64,000 nt of DNA from Lysobacterales bacterium (GTDB lineage Bacteria > Pseudomonadota > Gammaproteobacteria > Xanthomonadales > SZUA-5). Location of the stretch: positions 1 to 64,000 of the forward strand of contig JALHRS010000029.1 in NCBI GenBank assembly GCA_022841325.1. The letters are read 5' to 3'. The notes under the pieces are model-generated. The model worked only from the letters and a program-made list of their open reading frames with translations, made no database searches and was not told where the DNA came from. Of the stretch, positions 1-64,000 are shown piece after piece (position 1 is the stretch's first letter; each line of letters opens with the position of its first letter). The position numbers and the translations under genes were made by a program.

Positions 1-736
1 AGTGGAACACCGGATTGCGGGCGACTCCCTTGATCTTCCAGTCGCCGATCGGCAGCGGATCATGGCTGCTGCCGGTGGTCGCCGGAAACTGCGCGATCAC
101 CCGATCATCAGCATCTACCAGCATCACCGTCAGATCGGACTGATCGACGATGACCCGGTTGGCCTTGGGCAATTCCGACAGATCGCCGATATTCGGCACC
201 TGGATGATTTCTCCGGCCAGATCCAGGCGCTTGCCGGGATTCAGCGCTAGCAGCAACGCCGGGCTGGCGTGAAAGCGTTCGCCCAGAGCTTCGTCCGCCG
301 AACGGAAACCCAGCGCCGTCAGTTCGGACCGCGCCACCAGATCGGTGGGAATCTCGATGTAGGGTCCGGCAGCGTCCTCGGCGGTGATGGTGTAGTCGAT
401 CAGTGCCGGTGCGCCCTCACGCTCCAGTTCGATCCAGGTGGCATCGTCGAGCATGCCGCTGTCGGGCAGGCCGCGGCTGCGCTGGAAGCCGGCGACCGCC
501 TTGGACACATTCGAACCGAACACGCCGTCGATTTCGCCTGGCGAGAAGTGGGCACGATCGAGCCAGACCTGGGCGCGCATGACATCGTCGCTGGCGCTGT
601 CCTGCACGATTTCGGCATGCGCCGGGGCTGCAGCATTCGGGTCTTGAGCGGGTGCTTCGGTGGGCATTGCAGCCGCGACCGGCGCAGACAGGCACAGGGC
701 CGCAAGCACGGCGACGGCAATCGGATTTGCGTACAT
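1..736 (-). CDS. L,D-transpeptidase with peptidoglycan-binding domain (partial, C-terminus outside window)
   Basis: About 245 N-terminal residues are visible and the gene runs off the left edge. It starts with a signal peptide (MYANPIAVAVLAALCLSAPV). A peptidoglycan-binding type 1 fold follows at about residues 52-110 (motif SPGEIDGVFGSNVSKAVAGF), then a LysM-like stretch ending near ALNPGKRLDLAG. The beginning of a YkuD domain comes next (VIVDQSDLTVMLVDADDRVI, then PATTGSSHDPLPIGDWKIKG). Proteins of this architecture cross-link peptidoglycan stems or attach lipoproteins in the periplasm. The catalytic His and the SxGCxR cysteine lie beyond the edge, so activity cannot be judged. The family call is firm and the exact paralogue unknown. 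Confidence 0.85.
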   Translation of the reverse strand, partial: MYANPIAVAVLAALCLSAPVAAAMPTEAPAQDPNAAAPAHAEIVQDSASDDVMRAQVWLDRAHFSPGEIDGVFGSNVSKAVAGFQRSRGLPDSGMLDDATWIELEREGAPALIDYTITAEDAAGPYIEIPTDLVARSELTALGFRSADEALGERFHASPALLLALNPGKRLDLAGEIIQVPNIGDLSELPKANRVIVDQSDLTVMLVDADDRVIAQFPATTGSSHDPLPIGDWKIKGVARNPVFH

Positions 737-850
737 GGTCTGTCCCTGCATCAAGGAAGTGGGGCAGCGCCCGGCGCGTGCGCCGAGCGTGCCGATGCAG
801 TCTGGACGCGAGGCTGCGAGCAGTCGGTACGCCAGCCTACCGATGTCAGA

Positions 851-879
851 CTCACCGGACCTGATACCGGTCCGGTGAG
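851..879 (-). terminator. Hairpin downstream of the OmpA lipoprotein gene
   Basis: A perfect 10-bp stem (CTCACCGGAC / GTCCGGTGAG) with a 9-nt loop lies 10 bases past the stop codon of the OmpA-type gene. No clear T-run follows on the minus strand, so this may be a processing or attenuation hairpin and not a classical intrinsic terminator. Confidence 0.4.
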
Positions 880-888
880 CAGTGCGGA

Positions 889-1536
889 CTACTGTCCCGG
901 CAGGACCACGGCAACCACCCGGCGATTCTGGTCTCGACCTTCCCGGGTGTCGTTGGAGGCCACCGGATTGGCATCACCCATGCCCACCGCCGTGACCCGG
1001 CTGGCATCAATGCCCAATTGCTCGACCACGACCCTGGCCACGGCTTCAGCACGTTGCTGGGACAATTCCAGATTGCGGGCCGAGGAACCGCGGTTATCGG
1101 TATAGCCCTCGATGCGGACGCTGCTCTCCGGGTACTTCTGCAGCAGGGCGATGACGTCCAGCAGCACGCCGTTGGCGGCATCGCCGATGATGTTCGCCGA
1201 GCCGCTGGCGAAGTCGACCTTCAGCGTCATCGACTGTTCGCTTTCCAGGCGCGGCTTGCAGCCGGTCGCATCGACTGCCTCGCCACTCGCACTGTCCGGG
1301 CACTGGTCCATGGTATCGGCCACGCCGTCGCCATCGCTGTCGAGATCACAGCCCTTGGCATCAACGGCTACGCCGCTGGCGGTGGTGGGGCAGGCATCGG
1401 CGGTGTCGGTCACGCCGTCGCCGTCGGCATCGGGAGGGGCAACAGGGGCTGCCGGAGCCGGCGGCGGTGCCGGTGGCGGTGTTTCGCCGCAACTGATCAG
1501 CAGCAGTGAAGCCAGAGTCAGGATGAGTATGCGCAT
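889..1536 (-). CDS. OmpA-family peptidoglycan-associated lipoprotein
   Basis: A 215-residue protein with a lipoprotein signal and lipobox LLISC, giving a lipidated Cys16. A Pro/Ala-rich linker follows, then two aspartate-rich thrombospondin-type-3-like repeats (DADGDGVTDTADACP and DSDGDGVADTMDQCP) that probably bind calcium. The C-terminal OmpA domain (about 100-213) carries the peptidoglycan-binding signature NLELSQQRAEAVARVV. The likely role is anchoring the outer membrane to the cell wall. It sits alone between a hairpin and a REP-rich gap. It is similar in layout to OprF-like lipoproteins, but no beta-barrel is present. Confidence 0.9.
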   Translation of the reverse strand: MRILILTLASLLLISCGETPPPAPPPAPAAPVAPPDADGDGVTDTADACPTTASGVAVDAKGCDLDSDGDGVADTMDQCPDSASGEAVDATGCKPRLESEQSMTLKVDFASGSANIIGDAANGVLLDVIALLQKYPESSVRIEGYTDNRGSSARNLELSQQRAEAVARVVVEQLGIDASRVTAVGMGDANPVASNDTREGRDQNRRVVAVVLPGQ

Positions 1537-1623
1537 AAGCCACTCCTTTGCCCGTGGATTCGGTACTCATCTTAGCGCGCCGGTCTGTCAGGGGCGCTGA
1601 ATGGGCCCGGATCGGCGGTGCCA

Positions 1624-1785
1624 GTGGGAGCGGATTCATCCGCGACAGGCTTTTCGATCGGCCCACCGATGATCGCGGGCAGAGCCCGCTCCCACAGGAG
1701 AGCGTCCCCCTGTGGGAGCGGATTAATCCGTGACTGGCTTTTCGAGCGGCCCACCGATGATCGCGGGCAGAGCCCGCTCCCACAG
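1624..1785. repeat. Two direct copies of a 74-bp REP pair
   Basis: Copies at 1624-1697 and 1711-1785 are nearly identical. Each begins with GTGGGAGCGGATT(C/A)ATCCG and ends with its inverted partner GCAGAGCCCGCTCCCACAG, so each unit is a pair of opposed REP sequences able to form one long hairpin. The motif resembles the REP family known in Pseudomonas (GTGGGAGCGGGCTTGCCCGC type). It fills the gap between two minus-strand genes. Confidence 0.85.
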
Positions 1786-1796
1786 TAGAGCGATGG

Positions 1797-3698
1797 CTAT
1801 CCGGTAAAAAAGGCCTCGACATCCGCCAGCACCCGGGTACGGCGCATCGGTGGCAGTGAATCGAGGAACTGCCGGCCATAGGCCTTGGTGTTGAGGCGCG
1901 GGTCGCAGAGCATCAGCACGCCGCGATCACGGGTGCTGCGGATCAGCCGTCCGGCACCCTGCTTGAGGGCCAGCACCGCGCTGGGTAGCTGGTAGTCGCG
2001 GAAGGGATTGCCGCCGTTCTTGCGGATCGAATCGAGCCTGGCCTCCATCACCGGATCGCCAATCTGGGCGAAGGGCAGCTTGTCGATGACAACCAGTGAC
2101 AGGGCATCGCCGGGTACGTCCACGCCTTCCCAGAAACTGGCGGCACCCAGCAGCACACCGTTGCCAGATTCGATGAAGTCGGCCAGCAGCGCCGGTCGCG
2201 GACGTTCGCCCTGCACGAACAGCGGGAAATGGGCGACGGCACGCAGGATTTCCGCGGCCTCGCGCAGGGCGCGGTGCGAAGTGAACAGCAGGAAGGCGCG
2301 CCCCCTCGAGGCCGTCAGCACCGGCAGCGCAGCCTCGATCACGGCCTCGGTGTAACCGTAGGTGTTGGGTTCGGGCATGCGTGTGGGCTGATACAGCAGC
2401 GACTGATTGGGGTAGTCGAAGGGACTGTCGAGTTGCAGCGTCTGGGCGTCGCTGAAGCCGGTGCTGTTCTGGAACAGTGCGAAGGACGTGCCCACCGCCA
2501 GCGTTGCCGAGGTGGCAATCCAGGCGGCGCGCGAGTTGATCCGGTATTCGGCCAGCGGTTCAGCGGCATCGAGCGGCGTCGCGTGCAGCGCGAAGCCGCG
2601 CTGGAACAGTTCGAACCAGCAGATCTCGCCAGCCAGACCGCTGCCCGTGACCCGCTGCAGACGCGAGGCCGATTCGCCGGCGCGGGCGGCGCAGCTTTCG
2701 AGGCCGGTGCTGCGTTCGGCCTGGGCTTCCAGTGCCTGCACCAGGGCATCCAGTGCCCGGGCGAGCGCATCGCGGGCTTCAACCACGGTCGGGCGTTCGC
2801 TGGCGAGTGCCCAGGAACCCTTATTCGGCAGATCGTCCAGCGCCAGGCGAAATTCGCGGGTGGCCTGTTCCAGATCGGTCACTGCCGGCTTCAGCAGCGC
2901 CAGACCGCCGGTTTGCGCGGCCGCTTCGGTGAGCGTGTCGCGACAAAGTTCAGTCAGCTGCCGGAAGCTCACCGAGGTGGTGAAGAACTGGCTGGCGACC
3001 TCGGCAATCTGATGCGCTTCGTCGAGGATGAAAGCCTGGGCGCCGGGCAGGATTTCGCCAAAGCCCTCGCGCTTGATGGCAAGGTCGGCAAACAGCAGAT
3101 GGTGATTGACCACCACCACATCCGATTCCTGGGCCTTGCGCCTGGCCTTGACCACATAGCAATCGTTGAACTTGGGGCATTCGCTGCCCAGGCAGTTGTC
3201 GGCAGTCGAGGTCACCCAGGGCCAGACGCTGGAATCTTCCGCCACCGCATCCAGTTCCATGCGATCGCCGTGGCGGGTCAGTCTGGCCCAGGTGCGGATC
3301 TCGGCCAGATCACGCACCGCCTCGCGGCTGGCCAGGCGCGCCTGCTCCTCGGCCAGATCGAGCCGGTGCAGACACAGATAATTGGCCCGGCCCTTGAGCA
3401 GCGCCTTCTTCGGGTTCAGCTTCAGTGTGGCGCAGACCTTGGGCAGATCGCGATGAAAGAGCTGATCCTGCAGGGTCTTGGTGCCGGTGGAGATGATGAC
3501 CCGTCGATTGCCCAGCAGTGCCGGCACCAGATAGGCGAAGGTCTTGCCGGTGCCGGTGCCGGCTTCGACCACCAGCGATCCGCGCTCGTCGAGCACGTTT
3601 TCGATCGCCGCCGCCATGCGCTGTTGCTGCTCTCGCGGCAGGAAGTTCGGGTCCGCGGCAAAAGGACTATCGGGGCCGAGGGCGTCGGCTGCGGACAT
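1797..3698 (-). CDS. ATP-dependent DNA helicase, DinG/YoaA family
   Basis: A 633-residue XPD-like superfamily 2 helicase. The Walker A motif is EAGTGTGKT at 45-53. Four cysteines at 109, 169, 174 and 180 fit the 4Fe-4S cluster of the family, and the DEAH box is at 226-229. The C-terminal helicase lobe includes GVLLGAASFWEGVDVPG and the Q-rich GAGRLIRSTRD motif. Family members unwind 5'-3' at damaged forks; the length matches YoaA (about 636) better than DinG (about 716). It is monocistronic between REP-rich gaps. Confidence 0.92.
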   Translation of the reverse strand: MSAADALGPDSPFAADPNFLPREQQQRMAAAIENVLDERGSLVVEAGTGTGKTFAYLVPALLGNRRVIISTGTKTLQDQLFHRDLPKVCATLKLNPKKALLKGRANYLCLHRLDLAEEQARLASREAVRDLAEIRTWARLTRHGDRMELDAVAEDSSVWPWVTSTADNCLGSECPKFNDCYVVKARRKAQESDVVVVNHHLLFADLAIKREGFGEILPGAQAFILDEAHQIAEVASQFFTTSVSFRQLTELCRDTLTEAAAQTGGLALLKPAVTDLEQATREFRLALDDLPNKGSWALASERPTVVEARDALARALDALVQALEAQAERSTGLESCAARAGESASRLQRVTGSGLAGEICWFELFQRGFALHATPLDAAEPLAEYRINSRAAWIATSATLAVGTSFALFQNSTGFSDAQTLQLDSPFDYPNQSLLYQPTRMPEPNTYGYTEAVIEAALPVLTASRGRAFLLFTSHRALREAAEILRAVAHFPLFVQGERPRPALLADFIESGNGVLLGAASFWEGVDVPGDALSLVVIDKLPFAQIGDPVMEARLDSIRKNGGNPFRDYQLPSAVLALKQGAGRLIRSTRDRGVLMLCDPRLNTKAYGRQFLDSLPPMRRTRVLADVEAFFTG

Positions 3699-3813
3699 GG
3701 GCGGGGTCGGTGGGCACGGGAGGGCCGAAGTCTACTGCTTTGTGACGACAGCGGGCGGCTGCGGGAGTGGCCTCTGCCCCTTGGGTGACCGAACTGGCAC
3801 TGAGGCGGCCTGG

Positions 3814-3886
3814 TCGCGGATGAATCCGCTCGCACCGCAGAGCACCAGCGCGTGGAACCCACCTGTGGGAGCGGATTCATCCGCGA
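3814..3886. repeat. REP pair (inverted, REPIN-like)
   Basis: TCGCGGATGAATCCGCTCGCAC at 3814-3835 is opposed by GTGGGAGCGGATTCATCCGCGA at 3865-3886. This is the same family as the units at 1624 and 1711, in outward-inverted arrangement with a 29-bp spacer. Confidence 0.8.
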
Positions 3887-4026
3887 CTGGCGTTGCCGCC
3901 GTTCTGTCCCCCTGAATGCCCGCCACGACCGGCCGGCGGACATGACTTCCAGCGCAGGCGTGGCCTCCCTGGCGGCTTGATATCGTGCACGTATCGTGAT
4001 TGTGGAACGTCCGCCGGAGAGTCGAG

Positions 4027-4134
4027 ATGAAGGGATTCATGCTGTGGTCGGCTATCTCGACCATGACCGACAGCGAGTTCCGTGCGCTATACATTTACCT
4101 GCAGTCCCTGCCCAAGGTGGAAACACGTCAATGA
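4027..4134 (+). CDS. 35-codon ORF resembling a cytochrome c C-terminus, coupled to the acetyltransferase
   Basis: It begins MKGFMLWSAISTMTDSEFRA and continues LYIYLQSLPKV. A GGAG motif lies 7 nt before the ATG. The TGA stop overlaps the next start (ATGA at 4131-4134), which suggests translational coupling. The MTD-E-LRALY-YLQSLP pattern is what the last helix of many small diheme or monoheme cytochromes c looks like, yet no CxxCH motif exists upstream. It could be a decayed cytochrome tail now serving as a leader ORF, or a coincidental small ORF. Confidence 0.4.
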   Translation: MKGFMLWSAISTMTDSEFRALYIYLQSLPKVETRQ

Positions 4135-4679
4135 GCCACACACTGCCGACGCTGGAGGCCGGTCCGGTGCGCCTGCGACAGCTGGGCGAGCCCGATCTGG
4201 CCGATCTGCACACCGTGTTTTCGGACACGACTGCGATGCGCTACTGGAGCCGCCCGGCCTTTGTCGACCTCGACGAGACCCGTGGCTACCTGGCGGCGAT
4301 CGACAGCGGTCGCGAGCGCGGCGATCTGTTCCAGTGGGGCATCGAGCACGTCGACGACGGCCGCATCATCGGCACCACCACGCTGTTCAACCTCGACCTC
4401 AAGCAGGGCCGGGCCGAGATCGGCTACATCCTCGGTTCAGCGTGGTGGGGACGCGGCTACGCCCAGGCGGCCCTGCGTCGGCTGTTCGAACACAGCCGTG
4501 ACCAGATGCAGCTGCGGCGTATCGAGGCCGATGTCGATCCGCGCAATACGGCGTCACTGAAACTGGTCGAGCGCCTCGGCTTCCAGCGCGAAGGCTACGC
4601 CCGCGAGCGCTGGCTGGTGGCTGGCGAGCTGCAGGATGCCGTGTTGCTGGGCCTGTTGCTGCGCGAGCTGCCCGCGTAG
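4131..4679 (+). CDS. GNAT-family N-acetyltransferase (RimJ/RimL-like)
   Basis: A 182-residue acetyltransferase of the RimJ/RimL subgroup, which moves acetyl from acetyl-CoA to an amine, often a protein N-terminus. Visible signatures are LRQLGEPDLADLHTVFSD near the N-terminus, AEIGYILGSAWWGRGYAQAA (beta4 and the acetyl-CoA pyrophosphate loop), and the C-terminal LRRIEADVDPRNTASLKLVE typical of the subgroup. The start at MSHTLPTL is chosen because homologous sequence begins there and it overlaps the 35-codon ORF by four bases. The substrate cannot be told. Confidence 0.88.
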   Translation: MSHTLPTLEAGPVRLRQLGEPDLADLHTVFSDTTAMRYWSRPAFVDLDETRGYLAAIDSGRERGDLFQWGIEHVDDGRIIGTTTLFNLDLKQGRAEIGYILGSAWWGRGYAQAALRRLFEHSRDQMQLRRIEADVDPRNTASLKLVERLGFQREGYARERWLVAGELQDAVLLGLLLRELPA

Positions 4680-4691
4680 GGGAAGCGCACC

Positions 4692-4714
4692 TGTGGGAGC
4701 GGATTCATCCGCGA
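4692..4714. repeat. Single REP copy
   Basis: TGTGGGAGCGGATTCATCCG followed by CGA, directly after the acetyltransferase stop. It is a solitary arm of the Pseudomonas-type REP family. Confidence 0.75.
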
Positions 4715-4910
4715 CCGGACCGGCTTGCGATCGCGGGGACAGTCATCTCTTGCCACACAGTAAATCATTGATTTAAATGTACATTACCTTGGCCGCAAAG
4801 TGGCCTGCCTGATCTGCACAACTCGCGCCGTGTTGTTGGGAGCGACCTTGCGTCGCGACCGTCATCGCGAAGATCTGAAACGGCGGAGGGCTGCGACCAT
4901 AGGCAAATTG

Positions 4911-5007
4911 CGGAGAACGCTGAGAGCCGCAAAGTACGCAGAGAAGGGCAAGAGCCATCTTGTTCGGCTCTTCTCCGCGTTCTCTGCGCCTCTCAGCGTT
5001 CTCTGCG
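4911..5007. repeat. Long inverted repeat of the CGCAGAGAA type
   Basis: Left arm GAGAACGCTGAGAG (near 4913-4926) pairs with CTCTCAGCGTTCTC (4990-5003). Inner segments CGCAGAGAAG and CTTCTCCGCG pair imperfectly. The interval 4680-5127 holds this element, one REP copy and a half copy of the CAACGTGACCTAC repeat, and no gene that I can support. Confidence 0.7.
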
Positions 5008-5127
5008 TTAACGCTCCCGGCCTGGGTCCCAGGTAGACGCAGCTGTGGCATAGGCCCTTCGGGTCAACGTGACCTACCTCCATGGTTTGATACGCGAACC
5101 AGCGTACCGCCAGGGGTTACCAGCACC

Positions 5128-6351
5128 TCACGCCGGACCCGCCGCGGCGGTCTTCGGTATCGCCGACCGCGCATGGACGTACAGGATCATGCCGGCCACC
5201 GTCAGCAGCATCGACCCGATCGCCAGGGATCGGGCGCTCTGGTGCACCAGGGGCGCCACCAGTCCGGCGATGGTGGCGTTGACCAGCAGACTGAGGAACA
5301 TCTGCAATGAGCTGACGCCGCCGCGGCGATCGGGAAACAGATCCATGCAGGCGATGGTCAGCAGCGGGAAGGCGATGGCCACGCCGAAAGCGGTCAGCGC
5401 GATCGGCAGCACCGCCCACGGCCACTGCACCTGGACCACGGACTGGGTGTAGAGGATGTTCGAGACCCCGGCGATCAGCATCAGCGCATAGGCCAGCTTG
5501 AGGCCGCTGCGAGGCTGTACCCGGCCGGCCATGCGGCCGCTGACGAAGGAGCCGATCACCATGCCGCTGATGGTGGGGACGAAGAAGGCGCCGAACTGCA
5601 GTTCGTTGAGCTTGAGGATGTCTAGCACGAAAGCCGGCGCCGAACTGATGTACAGGAACAGCGCGGCGAAATTGAATCCGCCGGCAAAGCACAGCAGCAC
5701 GAAGCGGCCGTGCTTGAGCATGTGCAGATAGCCACGGCTGAGCTGTCGGGCATCCAGCGGCTTGCGCGCGTCCGCGGGCAGCGTTTCCGGCAGCAGGCGC
5801 CAGCAGGCCAGCAGCAGGCCCACGGCCAGCAGCACCAGGAACCAGAAGGATGCGCGCCAGCCCAGCACCAGCAGATAGCCGCCGATGATCGGTGCCAGCG
5901 CCGGGGCGATGCCGAAGATCATGCTGATGCCGCTCATCACGCGTTGCGCGCGGGCGCCCTCGAAGCAGTCGCGAACAATGGCGCGGCCGACGATGACACC
6001 AGCACCGGCGCTCAGGCCCTGCAGCACGCGAAAGGCCAGCAGTTGCTCGATCGTTTGCGACAGCGCGCAGCCGATCGAGGCCAGCGTGAAGATCGCCATC
6101 GACACCAGGATCACCGGGCGCCGGCCCAGCGCATCGGACACGCCACCATGCAGCAAGGCCATCAGCGCGTAGGCCACCAGATACAGCGACAGGGTCTGCT
6201 GCATCTGGAAAGGCGTGGCCGAAAGCGCGCCGGCGATGGCCGGAAAGGCCGGAAAGAAGGTGTCGATGGCAAAAGGGCCGAGCATCGACAGCCCGGCCAG
6301 CAGGGCGATCAATCCATAGGCCGGCCGCGGCGCGGTGGCCGACTGGGTCAT
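5128..6351 (-). CDS. Multidrug efflux MFS transporter, Bcr/CflA family
   Basis: A 407-residue protein with about twelve hydrophobic segments. The start (LLAGLSMLGPFAIDTFFPAF) is the hallmark of Bcr/CflA drug:H+ antiporters, where the acidic residue in helix 1 is functionally important. The loop 2-3 motif GGVSDALGRRPVI matches MFS motif A, and GAGVIVGRAIVRDCFEG matches the helix-5 region. It sits in the inner membrane and exports drugs such as bicyclomycin or small metabolites; the substrate is unknown. It stands alone between repeat-bearing gaps. Confidence 0.92.
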   Translation of the reverse strand: MTQSATAPRPAYGLIALLAGLSMLGPFAIDTFFPAFPAIAGALSATPFQMQQTLSLYLVAYALMALLHGGVSDALGRRPVILVSMAIFTLASIGCALSQTIEQLLAFRVLQGLSAGAGVIVGRAIVRDCFEGARAQRVMSGISMIFGIAPALAPIIGGYLLVLGWRASFWFLVLLAVGLLLACWRLLPETLPADARKPLDARQLSRGYLHMLKHGRFVLLCFAGGFNFAALFLYISSAPAFVLDILKLNELQFGAFFVPTISGMVIGSFVSGRMAGRVQPRSGLKLAYALMLIAGVSNILYTQSVVQVQWPWAVLPIALTAFGVAIAFPLLTIACMDLFPDRRGGVSSLQMFLSLLVNATIAGLVAPLVHQSARSLAIGSMLLTVAGMILYVHARSAIPKTAAAGPA

Positions 6352-6390
6352 GCGAGTTCGCTCGTGGCTGGCGTGCGCCGATTGAGCCTT

Positions 6391-6414
6391 TGTGGGAGCG
6401 GGCTCAGCCCGCGA
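6391..6414. repeat. Single REP copy
   Basis: TGTGGGAGCGGGCTCAGCCC then GCGA, the variant closest to the Pseudomonas REP consensus. It lies in the 253-bp gap upstream of the MFS gene. Confidence 0.75.
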
Positions 6415-6604
6415 TTCGAGACCGACGCTCCGCGGAGCGCAGGCCGGGTCCGCGCGCGCGCAGATTCAATTCCGGCCTGTGAATAGCCAGCGCGCGGCGC
6501 CCGGCAGGGCGTGCCGCAGCGGCCGACGCGAACGATTCTTGCGCGCAGCCACGATTCGACGCGCGCCGGAGCCGCGCTAGCTCTGCTCGAATCCTCTTCC
6601 CCAC

Positions 6605-7810
6605 TCACGCCCCGACCAGCTGATAGCCCTTGATACGCCGGGCAAACTGCTCCAGTGCGGCAACGCCTGAACGTTCGGCGTCTTCGCACCACACGCGCAG
6701 GGCTTCGATCAGGGCATCGCCGTTGCGGCCAGAGCGCTCCAGGGTTTCGGACAATCGACGCTGGTAGTCCATGACCACGCTGATCAGCGGCCGCTCGCGC
6801 ACCCAGGCGCCCATGCGTTCGCGCGATTCCTCATCCAGCCAGCGACCGTTGTTGGCCAGCGCCCGGCGCAAACGACCGCGCAGCTGCGACATCTTGTCGC
6901 CAGCGCGATCGGCTTCCTCGCGCAGTACCGGCACGATCACGCCGCGGAAGTACTCGCGCATCACCCCGAAGCGGTGAGCCAGCAGCGCCCGCACCGTGTC
7001 CATGTCCGGCAGGTTGACATTGGGCCGTACCGCCAGACTCGGCGCCACGCGGGTGACCTTGGCCAGGCCCAGCGCCGACAGCATGCGGATCACCACCCAG
7101 CCGATGTCGAACTCATAGCGACGCAGCGCGAACTTCGATGAGCTCGGATAGGCGTGATGGTTGTTGTGCAGCTCTTCGCCGCCGATGAAGAAGGCCCAGG
7201 GCGTGAGATTGGTCGAGCTGTCGGTGGTCTCGAAATTGCGATAACCCCACCAGTGGCCGAGCCCATTGACCACACCCGCGGCCATCACCGGTATCCACAG
7301 CATCTGGATGGCCCAGATGGCCAAGCCGATGGAACCGAACAGGCTGACATTGATCAGCGCCATCAGCGTCGGCCCGAGTGCCGGCAGCGGCGCGTAGATG
7401 TGGCGTTCCAGCCAGTCGTCCGGCGTGTTCGAGCCGTACTGCTCCACCATCGCCCGATCCTTGCGCGCCTGCTGGTACAGGGTCACGCCATGGAACAGCA
7501 CCTTCCTGATGCCGTAGATCTGCGGGCTATGCGGATCCTCTTCGGTTTCGCACTTGGCGTGGTGCTTGCGATGGATCGCCACCCATTCCTTGGTGACCAT
7601 GGCGGTGGTCAGCCAGGCCCAGAAGCGGAAGATGTGGGCTATCACCGGATGGAAATCGACCCCACGATGGGCCTGGCTGCGATGCAGGTACAGGGTGACC
7701 GCGAAGATGGTCAGCTGGGTCACGCAGACAGAGTACAGCAGCACCAACCACCACGGTGAACCGGTGAGGCCGCTGGCGAAGAAGCTCAGAAGATCGGATG
7801 GCATGGTCAT
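6605..7810 (-). CDS. Acyl-CoA (delta-9) fatty acid desaturase
   Basis: A 401-residue integral membrane di-iron desaturase. Three histidine boxes are present: HRSQAH at 43-48, HRKHH at 80-84 and HNNHH at 215-219. The NGLGHWWGYRNF segment, which supplies a further ligand in stearoyl-CoA desaturases, is also there. Several hydrophobic stretches bracket the boxes. It inserts a double bond into saturated acyl chains using O2 and reductant. The C-terminal ~150 residues form a charged cytosolic tail longer than in minimal DesC proteins. No electron-transfer partner is encoded next to it. Confidence 0.92.
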   Translation of the reverse strand: MTMPSDLLSFFASGLTGSPWWLVLLYSVCVTQLTIFAVTLYLHRSQAHRGVDFHPVIAHIFRFWAWLTTAMVTKEWVAIHRKHHAKCETEEDPHSPQIYGIRKVLFHGVTLYQQARKDRAMVEQYGSNTPDDWLERHIYAPLPALGPTLMALINVSLFGSIGLAIWAIQMLWIPVMAAGVVNGLGHWWGYRNFETTDSSTNLTPWAFFIGGEELHNNHHAYPSSSKFALRRYEFDIGWVVIRMLSALGLAKVTRVAPSLAVRPNVNLPDMDTVRALLAHRFGVMREYFRGVIVPVLREEADRAGDKMSQLRGRLRRALANNGRWLDEESRERMGAWVRERPLISVVMDYQRRLSETLERSGRNGDALIEALRVWCEDAERSGVAALEQFARRIKGYQLVGA

Positions 7811-7935
7811 CTTGACGGAAGAAGATTCGTCATTATGGTGGCCATGGTCCTGAACAATCTACGCTACGCCGGCGTATGGAGGTCACAGGTCATGGAGTGG
7901 TTGTGATGAAGGGCGTGGCGGAGCGGCTGTTATGG

Positions 7936-7970
7936 GTCACGTAGCCCGCTGCGCGGCCAACGTGACCTAC
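7936..7970. repeat. GTCACGTAGCCCGCTGCGCGG intergenic repeat
   Basis: GTCACG at 7936-7941 is opposed by CGTGAC at 7961-7966 around CCCGCTGCGCGGCCAA. A second, slightly diverged copy lies at 33784-33810 and a half copy (CAACGTGACCTAC) near 5062-5074, so this is a dispersed element. Confidence 0.6.
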
Positions 7971-8004
7971 AGGAGCCGCCCCGCCACTGACCCAGAATGC
8001 CGAT

Positions 8005-8565
8005 TCATGGCATCTCCGCGGCCATGCGTCTGCGCAAGCCGCTGGCTGCCACCACCTCAGTCCACGGAAACATCGGGCCCGGATCGCGCTTGCGCCGCAC
8101 CTTCAGCGCGGCGTCGTCGCTGGCCGGCACCTCATTCAGGTCCAGGTCTTCGTGCCCGGCAATATCGGTGAGCATTGGGCAGCGCTGGCGCAGATCGGCG
8201 ATCAAGGCCAGCAGCGCAGCGATCTGTGCCGGCGGATAGGGCTCGCTCATCTGCTGCCGGCGCGAATCCAGCCAGTCCGGATAGCGCCCGGTATTGACCA
8301 GTTCGATGCCGACCGATTGCGGGTTCCAGCCGCGGGTGTGATGGGAAATCGCCTCGATGGGCACATATTCGACGCAGCTGCCGTCGCGATCGATGTAGTA
8401 ATGCCCGCTGTTGCCGGTGCCGCTGGGATGGACCACCTGCTCGCCGTATTCGCGGGCCATCGCCAGATCCGGCAATTCGGTGCAATGGATGACCAGCAGG
8501 CGGATTTCATCGACTGCGCGGCGGTCGAGTCTGTTCGCATAGGGCAGGGCTTGCGCGATAAACAT
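8005..8565 (-). CDS. ampD: 1,6-anhydro-N-acetylmuramyl-L-alanine amidase AmpD
   Basis: A 186-residue zinc amidase that cleaves anhydroMurNAc from the peptide during cell-wall recycling in the cytoplasm. Motifs are LLVIHCTELPD (zinc His), HYYIDRDGSCVEYVP, AISHHTRGWNPQSVGIELVN and, near the C-terminus, GHEDLDLNEVPASDDAALKV with KRDPGPMFPW. These include the residues expected for zinc binding and for the anhydro-muropeptide pocket. There is no signal peptide, which separates it from AmiD. Loss of this enzyme derepresses AmpC in other bacteria, but no ampR/ampC is seen nearby. Confidence 0.9.
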   Translation of the reverse strand: MFIAQALPYANRLDRRAVDEIRLLVIHCTELPDLAMAREYGEQVVHPSGTGNSGHYYIDRDGSCVEYVPIEAISHHTRGWNPQSVGIELVNTGRYPDWLDSRRQQMSEPYPPAQIAALLALIADLRQRCPMLTDIAGHEDLDLNEVPASDDAALKVRRKRDPGPMFPWTEVVAASGLRRRMAAEMP

Positions 8566-8673
8566 CGGCCTATCCGCGGGTAGTGGCTGCAGCTTCGGTA
8601 GGATACGGGCATCGTCAGCGCGGCGCGCGGCAGTCTGCCGCCGCAGCGGCGTCGCCCATCTCTGGAGTCGTCG

Positions 8674-9210
8674 ATGTCTGTTTCAGCAGCAACTGGCCAT
8701 GTGATCCTGTCGCATGGCATGGAAAGCGGTCCCAATGCCACCAAGGTCACGCGCCTGGCCCAGGTGGCCCAGGCACTGGGATTCAGCTGTGAACGGGTCG
8801 ACGACCAGGGCATCGTCGATCCACTGCAGCGGCTGGATCGCTTGTTGCCCAAGATCGACGCGGCGCCGCGCCCGCTGATCCTGGTCGGGTCCAGCCTCGG
8901 CGCCTACGTCTCCGGGCTGGCTTCCTTGCAGCGGGATATCGACGGCCTGTTCCTGCTGGCCCCGCCGGTGCGTCTGCCCGGCATTGCGCCGGATCTGGAA
9001 CTGCGGGCGACCCATATCGCCATCGTCCATGGCTGGCATGACGAGCTGATCGGGCCCGATGAGGTCTACGCGCTGGCCAGGTCCAGCGCGGCCGATCTCA
9101 AGTTGTACGACGCCGACCATCGCCTGACCGACGTCATCGACGCCATCGACGCCGACTTCGAGCGCTTTCTGCGTCGCTGGCAGCCGCGCGCAGCGGCGGT
9201 GGCGGCATGA
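8674..9210 (+). CDS. Alpha/beta-fold hydrolase (YqiA/RsbQ-size esterase)
   Basis: A 178-residue small hydrolase beginning VILSHGMESGPNATKVTRLA. The nucleophile elbow is GSSLGAY. An acidic residue sits in the HGWHDELIGPDEV segment, and the probable catalytic His lies in LYDADHRLTDV. The fold is that of cytosolic serine esterases such as YqiA/YcfP. The substrate is unknown. Its stop overlaps the rlmKL start by four bases (ATGA), so the two are co-translated. Confidence 0.8.
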   Translation: MSVSAATGHVILSHGMESGPNATKVTRLAQVAQALGFSCERVDDQGIVDPLQRLDRLLPKIDAAPRPLILVGSSLGAYVSGLASLQRDIDGLFLLAPPVRLPGIAPDLELRATHIAIVHGWHDELIGPDEVYALARSSAADLKLYDADHRLTDVIDAIDADFERFLRRWQPRAAAVAA

Positions 9211-11351
9211 GCACGCTGAGCTTTTTCGCCACCTGCGCGCGCGGCCTGGAAACCCTGCTGGCGCGTGAACTGGCCGCGCTCGGCGCCGAGGACATCCGCG
9301 AAACCGTGGCCGGCGTCGAGTGCTCGGCCACGCTCGCTGTGGCCTATGCCATCGGCTACCAGGCGCGACTGCCCAGTCGCTGGCTGCTGCGTCTGGCGGC
9401 GGGCGAGATTGCCAATCCGGACGATCTCTATGCGCTCGCGCGCACAGTGCGCTGGCATGAACATTTCAGTGCCGATCATCGCTTTGCGGTGCAGGTGGCG
9501 GGCAAGTCACCGGCCTTCAATGACACCCGCTTCGCCATGCTGCGGGTCAAGGACGCCATTGCCGATGCCTTCCGCGAACACGGCGGGGCGCGACCCTTCG
9601 TCGACGCCGAATCGCCCGATGTCACCGTCAACGTGGCCCTGAAGGGCTCGCGCGCGGCGGTGTCGCTGGACATGGTTGGCGGCGCCCTGCACGAACGCGG
9701 TTATCGACGGCCCGGTCACGAAGCGCCGATCAAGGAGAATCTGGCCGCGGGCGTGCTGGTGCGCGCCGGCTGGCCGGAAATGTCCGGCGAGGAAGTGGCC
9801 ATCGTCGATCCCTTCTGCGGCGGTGGAACTCTGCTGATCGAGGCGCTGTGGATGGCGGCCGGGGTGCCGGCGCAGAACCTGCGCGAGGATTTCGCCTGGT
9901 CACGCTGGGGCGGGCACGATGCGAGCCTGTGGAACGAGGTGCGAGCCGCGGCCGATGAACGCGCCCAGCAGGGCCTGCGGCAGATGCGCGCCCGCGCCTT
10001 CGGTAGCGACAGTGATGCCCAGGCCATCCGTATCGCCCGCGGCCAGTTGCAGACGGCGCGCATGGCCGGTTTCTGCCAACTCGGCACACTGGACGCTACG
10101 CGCCTGAAACCGCCGGCGAACTTTGCCGCCGGCCTGGTCGTAGGCAATCTGCCTTATGGCCAGCGCCTCGGGCAGGAGCGCGAACTGATGCCGCTGCACC
10201 GCGAATTCGGTGCCGGCCTGAAGCAGGGTTTTGTCGGCTGGCGCTTTGCCCTGATCGCCGGCAGCGACGCGCTGGCGCGGGCCACCGAGCTGCGCGCCGA
10301 GAAGATCCAGAAGATCTACAACGGCAGTCTGGAATGCCTGTTGATCACCGGTCCGATCACTGCCGCGGCCGAGCACCGCGCCGATGCACCGGTGCGCTTC
10401 CGCAGTCCCGGTGCAGAGATGGTCTACAACCGCATCAACAAGAATCGCAAGCGCCTGAAGCGCTGGCTGGAGCGCGAGCAGATCGAGTGCTATCGCGTTT
10501 ACGACGCCGATCTGCCCGAATACGCGGCCGCCATCGATGTCTATGGCGATCGATTGCACATCCAGGAGTATCAGGCGCCAAGCGAGATCCCGCAGGCCAA
10601 GACCGAGGAGCGCTTCAAGGATCTGGTGTTCGCCGCACGTCGTGCCTTCGATATTCCCACCGAGCGCATCTACCTCAAGCAGCGTCGCAGTCAGACGCCC
10701 GAGGGTCAGTACCGGCGACAGGACCACAGCGGTGATCATTTCATCGTGCGCGAAGCCGATGCCCGGCTGGAAGTGAATCTGCAGGATTACCTGGATTCCG
10801 GCCTGTTCCTCGACGGCCGCCAGGTTCGCGCCTGGATCCAGGACAGCGCACGCGGGCTGCGTTTTCTCAACCTGTTCTGCTACACCGCATCGGCCACGGT
10901 GGCGGCGGTGCTGGGCGGCGCCAGCGAGAGCACCAGCGTTGACCTGTCACCGACTTATATCCAGTGGGCCGAGCGCAACTTCCGTCTGAACCAGATCGAC
11001 AGCCGTCGTCACCGCCTGGTGGCCGATGATGCGGTGCGCTGGCTGGGCCACTGCCGCGGCCAGTTCGACCTGATCTACGTTGATCCGCCGACCTTCTCCA
11101 ACTCCAAGCGCACGCCGACGGTCTTCGACGTGCAGCGCGATCACGCGGCCCTGTTGCGCGATGCCCTGCGCTGCCTGGCGCCGGGCGGCCAGGTGCTGTT
11201 CGTCTGCAATCTGCGACGCTTCAAGATCGATCCGGAACTGTCCGCGATTGCCCGCGTCGACGACGTCACCGAGGCCAGCATCCCACCCGACTTCGTGCGC
11301 GACCAGCGCATACACCGGGCTTTCTGGCTGCGGCCTCTGGCGGAGGCGTAG
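9207..11351 (+). CDS. rlmL: Bifunctional 23S rRNA methyltransferase RlmK/RlmL
   Basis: A 714-residue fusion. The N-terminal THUMP plus SAM-methyltransferase part (RlmL) makes m2G2445 and carries NLPYGQR at about 313-319. The C-terminal RlmK part makes m7G2069 and carries LNLFCYTASATVAAVLGGA with the catalytic-region motif DPPTFSNSK near residue 626. Length and order match the Escherichia coli enzyme (702 residues). It acts on the 50S precursor in the cytoplasm. It is translationally coupled to the upstream hydrolase. Confidence 0.95.
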   Translation: MSTLSFFATCARGLETLLARELAALGAEDIRETVAGVECSATLAVAYAIGYQARLPSRWLLRLAAGEIANPDDLYALARTVRWHEHFSADHRFAVQVAGKSPAFNDTRFAMLRVKDAIADAFREHGGARPFVDAESPDVTVNVALKGSRAAVSLDMVGGALHERGYRRPGHEAPIKENLAAGVLVRAGWPEMSGEEVAIVDPFCGGGTLLIEALWMAAGVPAQNLREDFAWSRWGGHDASLWNEVRAAADERAQQGLRQMRARAFGSDSDAQAIRIARGQLQTARMAGFCQLGTLDATRLKPPANFAAGLVVGNLPYGQRLGQERELMPLHREFGAGLKQGFVGWRFALIAGSDALARATELRAEKIQKIYNGSLECLLITGPITAAAEHRADAPVRFRSPGAEMVYNRINKNRKRLKRWLEREQIECYRVYDADLPEYAAAIDVYGDRLHIQEYQAPSEIPQAKTEERFKDLVFAARRAFDIPTERIYLKQRRSQTPEGQYRRQDHSGDHFIVREADARLEVNLQDYLDSGLFLDGRQVRAWIQDSARGLRFLNLFCYTASATVAAVLGGASESTSVDLSPTYIQWAERNFRLNQIDSRRHRLVADDAVRWLGHCRGQFDLIYVDPPTFSNSKRTPTVFDVQRDHAALLRDALRCLAPGGQVLFVCNLRRFKIDPELSAIARVDDVTEASIPPDFVRDQRIHRAFWLRPLAEA

Positions 11352-11420
11352 GGCAGGGTGGGTTGATTGGCTTCGATAGGCCGCGGCTACGACCGAAATG
11401 GCCGCACCACCCAGTGCCGG

Positions 11421-11597
11421 CGTCATTGCGAGCCGCCTGTTTCGACCCGAAACTGCCCACGGACCATGAACTTCCAGCGTCATTGCGACCCCGGACTTGA
11501 TCCGGGGGAAGCAATCCAGAGGGGGGAGTTTCAGAAGCACTGGATTGCTTCGTCGCTGCGCTCCTCGCAATGACGAATCAACAAATTACGGTATGGG
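11421..11597. repeat. Mosaic CATTGCGA repeat, full copy 1
   Basis: It begins CGTCATTGCGAGCCGCCTGT and has an internal second CGTCATTGCGACCCC. It continues through GATCCGGGGGAAGCAATCC and TGGATTGCTTCGTCGCTGCG to the inverted CCTCGCAATGACG, then a tail (CAACAAATTACGG). The outer and inner arms allow large cruciforms. A near-identical copy lies at 42944-43120 and a partial at 52616-52669. The gap 11352-11754 contains nothing else that I can support. Confidence 0.85.
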
Positions 11598-11754
11598 TTC
11601 ATGGAGAGCCGAACCAGTTGCCTCGCAATGACCTTGTCAGGCGGCCTGTGCCTGCTGAACAGACGACCACACAAGCGCCGAACTTCATCCGCGATTCAGC
11701 CGCGTCCTTTACTTTGGAAAGACCTCGCGGGGCGAAGGAACGGAGGACATCACC

Positions 11755-12387
11755 ATGATTCGTTGGCTGGCACTGTTGATCACTTTCGTCGGATTCAGCT
11801 ACGCGGGCGCCGCCAGCGCCGGTAACTGGTCCATTGGCTACACCGACTATGGCCGCCATGGTGGCTACTCCGTCGCCATCGGCAACCATGGCTATCGCTC
11901 CTTCAGCGCTTTCGGCTATGGACCCAGTTGGGGCTACAGTGGCTACGGCTACCGCGATCCCTGGGCGGATCCCTGGTACCTCAGCAGTTACCGTTCCTCG
12001 CCGCGCTACTACGCGCGCTACTACGACGATTGCTATTACGGCTGTGGCTCGCGTCATTACGGTGGCTACTACGCCCCGCGCTACTACAGCAGCTATTACG
12101 CACCCCGCTATTACGGTGGCTACAGCTACGGCTATCGCTACAGCAGCGGACCGCGCTACTACGATCGTGGCTATCGCAGCTACGGCCATCGTGACTACGG
12201 CTACCGCGACCACAGCCGGTACAACCGGGGATACGCGCGTGGTTACGACCGCGATCGTCACGGCTCTGGTCGCAACGACTATCGACGCGCCAGCTACGAT
12301 CGGTCTGACTATGGCTATCGCAACCAGAGCGCCTACGACCGCGCCCGCGAGCACGTCGACAACCGCCGCGGCCGCGACACGCACTGA
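11755..12387 (+). CDS. Tyrosine/glycine/arginine-rich exported low-complexity protein
   Basis: A 210-residue protein with an N-terminal signal peptide (MIRWLALLITFVGFSYAGAA, cleavage likely after ASA). The mature part is dominated by Tyr, Gly, Ser and Arg. The first half has YGG/GYSGYGYRD-like runs. A central quasi-repeat YYAPRYYSSYYAPRYYGGYS sits at about residues 104-123, and the tail is rich in Arg, Asp and Tyr (YRD, YDR, RGYDRD). Only two cysteines are obvious (DDCYYGCGS). No family is recognised. The codon bias is consistent with the neighbours. It is probably a structural or surface protein; function unknown. Confidence 0.75.
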   Translation: MIRWLALLITFVGFSYAGAASAGNWSIGYTDYGRHGGYSVAIGNHGYRSFSAFGYGPSWGYSGYGYRDPWADPWYLSSYRSSPRYYARYYDDCYYGCGSRHYGGYYAPRYYSSYYAPRYYGGYSYGYRYSSGPRYYDRGYRSYGHRDYGYRDHSRYNRGYARGYDRDRHGSGRNDYRRASYDRSDYGYRNQSAYDRAREHVDNRRGRDTH

Positions 12388-12391
12388 ACTC

Positions 12392-12417
12392 TCATCCGCC
12401 GCGTCAGCGGCGGATGA
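12392..12417 (+). terminator. Hairpin after the tyrosine-rich gene
   Basis: A perfect 11-bp stem TCATCCGCCGC / GCGGCGGATGA with a GTCA loop starts 5 bases after the stop codon and is followed by TCTTGCC. It is a strong stem with a weak T tract. Confidence 0.65.
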
Positions 12418-12464
12418 TCTTGCCCACGCGCAGCCACAGCGCAGCACAGAGTCCGCCTGCTGTT

Positions 12465-12490
12465 GTAGGTCCAGACTTGTCTGGACGCTC
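12465..12490. repeat. Half copy of the TCCAGACTTGTCTGGA element
   Basis: GTAGGTCCAGACTTGTCTGG then ACGCTC is a single left arm with no opposed arm downstream. The family is described under the full copies. Confidence 0.8.
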
Positions 12491-12564
12491 TTGATTCCGT
12501 CAATCGCAAAGCCGGGTTGACGATCAGCCGCGCCAGCGCCTATGCTTCGCGGCTAGCTTGCATC

Positions 12565-12639
12565 GGGCGGTTAGCTCAGCGGTAGAGCATTGCCTTCACA
12601 CGGCAAGGGTCGCAGGTTCGATCCCTGCACCGCCCACCA
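12565..12639 (+). tRNA. tRNA-Val (anticodon CAC)
   Basis: A 75-nt cloverleaf. The acceptor stem GGGCGGT pairs with ACCGCCC. The D arm contains TTAGCTCAGCGGTAGAGCA, the anticodon stem-loop is TTGCC-TTCACAC-GGCAA with anticodon CAC, and the T arm is GCAGGTTCGATCCCTGC. The discriminator is A and the CCA end is encoded. It reads GUG valine codons. Confidence 0.95.
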
Positions 12640-12668
12640 CGCAAGCGATTGAAAAACCAGAACTTCTC

Positions 12669-12700
12669 AAGGCCTCGCATTGCGGGGCTTTGTTGCTTTC
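12669..12700 (+). terminator. Probable intrinsic terminator of the tRNA gene
   Basis: GCCTCGC-ATT-GCGGGGC (one wobble pair) is followed by TTTGTTGCTTT, 30 nt after the tRNA CCA end. Confidence 0.65.
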
Positions 12701-12785
12701 GGGGTTTGTCACCGCGAAGTCACCGCAGCAATACGGAAACTCGGTGAAAAGCCGAGTCGCTGCACGCGTCGAGTCACGGCACTGC

Positions 12786-12814
12786 GCCTTCCGCGCCACA
12801 CGGGCGCGGAAGGC
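12786..12814 (-). terminator. Strong hairpin downstream of the CsbD gene
   Basis: A 12-bp perfect stem GCCTTCCGCGCC / GGCGCGGAAGGC with a 5-nt loop lies 17 bases beyond the csbD-like stop codon on the minus strand. There is no T-run, so the assignment as terminator is tentative. Confidence 0.5.
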
Positions 12815-12830
12815 ATTGTTCACCAAAGGA

Positions 12831-13007
12831 TCAAATCGCGTCCTTGATGTCTTCCTTGACATCGCCATAGCCGGCCTGAGCCTTGCCGACGGCATTTTGC
12901 AGTTTGCCCTTGTTCTCCATGGTCTTGTCGCCGATCACCCGACCGGTGACTTCCTTGACCTTGCCTTTGATTTCCTTGATGTGCCCGTCTACCTGATCTT
13001 TGTTCAT
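12831..13007 (-). CDS. CsbD-family small stress protein
   Basis: A 58-residue hydrophilic protein starting MNKDQVDGHIKEIKGKVKEV and containing TGRVIGDKTMENKGKLQNA followed by VGKAQAGYGD. This is the complete CsbD-like domain (family length about 55-70). CsbD proteins accumulate under general, sigma-B-type or osmotic stress in other bacteria; their biochemical role is unknown. A GGAGC motif precedes the ATG by about 4 nt. Confidence 0.88.
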   Translation of the reverse strand: MNKDQVDGHIKEIKGKVKEVTGRVIGDKTMENKGKLQNAVGKAQAGYGDVKEDIKDAI

Positions 13008-13259
13008 GGCGTGCTCCAGTGATGGCGAAGGTCGCGGCGCTGCCGGTGATTGGCCTGCGTCCGGTCATCGCAAACTAGACCCGCGCGTGCGCGACGTCGG
13101 TGCGCCGTGACACCAAGACTCTCAGGACACTTCGCACTGAACCTGGCTGGGCGTTCGCTGATATCGTCGCCGCCACGCCTGCCGGCAAGGCCATGACCGC
13201 TGGCTCGAAAATGCCGGTGCTCGACAGCCGACCCTACCTGGATCAATCGGGATTCGCCC

Positions 13260-14372
13260 ATGTCCTACGACTTCTCGCTTCGCATTCCCGCGGCCTTGCG
13301 CAAACGCGGTCGCAAGGGTGAGCCGCATCCGGATCAGCTTCGGCGTCTGCAGCGGGCGCGGGAGATCCTGGTGGCTTTCGAGCCCGACATCCGTTTCGAC
13401 GACGACGACGGTATGTTCACGGCTTTCAGCTCGGAACTGGGAGATGTTTACGTCAGCCATGACCGCATCGCCCTGGCCATGTCCATGGGGGCGGAAGTGC
13501 GCGCCGTCTACTCGGCGATACACGGTCTGCTGAAGCGCTTTCACCGCGAAGGCTACGAGGCTGTGGATCCGCAGATCGGTGGCGCCATCGTCTACCGCGA
13601 GTCCTTTGCTGACTTCATGCGCCAGTATCGCGAGCATTTCCGCTGCCCGGACGCCGAGTTCGAGCAGTGGTGCCGAGGCGAAGATCCGCCGATCTGGGCG
13701 CAGCGGCGCGCGCTGCGTGAGCGCGGCGACGCGCAGGCGGCCCTGGCCTTTCCGCGCTACGAATGGGAGCTGAGCTGGGCACAGCAAAAGGCGCTGACCG
13801 ACGAAGCCCTGTGGGCGCATCTGCGGGATGTCATCGGCCGCAATGATCAGGTCATTGCCAGCAGCGGACTGGCCGATTACCTGCAATTGCTGTCGATAGA
13901 GGCGCAATCGGATCAGGCGGCTCGCAGGCTGGACGGTAGCTACTACCCGGAAATGCTGGCCACGACCTGGTTTCAGGGCTCGCGGCTGCACTACGAACGG
14001 CTGCTATTGGGGGAGCTCCAGCATCGCGGCTATCGCGCCGTGGTGCGTGAGCAACCGCAGCAGTTCACCTTGATCTTCGATCTGGACGGCGAACAGGCCA
14101 TCAGTAATGCGCACGCCGATGCTGTGCGAAGCACCATGATAGGCGTCGTTGCCAGACTGAAGGCCGCAGGACTGGTCCGCAGTGGCGCGGCAACGGGAAC
14201 GGAGAATCGTTGGAGTTATTTTCTCTATGGCGATGACGTAGATGCCATCCATCTGGCGCTGGTGGAGATTTTCGCCGACCCGGATCTGTATCCGCCGATG
14301 CGGATCGCCAAGCGCTACGGGGAGCAGGGTGCGCGGGAAATCGAATTGGCTTTCGCAGCGGTGGCTGGATAG
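13260..14372 (+). CDS. Hypothetical 370-residue soluble protein
   Basis: No family is recognised with confidence. The start MSYDFSLRIPA, followed by a short beta-rich region with FDDDDGMFTAFSSELGDVYV, AVYSAIHGLLKRFHREGYEA and VDPQIGGAIVY, resembles in outline the N-terminal half of small SMI1- or Imm-like proteins that begin MSYD and end in DPQ. That is only a pattern impression. A middle WxQR/ERGDAQAA segment and a C-terminal ~170 residues with an alternating strand/helix look (FTLIFDLDGEQ) follow. There is no signal peptide or membrane segment. No toxin gene sits nearby. It is monocistronic. Confidence 0.75.
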   Translation: MSYDFSLRIPAALRKRGRKGEPHPDQLRRLQRAREILVAFEPDIRFDDDDGMFTAFSSELGDVYVSHDRIALAMSMGAEVRAVYSAIHGLLKRFHREGYEAVDPQIGGAIVYRESFADFMRQYREHFRCPDAEFEQWCRGEDPPIWAQRRALRERGDAQAALAFPRYEWELSWAQQKALTDEALWAHLRDVIGRNDQVIASSGLADYLQLLSIEAQSDQAARRLDGSYYPEMLATTWFQGSRLHYERLLLGELQHRGYRAVVREQPQQFTLIFDLDGEQAISNAHADAVRSTMIGVVARLKAAGLVRSGAATGTENRWSYFLYGDDVDAIHLALVEIFADPDLYPPMRIAKRYGEQGAREIELAFAAVAG

Positions 14373-14440
14373 CAGCGCGCCTACAAACCGGCGTCATGGT
14401 ATGCGACTTTCTTCGGCTCGCGAACGGGCCGTCCGCTCTT

Positions 14441-14509
14441 GTGGGTCCAGACTTGTCTGGACGCTCCTTCGTCACTTCGCAAAAAGCGTCCAGACAAGTC
14501 TGGACCTAC
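14441..14509. repeat. 69-bp inverted-repeat element, full copy 1
   Basis: Left arm GTGGGTCCAGACTTGTCTGG-ACGC and right arm GCGTCCAGACAAGTCTGG-ACCTAC (24 nt each) flank a 21-nt spacer. Each arm contains the 16-bp palindrome TCCAGACTTGTCTGGA. The preceding GCTCTT and the following AGGAGC partly extend the pairing. It lies in the convergent gap between the 370-residue protein and the SNF2 gene. Confidence 0.9.
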
Positions 14510-14579
14510 AGGAGCCCGGAGAGTCGCCTGTTTCGGCCTGAGCAGTGATGCAACTGAGCGCGGCTGTGCAAGGATCGTG

Positions 14580-17500
14580 TCAGCCTTGCAACAGACCCAC
14601 CAACTCGTCCACGCTGATCGGCTGCCTCATCTCCTGTTCGCCGAGCACGCTGTCGACCAGTTCGCGCTTGCTGCCATGCAGTGACAGGATCTGTTCTTCG
14701 ATGCTGCCTTTGACGACCAGTTTGTAAACGGTGACCGGTCGGGTCTGGCCGATGCGGTGAGCGCGGTCGGTGGCTTGTTGTTCCACCGCCGGGTTCCACC
14801 AGGGGTCGAGGTGAATCACGTAGTCGGCGGCGGTCAGATTGAGGCCGACGCCGCCGGCCTTGAGGCTGAGCAGAAAGACATCGCCCGAGCCGTTCTGAAA
14901 ATCGCGGACGGCGTTTTCGCGCGCCTTGATCGAGGTGCTGCCGTCCAGATACTGGTAGCTGATACCTTGCGCGTCGAAGACTTCGCGGACGATGGCCAGG
15001 TAGTCGGTGAACTGACTGAACACCAGGGCGCGATGGTGGTTCTCCTTCAGTTCCTGCACCAGTTCCAGTAGTTGCTCCAGCTTGGCGCCGGCCAGCTTGA
15101 ATTCCGGGGCGACCAGGCGCGGATGGCAGGCGGCCCGGCGCAATCGGGTGAGTTCCGCCAACACATGGAAACGCTTGCTCTCTTCGGCGACACCGCCCTG
15201 CGCCAGGCGTTCAATGGCCTGGCGCCGCACCGCCGCCAGCAGTGCCGCTTCTTCGGCGCCGGGTTCGATGGTGACGACGATCTCGGTACGTGGCGGCAAC
15301 TCGTCGAGTACCTGTGACTTCAGCCGGCGCAGCAGGAAGGGTCCGATCAGACGCCTGAGCGTCTCGCGCTCGGGCGCGCGCGAGTCGCGTTCCAGCGGAG
15401 CCATGAAGCGTTTGGAAAAGCATTCCTGGCTGCCGAGCAAGCCTGGATTGAGGATGCGCATCAGGCTCCAGAGCTCGCCCAGATGATTTTCGATCGGGGT
15501 GCCGGTGGTGGCGATACGAGCATCGGCCTGGATACGCCGCACCGCCAAAGTGCGTTGGGCCTGTGCGTTCTTCACCGCCTGGGCCTCGTCCAGCACCAGC
15601 GTGGCGAAGCGGATCTCGGCGAAGGCCTCGATATTGACGGTCAGCAAGCCGTAGCTCACCAGCAGGACTGATCCGGGTGCCAGCGACTCGAGGGCAGCGC
15701 TGCGATCGCCGTCGCCGTAGGTGATGACCTCCAGTGCCGGCGCAAATCGGTTCAATTCATTACGCCAATTGCTGACCACGGAGGTGGGAGCCACGACCAA
15801 CGCCGGGCCCTTGGCTGCCCTTGCCGCCAGCACCGCCAGTGCCTGGATGGTCTTGCCCAGGCCCATGTCGTCGGCCAGGCAAGCGCCGCCGCCCCAGTCC
15901 GCCAATCGCATCAACCAGCGATAGCCATCCAGTTGGTAATCGCGTAGTTCCACCTGCAGATTGCGCGGCAGCGGGTGATCCTTGGCGGCAGCGTTCTCCA
16001 TCCGCTGCAACTGCTCGCGGAAGCTCTGGTCCAGATCAAGTTCTGCTTCGGAATCGAGTAGCGGCTGCAGCGCGGCAGCGGCTACCGGCGCCAGTTCGAT
16101 GCGACCGCGGTCGTCGGCCAGTGCCCGCAGGCTGTTGAGTCGGCGGGTCAGATCCTGGCTCAGGGCTATGATCCGATCGCCTTCGAGGCGCACGAAACGC
16201 CCCTGCGACGATGGCAGCGCTTCCAGCAGTGTGGCCAGCGTGACCACGCTGCCGTCATCCAGCGCCAGACCGCCCTCGGCGTGGAACCAGTCTTTCTGAG
16301 CCTTGACCTTGAGTTGCAGGCTGGCGGCGCCATGCGTGCGGGTCATGCTCCAGCGCCGCTCCGCAGGCCAGTTCAGCGGAACTTGCTGCGGATGTTCAGA
16401 CAGGGCAGACAGGATCTCCAGTGCGGTCGGCGCGTCGCCAAAATCCAGCCCCTCGACCGACTCCGCGCCGGACAATTCCGGCACGCGCTGCATCAGCGTT
16501 GCCAGGGATTGCTGCTCAGCGTCCAGATCACGCGTGCCGCGCACCGGCAGGCCTTCACGCACGCCGATCAATTCTTGGTGGCCGCTGCCTGGCAGCAGGT
16601 ACACGCCGAATTCGCCCAGCGGTCGTACCCGTAAGCGCACGCGCAGGCCCTCGCGCAGCGGTTCGATCAGGGCATGGATGCGGTGATCGATCTCGGCCAG
16701 GGCCTGAGCGTCGGGCAGGCGCGCATCCACGCCCAGCGCGCGCGACAAGCCAGGCAGCAGCTTGACCAGCTCGGGCATGCTGTCTTCGGGCAGATCGCCG
16801 CCACTCTCGATCAGTCGGGCAATGCGCAAATGCTGATCGGAAAAGCGGATCAGCTGCAGTCGATCATCGACCAGCGTCAGTTGCGAGGGTGCCTGCGGAT
16901 TGGGCTTTGGGCTCAGGGTCAGCGACAGGCTTTGATCAGGGCGCCGCTCAACCGTGAGCACCGGTTTCAGCAACTCGAAACGCAGCGCCCGCTGATCAGA
17001 TTCCGCGACCAGCTCGGAACATCCGCCCAGACAATCGAACACCGGACTCTCGGCCCACAGGCGCTCGGCGTAGTAGCCGCAGTCTGGCGCCGAGAGGGCC
17101 TTCAGCAACAGCCGATCGCCATCATTGTCCAGCGCCAGTCGGCTCATCGCCGCTTGCATCTGGGTAGGGCTGTTCAGCTGCCGTCCCGGAGTCCAGCCCG
17201 TCGCGGTCTGGCGCTGCTCCAGAAAGCGGATCTGGGTATGGTGCCCGTATGGATTCAATTCGCCGACCATCACCCGGATGCGCGAGCACTTGCTGGCACC
17301 GGCGGTTTTCTGCTCCGACTTTTCGGCGGCGCGGGATAGCTCATCCAGCGCACTCAGCAGGCGCTGCCAGGGGCGCTGCTGCTGCAACCAGAGCGCAGGG
17401 CCGGCGCGCGTGGATCGGTCGCGGATGGACAGCAACAGATCGACCAGCGGCGTGAGTTGCAGGGCCTGAAAGTGGGCAAGACTGTGGTCCACCGTCTGCG

Positions 17501-18686
17501 AAACCAGCGGATCGAGCGGCGTTCCGTTCCAGTGCGCCAGCAGCAGCAAGACCAGGGTGGAGCTGACGTTCAACTTGGCCTGCGGCTCACCGGCGGCGGG
17601 CTCTGCCATCCGCGGTGAGGACCAGGTCTGGCCGCGCAGCTGGCACTGCAGGGCGTTGTCTATCCAGCGATCGGTCTGCTGGCCGAGCTGATCCTTCCAC
17701 AATTTGCGCAGCATCCGCTCCAGCAGCGCGCGGTCGTCAGTATTGCCGCTGGCCAACAGCGCCAGGCGCGCCAGCGCCCCTGGCAATTCCAGCCACGGCT
17801 CGGCACAGGCGAACTTGAATGGCGCCTTTTTCGAGGGCTTCTTGCCGGCCGCACGCACGAATGCCACCACCGCTTCCGGGCGATCACTGCTGACGGCGAG
17901 GTCCAGCAGTGCCAAATCCCGGCGGGCGAAAACAGCGGAGTCAGGAACCGCAGCCAGCACGTCACTACGGCCGGCAATCCAGGCAGCCATGGCAATGGCG
18001 CGCATCGGCACCTGACCAATATCGCAGCGAGGCATCAAGGGAATGGCTGCATCGAACAGCGCGGGCATGTCCGGCAGCGGCGAGTTCGAGCGCACGTACA
18101 ACAGGTGAGCGATCTGACGCAGTGCCAGTTCAGGATCCAGCCGCAGCAAGCGCTCGAGTACGACAGGGCTCGGCATGACGTCGCGCTGCGCTTCATACCA
18201 ATCCAGTGGGTCCGCGGACGGGCCATCGAGCAGTGCCCTGGAGATATGCTGGGGACTGACGCCGGCCAGCATCAGCGCGCGCAGGGCAAAGGCTTGCGCC
18301 TGCGGGCGATGGAGATGGCCGATCTTGCGCACCCTATCGCCGATTTGCTCGCAGGTCTTGCGCCACAGGACGGCGCGGTTGGAGTCCTGAAAGCTGTCCA
18401 GCAGGTGGCGACGCAGCGCTGGTGTGCGCAGGCGCTGACAGGCCTGATGGATGGGCTCGCCGAGCAGCCCGGCCACCGGCATCAAGCTAACGCGCACCAC
18501 CTCTGGAGACAAGCCGGCAGCGCCTGTCTCATAGCCTGCAAATCCGTACAACAAACCCAGCAGGTTCAATGTCGTGCCATCGGGCCGCAGCGCCAGCAAT
18601 TCCAGCAAGGCCAGAGCCCGCGGCGTTGCCGCGGCCAGAAGGCGCATTTCACGATTTGCCGTGTCTTTGCTCACCGAGCCATCCAC
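14580..18686 (-). CDS. SNF2/Rad54-family DNA-dependent ATPase (large bacterial type)
   Basis: A 1368-residue protein. The C-terminal ~480 residues are a complete SNF2 motor. The Walker A motif is DMGLGKT near 938-944, DEAQ is near 1031, and [15 protein letters not shown] and the QFTDY helicase-C start follow. [20 protein letters not shown] and [20 protein letters not shown] are near 1290. The N-terminal ~900 residues are a long helical/beta region with no motif I recognise; a basic zone [20 protein letters not shown] precedes the motor. Bacterial SNF2 proteins of this size (HepA/RapA-like or SWIM-linked) act in transcription recycling or genome maintenance; the target here is unknown. Confidence 0.88.
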   Translation of the reverse strand: [1368 protein letters not shown]

Positions 18687-18897
18687 TGATCAGAGTTCTG
18701 GTCGAATGATGGCGGAATTCGAGCCAGGCGGCAGGGGCGCACATCCTCCAGGCATCAAATGTGGGATCAGGAGTCGGACAACATGACCTCAGGCCCATCA
18801 TCGCAAGGGGCGGACCTGGAGTTGCTCGGGATTCACGGACTTCGCTCGCGTGAAATCGTAATATCGGCGCCCGCTCGCTCGTTGAACCCCCGAAGAA

Positions 18898-19833
18898 ATG
18901 ACCCCCTCTGCTCCTGTCGATCGCCGCGGCTTGCTGGCGGCAATCTCTGCGTTCGTGCTCTGGGGGGTGTTTCCGCTCTATTGGTATCTGCTGAAGGCGG
19001 TGCCGGCGATGCAGATCATTGCCCATCGGGTGATCTGGTGCGGCGTGTTCGTGGTTGGCTACCTGCTGATTCGCGATGGCAGCAGCTGGCTCGGTCGAGC
19101 CCTGTCTGGTGCGAAGGTAGGGCGCATGTTGCTGGTGTCCAGTGTGCTGATCAGCATCAACTGGGGCATCTATATCTGGGCGGTCACCAACGGTCGTGTG
19201 GTCGAGGCCAGTCTGGGCTATTTCATCAACCCGCTGGTCAATGTGCTGCTCGGCGTGGTGGTGCTGCATGAGCGCCTGAACAAGACGCAGTGGACAGCGG
19301 TGGCGATAGCCGCGGCGGGCGTGCTGTGGCTGGCGCTGGTGCATGGCGAGCCGCCCTGGATCGCGCTGGCGCTGGCCTGCAGCTTTGGGGTGTACGGCCT
19401 GATCCGCAAGCTGGTGGCGGTGGATTCGGTGCCGGGTCTGGCCATCGAGAGTCTGATCCTGTTTCCGGTGGCGCTGGGCTGGTTGCTGTGGACCGAATGG
19501 CAGGGCCTGGGCGTATTCGCCGGCGGCGATCTGCGCACCGATGCCTTGCTGATCGTCGGTGGTGCGCTGACGGCGCTGCCGCTGATCGGATTTGCCTACG
19601 GCGCGCGGCGCATACCCTATTCACTGATCGGCCTGCTGCAGTACATCGGCCCCAGCCTGCAACTGCTGTGCGGCATCTTCATCCTGGGCGAAAGCTTCGA
19701 TGTCACCCAGGCTGTCGGGTTCGGCTGCATCTGGGCGGCACTGGCGCTCTATGCCGCCGATGGTTGGCGTCGCGGCCAGAAAGCGGCCAGAGTGGTGGCC
19801 GTGGATGCGGCAGCGCCATCGGTGGAACGCTAG
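18898..19833 (+). CDS. rarD: RarD-type EamA-family permease
   Basis: A 311-residue protein with ten predicted hydrophobic helices. The N-terminal DRRGLLAAISAFVLWGVFPL and MQIIAHRVIWCGVF match RarD (historically a chloramphenicol-sensitivity protein). INWGIYIWAVTNGRVVEASL and GYFINPLVNVLLGVVVLHER are the conserved mid-region. The C-terminus has the second EamA half (IPYSLIGLLQYIGPSLQLL). The inner-membrane substrate is unknown. The start ATG is preceded by GAAGAA only, so translation initiation looks weak. Confidence 0.92.
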   Translation: MTPSAPVDRRGLLAAISAFVLWGVFPLYWYLLKAVPAMQIIAHRVIWCGVFVVGYLLIRDGSSWLGRALSGAKVGRMLLVSSVLISINWGIYIWAVTNGRVVEASLGYFINPLVNVLLGVVVLHERLNKTQWTAVAIAAAGVLWLALVHGEPPWIALALACSFGVYGLIRKLVAVDSVPGLAIESLILFPVALGWLLWTEWQGLGVFAGGDLRTDALLIVGGALTALPLIGFAYGARRIPYSLIGLLQYIGPSLQLLCGIFILGESFDVTQAVGFGCIWAALALYAADGWRRGQKAARVVAVDAAAPSVER

Positions 19834-19927
19834 AGCTGACGAATGCCGGGCGCGAGTGCCTCGATGCATGATCTCAGCTGAGCCGGCTTCACCTGGCGTC
19901 ATCTCCGGCTCTTCTAGACTGCAGGCC

Positions 19928-20578
19928 ATGAAAACAGTAGAGATCGAAATCTGGTCGGATATCGCCTGCCCCTGGTGCTGGGTCGGCAAGCGTTCGCTGG
20001 AACAGGCAATGGCCGCCTCATCCGTTCCGGTGTTGCTGCGCTGGCGGGCTTTCGAGTTGAATCCGCAGGCGCCGATGGAAGCGCCCGAGCAGGTCGACTA
20101 TGCGGCCAGGCTGGCCGAGAAATACGGCAAGACCCGGGCCGAAGGTGAGGGCTTCATCGCCCGCATGGTGCAGGCCGGACGCGCTCGCGGGCTGGAGCTG
20201 CGCTTCGATCGCATCCGCCCGTCAAACACCTTCGATGCCCACCGGCTACTGGCGCTGGCGCATCGGCAGGGACTGCAGACCGAACTCAAGGAGCGCCTGT
20301 TCGAGGCCTATCTGCAGGAGGGACGCGCGATCTCGGATCACGCCACCTTGCGGGCGCTGGGCGTGGAGTGCGGACTGGCCGATGAGCAGGTGCAGTCCTT
20401 GCTGAGTGGCAGCGCTTTTGCCGATGAGGTGCGTGCCGATGAGGAACTGGCGCGACGCATGGGCATCAGCGGCGTGCCCTGTTTCGTGTTCCCGCAGTTG
20501 CGCGAGGGCGTCTCCGGCGCGCAGCCGCCCGAGGTGCTGGGCGACGCCATTGCCAGGGCAGCGGCGCTGGCTGCCTAG
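19928..20578 (+). CDS. DsbA-family oxidoreductase, FrnE-like (cytosolic)
   Basis: A 216-residue thioredoxin-fold protein whose active site CPWC is at 14-17 (SDIACPWCWVGK), with the FrnE signature continuing into the inserted helical domain (RIRPSNTFDAHRLLALA). The cis-Pro loop is GISGVPCFVFP. The start MKTVEIEIW gives a protein without a signal peptide, so it probably works in the cytoplasm on disulfides or on 2-hydroxychromene-like substrates. It is in the same orientation as rarD, 94 bases downstream. Confidence 0.9.
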   Translation: MKTVEIEIWSDIACPWCWVGKRSLEQAMAASSVPVLLRWRAFELNPQAPMEAPEQVDYAARLAEKYGKTRAEGEGFIARMVQAGRARGLELRFDRIRPSNTFDAHRLLALAHRQGLQTELKERLFEAYLQEGRAISDHATLRALGVECGLADEQVQSLLSGSAFADEVRADEELARRMGISGVPCFVFPQLREGVSGAQPPEVLGDAIARAAALAA

Positions 20579-20614
20579 GCGAAAGCGCCGGGGGCACGAA
20601 GAGTCTTAGCCTTT

Positions 20615-20649
20615 CCCCGTGCCCCGTGCCCCGTGCCCCGTGCCCCGTG
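20615..20649. repeat. (CCCCGTG)5 heptamer array
   Basis: Five perfect tandem heptamers preceded by GAAGAGTCTTAGCCTTT, the same lead-in that links the 69-bp element to this array elsewhere. It occupies the convergent gap between the FrnE-like and DUF1329 genes. Confidence 0.9.
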
Positions 20650-20657
20650 CTTTCGGA

Positions 20658-22004
20658 TCAGCGAATGAACTTGCTTAGCGCCGCGGGCGTGAACTGGGTG
20701 TCGGCCGGAACCGGCTCCAGGGTCATTGCTTCCTTGCCATCCCTGGCCAGTCCTTGCGCGTGGTAGCGGCCGGACTGCAGATCATGGAAGACGTAGGCCG
20801 CCGGCAGCGTGGCCGGCAGCTCGTAGAAGTTCTTCAAGAAGGCCAGGCTGACGCGCCAGAGCTTGGCATTGGTGTCGTACTGATCGGCGATGGCGACACT
20901 CCAGCTGTCTTCATCCAGATAGAACACGCGGCGGCTGTAGACATGCCGCCATTCGGTCTTGAGCGTGGCTTCGATCACCCACACCCGGTGGAGCTCGAAA
21001 CGGGTCTGATCGGGATTCAGATGATTGGGCGTCAGCAGCTTTTCGACCTCGATCTGTTCCAGCGCGTAGTTGTTGTACGGGATCAGCATCTCCTGCTTGC
21101 CGATCAGCTTCCACTCGAAGCGACTGGGTGATCCATTGACCATATCGGTGTCGTCGGCGGTCATCAGGCCGTCGGCCGCGCTGACGCTCATGTCGAAGGC
21201 CAACAGTGGCGCCCGCAGCACGCGACGGCGGCCGTTGTCGTAGACCCAGGCCTGGCGCGAAGCGGCATCCTGATTCAGGGTTTCGTGCACCAGCACACCC
21301 GAACGTGCCAGTCGCGGCGGCGACGTCACCGCCGACTTCAGCGCGAACAGACGGTTGTTCAGGGTATCGGCATTGCCCTCGGGGTCGTAGTACTGAAACT
21401 TCACGTCGGTGTTGCGGGACACCAGGCTGAGCTTGCCATCCGGATAGACGCTGGCATCGATACCCTCGTTGGAAATGAACTGTCCACGCCAGCGGGTGAC
21501 GTGATTCCAGTAGATCTGCAGCGGCAGCTTTGCCAGCGGGAAGGGGATGCCGCCGTAGGCGCCTTCGATGCCGTTGCCGTCCTCGGTCAGGCGTGCGCTC
21601 TGCGCATTCTTGCGGGTGTTGTCGTACACCCACTGCGGCGCCGCATGGCTGCGCCGGCTGGGATAGACCGGAATCCGGAAGCTCTGCGGATAGCGCTTCA
21701 GCATCGCCTGCAGCCCGGGGCTCAGCAGCGCGGCGTACTGCTCCAGATTCTCGGCCGTCACCGTATACAGCACGGCGTCATCGGCATGGGGATCGGCATG
21801 CAGCGTGCCCGGGCCGGCATAGGCGGCGATCGGCTGCTGGATGCCGCCCTCCCAGGCCGGGATGGTGCCCTCGGCATTGCCGCTCAAGGTCGCGCCAAAA
21901 GGGGTCAGCCCAGACCAGTCGGAATCATCCTCGGCGACGCCTGCCAGCGGCGCGGCCAGGAATACGGACAAGCCGAACATTGCGCAGCTTCTGAACCAGA
22001 CCAT
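20658..22004 (-). CDS. DUF1329 outer-membrane-associated protein
   Basis: A 448-residue exported protein. The start at 22004 is chosen because AAGGAAGG lies 7 nt upstream and a signal peptide follows (MVWFRSCAMFGLSVFLAAPL, cleavage near VAE). A longer in-frame start at 22082 would give 26 extra residues without a signal. Family features are LTPFGATLSGNAEGTIPAWE and GGIQQPIAAY at the start, YGGIPFPLAKLPLQIYWNHV, and EVEKLLTPNHLNPDQTRFEL with HVYSRRVFYLDEDSW. Family members are usually paired with DUF1302 proteins and RND exporters, which are absent here. They are LolB-like lipid-handling folds by structural analogy. Confidence 0.88.
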   Translation of the reverse strand: MVWFRSCAMFGLSVFLAAPLAGVAEDDSDWSGLTPFGATLSGNAEGTIPAWEGGIQQPIAAYAGPGTLHADPHADDAVLYTVTAENLEQYAALLSPGLQAMLKRYPQSFRIPVYPSRRSHAAPQWVYDNTRKNAQSARLTEDGNGIEGAYGGIPFPLAKLPLQIYWNHVTRWRGQFISNEGIDASVYPDGKLSLVSRNTDVKFQYYDPEGNADTLNNRLFALKSAVTSPPRLARSGVLVHETLNQDAASRQAWVYDNGRRRVLRAPLLAFDMSVSAADGLMTADDTDMVNGSPSRFEWKLIGKQEMLIPYNNYALEQIEVEKLLTPNHLNPDQTRFELHRVWVIEATLKTEWRHVYSRRVFYLDEDSWSVAIADQYDTNAKLWRVSLAFLKNFYELPATLPAAYVFHDLQSGRYHAQGLARDGKEAMTLEPVPADTQFTPAALSKFIR

Positions 22005-22078
22005 GCGTACCTTCCTTGGGGGGCGATTCCGGCCTTCAGTGTAGCCGAGTCGCGGCCGCGAGCCAGCCCGGGCTCGCC

Positions 22079-22867
22079 TCAATAAACAGCCTTGACCCGG
22101 TTCACGCCACGCGGATAGCTTTCCCTGGCGGCGCGCTTGCTCAGCGGCGGCAACTCCAGCGGGTCCATGGCCACCTCGTGATCGGGCAGGTGATCGAGCA
22201 GATGACGGATGGTGTTCAGCCGCCCGCGTTTCTGATCGTTCATGTCCACCAGGGTCCAGGGCGCTTCCGGCAGATCGGTGGCTTCGAGCATGCGGTCGCG
22301 GGCGACGGTGTAATCGGCATAGCGTTCGCGCGCGGCCAGATCGATCGGCGAGATCTTCCAGCGCTTGATCGGATCATTGAGACGCTCGGCCAGGCGCTGC
22401 TCCTGCTCCTTCTGGTCACAGCCGAACCAGTACTTGAACAACAGGATGCCGCTGTTGACCAGCATGCGCTCGAACTTGGGGCAGTCTTCCAGGAAGCTGG
22501 CGTATTCGGCATCGTTGCAGAAGCCCATGACCTTCTCGACGCCGGCGCGGTTGTACCAGCTGCGATCGAAGAGCACGATCTCGCCGGCACTCGGCAGATG
22601 CTCGACGTAACGCTGGAAATACCACTGCGTGCGTTCCTTCTCGGTCGGCTTGCTCAGCGCCACCACCCGGCAGGCGCGCGGATTCAGACATTCGCTGATG
22701 GCATTGATGGCGCCGCCCTTGCCAGCGGTGTCGCGGCCTTCGAAGACCACCAGCAGCCGCTGTCCGGTGTGCTGCAGCCAGCGATGCATGACGTTGAGTT
22801 CTTCCTGCAGCGGCTCCAGCGCCTTGCGGTAGTCCTTGCCCTTCATCGTGTCCCTGGTCTTGCCCAT
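22079..22867 (-). CDS. Polyphosphate kinase 2 (PPK2)
   Basis: A 262-residue PPK2-family kinase that moves phosphate between polyphosphate and nucleoside diphosphates. The Walker A motif is GRDTAGKGG at 44-52, Walker B is LFDRSWYNRAGVEKVMG near 99-115, and the lid region is DPIKRWKISPIDLAARERYA. The presence of the one-domain form and the length fit class I enzymes. The start MGKTRDTMKGKDYRK is selected because homologous sequence begins close to it; an upstream in-frame extension looks like junk. It is transcribed separately from the DUF1329 gene, although only 74 bases apart. Confidence 0.9.
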   Translation of the reverse strand: MGKTRDTMKGKDYRKALEPLQEELNVMHRWLQHTGQRLLVVFEGRDTAGKGGAINAISECLNPRACRVVALSKPTEKERTQWYFQRYVEHLPSAGEIVLFDRSWYNRAGVEKVMGFCNDAEYASFLEDCPKFERMLVNSGILLFKYWFGCDQKEQEQRLAERLNDPIKRWKISPIDLAARERYADYTVARDRMLEATDLPEAPWTLVDMNDQKRGRLNTIRHLLDHLPDHEVAMDPLELPPLSKRAARESYPRGVNRVKAVY

Positions 22868-23369
22868 GGCGGCTCCCGTGTCGATGGCGTGGTCGCCAAG
22901 TTTCGCAGGCTTTGGGGTTGGCGGCGAGGGAGTTCCAGTTGCTCCTGGCGATAAGCGTGGCATGGACCGGCATCGCGGGTTGTTGGTTTGTCCCTGCGAG
23001 CCACCCGTGTCGGTCCGACACCGCACGCTGGCCATGAACCCGTATCGCGCATTGTTGATTTTCCAACCTTCGCGATGGCGCTGCGGCCGTAGCGCGGCTC
23101 CGGCGCGCGTGGGCTTGGAGGAGCGCCAGCGGGATTTCGCGCCGGCGGCCGCGGTTCTGTAAACCGCAAGGCGCCGGGCGCCTCGCGTGTGTGGCTTGTG
23201 GCTCTATTGACGTCTGTCGACGCGAAGGATCCGGCCTACGCCAGCGCATCCCGGTCCATGGCAGGTGAGCAGGGTGCGATCAACAGCGCCGGGGAGCCGC
23301 TACGCGGCACCCTCGGCCTACGTCCCGCCGTGCCTTTAGATTCTGTGCCGCGCCGGCGCAGGGCCCTCT
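22868..23369. other. Gene-free interval with decayed repeats
   Basis: No credible coding region. A degenerate piece of the CATTGCGA mosaic (TGCGAGCCACCCGTGTCGG and, later, GGCCATGAACCCG) lies at about 22992-23041. A CG-rich inverted stretch GCCAGCGGGATTTCGCGCCG lies near 23125, and GGGGAGCCGCTACGCGGCAC at 23291 resembles the GAGCCGCTGCGCGGCAC repeat found at 49719 and 52690. Confidence 0.55.
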
Positions 23370-23921
23370 TCAAAGCCCCTGGCGGGCGCGGCTGCGCCAT
23401 TGCTCGCGGGTCTGTCCCCATTTCTCGCAGGGCAGGTGTTCGAAAGGCGCGGGCAGGGTGGCGGGGCCAATCAATGTCGAACCCAGGCCCTGGGCGACGC
23501 GCTGCGAGGGCTTGTTGTCCGGATCGATGCAATGGATCACCTCGGTCCAGCCGAGTTGGTCAAAGGCGTAGTCGATGGCGGCGCGCGCACCTTCCAGCGC
23601 GTAGCCCTTGCCCCAGGCGTCGCGATGCAGACCCCAACCGACCTCGGTGCCGGGCCAGCCCTCGGGTTGCCAGGGCCCGAGCCGGCCGATCCAGCGACCG
23701 CTGTCGCGCTCGATCACCGAGAACATGCTGACGCCGCTCAGTGCCCAGGCGCCGGCCATGCACATCAGGCTGCGCCAGACCATCTGTCGCGGCTGCACGC
23801 CGCCGATGAAGCTGGCGGTTTCCGGGTCGGACATGAACTCGACCCAGCGCTCCAGATCTTCCAGCAGCGGCGGGCGCAGGATCAGGCGTTCGGTGTGGAT
23901 GACCGGATGGGAATCGGGCAT
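23370..23921 (-). CDS. GNAT-family N-acetyltransferase
   Basis: A 183-residue protein starting MPDSHPVIHTERLILRPPLL, the classic RimJ/RimL-type entry. The acetyl-CoA region is TEVGWGLHRDAWGKGYALEG, and VIHCIDPDNKPSQRVAQGLG is the C-terminal arm. A GNAT core without additional domains; the substrate is unknown. It is an independent minus-strand gene. Confidence 0.9.
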   Translation of the reverse strand: MPDSHPVIHTERLILRPPLLEDLERWVEFMSDPETASFIGGVQPRQMVWRSLMCMAGAWALSGVSMFSVIERDSGRWIGRLGPWQPEGWPGTEVGWGLHRDAWGKGYALEGARAAIDYAFDQLGWTEVIHCIDPDNKPSQRVAQGLGSTLIGPATLPAPFEHLPCEKWGQTREQWRSRARQGL

Positions 23922-24031
23922 GGCGGCGGATCGGGAAAGGCGGGCGGAAAGGATGCCACAGGGTTCTCGGAAGTCCAGGTCGACCGCGGTGCTGCGCTTC
24001 TTCGCGCATCGAACAAGGGAAAAGGGGGCAC

Positions 24032-24107
24032 GGGGCAGGGGGCAGGGGACCGATCTCGCTGCATGGTCAGATCGTGCGGCGGGTTTGGACGCCTGCCCCC
24101 TGCCCCT
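24032..24107. repeat. Inverted pair of GGGGCAG heptamers
   Basis: GGGGCAGGGGGCAGGGG at 24032-24048 is opposed by CCTGCCCCCTGCCCCT at 24092-24107 with a 43-nt spacer. Each arm is two copies of the heptamer GGGGCAG. Another copy of the heptamer pair lies at 52549-52564. Confidence 0.7.
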
Positions 24108-24178
24108 GTCTGTCGAGCCTAGAAATCAATGGGTTGCCGCTGGTTTGCTCGGAGAATTCTCGCCCTCGACACCCAATC

Positions 24179-24448
24179 TCAACGAATGCCAAATCCGGCC
24201 CCGACCGACTCCCCACTGTCTTCCGCCACCACCGAATCCACCCTGGCCTGCGGTGGCCCGCGCCAGAGCCAGCTTTCCAGCTGTGCCAGCGTGGCTTCGT
24301 CGGCTTGTGCCAGCACTTCGACGCGGCCGTCGGCGAGGTTCAGCGCATGGCCGTTGATGCCGAGTTCCCGGGCGCGCTGCTGGGTCGATGCGCGGAAGCA
24401 CACGCCCTGCACGCGGCCGCTGACCAGATAGAGCCTGACCGGCATCAT
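24179..24448 (-). CDS. Acylphosphatase
   Basis: An 89-residue protein that hydrolyses the carboxyl-phosphate bond of acylphosphates. The phosphate-binding loop VSGRVQGVCFRA includes the catalytic Arg19, and Asn37 in HALNLADGRVEV corresponds to the catalytic asparagine. The length is that of a free-standing acylphosphatase (about 90). It lies six bases upstream of the TlpA gene stop region, with both genes on the minus strand, so the two are probably co-transcribed (TlpA downstream). Confidence 0.93.
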   Translation of the reverse strand: MMPVRLYLVSGRVQGVCFRASTQQRARELGINGHALNLADGRVEVLAQADEATLAQLESWLWRGPPQARVDSVVAEDSGESVGAGFGIR

Positions 24449-24454
24449 CCCGCC

Positions 24455-24937
24455 TCAGCGCTTGATTTCAGGGGGATTGCTGGCGATGGCCCGCTCCAGA
24501 TCGGCGCGGGTCACCGGGCCGATGAAACTCTGGCGCAAGCTGCCGTCCGGGCCGAGCAGATGTGTAGTCGGGAGTCCCCGTGGCACGGCGAAGGCCTCGG
24601 GCGGGGCATAGACATCGATCTGGGCAATCGCGTACTGCACTGGATGCTTGCCCAGAAAACGCTGCAGGTCTTCGGCCGAGGTGTCTTCGAAGGCCAGGCC
24701 CAGCACCAGCACGTCATCGCGCTCGCGGTCGAGCGCATCGAGTTCGGGCATTTCCTTGATGCACGGGCCGCACCAAGTGGCCCAGTAGTTGACCACGATC
24801 CACTGGCCGGCATGGTCGGACACGGCAAAGGCCTTCCCATCCAGCGTGGTCACCTTGAGTTCGACCGGCGCGGCATGCAACAGGCTGGCGGCGATCAGGC
24901 CGAGGGTCAGGGTGACGACACGGGGAAAGGCTCTCAT
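24455..24937 (-). CDS. TlpA-family periplasmic thiol-disulfide oxidoreductase
   Basis: A 160-residue thioredoxin-like protein with an N-terminal signal (MRAFPRVVTLTLGLIAASLL HA). The active site WCGPC has cysteines 56 and 59, followed by IKEMPELDAL, and a cis-Pro region is in PRGLPTTHLLGPDGSL. It would reduce disulfides in the periplasm, as TlpA/ResA proteins do in cytochrome c maturation. It reads toward the acylphosphatase gene in the same direction. Confidence 0.9.
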   Translation of the reverse strand: MRAFPRVVTLTLGLIAASLLHAAPVELKVTTLDGKAFAVSDHAGQWIVVNYWATWCGPCIKEMPELDALDRERDDVLVLGLAFEDTSAEDLQRFLGKHPVQYAIAQIDVYAPPEAFAVPRGLPTTHLLGPDGSLRQSFIGPVTRADLERAIASNPPEIKR

Positions 24938-25012
24938 GGGAATATCCTTGGGATCAGGGAATCAGTATGCAATGACCGGCGCGGGGCGCGGTCGATGACA
25001 TTGGCCGCGCAG

Positions 25013-27432
<2,420 letters not shown>

Positions 27433-27509
27433 CCGCTGCGAAGCACAGCATTCTTGTCCGCAAAGGACCATTGCTCCTGCACGTGTTGCCCGCAGCGAAG
27501 CGCGACAAC

Positions 27510-30062
27510 TCAGGCCGGTGCCTTCTGCAGATCGGTCATCCAGCGTGCGAAATCGAAGTCGAACTGGGTCGAGGGTGCGCCGAGGCTGGGGCTTTCCACA
27601 TAATCGACGCCAACCAGCTTCAGATGCTGTGCCTGCTCGCGATTGTCGACGCTGCAGCCGATCACCATCATGCCGCCCTGATGGGCACGGCGGATCAGCG
27701 CGCTGAGCAGCTCGGTGGCGCGGTCGCCGCTGCTGACGCCGGACGAGAGCTCCGGAGCCAGTCGCAGATAGTCCACCGGTACACCACGCAGGCGTGGCAC
27801 CAGGGTCATGTCCCTGCCGATATCGCGCAGTCCGACCCGAATGGCCAGCGGTTTGAGGCGTTGCGCCAATGCCACCAGCGCATCCACCCGGTCGCCGAGC
27901 ACGGCTGCCGGCAGGGTCAGCGCCAGGCCGGTGCCCGACAGGCGACGCTCACGCAGCAGATGTTCCAGCGAGTCGGCAAAACCACCGTCGTCCAGCGTCC
28001 ACGGTGACAGATCCAGCACCAGACGTACCTGACGACCGCGTTTGAGCAGATCGGCGCGTACCGAGAGCGCCTCGCCGACCACAAAACGATCGAAATCCTT
28101 GACGCAACCGGCGTCCCGCGCCAGCCGGACCATGTCGGACTGGCTGGCGGCCGCCTGGGCGTTGCCGCCCGGTCGCCACTGCAGCACCAGTTCGTACTGG
28201 CCAGGCACGCGACCGCGCAGCGGCAGCAGCGGGGCGCCTCGAATCTCCATGTACTGGCCGAACCGGCGCGTCTGCATCAGTCCGCGCAGCTGCGAATCGC
28301 GCTCGGCTGGAATCAGGCTGGCGCTGCTGGTCTCGTACCACATGCTGCGGTTGCCACCCAGATGCATGGCGGCAAGACCGGCGGCTTCGGCGTTGTGGAC
28401 GCCGACGTCGGCGCTGTCGCCATCCAGGTTGGCCAGGCCCAGACTGGCCTGCAGTGGCACTTCGCGTTCGCCGATCTGGATACGCCGGCGGGACAGACTT
28501 TCACGCAGGTTCTCGGCGCTGGCCAGCGCCGCCGCGCGGTCACCGCGGCGCAGCAGCACCAGATAGCGACAATCCTGATACAGCGCCGGCAGATCCTCGG
28601 CTCGCAGGTTCTCCTTCAGCGCCTGGCCGACCACCAGGTCAAGCCGGGTCTGGCCGGAAATTCCCAGCTGCTTGCGCAGGCTCTCGTGCTCATCCAGCAC
28701 GATGAACAGCACGACGGCATTCTTCTGGCCAACGGCGGCATCGGCGCGATCAATGAACTCGCGGCGCGAATACAGGCCGGTGGATTCATCGCGCCCAAGT
28801 GAGCGCTTCGGCGCAAAGCGCTTGCTGCGCTTCAGTCGCGATTCGATGACACTGACCAGATGTCGTGGTTTCAACGGTTTCAGCAGGTACTCGTCGGCAC
28901 CGCCGGCGATGGCCTGTTCGCGCAGTGCCAGCTCGCGAGAACTTGCCGCCAGCACCACCGGTATGTCGGCGCTCAGCGGGTTGTCGCGCAGGCCGTTGAC
29001 CAGACGCATCGATTCGGCGCCGCGCATGTCGGCATCGATGACTGCCACCTGCGGTTTGAAGCTCTCGATGGCGTCCAGCGCGTCGGCAGAGCTCTGACAG
29101 AAGCGCACGGTATAGCCGGCCTCCTTGAGCCAGCTGGCCGACTGATGGCCGCGTTCACGATCGCCGTCGACCAACAGCACACGGCTGGGCGAACCTACGT
29201 TGACAGCTTCGCTGGTCAGCGCCACCAGCATCGCCAAGGGGTCCAGTGGCGGCTCGAAATAGCGCACGCCCTGACGCAGGGCAACCAGACGGCGACCCAG
29301 ATCCTGGCGCGGAGTCACCACCGCCAGCGTCGGCTCGCGATGCGACTCCTGTAGCTCGGCGCGGGCAACCACCACCCGGCGCAGCATCGGTACGGCATTG
29401 GACGCGGCCGGCGCCAGCACCACAACCCGGGGGATCATCGTCGCCATCAGGGCCAGGGCCGGCTCGGAGCGGGTAAAGCTCTTGACGCTGTAGCCATGCT
29501 CGGCGAAGGCCGGGGCGAGTTCCACGCCGAACTCGTCGGCATCGCCAATGAGAACGATCAGATCCTCGTGGACTGCCCTGCGCGCACGCGGCTCCGGTGC
29601 CGGTGCGCTGGATTCAGCGCGGATCGGCGTGTTGCTGGCCACGGCGGCTGGCGCCACTGCGGCTGGCGCGGCAGCGCCTGGGGTTGTGGCCGGCTTGCCC
29701 GCCTGCGCTTCGCTGGCACTGACCATGTCCAGCGCCAGCACGGTGCTGGCCAGTGTGCTCACCAATGCCGACAGCGTGCGCAGCTGTTCGTTGTTCGGGA
29801 CCAGCGAGGTGTCGACAAAAACGCGGACGAAGGTCTCGAGCTCGCCGGCCTTGCGCGACAGGGAGAGACGCAGGCGCTCGCAGGCACGCACCAATTGCTT
29901 CGCGGCCAGCTGCAGGCCGCGTCCATGCGCCGCATTCCAGCGGCTGGAATTGAGTTTCTCCCACGCCAGCATCAGGCTCGTCGCATGCGTGCGCAGCTCT
30001 TCCCGCGCTCGCTCGACGTGGCTTTGATCGCTATGGTCTTGTGGCATGGCGCTTGAACTCAT
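27510..30062 (-). CDS. REC-REC-GGDEF-EAL protein with degenerate catalytic motifs
   Basis: About 850 residues; the start at 30062 is chosen because a GGGAG-like site precedes it, although an ATG ten codons upstream is possible. Domain order: an N-terminal helical ~110 residues (HPt-like look), a poor receiver at about 157-270, a receiver at about 287-402 with VLLVDGD and AVIDADMRG, a GGDEF-like domain at about 420-560 and an EAL-like domain at about 600-845. The GGDEF site reads YQDCRYLV, the EAL site reads ELVLQW, and the DDFG motif reads LRDIG, so neither synthesis nor hydrolysis of c-di-GMP is expected. It is likely a c-di-GMP-sensing or scaffold protein, in the manner of FimX. Confidence 0.82.
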   Translation of the reverse strand: MSSSAMPQDHSDQSHVERAREELRTHATSLMLAWEKLNSSRWNAAHGRGLQLAAKQLVRACERLRLSLSRKAGELETFVRVFVDTSLVPNNEQLRTLSALVSTLASTVLALDMVSASEAQAGKPATTPGAAAPAAVAPAAVASNTPIRAESSAPAPEPRARRAVHEDLIVLIGDADEFGVELAPAFAEHGYSVKSFTRSEPALALMATMIPRVVVLAPAASNAVPMLRRVVVARAELQESHREPTLAVVTPRQDLGRRLVALRQGVRYFEPPLDPLAMLVALTSEAVNVGSPSRVLLVDGDRERGHQSASWLKEAGYTVRFCQSSADALDAIESFKPQVAVIDADMRGAESMRLVNGLRDNPLSADIPVVLAASSRELALREQAIAGGADEYLLKPLKPRHLVSVIESRLKRSKRFAPKRSLGRDESTGLYSRREFIDRADAAVGQKNAVVLFIVLDEHESLRKQLGISGQTRLDLVVGQALKENLRAEDLPALYQDCRYLVLLRRGDRAAALASAENLRESLSRRRIQIGEREVPLQASLGLANLDGDSADVGVHNAEAAGLAAMHLGGNRSMWYETSSASLIPAERDSQLRGLMQTRRFGQYMEIRGAPLLPLRGRVPGQYELVLQWRPGGNAQAAASQSDMVRLARDAGCVKDFDRFVVGEALSVRADLLKRGRQVRLVLDLSPWTLDDGGFADSLEHLLRERRLSGTGLALTLPAAVLGDRVDALVALAQRLKPLAIRVGLRDIGRDMTLVPRLRGVPVDYLRLAPELSSGVSSGDRATELLSALIRRAHQGGMMVIGCSVDNREQAQHLKLVGVDYVESPSLGAPSTQFDFDFARWMTDLQKAPA

Positions 30063-30274
30063 GCGCTCTTCTCCCGCTCCCTGTGCGCCCATTCTGCAAC
30101 GAAAAACGCCTCACGAGTGTGCGCCTCATCAGGATAATCAAAGTTGTAGACCGGCGCGGGCAGTCTCCGGCGTCCATTTGCGGCTCGCCTGTGGTCGCAG
30201 CTGAGACGGTTGCCGCAGGAACAGCGCCGATGCTGCGCTACCATGAGCCATCGCCGGGAACTCTGGAAACCGAA

Positions 30275-30724
30275 ATGCGTGCAAGCAAGGGTCAATCTGT
30301 ATCCCGTGGCTACCTGCCTGCGGCGACTGCCGTGATCGTATGTCTCGGTACGCTGATCTACAACATGCTGACTTTCAGCGCGCTGGCCAGCGAGCCGCGT
30401 ATCGGTACTGCGATTCGCAATGGCTTCAATGGCGACGCCCTGGTAGCCGCCACCTATGTGCTGGGCGGCGATGTGCTGCGCATGATTCCGGGATTGCAGA
30501 CGCTGGGTGATGACACTGCCCGAGCGGTGGCCACGCCGCTGGAAGAGGCCATCAAGGGTTATCCGCCGGCCGCTGTCGCCGTATTCTTCGGCAACGCCCG
30601 GAGCGTAGCCCATAGCCGCATGCTCTGGGCCCACCGCTTGCAGCCCTGGCTGATCCTGATCGCGGCCCTGCTGTGGTGGCGTCGACCGAAACCGGTGCAT
30701 CTGCGCGAACGTCTGCGCGCCTGA
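30275..30724 (+). CDS. Membrane-anchored hypothetical protein
   Basis: A 149-residue protein with an N-terminal hydrophobic segment (GYLPAATAVIVCLGTLIYNM) and a C-terminal one (LQPWLILIAALLWW) followed by an Arg-rich tail, suggesting a periplasmic middle domain of about 85 residues. The start at 30275 has GGAAACCG upstream; an in-frame ATG at 30230 is possible. No family recognised. It is divergent from the REC-GGDEF-EAL gene. Confidence 0.65.
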   Translation: MRASKGQSVSRGYLPAATAVIVCLGTLIYNMLTFSALASEPRIGTAIRNGFNGDALVAATYVLGGDVLRMIPGLQTLGDDTARAVATPLEEAIKGYPPAAVAVFFGNARSVAHSRMLWAHRLQPWLILIAALLWWRRPKPVHLRERLRA

Positions 30725-30976
30725 ATCCGATCGCCGAAGGTCCTTGTGTGCTGCCGGCGCTGACAGCGCAGGACAAGCGCGTGAAATATGATCTATTCGT
30801 ATGTCATTCAGTCCGCGACTTGTTGTGCGCTGCACAAAATGGTTTCGACGGACACCAATCCTGAATAAACCTTAACCATCGCATTCTGCTTCCGTTCAGG
30901 TGCGTCTCGGAGGCCCCGAGGTTTGTGATTGCTGCGGCGCAGCACGTCCAAAGCACTGCTACAGATTGTGCCCTGA

Positions 30977-31005
30977 TTGACCGACCCCGCAGCGAATCAT
31001 AAGGT
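30977..31005 (+). promoter_or_regulatory. Candidate sigma-70-like promoter for the S8 protease
   Basis: TTGACC at 30977-30982, a 17-nt spacer, and TAAGGT at 31000-31005 lie about 140 nt upstream of the protease ATG. The -35 is good and the -10 is poor. The interval 30725-31146 otherwise holds nothing I can support as a gene. Confidence 0.35.
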
Positions 31006-31146
31006 CGCGCTGCCCATTCATCAGCGAACATCGCCCTGGGGAGGACGAAGTTCGCACACGGATGGGCGTTGACGTTCTGGGAGGGCACCGCTTCAGCGGT
31101 GCGGAACTGTGGCAACAAAGCGTATTCAATCTGGGGATTACTGCAC

Positions 31147-33540
31147 ATGAAGAGCAAGTTCACGCAATCGTTACTTGGTACAGCCTTGCTGACCGGCCTG
31201 CTGATGGCCGGAGCAAGCAGCGCGCAGACACTCGGGGGAGGAGGCAGCGATCCGCTCATCGGCGCTGCAAATGCAAGAGTGAATGCCGCCGCGCTGGCTG
31301 ACACGTATCAATACGACGCCATCATTGTGGGCTACGGCGAAGGCGACGCACGGGCGGCAGGGGATGCCGTGACTGCCGTCAGTCGCCATCTGGACCAGGT
31401 TGCTTCAAGGACTGGCCAGACGCTGAGCTATGTGCGTACGCTGTCCACCGGCGGGCACCTCGTGAAGATCGGAAAAGCGTTGGACGACAGCAACCTGCTC
31501 AAGGTCATGAATGAGCTGGCTGCCGATCCCAACGTGGCTTATGTCGAGCCCGATCAGATCATGGTGCCCTTCCTCTCACCCAATGATTCCTCCTACAGCC
31601 AGCAGTGGCACTATTTCGAAGCCACCGGTGGCGCCAATCTGCCGACGGCCTGGGACAATGCCACCGGCAGCGGCGTGGTCGTGGCGGTACTCGATACCGG
31701 CATCACCAGCCACACCGATCTCAACGCCAACGTGGTCGCCGGTTATGATTTCGTTTCGAGCTCGACCAATGCCCGTGATGGCAACGGCCGCGACTCGAAT
31801 CCCGCCGATGAAGGCGACTGGACCACTGCGGGTCAGTGCTATTCGGGCTCTCCGGCCTCCAATTCCAGCTGGCATGGCACCCATGTGGCCGGCACTGTTG
31901 CGGCGGTGACCAACAATGCCGCCGGTGTCGCCGGCGTGGCCTTCAACGCAAAGATTCAGCCGGTACGCGTACTGGCGGCTTGCGGCGGCACACTGTCGGA
32001 TATCGCGGATGCCATCACCTGGGCCTCGGGCGGCAGTGTCTCCGGTATTCCTGCCAATGCCACGCCGGCCAAGGTCATCAACATGAGCCTGGGCGGCAGC
32101 AGCAGCACCTGTGCCAGCACCTACCAGAACGCCATCAACGGCGCCGTTGGCCGCGGAACCTCGGTCATTGTCGCCGCTGGTAACTCCAACGTGAACGTAT
32201 CGGGCGCTACACCGGCGAACTGCAGCAACGTGATTGCCGTGGCAGCCACCAACCGCAGTGGCGGTCGGGCCTACTACTCGAACTACGGAACGCTGGTCGA
32301 CATCGCCGCACCGGGTGGCGATGTGCGCAGTTCCTCCAGCAACGGCATTCTGTCAACGCTGAACTCGGGCACCACGACCCCGGGTTCACAGAGCTACGCC
32401 TGGTATCAGGGTACCTCGATGGCCACGCCGCACGTGGCGGGTCTGGCTGCCCTGGTGCTCAGCAAGGCCAGTCAGACGCCGGCTCAGCTTGAGACGCTGC
32501 TGAAGAACAACGCCCGGGCCTTCCCGACCAGCTGTTCGGGTTGCGGTGCCGGCATCATCAACGCGGCAGCGACGATTGCCGCGGTCACCGGAGGCAGCAA
32601 TGCCGCGCCGACCGCCAACTTCAGCTTCACCACCAGCGGCCTGACAGCGTCGTTCTCGGACGCCTCCACGGACAGTGACGGCACCATCGCCTCGCGCAGC
32701 TGGAACTTCGGAGATGGCTCGACCTCCACGGCGACCAATCCCAGCCGCACCTATGCCAGCGCCGGCACCTACACGGTGACCCTGACAGTCACCGACAACG
32801 GCGGTGCCAGCAACAGCACCTCGCGTGCGGTGACGGTGACCGCGCCGCCTGCAGGCAGCACCGTGCTCAGCAAGGGTGTGGGAGTCAACGGCAGCACCAA
32901 CTCCACCAGCGCCAACAGCAGCTTCGCGGAGTACACGGTGGTGGTGCCGGCGGGTTCTTCCAACCTCACGATCGCGACCACCAATGCCAGCGGTGATGTC
33001 GACCTCTACGTTCGCTATGGGTCCGCCCCCAGCCTGTCAGCCTACGACTGCCGTCCGTACACCGGTTCCGGTAACGAGAGCTGCGCCTTTGCAGCGCCCA
33101 GCGCCGGCACCTACTACATTCGTGTGTACGGCTATGCCACCGGCAACCAGACCTTCACGATCACTGCCAACTGGACGGTTTCGGGTGGCGGCACGCAGCC
33201 GAGCTTCTTCGAGAACCTGACCGACTACAGCATTCTCGACAACACCACCATCGAGAGCCCGATCGGTGTGTCTGGCCGTACCGGCAATGCACCCTCGAAC
33301 CTGCAGGTGGCCGTGACCATCTACCACACCTACAAGGGCGATCTGAAGGTGGATCTGATCGCACCGGACGGTTCGGTCTATGTCTTGCACAACCGCAGTG
33401 GCGGTAGTGGCGACAACATCATTCAGACCTTCACCGTGAACGCCTCCACCGAGGCGGCCAACGGTACCTGGAAGCTGCGCGTGAACGACAATGCCCGCGG
33501 CGACACCGGTTACCTCGACAAGTGGAGCCTGCAGTTCTGA
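31147..33540 (+). CDS. Secreted subtilisin-like serine protease with PKD, PPC and P domains
   Basis: A 797-residue extracellular protease. The start at 31147 gives a signal peptide (MKSKFTQSLLGTALLTGLLM, cleavage after SSA). Next come an inhibitor-like prodomain ending LAADPNVAYVEPDQIM and a peptidase S8 domain with Asp183 (AVLDTGI), His243 (SWHGTHVAG) and Ser424 (GTSMATPHVAG). The C-terminal modules are a PKD domain (about 487-575, SRSWNFGDGST), a PPC domain (about 590-680, VDLYVRYG and YYIRVYGYATGNQTF) and a proprotein-convertase P domain (about 690-797, YHTYKGDLKVDLIAPDGSVY). Such proteins are exported by type II secretion in Xanthomonadales and degrade protein for nutrition. Confidence 0.95.
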   Translation: MKSKFTQSLLGTALLTGLLMAGASSAQTLGGGGSDPLIGAANARVNAAALADTYQYDAIIVGYGEGDARAAGDAVTAVSRHLDQVASRTGQTLSYVRTLSTGGHLVKIGKALDDSNLLKVMNELAADPNVAYVEPDQIMVPFLSPNDSSYSQQWHYFEATGGANLPTAWDNATGSGVVVAVLDTGITSHTDLNANVVAGYDFVSSSTNARDGNGRDSNPADEGDWTTAGQCYSGSPASNSSWHGTHVAGTVAAVTNNAAGVAGVAFNAKIQPVRVLAACGGTLSDIADAITWASGGSVSGIPANATPAKVINMSLGGSSSTCASTYQNAINGAVGRGTSVIVAAGNSNVNVSGATPANCSNVIAVAATNRSGGRAYYSNYGTLVDIAAPGGDVRSSSSNGILSTLNSGTTTPGSQSYAWYQGTSMATPHVAGLAALVLSKASQTPAQLETLLKNNARAFPTSCSGCGAGIINAAATIAAVTGGSNAAPTANFSFTTSGLTASFSDASTDSDGTIASRSWNFGDGSTSTATNPSRTYASAGTYTVTLTVTDNGGASNSTSRAVTVTAPPAGSTVLSKGVGVNGSTNSTSANSSFAEYTVVVPAGSSNLTIATTNASGDVDLYVRYGSAPSLSAYDCRPYTGSGNESCAFAAPSAGTYYIRVYGYATGNQTFTITANWTVSGGGTQPSFFENLTDYSILDNTTIESPIGVSGRTGNAPSNLQVAVTIYHTYKGDLKVDLIAPDGSVYVLHNRSGGSGDNIIQTFTVNASTEAANGTWKLRVNDNARGDTGYLDKWSLQF

Positions 33541-33565
33541 GCAGCTTTAACTGAGTGGCAAATCA

Positions 33566-33597
33566 AGGCCCCGGCGCAAGCCGGGGCTTTTTTTTAA
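33566..33597 (+). terminator. Intrinsic terminator of the S8 protease gene
   Basis: GCCCCGGC-GCAA-GCCGGGGC (8-bp GC stem) followed by eight T residues, 26 bases after the stop codon. A textbook rho-independent terminator. Confidence 0.95.
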
Positions 33598-33683
33598 TGG
33601 TCGGATGACCGCAAGGCATCCGGGATCGCCGAGGTGCACTAGGCGCTCTGGCGCCCTTGCCCCGGCCTTGCATGATCGGCGCC

Positions 33684-34029
33684 TGTGGGAGCGGCTTCAG
33701 CCGCGATGGCTGTTGCTGCGTCCACCCGGGTCAATCACGGAAGATCGCGGTTGAAGCCCCCACAGAATCCGACAGCCGCATCAGTCACGTAACCCGCTAC
33801 GCGGCCAACGATCAACGCTTTTCTCCGCGCCTCCGCGTGAGCGCTCTTTGCTGCACCGTCACTAACTACCCACCGCTACTCGGAGGCGCGGAGGACGCGG
33901 AGCAAGGCGGGCTGCTGGCCGTGGTAGGTCCAGACTTGTCTGGACGCTCTTCCCTGTGGGCGGACTCTGTCAGCGATAGGTACAGCGCTTGTCCCCGGGT
34001 CCCGGATCGCGGCTGAAGCCGCTCCCACA
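33684..34029. repeat. Repeat cluster in the 33541-34091 gap
   Basis: REP copies GTGGGAGCGGCTTCAGCCG at 33684-33706 and its inverted form at 34007-34029 bracket three other families. These are the GTCACGTAACCCGCTACGCGG repeat (33784-33810), an inverted pair CTCCGCGCCTCCGCG / CGGAGGCGCGGAGG around 33824-33893, and a half copy of the TCCAGACTTGTCTGGA element at 33924-33949. No gene is visible in this gap. Confidence 0.75.
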
Positions 34030-34091
34030 GCGGCCAAACCGGCGTGCCTGATACCTGTCGGTACTCGGGTGCAGACTGCGCTGTACCGAAC

Positions 34092-34676
34092 CTACTTGCG
34101 CCACTTCGCCCAGGGATCTACAGCACCGGTCGCCGACGTGGCTGGAGTTGTCGATCGGTCCGTCTCATCCGTCCCGAAACTCCCAGATTTTCGATGGTCG
34201 GTAGAGCGACCGCCACGCCGATTGGCAGGATGTCTCTCCGTGCCCGAGCGATCTGCGGCCATCTGGCTGCGCTCGGCTGATTTTCTCAGACGTTTCTCGG
34301 CCAGCCGTTCGGCAGCTTCCAGGCTCAGTTGGGCAGGTTCGCCCGGCGATTGATCGGCGGGCACGATGCGATCTCGCGGCGGCAATGCAAACTGTTCGTC
34401 AGAGGCTCTGGGCAAATTCTTGTACTGGTAGAGATAGAAGGACTCCACCTTTTCGCGCGCCCAGGTGGTCTTCTTGAGGAATTTCACGCTGGACTCGATG
34501 CTCGGGTTGGTTCTGAAACAATTGATGTTGAGGTATGCAAACAGCAACTCGAAGCCGTAATGATCCACGATTTCAACCAGCATCTGCTTCAAGCTGACAC
34601 CGTGCAGCGGATTGTTCTGGTAATTGATGTCAGCGCTCATGCCCATGCCCAACTTCGAGGATCCGGGTCCGATCAT
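34092..34676 (-). CDS. VF530-family DNA-binding-like protein with extended tail
   Basis: About 194 residues. The core NNPLHGVSLKQMLVEIVDHY with LNINCFRTNPSIESSVKFLK and TTWAREKVESFYL is the complete VF530 (DUF2132) domain, normally only 70-80 residues. The following ~120 residues are hydrophilic, rich in Glu/Ala/Arg and then Ser/Thr, and end in DPWAKWRK. The start is uncertain: ATG at 34676 has GGAGGGAT just upstream, while ATG at 34640 begins nearer to the domain. VF530 proteins have a helical fold with a putative nucleic-acid surface; function unknown. Confidence 0.75.
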   Translation of the reverse strand: MIGPGSSKLGMGMSADINYQNNPLHGVSLKQMLVEIVDHYGFELLFAYLNINCFRTNPSIESSVKFLKKTTWAREKVESFYLYQYKNLPRASDEQFALPPRDRIVPADQSPGEPAQLSLEAAERLAEKRLRKSAERSQMAADRSGTERHPANRRGGRSTDHRKSGSFGTDETDRSTTPATSATGAVDPWAKWRK

Positions 34677-34784
34677 ATCCCTCCGGCCTGGGGCGGGCCG
34701 GGCTTCCGGGGGTTCTGAATGGTCGGCATCCGCCGACGTACCCGGCTTCGGAAACTGGCGACCCAGCTGGATCGAAGCGGTTTT

Positions 34785-34862
34785 GTGGAGGGACGCGCGC
34801 CTGCGCGGCCGCTGTTGATCTTCAGGCCCGGCAATGCGGCGCCGCGGCGCGGCGCCCTCCAC
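34785..34862. repeat. GTGGAGGG inverted repeat
   Basis: GTGGAGGGACGCGCGCCTGC at 34785 is opposed by GGCGCGGCGCCCTCCAC ending at 34862. It is a REPIN-like hairpin filling the gap upstream of the VF530 gene. A related GACGCCCACCTGCGCGGCCG piece occurs near 41009. Confidence 0.6.
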
Positions 34863-34920
34863 AGCAGCAGCGCGGGCCCCTTCCCACGCGCGCTGGAGTT
34901 GCGCCTGTCTGGCCGCGCTC

Positions 34921-35406
34921 TCAGCCGGCCTCGAAGCGATTGGCGTCGCGGTTCTTGCGTACCTTGAACGGATCCCAGACCCGGCCGTTCATGGCGATGT
35001 GTACGCCCGGCGGCAGCACCTGCACGGCACCGATGGCGCAGCCGATGTTGAAGACGGCATCCGAACCCTGAAAACGGGCCGGATTGAGGGCGCCGGTCAG
35101 GACGATGGTCTTGTCTGGAATCTGCGCCAGCACGCGCGCGGTGGCGACCATGCTGTCGGTGCCGTGAGTGACCAGCACATGCGCGTGCGGCTGGGCGCTG
35201 ATGGTGTGGCGTACCAGTTCGCGATCGTCATCGGTGACATGCAGGCTGTCCTTGCGCATCAGCGCAATGACGTTGTAGGTGAAAGCCACACCGAGGTTGT
35301 CGAGAATCCGGCCGATCGCCGGTTCACCGACCTGGAAGGTCGAGAGATCGTCGAAATACACCTTGTCGATGGTGCCGCCGGTGGTCACGATGCACAAATG
35401 CTGCAC
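34921..35406 (-). CDS. Single-domain asparaginase-like protein
   Basis: A 161-residue protein that matches only the N-terminal domain of L-asparaginases (about 330 residues in full enzymes). It has the first threonine motif TTGGTIDK at 8-15 and the second motif VLVTHGTDSMVATARVL. Small free-standing asparaginase-domain proteins of this size exist in proteobacteria, so it need not be a fragment. The start is GTG, with GGAG seven bases before it; that GGAG lies inside the stop region of the upstream AidB-like gene, indicating translational coupling. Confidence 0.85.
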   Translation of the reverse strand: MQHLCIVTTGGTIDKVYFDDLSTFQVGEPAIGRILDNLGVAFTYNVIALMRKDSLHVTDDDRELVRHTISAQPHAHVLVTHGTDSMVATARVLAQIPDKTIVLTGALNPARFQGSDAVFNIGCAIGAVQVLPPGVHIAMNGRVWDPFKVRKNRDANRFEAG

Positions 35407-35410
35407 GGAG

Positions 35411-37081
35411 CTACTCCAGTTCGTCGATGGCGAGGATGCGCGAGTCCAGCGCCTCACCGGCCTGCAGGCAGAGCAGGCCATGAGCAGAAAAGCGTCGCGC
35501 CGCGGCAGCGGGTCGCGGATCGCCCTCGGCGCGTAGCGACCAGGCCGCATGGCGCAACAGCACGGCCAGCGCAAAGCAGCGTCCCAGCGTCATCGCGATC
35601 CCGCGGCCGAGCGCCTCGCCGCGATTCGCGCCGTGTTCGTTGTGCAGCGCCGCGTAGGCCGATTCATAGGCTTCTCGTATCTGTGCGGCGATGGCGTCGA
35701 AATCGGTGCCCGCCTGACTGAGCAGGGCCACCAGCGCCGCATGCAGTGCGGCCCAGCTGTGATCACTGGAGAGAATCTTGAGCGCATCCAGCGACAGCAC
35801 ATTGGTGGTGCCCTCCCAGATGCTGAACACCTGGGCATCGCGCAGCAGGGCCGGCAGCCCGGTGTCTTCAATATAGCCGGCGCCACCAAAGCCTTCGACG
35901 ATCTCGCTGATGCCATTGACGGTCTGCTTGCCGGTCAGCAGCTTGGTGATCGGTATCAGCAGCCGCAGCAACAGACGATGGCGATCATCGAGCAGACCGA
36001 GTTCGGACTTGCCCAGCATTTCGGCGACATACAGGGACAGATGCAGTCCGGCTTCGAATTCGGCCTGCAATCCAGCCATGGTGTGTTGATGCAGGGGCTG
36101 TTCGCTGAGCATGCGACCGAAAACCCGGCGCCGCGCGGCGTAGTCGCGCAGCAGCTGCAATCCGCGGCGGTAAACACTGAGCGCAGCCAGGGCGTTCCAG
36201 ACGCGGGTCTGGTTCAGCACCGGGGCGATCATGCGTACGCCGTGACTGGCCTCGCCGACCAGTTCCACCGGGGTGCCGTCCAGCTGCAATTCCGCGGTCG
36301 GCAACTTGCGGCTGCCGAGCTTGTCCTTGAGCCGATCGACGATGATGTTCTGCAAACGGCCACCGCGATCGCGGGGTTCGCAATAGAACAGCGCCAGACC
36401 GTCGGTGCCATCGGCGCCGCCACTCGGGCGCGCCAGCAGCAAGGCCATCTCCGAGGTCGCTGCCGAGGTGAACCACTTGCGGCCATGGACCCGCCACTGG
36501 CCGTCGGCGTCACATTCGGCCCGGGTCTCGGTGCCGCCGACATCCGAGCCGCCACTGGTTTCGGTCATCCACTGGCCGCTGGTCCAGAGCTGGTGCGCTT
36601 CGCGTGCGGTCAGATGGGGCAGGGCTCTCTGCACCAGCGCCGAATTGCCCGATTCCACCAGCGCCCGGGCGGCGCCGTCGGTCATCGCCAGGGGGCAGGT
36701 GTAGAAATCCGTCGCCGCGCTGGCGAGGTAGACCATGCCGAACTGGAACAAGCGGGCGTGCGCGCCCTTGCTCTGGTCGTAGCCATGCCAGACCAGCCCG
36801 AAACGGGTGGCCAGTTGCGGCATCTGCTGCCACAGCGGCGTGAACTCGATGTGATCGATGCGACGGCCCCAGGCGTCGAAGGGGGTGTGCACCGGTTCGA
36901 TCAGGCGCTCGCGCAATTGCTGCGGATAGAGTTCGTCGGCGATGACCTGGCCGAGTTCGTTGGCTTCCTCATGAAAGTGCTCGAACAGCGCGGGCGGCAT
37001 CGCCCGGCGCAGTACCGATTGCAGGACGCGGTCCGTCAGGTAGGGATTGGACAATTGCGGTGGCGTCTGTGTGAAACCCAT
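35411..37081 (-). CDS. AidB-like acyl-CoA dehydrogenase family flavoprotein
   Basis: A 556-residue protein, longer than ordinary acyl-CoA dehydrogenases (about 380) and near AidB (541). FAD-site motifs MTETSGGSDVGGTETR and RKWFTSAATSEMALLLARP are present, followed by the helical domain VFGRMLSEQPLHQHTMAGLQ and GFGGAGYIEDTGLPALLRDA then SIWEGTTNVLSLD. AidB is induced by alkylation and binds DNA in E. coli; whether this protein does is unknown. It is coupled with the asparaginase-like gene. Confidence 0.88.
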   Translation of the reverse strand: MGFTQTPPQLSNPYLTDRVLQSVLRRAMPPALFEHFHEEANELGQVIADELYPQQLRERLIEPVHTPFDAWGRRIDHIEFTPLWQQMPQLATRFGLVWHGYDQSKGAHARLFQFGMVYLASAATDFYTCPLAMTDGAARALVESGNSALVQRALPHLTAREAHQLWTSGQWMTETSGGSDVGGTETRAECDADGQWRVHGRKWFTSAATSEMALLLARPSGGADGTDGLALFYCEPRDRGGRLQNIIVDRLKDKLGSRKLPTAELQLDGTPVELVGEASHGVRMIAPVLNQTRVWNALAALSVYRRGLQLLRDYAARRRVFGRMLSEQPLHQHTMAGLQAEFEAGLHLSLYVAEMLGKSELGLLDDRHRLLLRLLIPITKLLTGKQTVNGISEIVEGFGGAGYIEDTGLPALLRDAQVFSIWEGTTNVLSLDALKILSSDHSWAALHAALVALLSQAGTDFDAIAAQIREAYESAYAALHNEHGANRGEALGRGIAMTLGRCFALAVLLRHAAWSLRAEGDPRPAAAARRFSAHGLLCLQAGEALDSRILAIDELE

Positions 37082-37307
37082 CAATGCTGCCCTCGACCTT
37101 GGCCTTCGAACGAGTCTAGCAGCCCGCCGGATACGAAAAACCGTGGCATCTGCCCTGACTGCGAAGGGGCGGCGCGCTTGCTGATCGGCCGCGACTGGTC
37201 GACCGGCCGCCCTTTGGGCATGATGCCGGTCAGCCTCGGGTAGCCCAACGCAGTCAAGCCCCGGCTTCATTCATGCTGCGGCGCAGCTCAACCAAGGCAC
37301 TGTCAGG

Positions 37308-38579
37308 ATGCAGTTGAAAGCCCTGTTCGAGGTAGACCGGCGCGAGCGCGCAGCGCTGCTGATCGCTTTCGTCTACTTCTTCGGCCTGCTGACCAGCTAT
37401 TACATGCTGCGTTCGGTGCGTGAAGCCATGGGCGTGCGCATCGGACCCGAATATTACAACTGGCTCTACACCGGCAGTTTTCTGTGCATGCTGCTGGCTC
37501 AGCCGCTGTATGGCGCGCTGGTGTCACGTTTTGCCCGGCGCGTGTTCGTGCCGGTGGTCTATGCCTTCTTTCTGGCCTGCATCCTCGGTTTTCTGGCGGT
37601 CTGGCAGATACCGGAGTGGCGCACCGGCATGGCTCTGGTGTTCTACATCTGGCTGTCGGTGGCCAATCTGTTCACGGTCTCGGTGTTCTGGAGCTACATG
37701 ACCGATGTGTTCGATCCAGGACAGGCCAAGCGCGTGTTTGGTTTCATTGCAGCAGGCGGATCGGCCGGCGGCCTGAGCGGGGCCGGATTGACCATGCTGC
37801 TGGCCGGACAGATCGACATCGATGGCGTACTGCTGCTGTCCTTCGGCTTTCTGGCGCTGTCGATGGGCTGCGCCATTCTGCTGGGTCGGCATGCCCGGGC
37901 CGCCAGTGGTCGCTCGGATGCTGGCGATATGGATGCACTGATCGGCGGCACCAGCCTGGCCGCCTTCCGATTGGTGGTGCAGCAGATTCCGCTGCGCTGG
38001 CTGGCCTTGCTGACGCTGCTGAGTGGCATCGGTGGCGGCATCCTCTATCAGCAGCAAGGCTTCATGGTGCGCGCGCTGTACGCGGACGATGCGCTGCGCG
38101 CGGCCTATTTCGCCCGTATCGATCTGCTGACCAACCTGCTGGCCTTCACGCTGGAAGTGTTTCTGGCGCGTTGGCTGTTCCTGCGGCTCGGCACTGCGCG
38201 GCTGATGACGCTGATGCCGCTGATGCTGATGGCCGGACTGGGTGCGCTGGCGCTGCTGCCGACTGCCTTCATGATCGGCCTGTTCCAGGTGCTCAGTCGC
38301 GGCATCCGCTTCGCCTTCGGTGAGCCGGCCATCGCCAGTTGCTACACCACGCTCAATCGCGAGGTGCGCTACAAGGGAAAGAGTTTCATCGACACCTTTG
38401 TCTACCGCCTGAGCGATGTGGCCACGCAATGGTCGATCAAGGGTATGGCCCTGGTCGGCCTGGGTACCGGCGGCATCTACATCTGGGGCGCGATCATGGC
38501 CGGCGTGACCGCCTGGGTCGGCTTTGTGGCCGGGCGCCAGCACGAGCAGCGCAGCGCTGCTGTGGAGAAGTCTGCCTGA
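37308..38579 (+). CDS. MFS transporter resembling NTP/NDP (ATP/ADP) translocases
   Basis: A 423-residue protein with about eleven or twelve hydrophobic helices. The start ERAALLIAFVYFFGLLTSYY-MLRSVREAMG is the signature seen in bacterial Npt/TLC-like nucleotide transporters and their uncharacterised free-living relatives. VFWSYMTDVFDPGQAKRVFG is the conserved central loop. In obligate intracellular bacteria such carriers import ATP; here the substrate is unknown. It is divergent from the AidB gene. Confidence 0.8.
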   Translation: MQLKALFEVDRRERAALLIAFVYFFGLLTSYYMLRSVREAMGVRIGPEYYNWLYTGSFLCMLLAQPLYGALVSRFARRVFVPVVYAFFLACILGFLAVWQIPEWRTGMALVFYIWLSVANLFTVSVFWSYMTDVFDPGQAKRVFGFIAAGGSAGGLSGAGLTMLLAGQIDIDGVLLLSFGFLALSMGCAILLGRHARAASGRSDAGDMDALIGGTSLAAFRLVVQQIPLRWLALLTLLSGIGGGILYQQQGFMVRALYADDALRAAYFARIDLLTNLLAFTLEVFLARWLFLRLGTARLMTLMPLMLMAGLGALALLPTAFMIGLFQVLSRGIRFAFGEPAIASCYTTLNREVRYKGKSFIDTFVYRLSDVATQWSIKGMALVGLGTGGIYIWGAIMAGVTAWVGFVAGRQHEQRSAAVEKSA

Positions 38580-38582
38580 GGC

Positions 38583-38606
38583 TGTGGGAGCGGACTTCGT
38601 CCGCGA
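38583..38606. repeat. Single REP copy
   Basis: TGTGGGAGCGGACTTCGTCC then GCGA, just past the transporter stop. Confidence 0.75.
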
Positions 38607-38674
38607 CAGTCACTCGCCAGCGCGATCATCGCCGGCACAGCCGGCTCTCACCAAGCATGCCGCAAGTCGTTGAT

Positions 38675-38753
38675 TTGAGGGCGCGAGGGCACGCAAGCTC
38701 AAGAACTCGCGCTGAGGCCGGCTTTGCGTGCCTTCTCGCCCTCGTGCCCTCAA
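38675..38753. repeat. TTGAGGGCGCGAGGGCACGC inverted repeat
   Basis: Left arm TTGAGGGCGCGAGGGCACGC-AA (38675-38696) and right arm TTGCGTGCC...CTCGTGCCCTCAA (38724-38753) flank a 27-nt spacer. It ends six bases before the EF-G gene stop. Confidence 0.75.
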
Positions 38754-38759
38754 CAACAA

Positions 38760-40811
38760 CTACTCCTCCTCGTGCCTCGGCTTGTAGCTCTCCACCAGCT
38801 GTTTCTGCACGTTGCCGGGGACCGCCTCGTAGTGGCTGAGTTCGATGGTGTAGCGCCCGCGTCCGGCAGTGACGGCCTTGAGTTCATTGCTGTATTCGGA
38901 GATCTCCGCCAGTGGCGCCTGCGCCTTGACGATCATCTCGTCGCCGCGCAGGGAGTCGGTGCCGTTGATCCTGGCGCGCTTGGTGGCGAGGCCACCGGTG
39001 ATGTCGCCGACATGATCGGCCGGGATGGTCACATCGAGATTGACGATGGGCTCCAGCACCAGCGGCCTGGCCTTGGTCACGGCGTCGATGAAGGCCTTCT
39101 TGCCGGCGCTGATGAAAGCCACTTCCTTGGAATCCACCGGGTGGTGCTTGCCGTCGTAGACGATGACGCGCACATCGTGGATCTGGTAACCGGCAATGAC
39201 ACCGTGCTCCAGCACCTGGCGCACGCCCTTTTCGATGGCCGGCAGGAACTGGCCGGGAATGGTGCCGCCCTTGACCTCGTCGATGAACTCGAAGCCGGCG
39301 CCGCGCGGTAGCGGCTCGATGCGCAGATAGACCTCGCCGAACTGGCCGGCGCCACCGGTCTGCTTCTTGTGGCGATGGTGGCCGTCGGCATTGGCTGAAA
39401 CGGTTTCCCGGTAGGCGATGCGCGGCGGTCGGGTGAGCACATCGACGCCGTAACGCTCCTTCATGCGTTCCAGCATGACCCGCAGATGCAGATCGCCGAG
39501 GCCGCGAATCACGGTCTCATTGAGTTCCTTGTGGTGCTCGATGCGGAAGCAGGGATCCTCCTCCGACAGCTTGTGCAACGCCGTGGCCAGCTTCTGCTCC
39601 TGACCGCGGGTGGCCGGTTCGATGGCCAGGCCGAACATCGGCTGCGGAAAATTGATCGGTTTCAGGCGGATCTCGTCTTCGTCGTGGCTGTCGTGCAGCA
39701 CCGCATCGAAATGGATGTCCTCGATCTTGGCCACCGCGGCAATGTCACCGGGGATCGCGTCCTCGATCTCCATGTGATCCTTGCCCCTGAGCTTGAACAG
39801 ATGGCCGACCTTGAAGGGTTTCTTGCCATCGTCGATCAGCAGCTGGGTGTCCTTGCGCACCGTGCCCTGATAGATGCGGAAGACGCTGAGCTTGCCGACA
39901 AAGGGATCATTGACGATCTTGAAGACATCGGCGACCACATGCTTGCCGGGGTCGGGTACGGTGCGGAAGGGCTCGGCTCTGGCACCACTGCCCTTGACGA
40001 ACAGTGGCGGATTGGCCTCGGCCGGATTCGGCATCAGCTTTTCGAACAGATCCAGCAGTTCCTTGACACCGGCGCCGCTGCGCGCGGAGACAAAGCAGAT
40101 CGGCACCAGATGACCCTCGCGCAGGCATTGCTCGAAGGCGTCGTGCAATTCCTGGCCGGACAAGCCCTCTTCGCCCTCCTCCAGATAGCGGCCCATGATG
40201 TCTTCATTGATCTCGACCACCTGATCGATGATGCGTTGATGGGCTTCGGCCACCGAGGAAAAGTCGGATTCGCCGCTGGGGTTGAAGAAGCAGTCGACCA
40301 CGGTCGAGCGACCCTTGGCTGGCAGGTTGATCGGCAGGCATTCGTTGCCGAAGCTCTCGCGCAGCTGTTCGACCAGCATCTCCAGGTCATTGCCGTCCTG
40401 ATCGATCTTGTTGACGATCAGCAGCCGGCACAGCCGACGGCCCTTGGCGTAGTCCATCATCCGCGTGGTCGAATACTCGATGCCGTTGCTGGCGTTGACC
40501 ACGATGGCGCAGGTTTCCACGGCGGCCAGCGCCGACAGCGTGGGGCCGCGGAAATCCGGGTATCCCGGGGTGTCGATCAGATTGACGTGGGTGTCAGCGT
40601 GGTCGATGGAGGCGATGGCACTGGCAATCGAATGCTGGCGATCGCGTTCCATCGGATCGAAGTCGGACACCGTGGTGCCGCGCTCCAGCGAGCCCTGCGT
40701 GGTGGTGGCGCCGCCGGCATAGAGCAGGGCTTCGAACAATGAAGTCTTGCCGGCGCCGGCGTGGCCCACGAGCGCGACGTTGCGGATCTGGTCAGTGGTA
40801 TAGGCGGGCAT
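38760..40811 (-). CDS. Second elongation factor G (EF-G-like translocase GTPase)
   Basis: A 683-residue translational GTPase of the EF-G2 type. G1 is GHAGAGKT in place of canonical GHVDAGKT, G3 is DTPGYPDF and G4 is NKID. Domains II-V follow, with VIRGLGDLHLRVMLERMKER and the C-terminal GRGRYTIELSHYEAVPGNVQ. Standard EF-G is about 700 residues and normally lies with rpsL/rpsG; this copy stands alone, so it is a paralogue, perhaps acting in ribosome recycling or under stress. The start is at 40811, near a TCCCTGGC-rich leader. Confidence 0.9.
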   Translation of the reverse strand: MPAYTTDQIRNVALVGHAGAGKTSLFEALLYAGGATTTQGSLERGTTVSDFDPMERDRQHSIASAIASIDHADTHVNLIDTPGYPDFRGPTLSALAAVETCAIVVNASNGIEYSTTRMMDYAKGRRLCRLLIVNKIDQDGNDLEMLVEQLRESFGNECLPINLPAKGRSTVVDCFFNPSGESDFSSVAEAHQRIIDQVVEINEDIMGRYLEEGEEGLSGQELHDAFEQCLREGHLVPICFVSARSGAGVKELLDLFEKLMPNPAEANPPLFVKGSGARAEPFRTVPDPGKHVVADVFKIVNDPFVGKLSVFRIYQGTVRKDTQLLIDDGKKPFKVGHLFKLRGKDHMEIEDAIPGDIAAVAKIEDIHFDAVLHDSHDEDEIRLKPINFPQPMFGLAIEPATRGQEQKLATALHKLSEEDPCFRIEHHKELNETVIRGLGDLHLRVMLERMKERYGVDVLTRPPRIAYRETVSANADGHHRHKKQTGGAGQFGEVYLRIEPLPRGAGFEFIDEVKGGTIPGQFLPAIEKGVRQVLEHGVIAGYQIHDVRVIVYDGKHHPVDSKEVAFISAGKKAFIDAVTKARPLVLEPIVNLDVTIPADHVGDITGGLATKRARINGTDSLRGDEMIVKAQAPLAEISEYSNELKAVTAGRGRYTIELSHYEAVPGNVQKQLVESYKPRHEEE

Positions 40812-41076
40812 GAGCGGAGTCTCCCTGGCTGGTGGTCAGCCGTGGCGATCGCCCGAACCGGGCGCGATCGGCACGGCGTCTATCTGGGTGGCTGGCGACC
40901 GTGCCAGCCGCAAATATCGTCCTGCAGGCACCGATGATGGTGGCTGCACCGACACTACGCCTTGACCTGGATCGCGCCAAGGAGAGGATGTGCTGCGGCG
41001 CAGCACGCGGACGCCCACCTGCGCGGCCGTTCTCGATTTCCCGGGTCCAACCCTGATTCGCCAGCTGAGCCGGTGC

Positions 41077-41592
41077 CTAGACCGGCCCTGTGTAACTGAC
41101 CTCGACAATCAGATAGCGGGCGCGGCCGGCGGGCAGTTCGACCTCGAATTCGTCGTCGATGCGCTTCTTCAGTGCGGCCCGCGCCAGCGGTGAATCGATG
41201 CTGATCCAGCCCAGCCTGGCATCGGTTTCATCCGGGCCGACAATGCGCACCTTGAGCTCGCGGTCCTCATCGAGCGCCTCCAGCAGCAGCCAGGCGCCGA
41301 AGAAGACGGCGCGCAGATCGGTGGGTACGGTGTCGACCACCCGCATCTGATCCAGCCGCTTGCTCAGATAGCGCACGCGCCGGTCGATCTCGCCGAGTTG
41401 ACGCTTGCGGTAGGTGTATTCGGCGTTCTCCGAGCGGTCACCCTCGGCCGCCGCCGCACTCAATGCGAGCACCACCTCGGGTCGGCGCACGCGCCAGAGT
41501 TCGTCCAGCTCGGCACGCAGACGCTCGAAACCGGCGCGCGTGATCACGGCGGTCGATGGCGCCTGCGGCGCTCGGTAGCGGGTTCCGGCCAT
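41077..41592 (-). CDS. greB: Transcription elongation factor GreB
   Basis: A 171-residue Gre factor that binds the RNA polymerase secondary channel and stimulates cleavage of backtracked RNA. The coiled coil carries [20 protein letters not shown] (tip acidic pair D/E in the GDRSENAEY motif), and [29 protein letters not shown] is the C-terminal domain. The length and the basic extension at the start fit GreB better than GreA. The start MAGTRYRAP is chosen by homology; longer in-frame sequence upstream is repeat-derived. Confidence 0.92.
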
Positions 41593-41696
41593 GGGTTGAT
41601 CGCGGCTGGGCAGTTCTGTGACTGCCGGAGGATAGGTCAGAAGGCCGTCGCGGTTCGCGAAAACCACTGACCTCGTTGGCGGTGCAGCCAGAAGCA

Positions 41697-41965
41697 GGAC
41701 GCGAAGGACGCCAAGGAGAAGCAGCAAGGACGCGAAGGAGAGCACCATTGATTGGAGCCTGGGCTGCGCATGGCGTGGACTCAGGTGTGTCCCACAGGGA
41801 GAGGGCAGGGGCCCGGCCCGGCGTCAGGACCAGATTCTGCTGCGGGATTGGATACGCTGCACTGCCACTGGTTTCGAGAAGCATCAGCCCGCCTTGTCCG
41901 TCTCCGACGCTTCCCTTCGCGCCCTTTCTGCTTCTCCTTCGTGTCCTTCGCGTCCGCTTCTGGCA
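41697..41965. repeat. Inverted pair of GGACGCGAAGGA-type repeats
   Basis: AGGACGCGAAGGACGCCAAG at 41697-41716 and CTTCGTGTCCTTCGCGTCCG around 41936-41955 are inverted copies about 220 bases apart. Between them lies a G-rich stretch near 41799-41818. The gap 41593-42023 has no other feature I can support. Confidence 0.65.
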
Positions 41966-42023
41966 AGTCCTTGCCGTACGGTCCAGGTTCCATGCAGGCG
42001 CCGCATCGGCGTAGGATCGGGCG

Positions 42024-42911
42024 ATGACCTCGACACTGCGAATGGGTTGTCCGGTGTGGGCCTGCGCCGATTGGCGCGGTGCGCTGTATACGCGCGGCGC
42101 CGAGCGCAAGGATTACCTGACCCAGTACGCGCAGGTGTTCGACTGCGTCGAAGGCAATTCCACCTTCTACGCGCTACCAAGCAGCGCGGCGGTGGCGCGC
42201 TGGCGCGATGGGACGCCGACAAGCTTCCGCTTCTGCTTCAAGTTTCCCAGCCAGATCAGTCATCGATCGATGCTGCGCAACTGCGGCAATGAAACGCTGG
42301 AATTCCTGAAACTGATGGCCCCACTGGGCCCGCGGCTGGGGCCGTTCATGCTGCAGCTGGGGCCGCGATTCGGGGCGATGCATCTGGACGTACTGCGGGC
42401 CTTCCTGCGGCAGCTGCCTGGTGAGTTCGAGTACGCCGTGGAAGTGCGTCATCCGGATTTCTTCGATCAGGGTGCCAATGAGGCGGCGCTGCACGAGTTG
42501 TTGCGCGAACGCTCCGTCGATCGCTGCCTTTTCGATACCCGCTGCGTGCATGCCGGTGCCAGGCTGGATGCCAGCACCGAGCAGGCCCAGTCACGCAAGC
42601 CAGCCTTGCCCTTGCGCACCCAGGCCATCGGCCAGCGGCCGATGGTGCGTTTTGTCGGTCAGAATCGGGTTGAGGCCGCAGATGACTATCTGGGCGTATG
42701 GGTGGACACGCTGTCGCAGTGGCTCGCGGCCGGGCTGTCGCCCTATTTCTTCACCCACACGCCGGACGACCGCCATGCACCGCAATTGGCCCGTCGTCTG
42801 CACCAGCGACTGCAGGATGCCGGAGCGGAAGTGCCGAATCTGCCGGCATTCGCCGGCGAGCAGGAGCAGCGGCGTGCACCGGCGCCAGCGGCGCAGTTGA
42901 GCTTGTTCTAG
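42024..42911 (+). CDS. DUF72 protein
   Basis: A 295-residue TIM-barrel-like protein of the DUF72 (YecE) family. It shows the family signature with MGCPVWACADWRGALYTRGA and LTQYAQVFDCVEGNSTFYAL near the start, then FRFCFKFPSQISHR and the C-terminal YFFTHTPDDRHAPQLARRLH. Function is unknown. It is alone between repeat-rich gaps. Confidence 0.9.
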   Translation: MTSTLRMGCPVWACADWRGALYTRGAERKDYLTQYAQVFDCVEGNSTFYALPSSAAVARWRDGTPTSFRFCFKFPSQISHRSMLRNCGNETLEFLKLMAPLGPRLGPFMLQLGPRFGAMHLDVLRAFLRQLPGEFEYAVEVRHPDFFDQGANEAALHELLRERSVDRCLFDTRCVHAGARLDASTEQAQSRKPALPLRTQAIGQRPMVRFVGQNRVEAADDYLGVWVDTLSQWLAAGLSPYFFTHTPDDRHAPQLARRLHQRLQDAGAEVPNLPAFAGEQEQRRAPAPAAQLSLF

Positions 42912-42943
42912 GGGAGCGTGGCGAGGGATGAGGTCAATGCGGG

Positions 42944-43120
42944 CGTCATTGCGAGCCACCGGTTTCGGCCCGACCCTACCCATGGACAATGAACCCCCGG
43001 CGTCATTGCGACCCCGGGCTTGATCCGGGTGAAGCAGTCCCGATACACATCCTCAGAAGAACTGGATTGCTTCGTCGCTGGGCTCCTCGCAATGACGCAT
43101 CAACAACTTACGATTTGGGT
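42944..43120. repeat. Mosaic CATTGCGA repeat, full copy 2
   Basis: Same order of blocks as at 11421: CGTCATTGCGAGCCACCGGT, CGTCATTGCGACCCCGGGCT, TGGATTGCTTCGTCGCTGGG, CTCGCAATGACG and the tail CAACAACTTACGA. The internal stretch GAAGCAGTCCCG differs slightly from copy 1. Confidence 0.85.
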
Positions 43121-43152
43121 ATCTCGAGCGAAACGCATCGACGCCTGCTCTT

Positions 43153-43221
43153 GTAGGTCCAGACTTGTCTGGACGCTTTCGGCGACGCGCTGAAGAAGCG
43201 TCCAGACAAGTCTGGACCTAC
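43153..43221. repeat. 69-bp inverted-repeat element, full copy 2
   Basis: 24-nt arms starting GTAGGTCC and ending GGACCTAC with a 21-nt spacer (TTTCGGCGACGCGCTGAAGAA). The outer bases GCTCTT are conserved to the left. It is followed after a short linker by the array at 43246. Confidence 0.9.
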
Positions 43222-43245
43222 AAAGGCCGAAAGCTCGTGGCTTTT

Positions 43246-43273
43246 CCCCGTGCCCCGTGCCCCGTGCCCCGCG
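43246..43273. repeat. (CCCCGTG)3 plus variant heptamer
   Basis: Three perfect heptamers and one CCCCGCG, 24 bases downstream of the 69-bp element and separated by AAAGGCCGAAAGCTCGTGGC. Confidence 0.9.
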
Positions 43274-43423
43274 CCCCCGTCCAGCCCTCGTGCCGGCGCT
43301 CGATGCCATTGGGCTACACTTGACGCCTGCAGCACGTCGGCGCCGCTAGCATCGCGCCTTCAGCAGGGTCGTCATTGGCGGCCTTCCCGGCAACGGTGCC
43401 GGATGACAGGAGTTCAGCGATAG

Positions 43424-44383
43424 ATGCGTAGCGAAGCCACGGTGCGGGCCATGCCCGATATTGCCCAGGGACTGGCATCGGAGCATGCCGGCCAGCTCGA
43501 TTGGGTGGGGATGGATGCGATCGAGGTGCCGGTGACCATCACCGGCGCCGATGGCAGGGTGGTGCAGTCGCCGGCGCGGGTCAGCGCCTACGTCAATCTG
43601 CGCCGGGCCGAGGCCCGTGGCATCCACATGTCACGTCTATATCTGCACGTGGACCGGCATCTGAGCGAGGAAAGCCTGACGCCGCGCTCGGTGCACGGTC
43701 TGCTCCGTGATTTCCTGGATTCGCATCAGGATCTGAGCGACAGCGCCTCCCTGCGCATCCGCTTCGATCACATGCTCCGCCGCCCGGCGCTGGCCAGCGA
43801 CAAGAGCGGATGGCGCCGCTACCCGGTATCGATTTCGGCGCTGTACGAGCGCGGTCATTACAGCCTGGAGCTGGCGACCGAGGTGGTTTATTCCAGCACC
43901 TGCCCGTGTTCGGCGGCGCTGGCGCGACAGCTGATCCAGGAGCAGTTCTCGCAGGATTTCGCCGACGACGCGCCGCTGGGTCACGCCCAGGTGCGCGCCT
44001 GGCTGGGCACCGAGCAGGGCATCATGGCCACGCCGCACAGCCAGCGCAGCCTGTTGCAGTTGCGCGCCCGTCTGCTGCCGAGCTTTCAGGATTTTCCGAT
44101 CGTCGATTTCATCGATCTGCTGGAATCAGCGTTGAAGACGCCGGTTCAGACCGCGGTCAAGCGCGAAGACGAACAGGCTTTTGCGCGCTTGAACGGGGCC
44201 AATCTGATGTTCTGCGAAGACGCCGGCCGCCGCGTACGCGCAGCGCTCGCCGCCGATCCGCGCATCGCCGACTTCTGGGCCCGTGCCGTGCACCAGGAAA
44301 GCCTGCACCCGCACGATGCGGTGGCCGTGGTCAGCAAGGGCGTGCCCGGCGGCTACGGGCCGCAGACCGAGTGGGTGGGGTGA
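43424..44383 (+). CDS. folE2: GTP cyclohydrolase FolE2 (GCYH-IB)
   Basis: A 319-residue enzyme converting GTP to dihydroneopterin triphosphate for folate synthesis, with metal flexibility that class IA lacks. The family motif SSTCPCSAA contains the metal-binding Cys160 (and C162), and the domain start HWVGM-type pattern appears as DWVGMDAIEVPVTI. MSRLYLHVDRHLSEESLTPR and VVSKGVPGGYGPQ near the end are also family-typical. The start is uncertain: ATG at 43424 has AGGAG 11 bases upstream, and ATG at 43451 is possible. FolE2 is often Zur-controlled, but I see no Zur box. Confidence 0.93.
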   Translation: MRSEATVRAMPDIAQGLASEHAGQLDWVGMDAIEVPVTITGADGRVVQSPARVSAYVNLRRAEARGIHMSRLYLHVDRHLSEESLTPRSVHGLLRDFLDSHQDLSDSASLRIRFDHMLRRPALASDKSGWRRYPVSISALYERGHYSLELATEVVYSSTCPCSAALARQLIQEQFSQDFADDAPLGHAQVRAWLGTEQGIMATPHSQRSLLQLRARLLPSFQDFPIVDFIDLLESALKTPVQTAVKREDEQAFARLNGANLMFCEDAGRRVRAALAADPRIADFWARAVHQESLHPHDAVAVVSKGVPGGYGPQTEWVG

Positions 44384-44390
44384 GAGCTGG

Positions 44391-44432
44391 TTGTTGGTTG
44401 TTGGTTGTTGTTTGTTGGTTGTTGGTTGTCGG
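44391..44432. repeat. (TTGTTGG)6 heptamer array
   Basis: Six units with small changes (the last is TTGTCGG), starting eight bases after the folE2 stop. Confidence 0.9.
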
Positions 44433-44470
44433 TGTAGGCCAAGGCGCAGGCTGGCGCGGCTTTTGCACTG

Positions 44471-44539
44471 GTAGGTCCAGACTTGTCTGGACGCTTCTTC
44501 ATCACGTCACCAGGAGCGTCCAGACAAGTCTGGACCTAC
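44471..44539. repeat. 69-bp inverted-repeat element, full copy 3
   Basis: Arms GTAGGTCCAGACTTGTCTGG-ACGC and GCGTCCAGACAAGTCTGG-ACCTAC with a 21-nt spacer. It leads through AAGAGCTCGCAGCCCGTAGC to the array at 44564. Confidence 0.9.
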
Positions 44540-44563
44540 AAGAGCTCGCAGCCCGTAGCCCTA

Positions 44564-44591
44564 CCCCGTACCCCGTACCCCGTGCCCCGCA
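44564..44591. repeat. CCCCGTA/CCCCGTG heptamer array
   Basis: Four units (CCCCGTA, CCCCGTA, CCCCGTG, CCCCGCA), the diverged form of the array that follows the 69-bp element elsewhere. Confidence 0.85.
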
Positions 44592-44715
44592 TTCGATTTC
44601 ACCCCTGCACATGGGGTTCACGGATTGATTCCTCTGCCCGGTCTCTGGCACTGTCGCAGGTTCGGAGCGCCGGGGAGGGTCGCTTCGCCGCATCAACCAT
44701 CAGGAATATCGCACT

Positions 44716-47178
44716 ATGCGGTGGATCGCCCACAAGTTTGGCGGGTCCAGTGTTGCCAACGCTGCCCGGTATCAAGCCGTCGCCCGACTCATGGTCGGAC
44801 GCGACGATGAAGCTCAAGTGGTCGTGGTATCGGCCATGCAGGGGGTTACTGACACCCTGATCGGCATTACCGAGAAGGCCGCGACCCGATCCGGCGACTG
44901 GGTCACCGAGCTGGAAGCGCTGAAACAGCGACATCTGGCCACGGCCGACGAGTTGCTCGGACAGCAGGCGCCGGCTTTTGCCGCGGCTCTGGACCAGAGC
45001 TTTGCCGATCTGGCCCATCTGCTGCGCAGTGTCGAATTGCTCGGCACCGTGCCGGTCGAGATCGTCGAACTGGTGGCGGGCCTGGGCGAAGTCTGGTCGG
45101 CGCAGATGCTGTCGGCGCATTTCCGGGCGCTCGGCGAGACCGCCGAATTCCTGGATGCCCGCGAGGTATTGCGGGTGACGGCCACCGAACTCAATGTGGC
45201 GGTGGACTGGCTGCCGAGCGAGAAGCTGCTGGCCGAGTACCGTCGCCAGCACGCCGGCAAGCGTGTGGTGGTCACCGGTTTCATTGCCCGGCGGCTGTCG
45301 GACGGGCGCATCACCACGCTGGGGCGCAATGGCAGCGACTATTCGGCCAGCATCTTCGGGGCCTTGTTCGACGCCGCCGAAATCCATATCTGGACCGATG
45401 TCGACGGCGTGCTCTCGGCCGATCCGCGGCGCGTGCCCGAGGCCATGGTGCTGGATCATGTGTCCTACGAGGAAGCCTTCGAGCTGGCCTATTTCGGCGC
45501 CAAGGTGATCCATCCGCAGACCATGGCCCCGGCCACGGCCAAAGGCATACCGGTGTTCATCCGCAACACCTTCAATCCGGATCATCCGGGTACCCGCATC
45601 GATGCCGAGGGCGGTGCCGAGCCGCCGATCAAGGGCATCACCACGATTGGTGGCATGGCCATCGTCACCATCGAGGGCGCCGGCATGATCGGCGTGCATG
45701 GCACCGCCGAGCGCGTGTTTGCAGCGCTGCGCGACGCCCGGGTGTCGGTGACGATGATCTCGCAGGGCTCGTCCGAGCACTCGATCTGCTGCGTGATCAA
45801 GGCCGATGATGCCGATCGGGCTCGAGAAGTGCTGGCCGAGGCCTTTGCCCGCGAGATTGCCCGCGGGCAGATCCAGCGGGTCATGTCGGAGCGCGGCATC
45901 AGCGTGCTCGCCGTGGTCGGTGAGGGCATGGCCGGTACGCCCGGCATCTGCGCCCTGCTGTTCAATGCGCTGGGGCGCGCCAAGGTCAATGTGCGGGCCA
46001 TCGCCCAGGGCTCGTCGGAGCGCAATATCTCGGTGGCGATTGCCGAAGGCGAGGCCACGCGCGCGCTGCGTGCGGTGCACGCCGGCTTCTATCTGTCGGC
46101 ACAAACGCTGTCCATCGGCATCATCGGGCCGGGGCAGGTGGGTCAGGCCCTGGTGCACCAGATTGCCGAGGCCCGCGCTCGCTTGCTGCGCGAAACCCAT
46201 CTGGATCTGCGCGTGCGCGCGCTGGCCGGTTCGCGCAAGATGCTGCTGGACGAGCAGCGTCTGGATCTGTCGAACTGGCGCGAGGCGCTGGCCGATCAGG
46301 GCCTGCCCTGCGATCTGGAAGCCTTCGCCCGGCATGTACAGGCCGAACACCTGCCGCATGCGGTGATCATCGACTGCTCGGCCAGTTCCGAGGTGGCCGA
46401 TCACTATCCGCGCTGGCTGGCCGCCGGCATCCATGTGCTGACCCCGAACAAGCAGGCCGGCGGCGGACCCTTCGAGCGCTACCAGGCGGTGCAGGCTGCC
46501 GCCCGCAGCGGGCGTGCGCGCTGGCGTTACGAAGCCACCGTGGGCGCCGGTCTGCCGGTGATCGGCACGCTGCGCGATCTGATCGATACCGGTGATCGCA
46601 TCGAGCGTATCGAGGGCATCTTCTCCGGCACGCTGGCCTATCTGTTCAACCGCTACGACGGCAAGGTGCCGTTCTCCGAGCTGGTGCGGCAGGCCAAGGC
46701 GGCCGGCTACACCGAGCCCGATCCGCGCGACGATCTCTCCGGTCTGGATGTGGCCCGCAAGCTGGTGATCCTGGCGCGCGAGATGGGCATGCAGCTGTCG
46801 GTGGATCAGGTGCACGTCGAGTCGCTGGTGCCGGCCGAACTGGTCGATGCCGGCGTCGAGGAGTTCCTCAGCGGACTGTCCTGTCTGGACGCGCCCATGC
46901 ACGAGCGCTACCAGACTGCGCACGAGGCCCATCAGGTGCTGCGCTACTGCGCGGTGCTGGAAGCCGACGGTCGCGCCGAGGTGGTGCTGAAGGCCTTGCC
47001 GGCCTTTCATCCTTTTGCGCACATTGCGCTGACCGACAACATCGTGTCCTTTGCCACTTCGCGCTACCGCAACAATCCTCTGATCGTGCGCGGCCCCGGC
47101 GCCGGTCCGGACGTGACCGCCGCGGGTGTGTTTGCCGATCTGCTGCGGGTGGCGTCCGGGCTGGGAGCACCGTTGTGA
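44716..47178 (+). CDS. thrA: Bifunctional aspartokinase / homoserine dehydrogenase I
   Basis: An 820-residue fusion. It catalyses the first step of the aspartate pathway (aspartate to aspartyl phosphate) and the NAD(P)H reduction of aspartate semialdehyde to homoserine. The kinase starts [20 protein letters not shown] and includes FGGSS. Paired ACT domains are at about 320-470 ([20 protein letters not shown] and [20 protein letters not shown]). The dehydrogenase starts [16 protein letters not shown]. The fusion and length match E. coli ThrA (820). No thr/ile-rich leader peptide is visible upstream. The stop overlaps the thrB start (GTGA). Confidence 0.95.
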
Positions 47179-48158
47179 GTGCAGACCAGGAAAATGGAAA
47201 AGGGAAAAGGGAAAAAGGAAAAGCTGGCGTGCGCACAGCTTCGGCCTTCGCGCCGGCGAGTGTGGGCAATGTGGGTGTGGGATTTGATCTGCTCGGGCAT
47301 GCGCTGGAGGGGATTGGCGACCGGGTGACGGCGACGCGGATCGCTGAGCCGGTGGTGCGGGTGCGTAAGATCACCGGGGTGGTGACCGATCTGCCCTTCG
47401 ATCCGGAACACAACACGGCGGCGCGGGCCGTCGCCGCCTGGCGCGCGGCGCTGGACCTGGATTTCGGCATCGAGCTCGATATCGACAAGGGTATCCCGCT
47501 GGGTTCAGGCCTGGGTGGATCGGCAGCTTCGGCCACCGCGGCGCTGACCGCCGCCAATGCCCTGCTGGCCGAACCGCTGACGCCATCGCAGCTCTATCCC
47601 TATGCGCTGGAGGGCGAGCGCGCCGCCAGCGGCAGCCTGCATGGCGACAATGTCGGCCCGCAGTTGCTGGGGGGTCTGGTGCTGGCGACGCCCGACCGGC
47701 TGGTGCCGATTCCGGTGCCGCCGGGTCTGATTGCGGTGCTGGTACATCCGCACTTCGTGCTGGAGACGCGCAAGGCCCGTGAAGCCCTGCGCGGGGTGTT
47801 TGCACTGAGTGAATTCGTGGCCCAGAGCGAAGGCCTGGCGCTGGTGCTGGCCGGCTGCTACACCGGCAGTTTCGAGCTGATCCGTCGCGGTCTGCGCGAT
47901 GTGCTGATCGAACCGCGTCGTTCCTCGCTGATCCCGGGCTTTGCCGCCGTCAAGCAGGCCGCTCTGGACGCGGGCGCGCTGGGAGCCTCGATCTCCGGCG
48001 CCGGCCCCAGCGTGTTCGCCTGGTTCGAGCAGCGCGACGCCGCCGCGGCAGCGGGCGAGGCCATGGCCGCGGCTTTCGCCGACGCTGGGCTGGCCAGTGA
48101 CATCATCATCAGCGCCGTCGCCAACAGCGGTGCCAGCGTGATCAGCAGGAGCGAATGA
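47175..48158 (+). CDS. thrB: Homoserine kinase (GHMP family)
   Basis: A 327-residue kinase that phosphorylates homoserine. GHMP motif 1 is [19 protein letters not shown], motif 2 is [20 protein letters not shown] and motif 3 is [14 protein letters not shown]. The first codon is GTG overlapping the thrA stop, but the next residues [14 protein letters not shown] come from a (GGAAAAG)5 heptamer array and are unlike family N-termini. A second GTG at 47229 gives a start close to [10 protein letters not shown] and has AAGGA about 9 bases upstream. Either start may be used. Confidence 0.93.
47189..47223 (+). repeat. (GGAAAAG)5 heptamer array at the thrB 5' end
   Basis: GGAAAAT, GGAAAAG, GGAAAAG, GGAAAAA, GGAAAAG, lying between the two candidate GTG starts of thrB. 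Confidence 0.9.
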
Positions 48159-48161
48159 TCC

Positions 48162-49499
48162 ATGCGCTATTTCAGTACCCGCGATACCCGTCAGGAATGG
48201 CCGGTGACGCTGGATGCGGCGCTGTCGGCCGGGCTGGCTGCCGACGGCGGTCTGTACGTGCCGGAGCGCCTGCCGCAACTCGGAATCGCAGATTTCCAGG
48301 GTTGCCTGAGCCTGCCGGAAGTGGCCGAGCGCCTGCTGACGCCCTTCTTCGCCGGCAGCTCGCTGGCACCGAAGCTCGGCGAGATCTGTCGCGAGGCCCT
48401 GGATCTGCCGGTACCGATGGTCGAGATCGAGGCTGGCCGCAGCTGGCTGCTGGAGCTGTTTCACGGCCCCACCGCGGCTTTCAAGGATTTTGCTGCGCGC
48501 TTCCTGGCCGCCTGTCTGGCGCGATTGCGCACGCGCGATGACCCTTTGCGCACCGTGCTGGTGGCCACGTCGGGCGACACCGGCGGCGCCGTCGCGGCGG
48601 CATTCCACCGGCGCCCCGGCTTTCAGGTGGTCATCCTCTATCCAGATGGCCGGGTGTCGGCACGTCAGGCGCATCAGCTCGGCGCCTTTGGCGACAATGT
48701 CCATGCCTTCAAGGTGGACGGCAGTTTTGACGACTGCCAGCGCGTGATCAAACAGCTGCTCGGCGACCGCCAGCTGGCCTCGCGCTACGCCCTGACCAGC
48801 GCCAACAGCATCTCGCTGGGGCGTTTGCTGCCGCAGATGGCGTATTACGCCTATGCGGCTTTGAAGCTAGGTCGGGACCGGGGACCCGGGACCGGGAACC
48901 CGGGAGAGCAGCGGGTGGCGCCGACGCTGATCATTCCGACCGGTAACCTCGGTAACGCCCTGGCGGCAGTGCTGGTGCGGGAGATGGGACTGCCGCTGGG
49001 CGAGGTGCATTTCGCCACCAACGCCAATCCCACCCTGTCCGAGTTCTTCGGCGGTGGCGATTACCGCGGCCGTCCCAGTATTGCCACGCTGGCCAATGCC
49101 ATGGACGTCGGCGATCCCAGCAATTTTGAACGCCTGGCCTGGTTCTTCCGGAATCAGGACCTGCGTGCCAGTGGCATCCACGCCCACCGCGTGGACGACG
49201 CCCGCATTCGGGCTCGCATCGCCGAGGGCGAGCGCGACTATGGTCAGATCTGGTGCCCGCACACCGCTTGCGCGGTCGAGATCATGGCTACCTTGCGCCA
49301 GCAGGGCGACAAGTCCCCGATGCTGCTGGTCGCCACCGCCCATCCGGCCAAGTTCGATGATGTGGTCGAGCCCCTGATCGGGCACGCCGTGGATGTTCCG
49401 CCGGCGCTGGCAGCACTGCTGGCGCGGCCGGCCGAGGTGGAAACGCTGCCGGCCACCGCGGAGGCGCTCACTGAGCGGCTGCAGCAGGGCTGGATTTAG
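48162..49499 (+). CDS. thrC: Threonine synthase
   Basis: A 445-residue PLP enzyme converting O-phosphohomoserine to threonine. MRYFSTRDTRQEWPVTLDAA is the family start, ELFHGPTAAFKDFAARFLAA contains the PLP lysine, and TSGDTGGAVAAAFH and PTGNLGN bind cofactor phosphate. Between AALKLG and APTLIIP lies an insert of about 11 residues (RDRGPGTGNPG) encoded by a GGGACC-rich heptamer array. The gene is 4 bases past thrB and ends in TGG ATT TAG, where a 104-bp tandem duplication begins. The reading frame is intact through the insert. Confidence 0.95.
   Translation: MRYFSTRDTRQEWPVTLDAALSAGLAADGGLYVPERLPQLGIADFQGCLSLPEVAERLLTPFFAGSSLAPKLGEICREALDLPVPMVEIEAGRSWLLELFHGPTAAFKDFAARFLAACLARLRTRDDPLRTVLVATSGDTGGAVAAAFHRRPGFQVVILYPDGRVSARQAHQLGAFGDNVHAFKVDGSFDDCQRVIKQLLGDRQLASRYALTSANSISLGRLLPQMAYYAYAALKLGRDRGPGTGNPGEQRVAPTLIIPTGNLGNALAAVLVREMGLPLGEVHFATNANPTLSEFFGGGDYRGRPSIATLANAMDVGDPSNFERLAWFFRNQDLRASGIHAHRVDDARIRARIAEGERDYGQIWCPHTACAVEIMATLRQQGDKSPMLLVATAHPAKFDDVVEPLIGHAVDVPPALAALLARPAEVETLPATAEALTERLQQGWI
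48874..48904 (+). repeat. (GGGACCS)4 heptamer array inside thrC
   Basis: GGGACCG, GGGACCC, GGGACCG, GGAACCC, then GGG, in the coding frame. Confidence 0.88.
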
Positions 49500-49697
49500 G
49501 GTTTTCGGTTGTCGGTTGTCGGTTGTCGGTTGTCGGTTGTCGGAGCGAAGCCTGCGCCGTGGTAGCCCGGAACTGCGCGCAGCGCTGTCCGGGATGGATT
49601 TAGGGTGTCGGTTGTCGGTTGTCGGTTGTTGGTTGTCGGTTGTCGGAGCGAAGCCTGCGCCGTGGTAGCCCGGAACTGCGCGCAGCGCTGTCCGGGA
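49491..49697. repeat. 104-bp tandem duplication starting in the thrC stop region
   Basis: Unit 1 (49491-49594) and unit 2 (49595-49697) both start TGGATTTAGGG, carry five TCGGTTG heptamers (49505-49539 and 49608-49642), then AGCGAAGCCTGCGCCGTGGT and GTAGCCCGGAACTGCGCGCA. The last thrC codons TGG ATT TAG are thus duplicated. The gap continues with GAGCCGCTGCGCGGCAC at 49719. Confidence 0.9.
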
Positions 49698-49884
49698 GTG
49701 GACGCGGCAAAGCCCCGGTGAGCCGCTGCGCGGCACACGCGGGCTGGCAGATCCGAAGAGTTTCAGATTTCTCGTGAACCTCGTTCAGGTTGGGCTAGAG
49801 CCCGGTCTGCAAGGATGCAGCTTCCGTGGTCTGGCGCCTGCGCGCCGACTATGATGCATGGAGTACGCATAACCAGTGCCGAGC

Positions 49885-50106
49885 ATGTCGTCCTTGTTCC
49901 GAGTTGCATTGATCGCGTGGCTGTCGTTGTGGGCCGCCTGGCCCGCAGCTGCCGCCACCCTGAAGGAAGCGATCGAGCAGGTCGAACGGGAGACCGGCGG
50001 CAAGGTGCTGGCTGCCGATACCATTCGAACTCGTGGTACGGTTGTCTATCGCATCAAGGTATTGATGCCGGACGGTCGTGTACGCATTTTCCAGATTCCA
50101 GCCTGA
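49885..50106 (+). CDS. PepSY-like small exported protein
   Basis: A 73-residue protein with a signal peptide (MSSLFRVALIAWLSLWAAWP) and a PepSY-like pattern ATLKEAIEQVERETGGKVLA followed by GTVVYRIKVLMPDGRVRIFQ. A GTG start at 49876 is possible. PepSY proteins act in the periplasm, often as sensor-linked inhibitors of proteases. It lies 21 bases upstream of phoP in the same direction and probably shares its transcript. Confidence 0.82.
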   Translation: MSSLFRVALIAWLSLWAAWPAAAATLKEAIEQVERETGGKVLAADTIRTRGTVVYRIKVLMPDGRVRIFQIPA

Positions 50107-50127
50107 GCGCTTTCAAGGAGCCTGCCC

Positions 50128-50808
50128 ATGCGAGTCCTGTTGGTCGAAGACGAAGCACCCCTGCGTGAAACCCTGGCCGCGCGTCTGCAACGCGAGGGCT
50201 TTGCCGTGGATACCGCCGCCGATGGCGATGAGGGCGTGTACATGGGCAAGGAGGTACCCTTCGATGTCGCCATCGTCGACCTCGGCCTGCCCAAGCTGCC
50301 CGGGCTGGAAGTGGTCAAGCGCCTGCGCGAGTCCGGTCGTCGCTATCCGATCCTGATCCTGACCGCGCGCGGCAGCTGGGAAGACAAGGTCGAAGGCCTC
50401 AAGTGCGGGGCCGACGACTATCTGGTCAAGCCCTTCCACATCGAGGAACTGCTGGCGCGCATGAATGCGCTGGTGCGGCGCAGCGCCGGCTGGAGCAAGC
50501 CGCTGCTGGAGTGCGGCCCGGTGAAGCTCGACACCACGGCACAGTCGGTCACGGTCAATGACCAGTCGGTGGATCTGACCAGCTACGAGTACAAGGTGCT
50601 GGAGTACCTGATCCTGCACGCCGGTGAACTGGTGTCCAAGAGCGATCTGACCGAACACATCTACGAGCAGGATTTCGATCGCGACAGCAATGTCATCGAA
50701 GTCTTCATCGGGCGCCTGCGCAAGAAGCTCGATCCGGAAGGCGAGCTCAAGCCGATCGAGACCGTGCGTGGCCGCGGCTATCGCTTCTCGATTCCGCGGA
50801 CGTCCTGA
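50128..50808 (+). CDS. PhoP-like response regulator (OmpR family)
   Basis: A 226-residue regulator. Receiver domain with D8/E9 and phospho-acceptor D51 (VAIVDLGLPKLPG), Thr/Ala at ILTARGSWEDKVEG, and the winged-helix DNA-binding domain ending RDSNVIEVFIGRLRKKLDPE with VRGRGYRFS. AAGGAG lies 7 bases before the ATG. It pairs with the downstream kinase; homology pattern and partner make a PhoP/Mg2+-response role likely, not proven. Confidence 0.92.
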   Translation: MRVLLVEDEAPLRETLAARLQREGFAVDTAADGDEGVYMGKEVPFDVAIVDLGLPKLPGLEVVKRLRESGRRYPILILTARGSWEDKVEGLKCGADDYLVKPFHIEELLARMNALVRRSAGWSKPLLECGPVKLDTTAQSVTVNDQSVDLTSYEYKVLEYLILHAGELVSKSDLTEHIYEQDFDRDSNVIEVFIGRLRKKLDPEGELKPIETVRGRGYRFSIPRTS

Positions 50809-50924
50809 GGGCGCGTGAATGGTCGCGGCTGTTCCTGCCGCCTCTATTGCTACGATGATTTGCGTAGCAATGGAGGGGCAGGGGGCCCGGGAAGAGCTCG
50901 CAATGACGCCGGTCCGGCGCTCTT

Positions 50925-50993
50925 GTGGGTCCAGACTTGTCTGGACGCTTTTCAAGCACGCCGCCAGAAGCGTCCAGACAAGTCTGGACCTAC
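50925..50993. repeat. 69-bp inverted-repeat element, full copy 4 (between phoP and phoQ)
   Basis: GTGGGTCCAGACTTGTCTGG-ACGC and the opposed arm ending GGACCTAC with a 21-nt spacer. Outer bases GCTCTT and AAGAGC extend the pairing to about 30 bp. Confidence 0.92.
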
Positions 50994-51017
50994 AAGAGCC
51001 GGAAACCAGTAGCCTTT

Positions 51018-51080
51018 CCCCGTGCCCCGTGCCCCGTGCCCCGTGCCCCGTGCCCCGTGCCCCGTGCCCCGTGCCCCGTG
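51018..51080. repeat. (CCCCGTG)9 heptamer array
   Basis: Nine perfect units, 25 bases after the 69-bp element, preceded by GGAAACCAGTAGCCTTT. It is the longest array here. The 332-bp phoP-phoQ interval has no gene. Confidence 0.95.
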
Positions 51081-51140
51081 CCCCTTCTTTCACGTCTCAT
51101 GCCCGCTAATGACCTACAACCCCCTCAGTAAGCAAGCCTG

Positions 51141-52526
51141 ATGAGCACCAGGCGCCAATTCTCGCTGGCCGCGCGCTCGCTGCTGGCCGCCAGTCTGGTG
51201 CTGGCGGCCTTCATCGGGCTGACCGGCTATGCGCTGGAGCGGGCCTTCGAGAACTGGGCCTATTCGGTGCTGCGCGAGCGGCTGCAGTCGGTGCTGTATT
51301 CCTTTCTGGCCCGTACCGACATTTCGGTGGGCGGCGCCGTGCTGGTGCCAGAATTCCTGCCGGAGCCGCGTCTGGATCGCCCCGGTTCGGGCTTGTATGC
51401 CTCGGTGTATGCCGAGAACTTCCGCTGGGAATCGCGCTCGGCGCTGGATCGTGACCTGCCTTTCGAGGATGCGCTGAAGCCTGGTGAGATGACCTACAAG
51501 GGGCCGATCCGCACCCGCGTCGGCGGCGTCTACATGCTCAGCATGGGCGTGCTCTTCGAGGCCCGCTCGCCCAGCGGCAAGGATGTGCGACTGACCATCA
51601 ACGTCGGCGAGAACCAGAGTTCGGTCAAGCGCCAGATCGGCGCCTTCCGCGAAACCATGTGGGTGGTACTCGGTGGACTCGGGCTGCTGCTGCTGATGTT
51701 CCAGGCGCTGCTGCTGTTCTGGAGCCTGCGCCCGCTGCGTGCCGTGGCCCGCGACCTGTCGCTGGTCGAGCGCGGCGAGTCCGAGCAGCTGTCCGGCAAC
51801 TATCCGCTGGAACTGGCGGCACTGACCCGTGGACTCAACGATTTCATCCGCAGCGAGCGCGAGCATCTGCGGCGCTATCGCAACACCCTGGGCGATCTGG
51901 CCCACAGCCTGAAAACGCCGCTGGCAGTGATGCGTGGTCTGATCGAGAACGAGACCGAGGTCGACAAGCTCAAGCGCTCCGGCCTGGAGCAGGTGCTGCG
52001 CATGGACGAAATCGTCGCCTACCAGCTGGCCCGCGCCGCCAAATCCGGCCATCAGACCTACTCGGCGCCCTTGCCGGTGCTGGCCCATGCCGAGGAAATC
52101 GCGCTGACGCTGGAGAAGGTCTACGCCCGCAAGGGGGCGCTGGCCGAGTTCGAGGTCGACGAGCGCAGCGTGTTCCATGGCGACAAGGGCGATCTGATGG
52201 AACTGCTCGGCAATCTGCTCGACAACGCCTTCAAGTGGTGCAATTCGCGGGTGTTGCTGACCGCGGCTCCCATCGATCGGGCCCGCGCCCGTCGCCCGGG
52301 CCTGCTGCTACGGGTTGAAGATGACGGCCCGGGCATTCCGGAAGACAAGATCAGCGAAGTGCTCAAGCGCGGCGTGCGCGGCGACGAGCGTGTGCAGGGC
52401 CACGGCATCGGCCTGTCGATCATCGGCGACATCGTGGCCTCCTACGACGGCGAGATGAAGGTCAGCCGCTCCGAATCCCTGGGCGGCGCCTGTTTCGAGG
52501 TGCGCCTGCCGCCGTTGGGGCCGTAG
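51141..52526 (+). CDS. PhoQ-like sensor histidine kinase
   Basis: A 461-residue kinase. TM1 is at about 12-32, a periplasmic sensor of about 130 residues follows, TM2 is at about 172-192 (VVLGGLGLLLLMFQALLLFW), then a HAMP region, HisKA with His255 (GDLAHSLKTPLAVM), an N box ELLGNLLDNAFKWC, EDDGPGIPED and GHGIGLSI. The periplasmic domain has EFLPEPRLDRPGSGLYASVY as in PhoQ-like proteins of Xanthomonadales. It follows phoP after a 332-bp repeat block. Confidence 0.92.
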   Translation: MSTRRQFSLAARSLLAASLVLAAFIGLTGYALERAFENWAYSVLRERLQSVLYSFLARTDISVGGAVLVPEFLPEPRLDRPGSGLYASVYAENFRWESRSALDRDLPFEDALKPGEMTYKGPIRTRVGGVYMLSMGVLFEARSPSGKDVRLTINVGENQSSVKRQIGAFRETMWVVLGGLGLLLLMFQALLLFWSLRPLRAVARDLSLVERGESEQLSGNYPLELAALTRGLNDFIRSEREHLRRYRNTLGDLAHSLKTPLAVMRGLIENETEVDKLKRSGLEQVLRMDEIVAYQLARAAKSGHQTYSAPLPVLAHAEEIALTLEKVYARKGALAEFEVDERSVFHGDKGDLMELLGNLLDNAFKWCNSRVLLTAAPIDRARARRPGLLLRVEDDGPGIPEDKISEVLKRGVRGDERVQGHGIGLSIIGDIVASYDGEMKVSRSESLGGACFEVRLPPLGP

Positions 52527-52530
52527 GAGC

Positions 52531-52999
52531 GGGGGCAGGGGAGAAAAGGGGCAGGGGGCAGGGGAAGAGCCCGCGGCTGGGACAAGCGCGTTCTGCCGCC
52601 CATACCCTTCCAGAGCGTCATTGCGAGCCACCAGTTTCGGCCCGAAACTGCGTACGGGCCATGAACTGGCCTGCTGCGCGTAGCCTGGTGTGCCGCGCAG
52701 CGGCTCACCGGGGCTTTTTCGCGTCACCGCCCGGAGAGCGCTGCGCGCACTTCGGGCTACAAAAGCCGGCTATTGCCGGAATATGGAAATTCAATGGCCT
52801 ACGACAGGGTGTCGTGGAGAGGATCGCACTGACAGAGCAATCCAGGTCTGTTGAGATCCAGAATCTGGATGGCTTCCCCTGGATCAAGTTCGGGCTCGCA
52901 ACGACGCCAGTTTCGTGCTCTGGTAGGTCCAGACAAGTCTGAACCCACAAGAGCCAAAAGCCCGTAGCTTTCCCCGTGCCCCGTGCCCCGTGCCCCGTG
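52531..52999. repeat. Repeat block between phoQ and cysK
   Basis: In order: GGGGCAG-type heptamers (52531-52564), partial CATTGCGA mosaic (52616-52669), and the GTAGCC repeat with GAGCGCTGCGCGCACTTCGG (52678-52765). A collapsed 69-bp element (GTAGGTCCAGAC fused directly to AAGTCTGAACCCAC, 52923-52948) and (CCCCGTG)4 (52972-52999) end five bases before the cysK stop. No coding region. Confidence 0.85.
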
Positions 53000-53003
53000 C
53001 CCG

Positions 53004-53957
53004 CTACTGCGCCGCCAGCCACTCGTCGTCGGAACCCTCGGGCACGCCCTCGAACAGGAAGGTCGACAGGTAGCGCTCGCCGGTGTCGGGCAGCATTGCC
53101 AGGATCACGCTGCCGGGGCTGGCCTTGCGGGCCACTTCCAGCGCTGCAGCAAAGGTGGCGCCGGCGGAAATGCCGACGAACAGGCCTTCCTGATGCGCCA
53201 GCAGGCGCGCGGTGTCGCGGGCCGTCAGGTCATCGACCGGCACGTTGTCGTCGAAGACGCTGCGATCGAGTACCGCCGGCACGAAGTCCGGAGTCCAGCC
53301 CTGGATCTTGTGCGGTGCCCAGGGCTGGCCCGCGAGCAATCGTGCGCCGCTCGGCTCGGTAGTCACGATCTTGATGTCCGGTCTGGCCAGTTTGAGCATC
53401 TGTCCGGCGCCGGTCATGGTGCCGCCGGTACCCCAGCCGCTGACGAAATAGTCCAGCCGCCGGTTGGCGAAATCGCGCAGGATTTCGGGTCCGGTGGTGT
53501 TGCGGTGATAGGCCGGGTTGGCCGGATTCTCGAACTGCTGGGCCAGAAACCAGCCGTGCTTGCGGGCCAGTTCCTCGGCGCGCCGGACCATGCCGGTGCC
53601 GCGCTCGGCTGCCGGCGTCAGGATCACCCTGGCGCCATAGCCACGCATGATCTTGCGGCGTTCGATGGAAAAGGTCTCGACCATCACCGAGACGAAGGGA
53701 TAACCGCGGGCGGCGCACACCATCGCCAGAGCGATACCGGTATTGCCACTGGTGGCTTCAATGACGGTTTGCCCCGGCTTGAGCGTACCGCGGGCTTCGG
53801 CGTCCTGGATGATCGCCAGCGCCAGGCGATCCTTGACCGAGGCCCCGGGATTGAAGGACTCCACCTTCACGTACATCTCGACGCCCGGCGGGGCCAGTCG
53901 GTTGATGCGGACGACCGGCGTACCGCCGATGGTTTCCAGAATATTGTCGTAGATCAT
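53004..53957 (-). CDS. cysK: Cysteine synthase (O-acetylserine sulfhydrylase)
   Basis: A 317-residue PLP enzyme making cysteine from O-acetylserine and sulfide. MIYDNILETIGGTPVVRINR, PLP lysine K42 in NPGASVKDRLA, TSGNTGIALAM, and GWGTGGTMTGAGQML are typical. DTGERYLSTFLFEG closes the fold. It is convergent with phoQ across a repeat block and divergent from the GAF-GGDEF-EAL gene. Confidence 0.94.
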   Translation of the reverse strand: MIYDNILETIGGTPVVRINRLAPPGVEMYVKVESFNPGASVKDRLALAIIQDAEARGTLKPGQTVIEATSGNTGIALAMVCAARGYPFVSVMVETFSIERRKIMRGYGARVILTPAAERGTGMVRRAEELARKHGWFLAQQFENPANPAYHRNTTGPEILRDFANRRLDYFVSGWGTGGTMTGAGQMLKLARPDIKIVTTEPSGARLLAGQPWAPHKIQGWTPDFVPAVLDRSVFDDNVPVDDLTARDTARLLAHQEGLFVGISAGATFAAALEVARKASPGSVILAMLPDTGERYLSTFLFEGVPEGSDDEWLAAQ

Positions 53958-54188
53958 GATCTGCTCCGGGGACGCGCGCGGATTTTCGGAGCCCTATCCT
54001 GCAGCAGCCATCGGCTGAATGCCAATTCCCGATCGTTCATAAGCTCATGCCGGAATGGCGGTGCTCGCATCGGGGTTTTGTCGCAGTGACCGATGGAAAT
54101 CGTCGCAGGTGTCTGAATTTCCAGCTGGCCCGTCACCAAGGAGCCGCTCGTGGACTAATATGTAAGCAGGATCCACCGGGGCGAATGC

Positions 54189-57143
54189 GTGCAGGAGATG
54201 GTATCTGTCGGTCAGGAGCATGCCGTTGTCGGCAGCGGTGCCGGATTCGTGCGCGAATTGCTGCGGGCCTCCGACCTCATTACCCTGGGTCATCTGATCT
54301 CTCGCGAAGCACAACGGCGATTCCGATTCGGGCCGGTGGCGTTGATCTGGTGGTCGCGTTCGGCGGGTCCGAATGCCGGTGGCGGCTGGCAGATTGCGCC
54401 GGCCGGCATGCTGGGTGCAGCGGAGACCCAGCTGTCGCAGCTGACTCCTGGAAGTCGTGATGCGCTGCCCTTGACCCACCAGGAACTGGTCGCCGGGGTC
54501 ATGGGCGGTGCATCCCTGGTGTGCCCGGTGGCGATGGTGTTTCCGCGCCGCGCGGAATGGGCGCAGTTTCGCGAAGACGTCGCCGGCGCGGTAGGGCGCT
54601 TGCTGGAGCTGGAAGCGCTGACCCGGGCGGTGACGCGACTGGAACAGGCAGAGCGCCTGCAGCGCGCCCTTTACGCGATCGCCGACATGGCCAGCTCGGA
54701 TCTGGACATGCCGGACATGTTGCACGGCGTGCACAAGATCATGGGCGAACTGATGTATGCCGAGAATTTCTTCATTCTGCAGGTGGACCCGGACGGCGCC
54801 CATATCCGCTTCCTGTACTTCGCCGACCGTGTGGACCAGGACCCGCCAAATCCCGGTCAGGCCTTCCCGATCAGCGAACTGGAAAACAGTATCAGTCTGG
54901 CGATGATCCGCAGCGGCAAAGCCCAGATGGGTCCTTCCGATCAGCTGCGCGAGTTCCTGGGTTTGAGCGGTGAGTTCCCTCTGGGCCCGGCCAGCATCAG
55001 CTGGCTGGGGGTGCCGGTGGGCAACCCGGGCGCGGTTCGCGGCGCTCTGGTGGTGCAGAGTTACAGCGCGGAACACACCTTCACCGAGGATGATCGTACC
55101 CTGCTGAGCTATGTCGCCCAGCACGTCCTGACCGCCCTGGACCGCAAGCGCGCCCAGGAGGATCTGGAGCACCATGTCGAGCAGCGCACCCATGAACTGG
55201 CCAGCGCCAACGACGGTTTGCGGCAGGAAGTCAGGGAGCGCGAGCGCAGCGAGCGCCTGCAGGCAGCGCTGTACCGCATCGCCGAGATCTCCAGTACGGC
55301 CGATTCGCTCGACGAGTTCTACGCCGAGGTACACGGCATCGTCGGGCAGTTGTTGTATGCCCGCAATTTCTATATCGCACTGCTGTCCGAAGACGGCGAG
55401 TATCTGGAATTTCCCTATACCGTCGACGAGCGCGACAACATCCGCGCGCGTCGCCGGATCTCCAAGGGCCTGACTGAATACGTGTTGCGCAGCGTGCGCC
55501 CGGTGCTGGTGGATCGGGATGCCATCGAGTCCCTGGCGAGCAAGGGCGAGGTGGTGAGCTTCGGTCCGCGTTCAGTGTCCTGGCTCGGGGTGCCGCTGGT
55601 TTGCGATGAGCGTGCGGTTGGCGTCATCGCCGTCCAGAGCTATTCGGTCGACAATTTGTTCACGCCGCGCGATCAGGAGCTGCTGACTTTCGTCGCCTAC
55701 CACATCGCCAACGGTCTGGAACGCAAGCGCGCCCGTGATTCGCTGCTCAGCGCCTATTCCGATCTGGAATTGCGAGTGGCCGATCGCACCCGCGAACTGG
55801 CCGTGGCCAATCGCGAGCTGACCGATCAGATCGTCGAGCGCGAGCGCATCGAGGACACCCTCAAGCACCAGGCGCTGCATGACACGCTGACCGGTCTGCC
55901 CAACCGGGCGCTGCTGCTGGATCGGCTGGCGCGGGCGCTGGCGCGCTACAAGCGCAACGAGTCCAATGGTTTTGCCGTGCTGTTTCTCGACCTCGACCGC
56001 TTCAAGGTGATCAACGACAGCGTCGGTCATCTGGTCGGCGATGAACTGCTCAAGCAGGCAGCCGAGCGGCTGGCGCATGCCGTGCGTGAGCCCGACACCG
56101 TGGCGCGTCTGGGCGGCGACGAATTCGCCGTGCTGCTCGACCATCTGGAGCACCCCGATCGCGCCACCTTCGTGGCCGAGCGCCTGATTTCCTCGCTGTC
56201 CGAACCCATGCGCATCGGTGGCAAGGAGCTGTTCACCTCGGCCAGCATCGGCATTGCCTTCGCCCATCCGCGTTACACGCGGCCTGAAGAGTTGTTGCGC
56301 GATGCCGATGTTGCCATGTATCGGGCCAAGGCCCAGGGACGCCAGCGGATCGAGTTGTTCGATGAGCGGTTGCGGGCCGAAGCCTTGCGGGTGCTTGATC
56401 TTGAAGGGGATCTGCGTCGTGCCCTGGCGCGAGGCGAGTTCGAGCCGCATTTCCAGGCCATCGTGCGGCTGGAGGATGCCTCCGTGGTCGGTTACGAGGC
56501 GCTGCTGCGCTGGCGCCATGGCGAACGCGGCTTGTTGTTGCCGGGCGATTTCCTGAATGTGGCTGAAGACAACGGTTCGATCGAACAGATCGACTGGCAG
56601 ATGTTTGCGCTGGCCTGCCGCGATGCCCACCGGCTGCCCATAGCCGATGCCTACATCAGCATCAATGTCTCGGCGCGGCAATTGCGGGCCGCCGACTTCG
56701 ACGAATCGGTGCTGCGCCTGATCGGTGCCCAGGGACTGGACCCGCGCCGGGTGCGCCTGGAAGTGACCGAAGGTGCGCTGCTGGACAATCCGGATCATGT
56801 CCGACGTCTGCTGGAGCGCCTGCGCGAGGCCGGCGTGCTGGTGCAGCTCGATGATTTCGGTACCGGCTACTCCTCGCTCAGCTATCTGCATCGGTTTCCG
56901 ATCCACTCGCTGAAGATCGACCGCTCCTTCGTCAGCGATCTCTACCCGGGCCGGGACGGGGGCAGCACGGCGGTGGTGAGGGCCATCCATGCACTCGCGG
57001 ATTCCCTGGGGCTGGAAGTCATCGGCGAAGGCATAGAAACCCAAGACCAGTGTCAGGCCCTGCGGAATCTGGGTTGCGGCTTGGGCCAGGGTTTTCTGTT
57101 TGCGCATCCCCAGGCCGTGGACGACATGATCCGCGGCATCTGA
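54189..57143 (+). CDS. GAF-GAF-GGDEF-EAL cyclic-di-GMP enzyme
   Basis: A 984-residue cytoplasmic protein. An N-terminal ~145-residue region leads to GAF 1 (about 150-330) and GAF 2 (about 350-530), each preceded by an E/R-rich coiled coil. The GGDEF domain carries intact RLGGDEF at 642-646, and the EAL domain carries intact E770-A-L772 with DDFGTGYSS from 888. Both activities are therefore possible. The GTG start at 54189 is the first usable codon; an ATG at 54198 is an alternative. Intact sites contrast with the degenerate paralogue at 27510-30062. Confidence 0.93.
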   Translation: MQEMVSVGQEHAVVGSGAGFVRELLRASDLITLGHLISREAQRRFRFGPVALIWWSRSAGPNAGGGWQIAPAGMLGAAETQLSQLTPGSRDALPLTHQELVAGVMGGASLVCPVAMVFPRRAEWAQFREDVAGAVGRLLELEALTRAVTRLEQAERLQRALYAIADMASSDLDMPDMLHGVHKIMGELMYAENFFILQVDPDGAHIRFLYFADRVDQDPPNPGQAFPISELENSISLAMIRSGKAQMGPSDQLREFLGLSGEFPLGPASISWLGVPVGNPGAVRGALVVQSYSAEHTFTEDDRTLLSYVAQHVLTALDRKRAQEDLEHHVEQRTHELASANDGLRQEVRERERSERLQAALYRIAEISSTADSLDEFYAEVHGIVGQLLYARNFYIALLSEDGEYLEFPYTVDERDNIRARRRISKGLTEYVLRSVRPVLVDRDAIESLASKGEVVSFGPRSVSWLGVPLVCDERAVGVIAVQSYSVDNLFTPRDQELLTFVAYHIANGLERKRARDSLLSAYSDLELRVADRTRELAVANRELTDQIVERERIEDTLKHQALHDTLTGLPNRALLLDRLARALARYKRNESNGFAVLFLDLDRFKVINDSVGHLVGDELLKQAAERLAHAVREPDTVARLGGDEFAVLLDHLEHPDRATFVAERLISSLSEPMRIGGKELFTSASIGIAFAHPRYTRPEELLRDADVAMYRAKAQGRQRIELFDERLRAEALRVLDLEGDLRRALARGEFEPHFQAIVRLEDASVVGYEALLRWRHGERGLLLPGDFLNVAEDNGSIEQIDWQMFALACRDAHRLPIADAYISINVSARQLRAADFDESVLRLIGAQGLDPRRVRLEVTEGALLDNPDHVRRLLERLREAGVLVQLDDFGTGYSSLSYLHRFPIHSLKIDRSFVSDLYPGRDGGSTAVVRAIHALADSLGLEVIGEGIETQDQCQALRNLGCGLGQGFLFAHPQAVDDMIRGI

Positions 57144-57307
57144 TTGCGCGCCTGAGGTCGGGTGTGTGATCCAGCTGGCGCGGGTGCCACCGGCGATGCT
57201 GGCCGGCATGGCCGCCGCTGGTCGGTTGCGCTTCGTTCAAGTCACAATCGGGCCAATTCGCGCTTGACGGATGGCGTCGGCTTACTCAAACTCCTCGACC
57301 GTTGTCA

Positions 57308-57354
57308 CCACTAGATGTAGTGGTCCGGGTTCAGACTGGCACTAGAACTAGTTG
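57308..57354 (+). promoter_or_regulatory. Tandem NrdR boxes upstream of nrdJa
   Basis: CCACTAGATGTAGTGG at 57308-57323 and GCACTAGAACTAGTTG at 57339-57354 both fit the NrdR palindrome (ACACTATATATAGTGT-like). Their centres are exactly 31 bp apart, the three-turn spacing of known NrdR site pairs. They lie 50 bases upstream of the nrdJa start. Confidence 0.85.
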
Positions 57355-57404
57355 CCCGGCCGCCATACAAGAAAACGCGCCAAAGCCTGGGGAGGCTAGA
57401 TTTG

Positions 57405-59552
57405 ATGAGCACCGTTCGACTCGAAGCGGTACGCAATGACGTACTGGACATTCCGATGCAGCCGGCCTCCCAGGATATCTGGGACAAGAAGTATCGACTC
57501 AAGGCCAAGCTCGGTGATCCGGTGGATCGGACGATGGACGACAGCTTCAAGCGCGTCGCGCGGGCCCTGGCAGATGCCGAAGACAGCGCCGACAAGCGCG
57601 CCTACTGGTACGAGCGTTTCTTGTGGGCCCTGCGCCGCGGGGCGATTCCGGCCGGGCGCATCACCTCCAATGCCGGCGCGCTGGAACACAAGCCGGCCAC
57701 CAGTACGATCAACTGCACCGTGTCCGGGACCATCACCGATTCGATGGACGACATCCTGGGCAAGGTCCATGAGGCCGGTCTGACCCTCAAGGCCGGTTGC
57801 GGCATCGGCTACGAATTCTCGACGCTGCGTCCGCGCGGTGCCTATGTCTCCGGTGCCGGCGCCTACACCTCCGGCCCGCTCAGCTTCATGGATATCTACG
57901 ACAAGATGTGCTTCACGGTGTCCAGCGCCGGCGGCCGTCGCGGCGCGCAGATGGGCACCTTCGACGTCGCCCACCCGGATGTGAAGGAATTCATCAAGGC
58001 CAAGCGCGAAGATGGTCGCTTGCGTCAATTCAATCTGTCGCTGCTGATCACCGATCAGTTCATCGAAGCGGTGGAAAACGATACCGATTGGCCGCTGGTG
58101 TTCCCGGTACACGTCAAGGAGCAGCACGAGATCGATCTGGAAGATCCCAGCCAGGTGATCTGGCGTGAATGGCCTACCCGCAACAACTACGTCAGTCGCG
58201 ATGACGGTCTGGTGGCCTGCAAGATCTACGGCAAGATCAGGGCCAAGGGTCTGTGGGAAATGATCATGACCTCGACCTACGATTTCGCCGAGCCCGGTTT
58301 CATCCTGATCGACCGCGTCAACGAGATGAACAACAACTGGTGGTGCGAGCACATCCGCGCCACCAATCCCTGTGGCGAGCAGCCGCTGCCGCCCTACGGG
58401 TCCTGCCTGCTGGGCTCGGTCAACCTCACCAAGTTCGTGCGTGAACCGTTCACGGCGCGCGCTCGCTTCGACTGGGATGAATACAAGGAAGTGGTGCGGG
58501 TGTTCACGCGCATGCTCGACAACGTGGTCGAGATCAACGGTTTGCCGCTGGAAGGTCAGCGCAATGAGATCATGCGCAAGCGCCGCCACGGCATGGGCTT
58601 TCTGGGGCTGGGATCGACACTGACCATGCTCAAGATGGGCTATGGCACGCCGGAATCCCTGGAATTCACCGAAAGCGTGGCCCGCGACATGGCCATCGCC
58701 GGCTGGGAAGAATCCCTCGAACTGGCGCGCGAAAAGGGTCCGGCGCCGATCATGTCGGAGACTTTCGAGGTCAGCGCCGAAATGTTGCGCAAGCGCCCGG
58801 AAATGGAGGCCGACGGCTACAAGATCGGTGATTCCATACCCGGCCGCTTGCTGCATGCCAGGTACTCGCGCTACATGCAGCGGCTGGCCACGGCAGCGCC
58901 AGAACTGGTGGCGGAACTGGCCGAAACCGGTGCCCGATTCACCCATCACAGCTCGATTGCGCCTACCGGCACCATTTCGCTGTCGATCGGCAACAATGCC
59001 AGCAACGGCATCGAGCCCTCGTTTGCGCATCACTATTCGCGCAATGTCATCCGTGAGGGCAAGAAGTCCAAGGAGAAGGTCGAGGTCTTCAGCTTTGAGC
59101 TGCTGGCCTACCGCCACCTGGTCAATGCCAAGGCCATGCCCTACAGCGACAAGGCCGAAGAAAAGCTGCCGGACTATTTTGTGTCGGCCGACGACATCAG
59201 CCCGAAGGCGCACGTGGACATCCAGGCCGCCGCCCAGAAATGGGTGGACTCCTCGATCAGCAAGACCGCCAATGTGCCAACCGATTATCCTTATGCCGAC
59301 TTCAAGGATATCTATCTGTATGCACACAAGCAGGGCTTGAAGGGCTGCACGACATTCCGCTTCAATCCGGAGGCCTTTCAGGGCGTGCTGGTGAAGGAGC
59401 ATGATCTGGAGAACACGACCTATCGCTTCGAACTGGAAGACGGTAGCGTGGTCGAAGCCAGGGGCAATGAAGAGGTCGAGTACGATGGTGAGTTGCACAC
59501 CGCGGCCAACCTGTTCGATGCCCTGAAAGAAGGCTATTACGGTAAGTTTTGA
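57405..59552 (+). CDS. nrdJ: Cobalamin-dependent ribonucleotide reductase, large part (NrdJa)
   Basis: A 715-residue class II RNR that reduces ribonucleotides to deoxyribonucleotides with adenosylcobalamin. NCTVSG gives Cys104, one of the redox cysteines. NPCGEQPLPPYGSCLLG carries the thiyl-radical Cys323. PTGTISLSIGNNASNGIEPS is at about 520. The C-terminus ends at EGYYGKF without the usual CxxC tail, which is supplied by a separate NrdJb gene. GGGGAGG lies upstream of an ATG at 57405. Homologous to PA5497-type NrdJa. Confidence 0.94.
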   Translation: MSTVRLEAVRNDVLDIPMQPASQDIWDKKYRLKAKLGDPVDRTMDDSFKRVARALADAEDSADKRAYWYERFLWALRRGAIPAGRITSNAGALEHKPATSTINCTVSGTITDSMDDILGKVHEAGLTLKAGCGIGYEFSTLRPRGAYVSGAGAYTSGPLSFMDIYDKMCFTVSSAGGRRGAQMGTFDVAHPDVKEFIKAKREDGRLRQFNLSLLITDQFIEAVENDTDWPLVFPVHVKEQHEIDLEDPSQVIWREWPTRNNYVSRDDGLVACKIYGKIRAKGLWEMIMTSTYDFAEPGFILIDRVNEMNNNWWCEHIRATNPCGEQPLPPYGSCLLGSVNLTKFVREPFTARARFDWDEYKEVVRVFTRMLDNVVEINGLPLEGQRNEIMRKRRHGMGFLGLGSTLTMLKMGYGTPESLEFTESVARDMAIAGWEESLELAREKGPAPIMSETFEVSAEMLRKRPEMEADGYKIGDSIPGRLLHARYSRYMQRLATAAPELVAELAETGARFTHHSSIAPTGTISLSIGNNASNGIEPSFAHHYSRNVIREGKKSKEKVEVFSFELLAYRHLVNAKAMPYSDKAEEKLPDYFVSADDISPKAHVDIQAAAQKWVDSSISKTANVPTDYPYADFKDIYLYAHKQGLKGCTTFRFNPEAFQGVLVKEHDLENTTYRFELEDGSVVEARGNEEVEYDGELHTAANLFDALKEGYYGKF

Positions 59553-59596
59553 CCGCGCCCGCTGCGGGCGCAGACGTGAGCGAGGGAGTGGTCGAC

Positions 59597-60256
59597 ATGA
59601 GCGGAAAAAAGAGTGGGGCCAAGAAACCGGCAAGCCTGAAAAGCAAGGCCGAGGCGATTGGTGAAAAGCTGATCGCCGAAGGCCGAGAGGTCGTGGCTGC
59701 GGCCGAGGCCAAGGTCAAGGAAGTCAAGAAGGCGGCGGCGAAGAAAGTGGGCGAGGCCCGCAAGGCCGTCGAGGCCAAGGCGGACGAAGTCAAGAAAACC
59801 GTCAGCAAGAAGGCAGGCCAGGTCGAGAAGGCCGTTGAGTCCAAGGCCAAGCAGGTCCAGAAATCGGCCAAGAAGCAGGTCGCCAAGGTCGAAAAGGCGG
59901 TAGAGGCCAAGGTCAAGTCAGCCAAGAAGCAGGTGGCCAAGGTCGAGAAGGCCGTGGAAGCCCAGGTCAAGTCGGCCAAGAAGGGTCTGGCCAAGGCTAC
60001 GGCCGAGGTGGGCAAGGCTGCTGCGCAGGCCAAGGCCGCCGTAACCGGCAAGGCAGCCCCGGCCAAGAAGGCGCCGGCAGCCAAGAAACCGGCAGCGAAG
60101 AAAGCGGCGGCTCCGGCCAAGAAGGCTGCGCCCGCGAAGAAGGCTGCTCCGGCCAAGGCTGCTCCAGCCAAGGCAGCTGCGGCCAAGAAGCCGGCAGCGA
60201 AAGCCGCGGCACCGGCCAAGAAGGCTGCGCCGAAGACGCCAGCTGCCAAGAAGTAG
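59597..60256 (+). CDS. Histone H1-like Lys/Ala-rich protein
   Basis: A 219-residue protein dominated by Lys and Ala. The N-terminal half is an amphipathic coiled repeat (KKQVAKVEKAVEAKVKSAKK occurs with variants, as KSAKKQVAKVEKAVEA). The C-terminal half has KKAAAPAKKAAPAKKAAPAK-type repeats of the H1/HctB kind. No signal peptide. It is likely a DNA-compacting protein, placed 44 bases after nrdJa in the same direction. Confidence 0.8.
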   Translation: MSGKKSGAKKPASLKSKAEAIGEKLIAEGREVVAAAEAKVKEVKKAAAKKVGEARKAVEAKADEVKKTVSKKAGQVEKAVESKAKQVQKSAKKQVAKVEKAVEAKVKSAKKQVAKVEKAVEAQVKSAKKGLAKATAEVGKAAAQAKAAVTGKAAPAKKAPAAKKPAAKKAAAPAKKAAPAKKAAPAKAAPAKAAAAKKPAAKAAAPAKKAAPKTPAAKK

Positions 60257-60274
60257 GGCAGCGTCAAGCGGACA

Positions 60275-60302
60275 CGCTCGCCCGCCGTCGAGGCGGCGAG
60301 CG
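60275..60302 (+). terminator. Hairpin after the histone-like gene
   Basis: CGCTCGCC...GGCGAGCG, an imperfect 8-12-bp stem with a GTCGA loop followed by CATTATTCG. A second stem CACCCCG-CAAT-CGGGGTG (60315-60332) stands just before the next SD. Confidence 0.5.
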
Positions 60303-60346
60303 CATTATTCGATGCACCCCGCAATCGGGGTGTCAGGAGGCAGGTC

Positions 60347-60889
60347 ATGAGGGGCTGGACAGGGTTGTTGCTCTGCGCGGGCGCGCTGATCTTCATGGCG
60401 CCGGCGTGGTCACAGGCAGCGCAGGGAGAGGGCGAGACCATGCTCGCTCCACGCAGTCGTGACGCCTATGAAAAGCATCTCGCCGAGCTCAATGCCAAGT
60501 ACGGCGCCGACAAGTCCCAGCAGGCGCTGAAGGACGCGGTGTTGTCCGCCAATCAGGCGCCACCGAAGATTCAGCCGGGCTCAGGCAACCCCAACCAGGT
60601 CGCTCTGCCAGCGGATCTGGTGCCGGGGCAGAAGCTCAGAGTGGAACTGCTGCCGCATGGCGACAGCCAGTTCCTGTTTCAGGATGAGGTCTTCGATGCG
60701 CTGGGGCTGGAAGATGCTCTGGCTGGCGTCAAGCGCAGCTATGTGATTGACCAGATCGTCCTGCTCAGCAATCCCGACCGCATGATCCAGATCGACCATC
60801 TGCTGGAACTGGCGCGCATTGGTCGTGATCTTGAGGTGACCACCGCCTACCAGCAGGGCAATGAACTGAAATTGATTTCCGCGCAGTAA
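60347..60889 (+). CDS. Secreted hypothetical protein between nrdJa and nrdJb
   Basis: A 180-residue protein with a signal peptide (MRGWTGLLLCAGALIFMAPA, cleavage near WSQA). The mature part is charged, and LVPGQKLRVELLPHGDSQFL followed by FQDEVFDALGLEDALAGVKR is the most ordered stretch. AGGAGG lies 6 bases before the ATG. No family recognised. It lies inside the split RNR locus but is unlikely to act on it, being exported. Confidence 0.7.
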   Translation: MRGWTGLLLCAGALIFMAPAWSQAAQGEGETMLAPRSRDAYEKHLAELNAKYGADKSQQALKDAVLSANQAPPKIQPGSGNPNQVALPADLVPGQKLRVELLPHGDSQFLFQDEVFDALGLEDALAGVKRSYVIDQIVLLSNPDRMIQIDHLLELARIGRDLEVTTAYQQGNELKLISAQ

Positions 60890-61010
60890 GGCGGACGGAA
60901 GGGCGCAGGCCGGTACCGACCCCGGCGCGGCTATCCCATCGCAGCTAGTCGAAATTCGCCATCGCGCCGGGTCATCGGGCAGCGCGATCGCAGGCATCAG
61001 GACCAGGAAC

Positions 61011-61817
61011 ATGACCATCAAGATCAACCAGAAGATCACCGGTTACGCCGTGCAGAAGCCGGAAGACCTGGCGAAGGCCCAGGCGGCCGAAGCCGCCGCG
61101 GCGGCCAAGGCAGTGGAGGAAGAGCAGGACACCGGCGCTGAAGTCATCCACATGCACGAGCGCGTCGAGCGCCCGGAGATGCTGGATGGCAGCACCTACA
61201 AGATCAAGTCGCCGCTGTTCGAGCATGCGCTGTACGTGACCATCAACGACATCGTGCTCAACGAAGGCACCGAGCATGAGTCGCGCCGGCCCTTTGAAGT
61301 GTTCATCAATTCCAAGAACATGGACCACTTCCAGTGGGCCGTGGCGCTGACCCGCATCATGAGCGCGGTGTTTCGCAAGGGCGGCGACGTCACCTTCATC
61401 GTCGAGGAGCTCAAGGCGGTGTTCGATCCGCGCGGCGGCTACTTCAAGTCGGGCGGCGTATACATGCCCTCGATCGTGGCCGAACTCGGTTTCGTGGTCG
61501 AGGACCATCTGAAGAAGATCGGCATGCTGCACTCTGACGAACTCAGCATCGAGCAGCGCGAGGCCATCGCCAAGAAGCGCGCCGAATACGACTCCAGGCA
61601 CGGCGAATCCGCAAAAAAAAAGCCTGAAATAAGCACGCCGGCGCCGGGTACGGAGGCCAAGGCGGCGCTGGCGGTGGTGCCGGTGCCGGCACCCGCCGGC
61701 GACAGTGCCAGTTTTCCGCCCAGCGCCAGCATGTGCGGCAAATGCAATACCAAGGCGGTGGTGTTGATGGACGGTTGTCAGACCTGCCTCAACTGCGGTT
61801 ATTCGAAGTGCGGCTAG
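61011..61817 (+). CDS. Ribonucleotide reductase small part (NrdJb), with CxxC tail
   Basis: A 268-residue protein. The middle part, MLDGSTYKIKSPLFEHALYV and NSKNMDHFQWAVALTRIMSA, followed by FRKGGDVTFIVEELKAVFDP, is the NrdJb (TSCPD-like) domain. The C-terminus SMCGKCNTKAVVLMDGCQTC then LNCGYSKCG has a zinc-ribbon-like CxxC set and the redox-active terminal cysteines missing from NrdJa. In Pseudomonas both parts are needed for activity. The Ala/Pro-rich stretch before the tail is a linker. It is separated from nrdJa by 1.46 kb and two genes. Confidence 0.9.
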   Translation: MTIKINQKITGYAVQKPEDLAKAQAAEAAAAAKAVEEEQDTGAEVIHMHERVERPEMLDGSTYKIKSPLFEHALYVTINDIVLNEGTEHESRRPFEVFINSKNMDHFQWAVALTRIMSAVFRKGGDVTFIVEELKAVFDPRGGYFKSGGVYMPSIVAELGFVVEDHLKKIGMLHSDELSIEQREAIAKKRAEYDSRHGESAKKKPEISTPAPGTEAKAALAVVPVPAPAGDSASFPPSASMCGKCNTKAVVLMDGCQTCLNCGYSKCG

Positions 61818-62494
61818 CCCTGCTACTGCTGGCGCTGGCTGCGCCGGGGCAGGTCTTTGCTGCCGCAGAGCCTGCCGCCCGCACCATCGTGCTGGTGCGC
61901 CACGGCCACTATGCCCCCGATCCCACGGCCGACCCCGAACTCGGGCCGGGTCTGACCGATCTGGGTGTGGCCCAGGCGCGCTTGCTCGGTGCGCGCCTGA
62001 AGGCTCTGCCGCGTTTCGATCTGGTTCTGGCCAGTCCGATGACCCGAGCCCAGGAAACCGCCAGGGTGCTGGTCGAAGACCTGGACCAGGCGCCGATCGA
62101 GAGCGTGGCCGACCTCGCCGAGTGCACCCCGCCAACGCGCCGCAGTGACATCACCGCGACCATCGACGCCGCTGAGCTGGAAACCTGTGCGAATCAGCTG
62201 GATCGGGTCTTCGACACCCGTTTCAAGCCGGCCGCCGGCCAGGCCGATCGACTGCTGATGGTCTGTCATGGCAATGTCACCCGCTATCTGATCACCCGCG
62301 CGCTTGGGGTGGACACCATGGCCTGGCTGGAAATGTCGGTGGGCCACACCAGCATGACCACCATCCGCATCGAGGCCGATGGCAGCACCCGCCTGATCGC
62401 CGCTGGCGATGTCGGACACCTGCCGCCCAGCTTGCAGACCGGCACCATTGCCGACATCGAGCGCAATCTGCTGGTGCCAGCCCCGGCGCAGTGA
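61808..62494 (+). CDS. Exported histidine phosphatase (SixA/PGAM-like)
   Basis: A 228-residue protein. The start is inferred at GTG 61808, giving a signal peptide (RLALLLLALAAPGQVFAA) and a 10-base overlap with nrdJb. Histidine phosphatase motif TIVLVRHGHYAPDP with the nucleophile His in RHG, MTRAQETA, and a late CHGNVTRYLI. It acts on phospho-substrates in the periplasm; substrate unknown. Confidence 0.85.
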   Translation: MRLALLLLALAAPGQVFAAAEPAARTIVLVRHGHYAPDPTADPELGPGLTDLGVAQARLLGARLKALPRFDLVLASPMTRAQETARVLVEDLDQAPIESVADLAECTPPTRRSDITATIDAAELETCANQLDRVFDTRFKPAAGQADRLLMVCHGNVTRYLITRALGVDTMAWLEMSVGHTSMTTIRIEADGSTRLIAAGDVGHLPPSLQTGTIADIERNLLVPAPAQ

Positions 62495-62520
62495 AAGCGG
62501 TTTCCGCAGCATCGAGCCAG

Positions 62521-62555
62521 CAACCGACAACCGACAACCGACAACCGACAACCAA
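62521..62555. repeat. (CAACCGA)4 heptamer array
   Basis: Four perfect CAACCGA units and CAACCAA, the reverse complement of the TCGGTTG family. It lies in the gap between the phosphatase and the 104-residue protein. Confidence 0.9.
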
Positions 62556-62657
62556 CAATCGGCTCTCCGAGTCGGTACATCCAGGCAGGGATTTCAGCGG
62601 TTCAGCAGCCCGTTGGGGCAGCGGCGGGAGCCTCTAGGGACTCCGCGCCGCTGGGCT

Positions 62658-62972
62658 TCAAACCACTCGACGCAAGCGGGGAGCTTCGATGCTGGGGATT
62701 TCATCGAAGGGATTGCTGGCGTTGTCCGAAAGAATCTGGCTGTGCAGATCTTCCAGCGTACTGGCGAAACTGGTCAAACGCTCAGCCGCACGCTCGGCGA
62801 GGAAATGGGGAACTTCCCCGCCGGCGAGCAGTTGACTGAGCAGCGCACGATGGCCTTCGTTGAAGCTGGGGTCTTCAAACAAATCAGCCAGTGCGCAAAC
62901 GACGGCCGCCAGGGGACCCGAGGAGGGGGACCTGAGCGCAAACGCGAGTTCTTGGGGAGTAGAAGTCCGCAT
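62658..62972 (-). CDS. Small hypothetical protein
   Basis: A 104-residue helical protein starting MRTSTPQELAFALRSPSSGP. A Gln/Leu-rich LLSQLLAGGEVPHFLAERAA and a C-terminal tail ending IEAPRLRRVV. AAGGA lies 7 bases before the ATG. No family or partner recognised. Confidence 0.6.
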   Translation of the reverse strand: MRTSTPQELAFALRSPSSGPLAAVVCALADLFEDPSFNEGHRALLSQLLAGGEVPHFLAERAAERLTSFASTLEDLHSQILSDNASNPFDEIPSIEAPRLRRVV

Positions 62973-63283
62973 GACCGTCCTTACTTGATCGAGCCCCCTG
63001 GGGATTGGGCTCGGACAGGACATATGCAGATTTAATGCCAACCTCGTCACATAAGCGGGGAACAAGTGTCGATGGTGTCCCATTTGCGCCATGACGATCG
63101 CTGCATGGACTGGAGATCGTGACCCCGATCTCTGCTGTTGTTCTTGGGAAAGGCTTTCACAACAACAACTTGGATTGCCTCGCTGCGCCCGTCATGGCGC
63201 CAGTGCAGGAACACTTGCGGTCTGTATCGCTTTGGCACCGCTGCCGTGACCACAGCCACCCGCGCCTGCCGTAGACTTCTGGC
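62973..63283. other. Divergent intergenic region before the dadA-like gene
   Basis: A 311-base gap between the minus-strand hypothetical and the plus-strand oxidoreductase. I see an imperfect inverted CACAACAACAACTTG/TGTTGTTCTTG pattern near 63138-63176 and no gene. A promoter for each side must lie here, but no convincing pair of boxes is visible. Confidence 0.4.
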
Positions 63284-64000
63284 ATGAGCCAAAAAAGCGA
63301 AGTTCTGGTGCTGGGAGCAGGCGTGATCGGCCTGTCCTGCGCCTATTTCCTGGCCAAGGCAGGTCGGGAAGTGACCATATTGGACCAAAGCACACCAGGC
63401 AGCGGTGCTTCGCACGGCAATTGCGGCACCATCACCCCCAGTCACGCCCCGCCGCTGGCCAAACCGGGCATGGTGCGTCAGGCACTGACGTGGATGGTCC
63501 AATCTGACGCGCCTTTCTACATCCGGCCGCGCTTTGATCCCATCCTCTGGCGCTGGTTGTGGCAATTTGCCCGGCGCTGCAACTGGCAGGATTTCGAGCA
63601 GGCACTCGCCGGCAAGGCGCGATTGCTGCTGGAATCGAGACGCCTGCTCGGCGAATTGATTCGCACCGAATCCATGGACTGCGAGTTCCGCGAGCGCGGG
63701 CATCTGACCGTGTTTCGCAGCGAGGCGGAACTGGCTGCCTTCGATTGGTGGCCGCGGGCGCTGCGCTCGGTGGGCATGGAAGTCGAACCGCTGGATGGCG
63801 CGGCCTTGCGTCGGCGTGAACCGACCTTGCGACCTGAAGTGATCGGCGGCTTCAATACCCCGCTGGACGCCGAGTTCAAGCCTGATCGGTATGTGGCGGA
63901 ACTGGCGCGGGTGGTGCGCAGCCTGGGCGTGCGCATCACCGAAGGTGCCGAGATCCGGCAACTCGGCCGCGATGGCGGCCGTATTAATGCGGTGGCGACC
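63284..64000 (+). CDS. D-amino-acid dehydrogenase-like FAD oxidoreductase (partial)
   Basis: About 239 N-terminal residues are visible and the gene continues past the right edge. MSQKSEVLVLGAGVIGLSCA has the Rossmann GxGxxG, then VTILDQSTPGSGASHGNCGT of the DAO/DadA family. FKPDRYVAELARVVRSLGVR is consistent with DadA (432 residues). It probably oxidises D-amino acids to keto acids at the membrane side. The C-terminal part is unseen. Confidence 0.85.
   Translation, partial: MSQKSEVLVLGAGVIGLSCAYFLAKAGREVTILDQSTPGSGASHGNCGTITPSHAPPLAKPGMVRQALTWMVQSDAPFYIRPRFDPILWRWLWQFARRCNWQDFEQALAGKARLLLESRRLLGELIRTESMDCEFRERGHLTVFRSEAELAAFDWWPRALRSVGMEVEPLDGAALRRREPTLRPEVIGGFNTPLDAEFKPDRYVAELARVVRSLGVRITEGAEIRQLGRDGGRINAVAT

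Follow-up and report, generated by a model that had tools for sequence, protein, structure and literature searches.

We find that the threonine synthase gene (thrC) in the thrABC operon of a Lysobacterales draft genome carries a translated, in-frame array of G-rich heptamers, which is probably one copy of a dispersed cassette (about four CGGGNNN units followed by a GGGRRAGC tail) that settles at tolerant sites and is rewritten in concert. The observations behind this reading are the array sequence itself, the open frame, the extension of a protein loop, the low model confidence in that loop, the dispersed copies and the differing units at orthologous loops. Bacterial simple repeats are usually viewed either as tolerated passengers between genes or as elements that switch surface genes on and off. 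The family described here lies in the reading frame of housekeeping enzymes in several species; its spelling shifts, while its position, the number of units and the phase of the G-tracts are retained. Positions refer to the window, by which we mean the whole stretch of 64,000 nucleotides that was analysed, and all sequences compared are taken from draft genomes.

The heptamer array of thrC

The 445-aa open reading frame scores 225.4 bits against the TIGR00260 profile (cut-off 167.1), which identifies it as ThrC. Pfam assigns the domains Thr_synth_N and PALP, and in a fold comparison the closest solved relative is E. coli ThrC (1vb3, TMq 0.89). The array is short: three of its units are exact, and the fourth, whose G-tract is broken, has one mismatch; a tail follows (Table 1). 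Tandem Repeats Finder reports positions 48873-48905 with a period of 14 and 94% matches. For the two-unit pattern, 100 shuffles give an expectation of 0.00, and the window has two occurrences. The unit is GGGACCS and hence not of the GGGNATC type. The array forms a single arm without an inverted partner, and its RNA folds somewhat better than shuffles do (z -2.45). The reading frame is open throughout ORF 48162-49499. A preliminary description had reported a heptamer array translated inside threonine synthase with the frame kept; this is borne out by the units as read in the sequence, the open 445-aa frame, the TIGR00260 profile and the fold.

Table 1. Features of the thr operon and of the array in thrC (positions in the window)
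Feature	Position	Strand	Basis
thrA, bifunctional aspartate kinase/homoserine dehydrogenase (open frame; true start inside)	44629..47178	+	NCBIfam
thrB, homoserine kinase (start GTG 47175 or downstream)	47175..48158	+	NCBIfam PRK01212.1-4, 331.4 bits, matched from residue 24
GGGAAAA-type heptamer array at thrB start (first codons, or just upstream if the start is later)	47189..47222	+	Tandem Repeats Finder, sequence
thrC, threonine synthase, 445 aa	48162..49499	+	ORF, TIGR00260, PDB relatives
Codons of residues 238-254 (coil between helix 219-239 and strand 255-259)	48873..48923	+	AlphaFold model; codon positions counted
Heptamer array (four units and the initial four bases of the tail)	48874..48905	+	Sequence, Tandem Repeats Finder, shuffles
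First unit, GGGACCG	48874..48880	+	Sequence
Second unit, GGGACCC	48881..48887	+	Sequence
Third unit, GGGACCG	48888..48894	+	Sequence
Fourth unit, GGAACCC	48895..48901	+	Sequence
Tail, GGGAGAGC	48902..48909	+	Common to cassettes elsewhere in the genome (GGGRRAGC)

In an AlphaFold model of ThrC (alignment of 30, mean pLDDT 93.2, pTM 0.93) residues 240-254 form coil, and the block 241-250 has a pLDDT of 55. Judging from this model the repeat encodes a floppy linker directly before PTGNLGN, which is where the insertion had been placed beforehand. We see no evidence of a function of the loop, and the peptide is probably a floppy stretch without a function of its own. Computed removal or addition of one or two heptamer units lets translation stop at residue 253-263, as had been foreseen for a change by one unit, and the frame is kept when three units are removed or added.

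The extended loop in relatives and congeners

For the ThrC alignment we used 30 proteins from the order (60 of the 61 genomes matched; the 30 best loci went into the alignment). The loop from LLPQ to PTGN counts 33 residues here, 30 in the congeners G001 and G002 and 23 in each of the 27 others. In a second, named ThrC set of 80 loci, 51 of the 59 measurable loops have 23 residues, two have 30 (again G001 and G002) and the remaining six have 18, 21, 21, 22, 22 and 31; the other 21 loci gave no match to the loop motif and are excluded from the length count. The preliminary description had given about 11 inserted residues where homologues have a short loop, and had proposed an alignment with relatives; the two sets agree with it, with a net gain of about 10 residues over the relatives' 23. 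No distant homologue with the same loop length and residues but without the repeat was found in the 30-protein set or among the 59 measurable of the 80 loci. The three congeners and the short-loop G005 form one clade in the tree (support 97/95, without a firm internal order). Taken together, loop lengths and tree restrict the longer loop to the genus within our sample.

The same loop looks different in the two congeners. That of G001 holds TCCCGAG (4.7 copies, 100% matches); read on the opposite strand, this unit is GGGACTC. Here the G-tracts belong to the template strand, and the mRNA folds no better than its shuffles (z 0.57). The G002 loop exceeds the common form by seven residues without any repeat, and no decayed array could be traced in it (lag-7 agreement 0.29, p 0.53). 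The other-strand heptamer of G001 and the repeat-free loop of G002 point either to repeated strikes on this loop or to an old expansion that was rewritten, the repeats having been lost in G002. Given that both congeners carry seven additional residues, an earlier lengthening of the loop may have been replaced or overwritten by the array seen today. The data do not prove that the ThrC loops are of common descent, as the copy is single and imperfect and G002 retains no trace of a repeat; separate insertions into one tolerant loop would give the same appearance.

A dispersed heptamer family

A search of the genome (6.1 Mb) with the two-unit pattern gives 65+65 matches and its reversed control 1+1; for the three-unit pattern the counts are 34+33 and 0. 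Arrays were surveyed in a 438-kb sample, consisting of the window and of stretches chosen around GGGACC places. In this sample 113 of the 120 arrays of period 4-12 have period 7 (shuffled sequence: none). By unit they divide into GGGACC (32), GGTTGTC-like (29), GGGGCAC (25), GGAAAAA-like (14), GGGACTC (7), GGGGGCA (5) and GGGGTAC (1). The number of units lies between 3.9 and 4.9 in all 32 GGGACC arrays and between 3.6 and 18.6 in the other families; the ThrC array falls outside these 32, presumably because its fourth unit is imperfect. When arms are aligned, GGGACCG often opens, GGGACCC follows and many end with GGGRRAGC. This tail is also found behind other units (13 genome places against 0 for the reversed control). 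An 18-nt pattern is present in 6 of the 61 genomes, mostly in the genome studied here (G000) and in G005, G021 and G030. In G003, G008 and G031 the reversed control pattern itself gives 28 to 216 matches, which points to another abundant heptamer of GGGSCCA type.

Neighbouring arrays have a preferred polarity. All 12 opposite-strand GGGACC neighbours less than 400 bp apart are ordered GGGACCC then GGGTCCC. Counting neighbours below 600 bp among 40 merged arms gives 12 '+-', one '-+' (569 bp, between two ValS pairs) and one '++'; among the 43 two-unit sites of the sample (below 500 bp) there are 14 '+-', three '++' and three '--'; and for same-family neighbours of all families in the sample (below 600 bp) we count 19 '+-', two '-+', four '++' and one '--'. 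The Y1_Tnp profile has five matches in the genome. Two of these (G000:C14:78695-79003 and G000:C7:53872-54216) have GGGACC inverted pairs at a distance of no more than about 5 kb, maybe by chance.

Copies inside other genes

According to a heuristic frame/GC3 test, 12 of the 32 GGGACC arrays are intragenic against one of 81 in the other families (Fisher p 4.9e-7), a count in which arrays sharing a gene are non-independent, the sample favours GGGACC and no background expectation is included. Family profiles identify ValS (two sites), MetH (two sites), HrpA, IcmF, MnmE and an RND permease as hosts with internal in-frame arrays, and CarA and MiaB as hosts with arrays at the C-terminus; XpsH and XpsI carry them near the N-terminus (profile matches below cut-off). 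One tested ORF, in L134, had no Pfam match. The GGGACC arrays of G030 and G005 are mostly not clearly intragenic by the heuristic, and one G030 array lies in the IcmF linker by sequence. The earlier statement that arrays can enter essential biosynthetic genes thus stands for core biosynthetic genes and reaches wider than ThrC (ValS, MetH, HrpA and others). What finds no support is a lone chance entry into ThrC, considering the seven additional residues in the congeners' loops and the dispersed copies. ThrC itself is required only when no threonine is supplied.

Orthologous sites with different spellings

In the MetH linker G000 has four GGGACCC units, G001 four GGGAATC units (the first imperfect), G002 a mixture of GGGACTC and GGGACCC, G007 GGGGCAC-like units and G005 GGGTCCC-like units, and the array of G004 is decayed (7 of 21 lag-7 matches). 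G003, G010, G011 and G012 have no array at a similar linker length, which suggests that the array may have overwritten native sequence at MetH. Within each of G000, G001, G002 and G007 the units agree (17-21 of 21 lag-7 matches). Across these four the columns C, G, G and G are conserved in three to four of four units and the other three columns in none of four. As 7 is not a multiple of 3, the codon phase moves with every unit, so that selection on residues is unable to keep the units alike; from the sequences, concerted turnover at the DNA level is the reading that best fits the homogeneity of the linker units.

Inverted pairs show comparable differences. They occur at MetH site 2 in G000 and its congeners. 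At ValS loop 1 (comparison covering 8 of the 12 ValS rows) all three congeners have them, with a unit that differs from one to the next, and they are absent there from the five other family members compared. At ValS loop 2 the unit is GGGACC in G000 and GGGACTC in G002; the pair of G001 is mixed, and G003 and G008 keep GGGCCCA-like remnants. The spacer of this loop resembles the sequence of G004 and G007, both without arms. Compared with shuffled sequence, the ValS inverted pair has a much stronger RNA fold (z -8.9). In HrpA, inverted pairs are present in G000 and congeners as well as in G004 and in G007, whose right arm is very short; the G001 pair is unreadable (N), and five further HrpA rows gave no loop. 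Classified by eye, 12 of the 13 readable orthologous inverted pairs of ValS, MetH and HrpA have the same unit type in both arms; the single exception is ValS loop 2 of G001, with arms of different type. The IcmF linker has GGGGGCA-type units in G000 against GGGACC-type units in G030, which belongs to another family. This linker lies behind the B12-binding domain, at about 10777-10803 of L136 (G000:C32:15001-35000) and about 1304-1324 of L186 (G030:C5:58300-60800).

Proposed explanation and alternatives

We propose that cassettes would disperse in this bacterial family and settle where they are tolerated: in loops at the protein surface, in linkers between domains, at gene ends and between genes. 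A site would outlast the divergence of species, and its units would change together at the DNA level, probably via slippage together with conversion or template switching, acting between units and between inverted arms. A cassette may finally decay into ordinary coding sequence with the longer loop retained, and the insertion in the ThrC loop would be neutral. Homogenisation of arms by template switching is described for yeast genes (PMC8604942). It counts against this proposal that the arrays have no known connection to a mobility protein and that the ValS loop 2 arms of G001 differ in type. Possibly, though here we are doubtful, a process of the lineage (driven by an enzyme, a quadruplex or a hairpin) keeps a four-unit CGGGNNN cassette at core-gene spots and rewrites the three free letters in all units and both paired arms of each species; core enzymes would then be left with species-specific floppy loops. 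As 7 is not a multiple of 3 and unit identity does not come from protein selection, the coding arrays offer a natural test of the homogenisation of tandem and inverted repeats in bacteria; they also test how much arbitrary linker peptide core enzymes tolerate.

Selection could also act on nucleic-acid structure, with a quadruplex of the four G-tracts, or the stem of an inverted pair, being at work in DNA or mRNA and tolerated by the protein. The conserved columns of the MetH linker are indeed G-tracts, the ValS pair folds well (z -8.9), and the preference for four units matches the needs of a quadruplex (PMC4692102). We nevertheless consider this unlikely, since the fourth G-tract of ThrC is broken, the G001 ThrC loop has its G-tracts on the template strand with an mRNA z of 0.57, and the ThrC of G002 and the MetH of G004 are without repeats altogether. 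If the cassettes were the terminal repeats of miniature transposons that, for instance, REP-associated transposases mobilise, this would account for inverted pairs of fixed polarity (12 of 12 below 400 bp) and would be in line with the five Y1_Tnp matches and with the GTAG-headed palindromes that adjoin arrays in the window. However, spacers vary between loci, that of ValS loop 2 resembles the native sequence of armless relatives and the ThrC copy is a single arm, which makes such an origin highly improbable.

A local microsatellite, grown by slippage within thrC from a chance GGGACC and unconnected to other loci, agrees with an array that is short and imperfect; moreover, heptamers are over-represented in many bacteria, with slippage proposed as the cause (work cited in PMC4692102). 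Yet the same unit order and tail recur at dozens of genome places with a nearly fixed unit number, and we rate this origin as quite improbable; local slippage alone is disfavoured because the same cassette is dispersed through the genome. ThrC shares one trait with contingency loci, in that gain or loss of a unit shifts the frame (computed) and truncates the protein at residue 253-263, so that a switch turning ThrC off and on within the population might be imagined. This idea is scarcely credible with just three exact units and an imperfect fourth, a nearly constant unit number in the family and housekeeping genes as hosts, and Rehm et al. (PMC4692102) argue against phase variation for the Xanthomonas heptamers as well.

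Comparison with known repeats

G-rich heptamer repeats of GGGNATC type were described in Xanthomonas and Nostoc by Rehm et al. 2015 (PMC4692102). They share with the present arrays the period of 7, a G-tract per unit, the preference for four units, sites that are common to related species with variable sequence, and convergent inverted pairs (reported for Xanthomonas in 70 and 75 cases; 12 of 12 in our family, the ThrC copy being a single arm). GGGAATC, a unit of their type, is itself found in the MetH linker of G001. They are reported there as under-represented in coding regions, whereas here the heptamers are in frame in many core enzymes, and the differing units in orthologous loops are a further distinction. 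G-rich heptamers that prefer four units, form convergent pairs and keep their places are already known (PMC4692102). The frequent in-frame heptamers in core enzymes and the turnover of units at orthologous sites look new; our searches of an open-access library found no paper on in-frame heptamers at orthologous core-gene sites.

Rickettsia palindromic elements lie within genes of functional proteins, and their inverted pairs can form hairpins. In-frame insertion in genes and inverted pairs able to form hairpins are likewise seen here, but our arms consist of tandem heptamers, ThrC has one arm and the spacers are variable; the Rickettsia repeat is one palindromic element of constant sequence, whereas here the unit varies between species at one site. 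These elements are mentioned as in-frame repeats in genes in PMC3733652, which also presents REP elements of the GTAG family as short dispersed repeats that form inverted dimers and sometimes lie within genes. In these respects the heptamer cassettes are similar, and the window has two GTAG-headed palindromes beside heptamer arrays; unlike REP elements, the cassettes show no GTAG head and are tandem arrays. Nematomorph mitochondrial genes contain coding palindromes, long inverted repeats in translated core genes, of which both arms encode conserved residues (PMC6649704), while the arms described here are heptamer arrays in variable loops.

Operon neighbours and other repeats in the window

An array also stands at the start of thrB, so that two adjacent genes of the thr operon carry arrays. 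Downstream of thrC there are two identical GTAG-headed palindromes, GTAGCCCGG...CCGGG (49562-49593 and 49665-49696), each behind a GGTTGTC heptamer array, which we take to be like REP elements; a 103-bp block with palindrome and array is duplicated at 49487-49702. Between positions 43000 and 55000 no known RNA family was found at gathering scores. Near the beginning of the window, at 1624-1792, an 88-bp unit is repeated 1.9 times with 93% matches.
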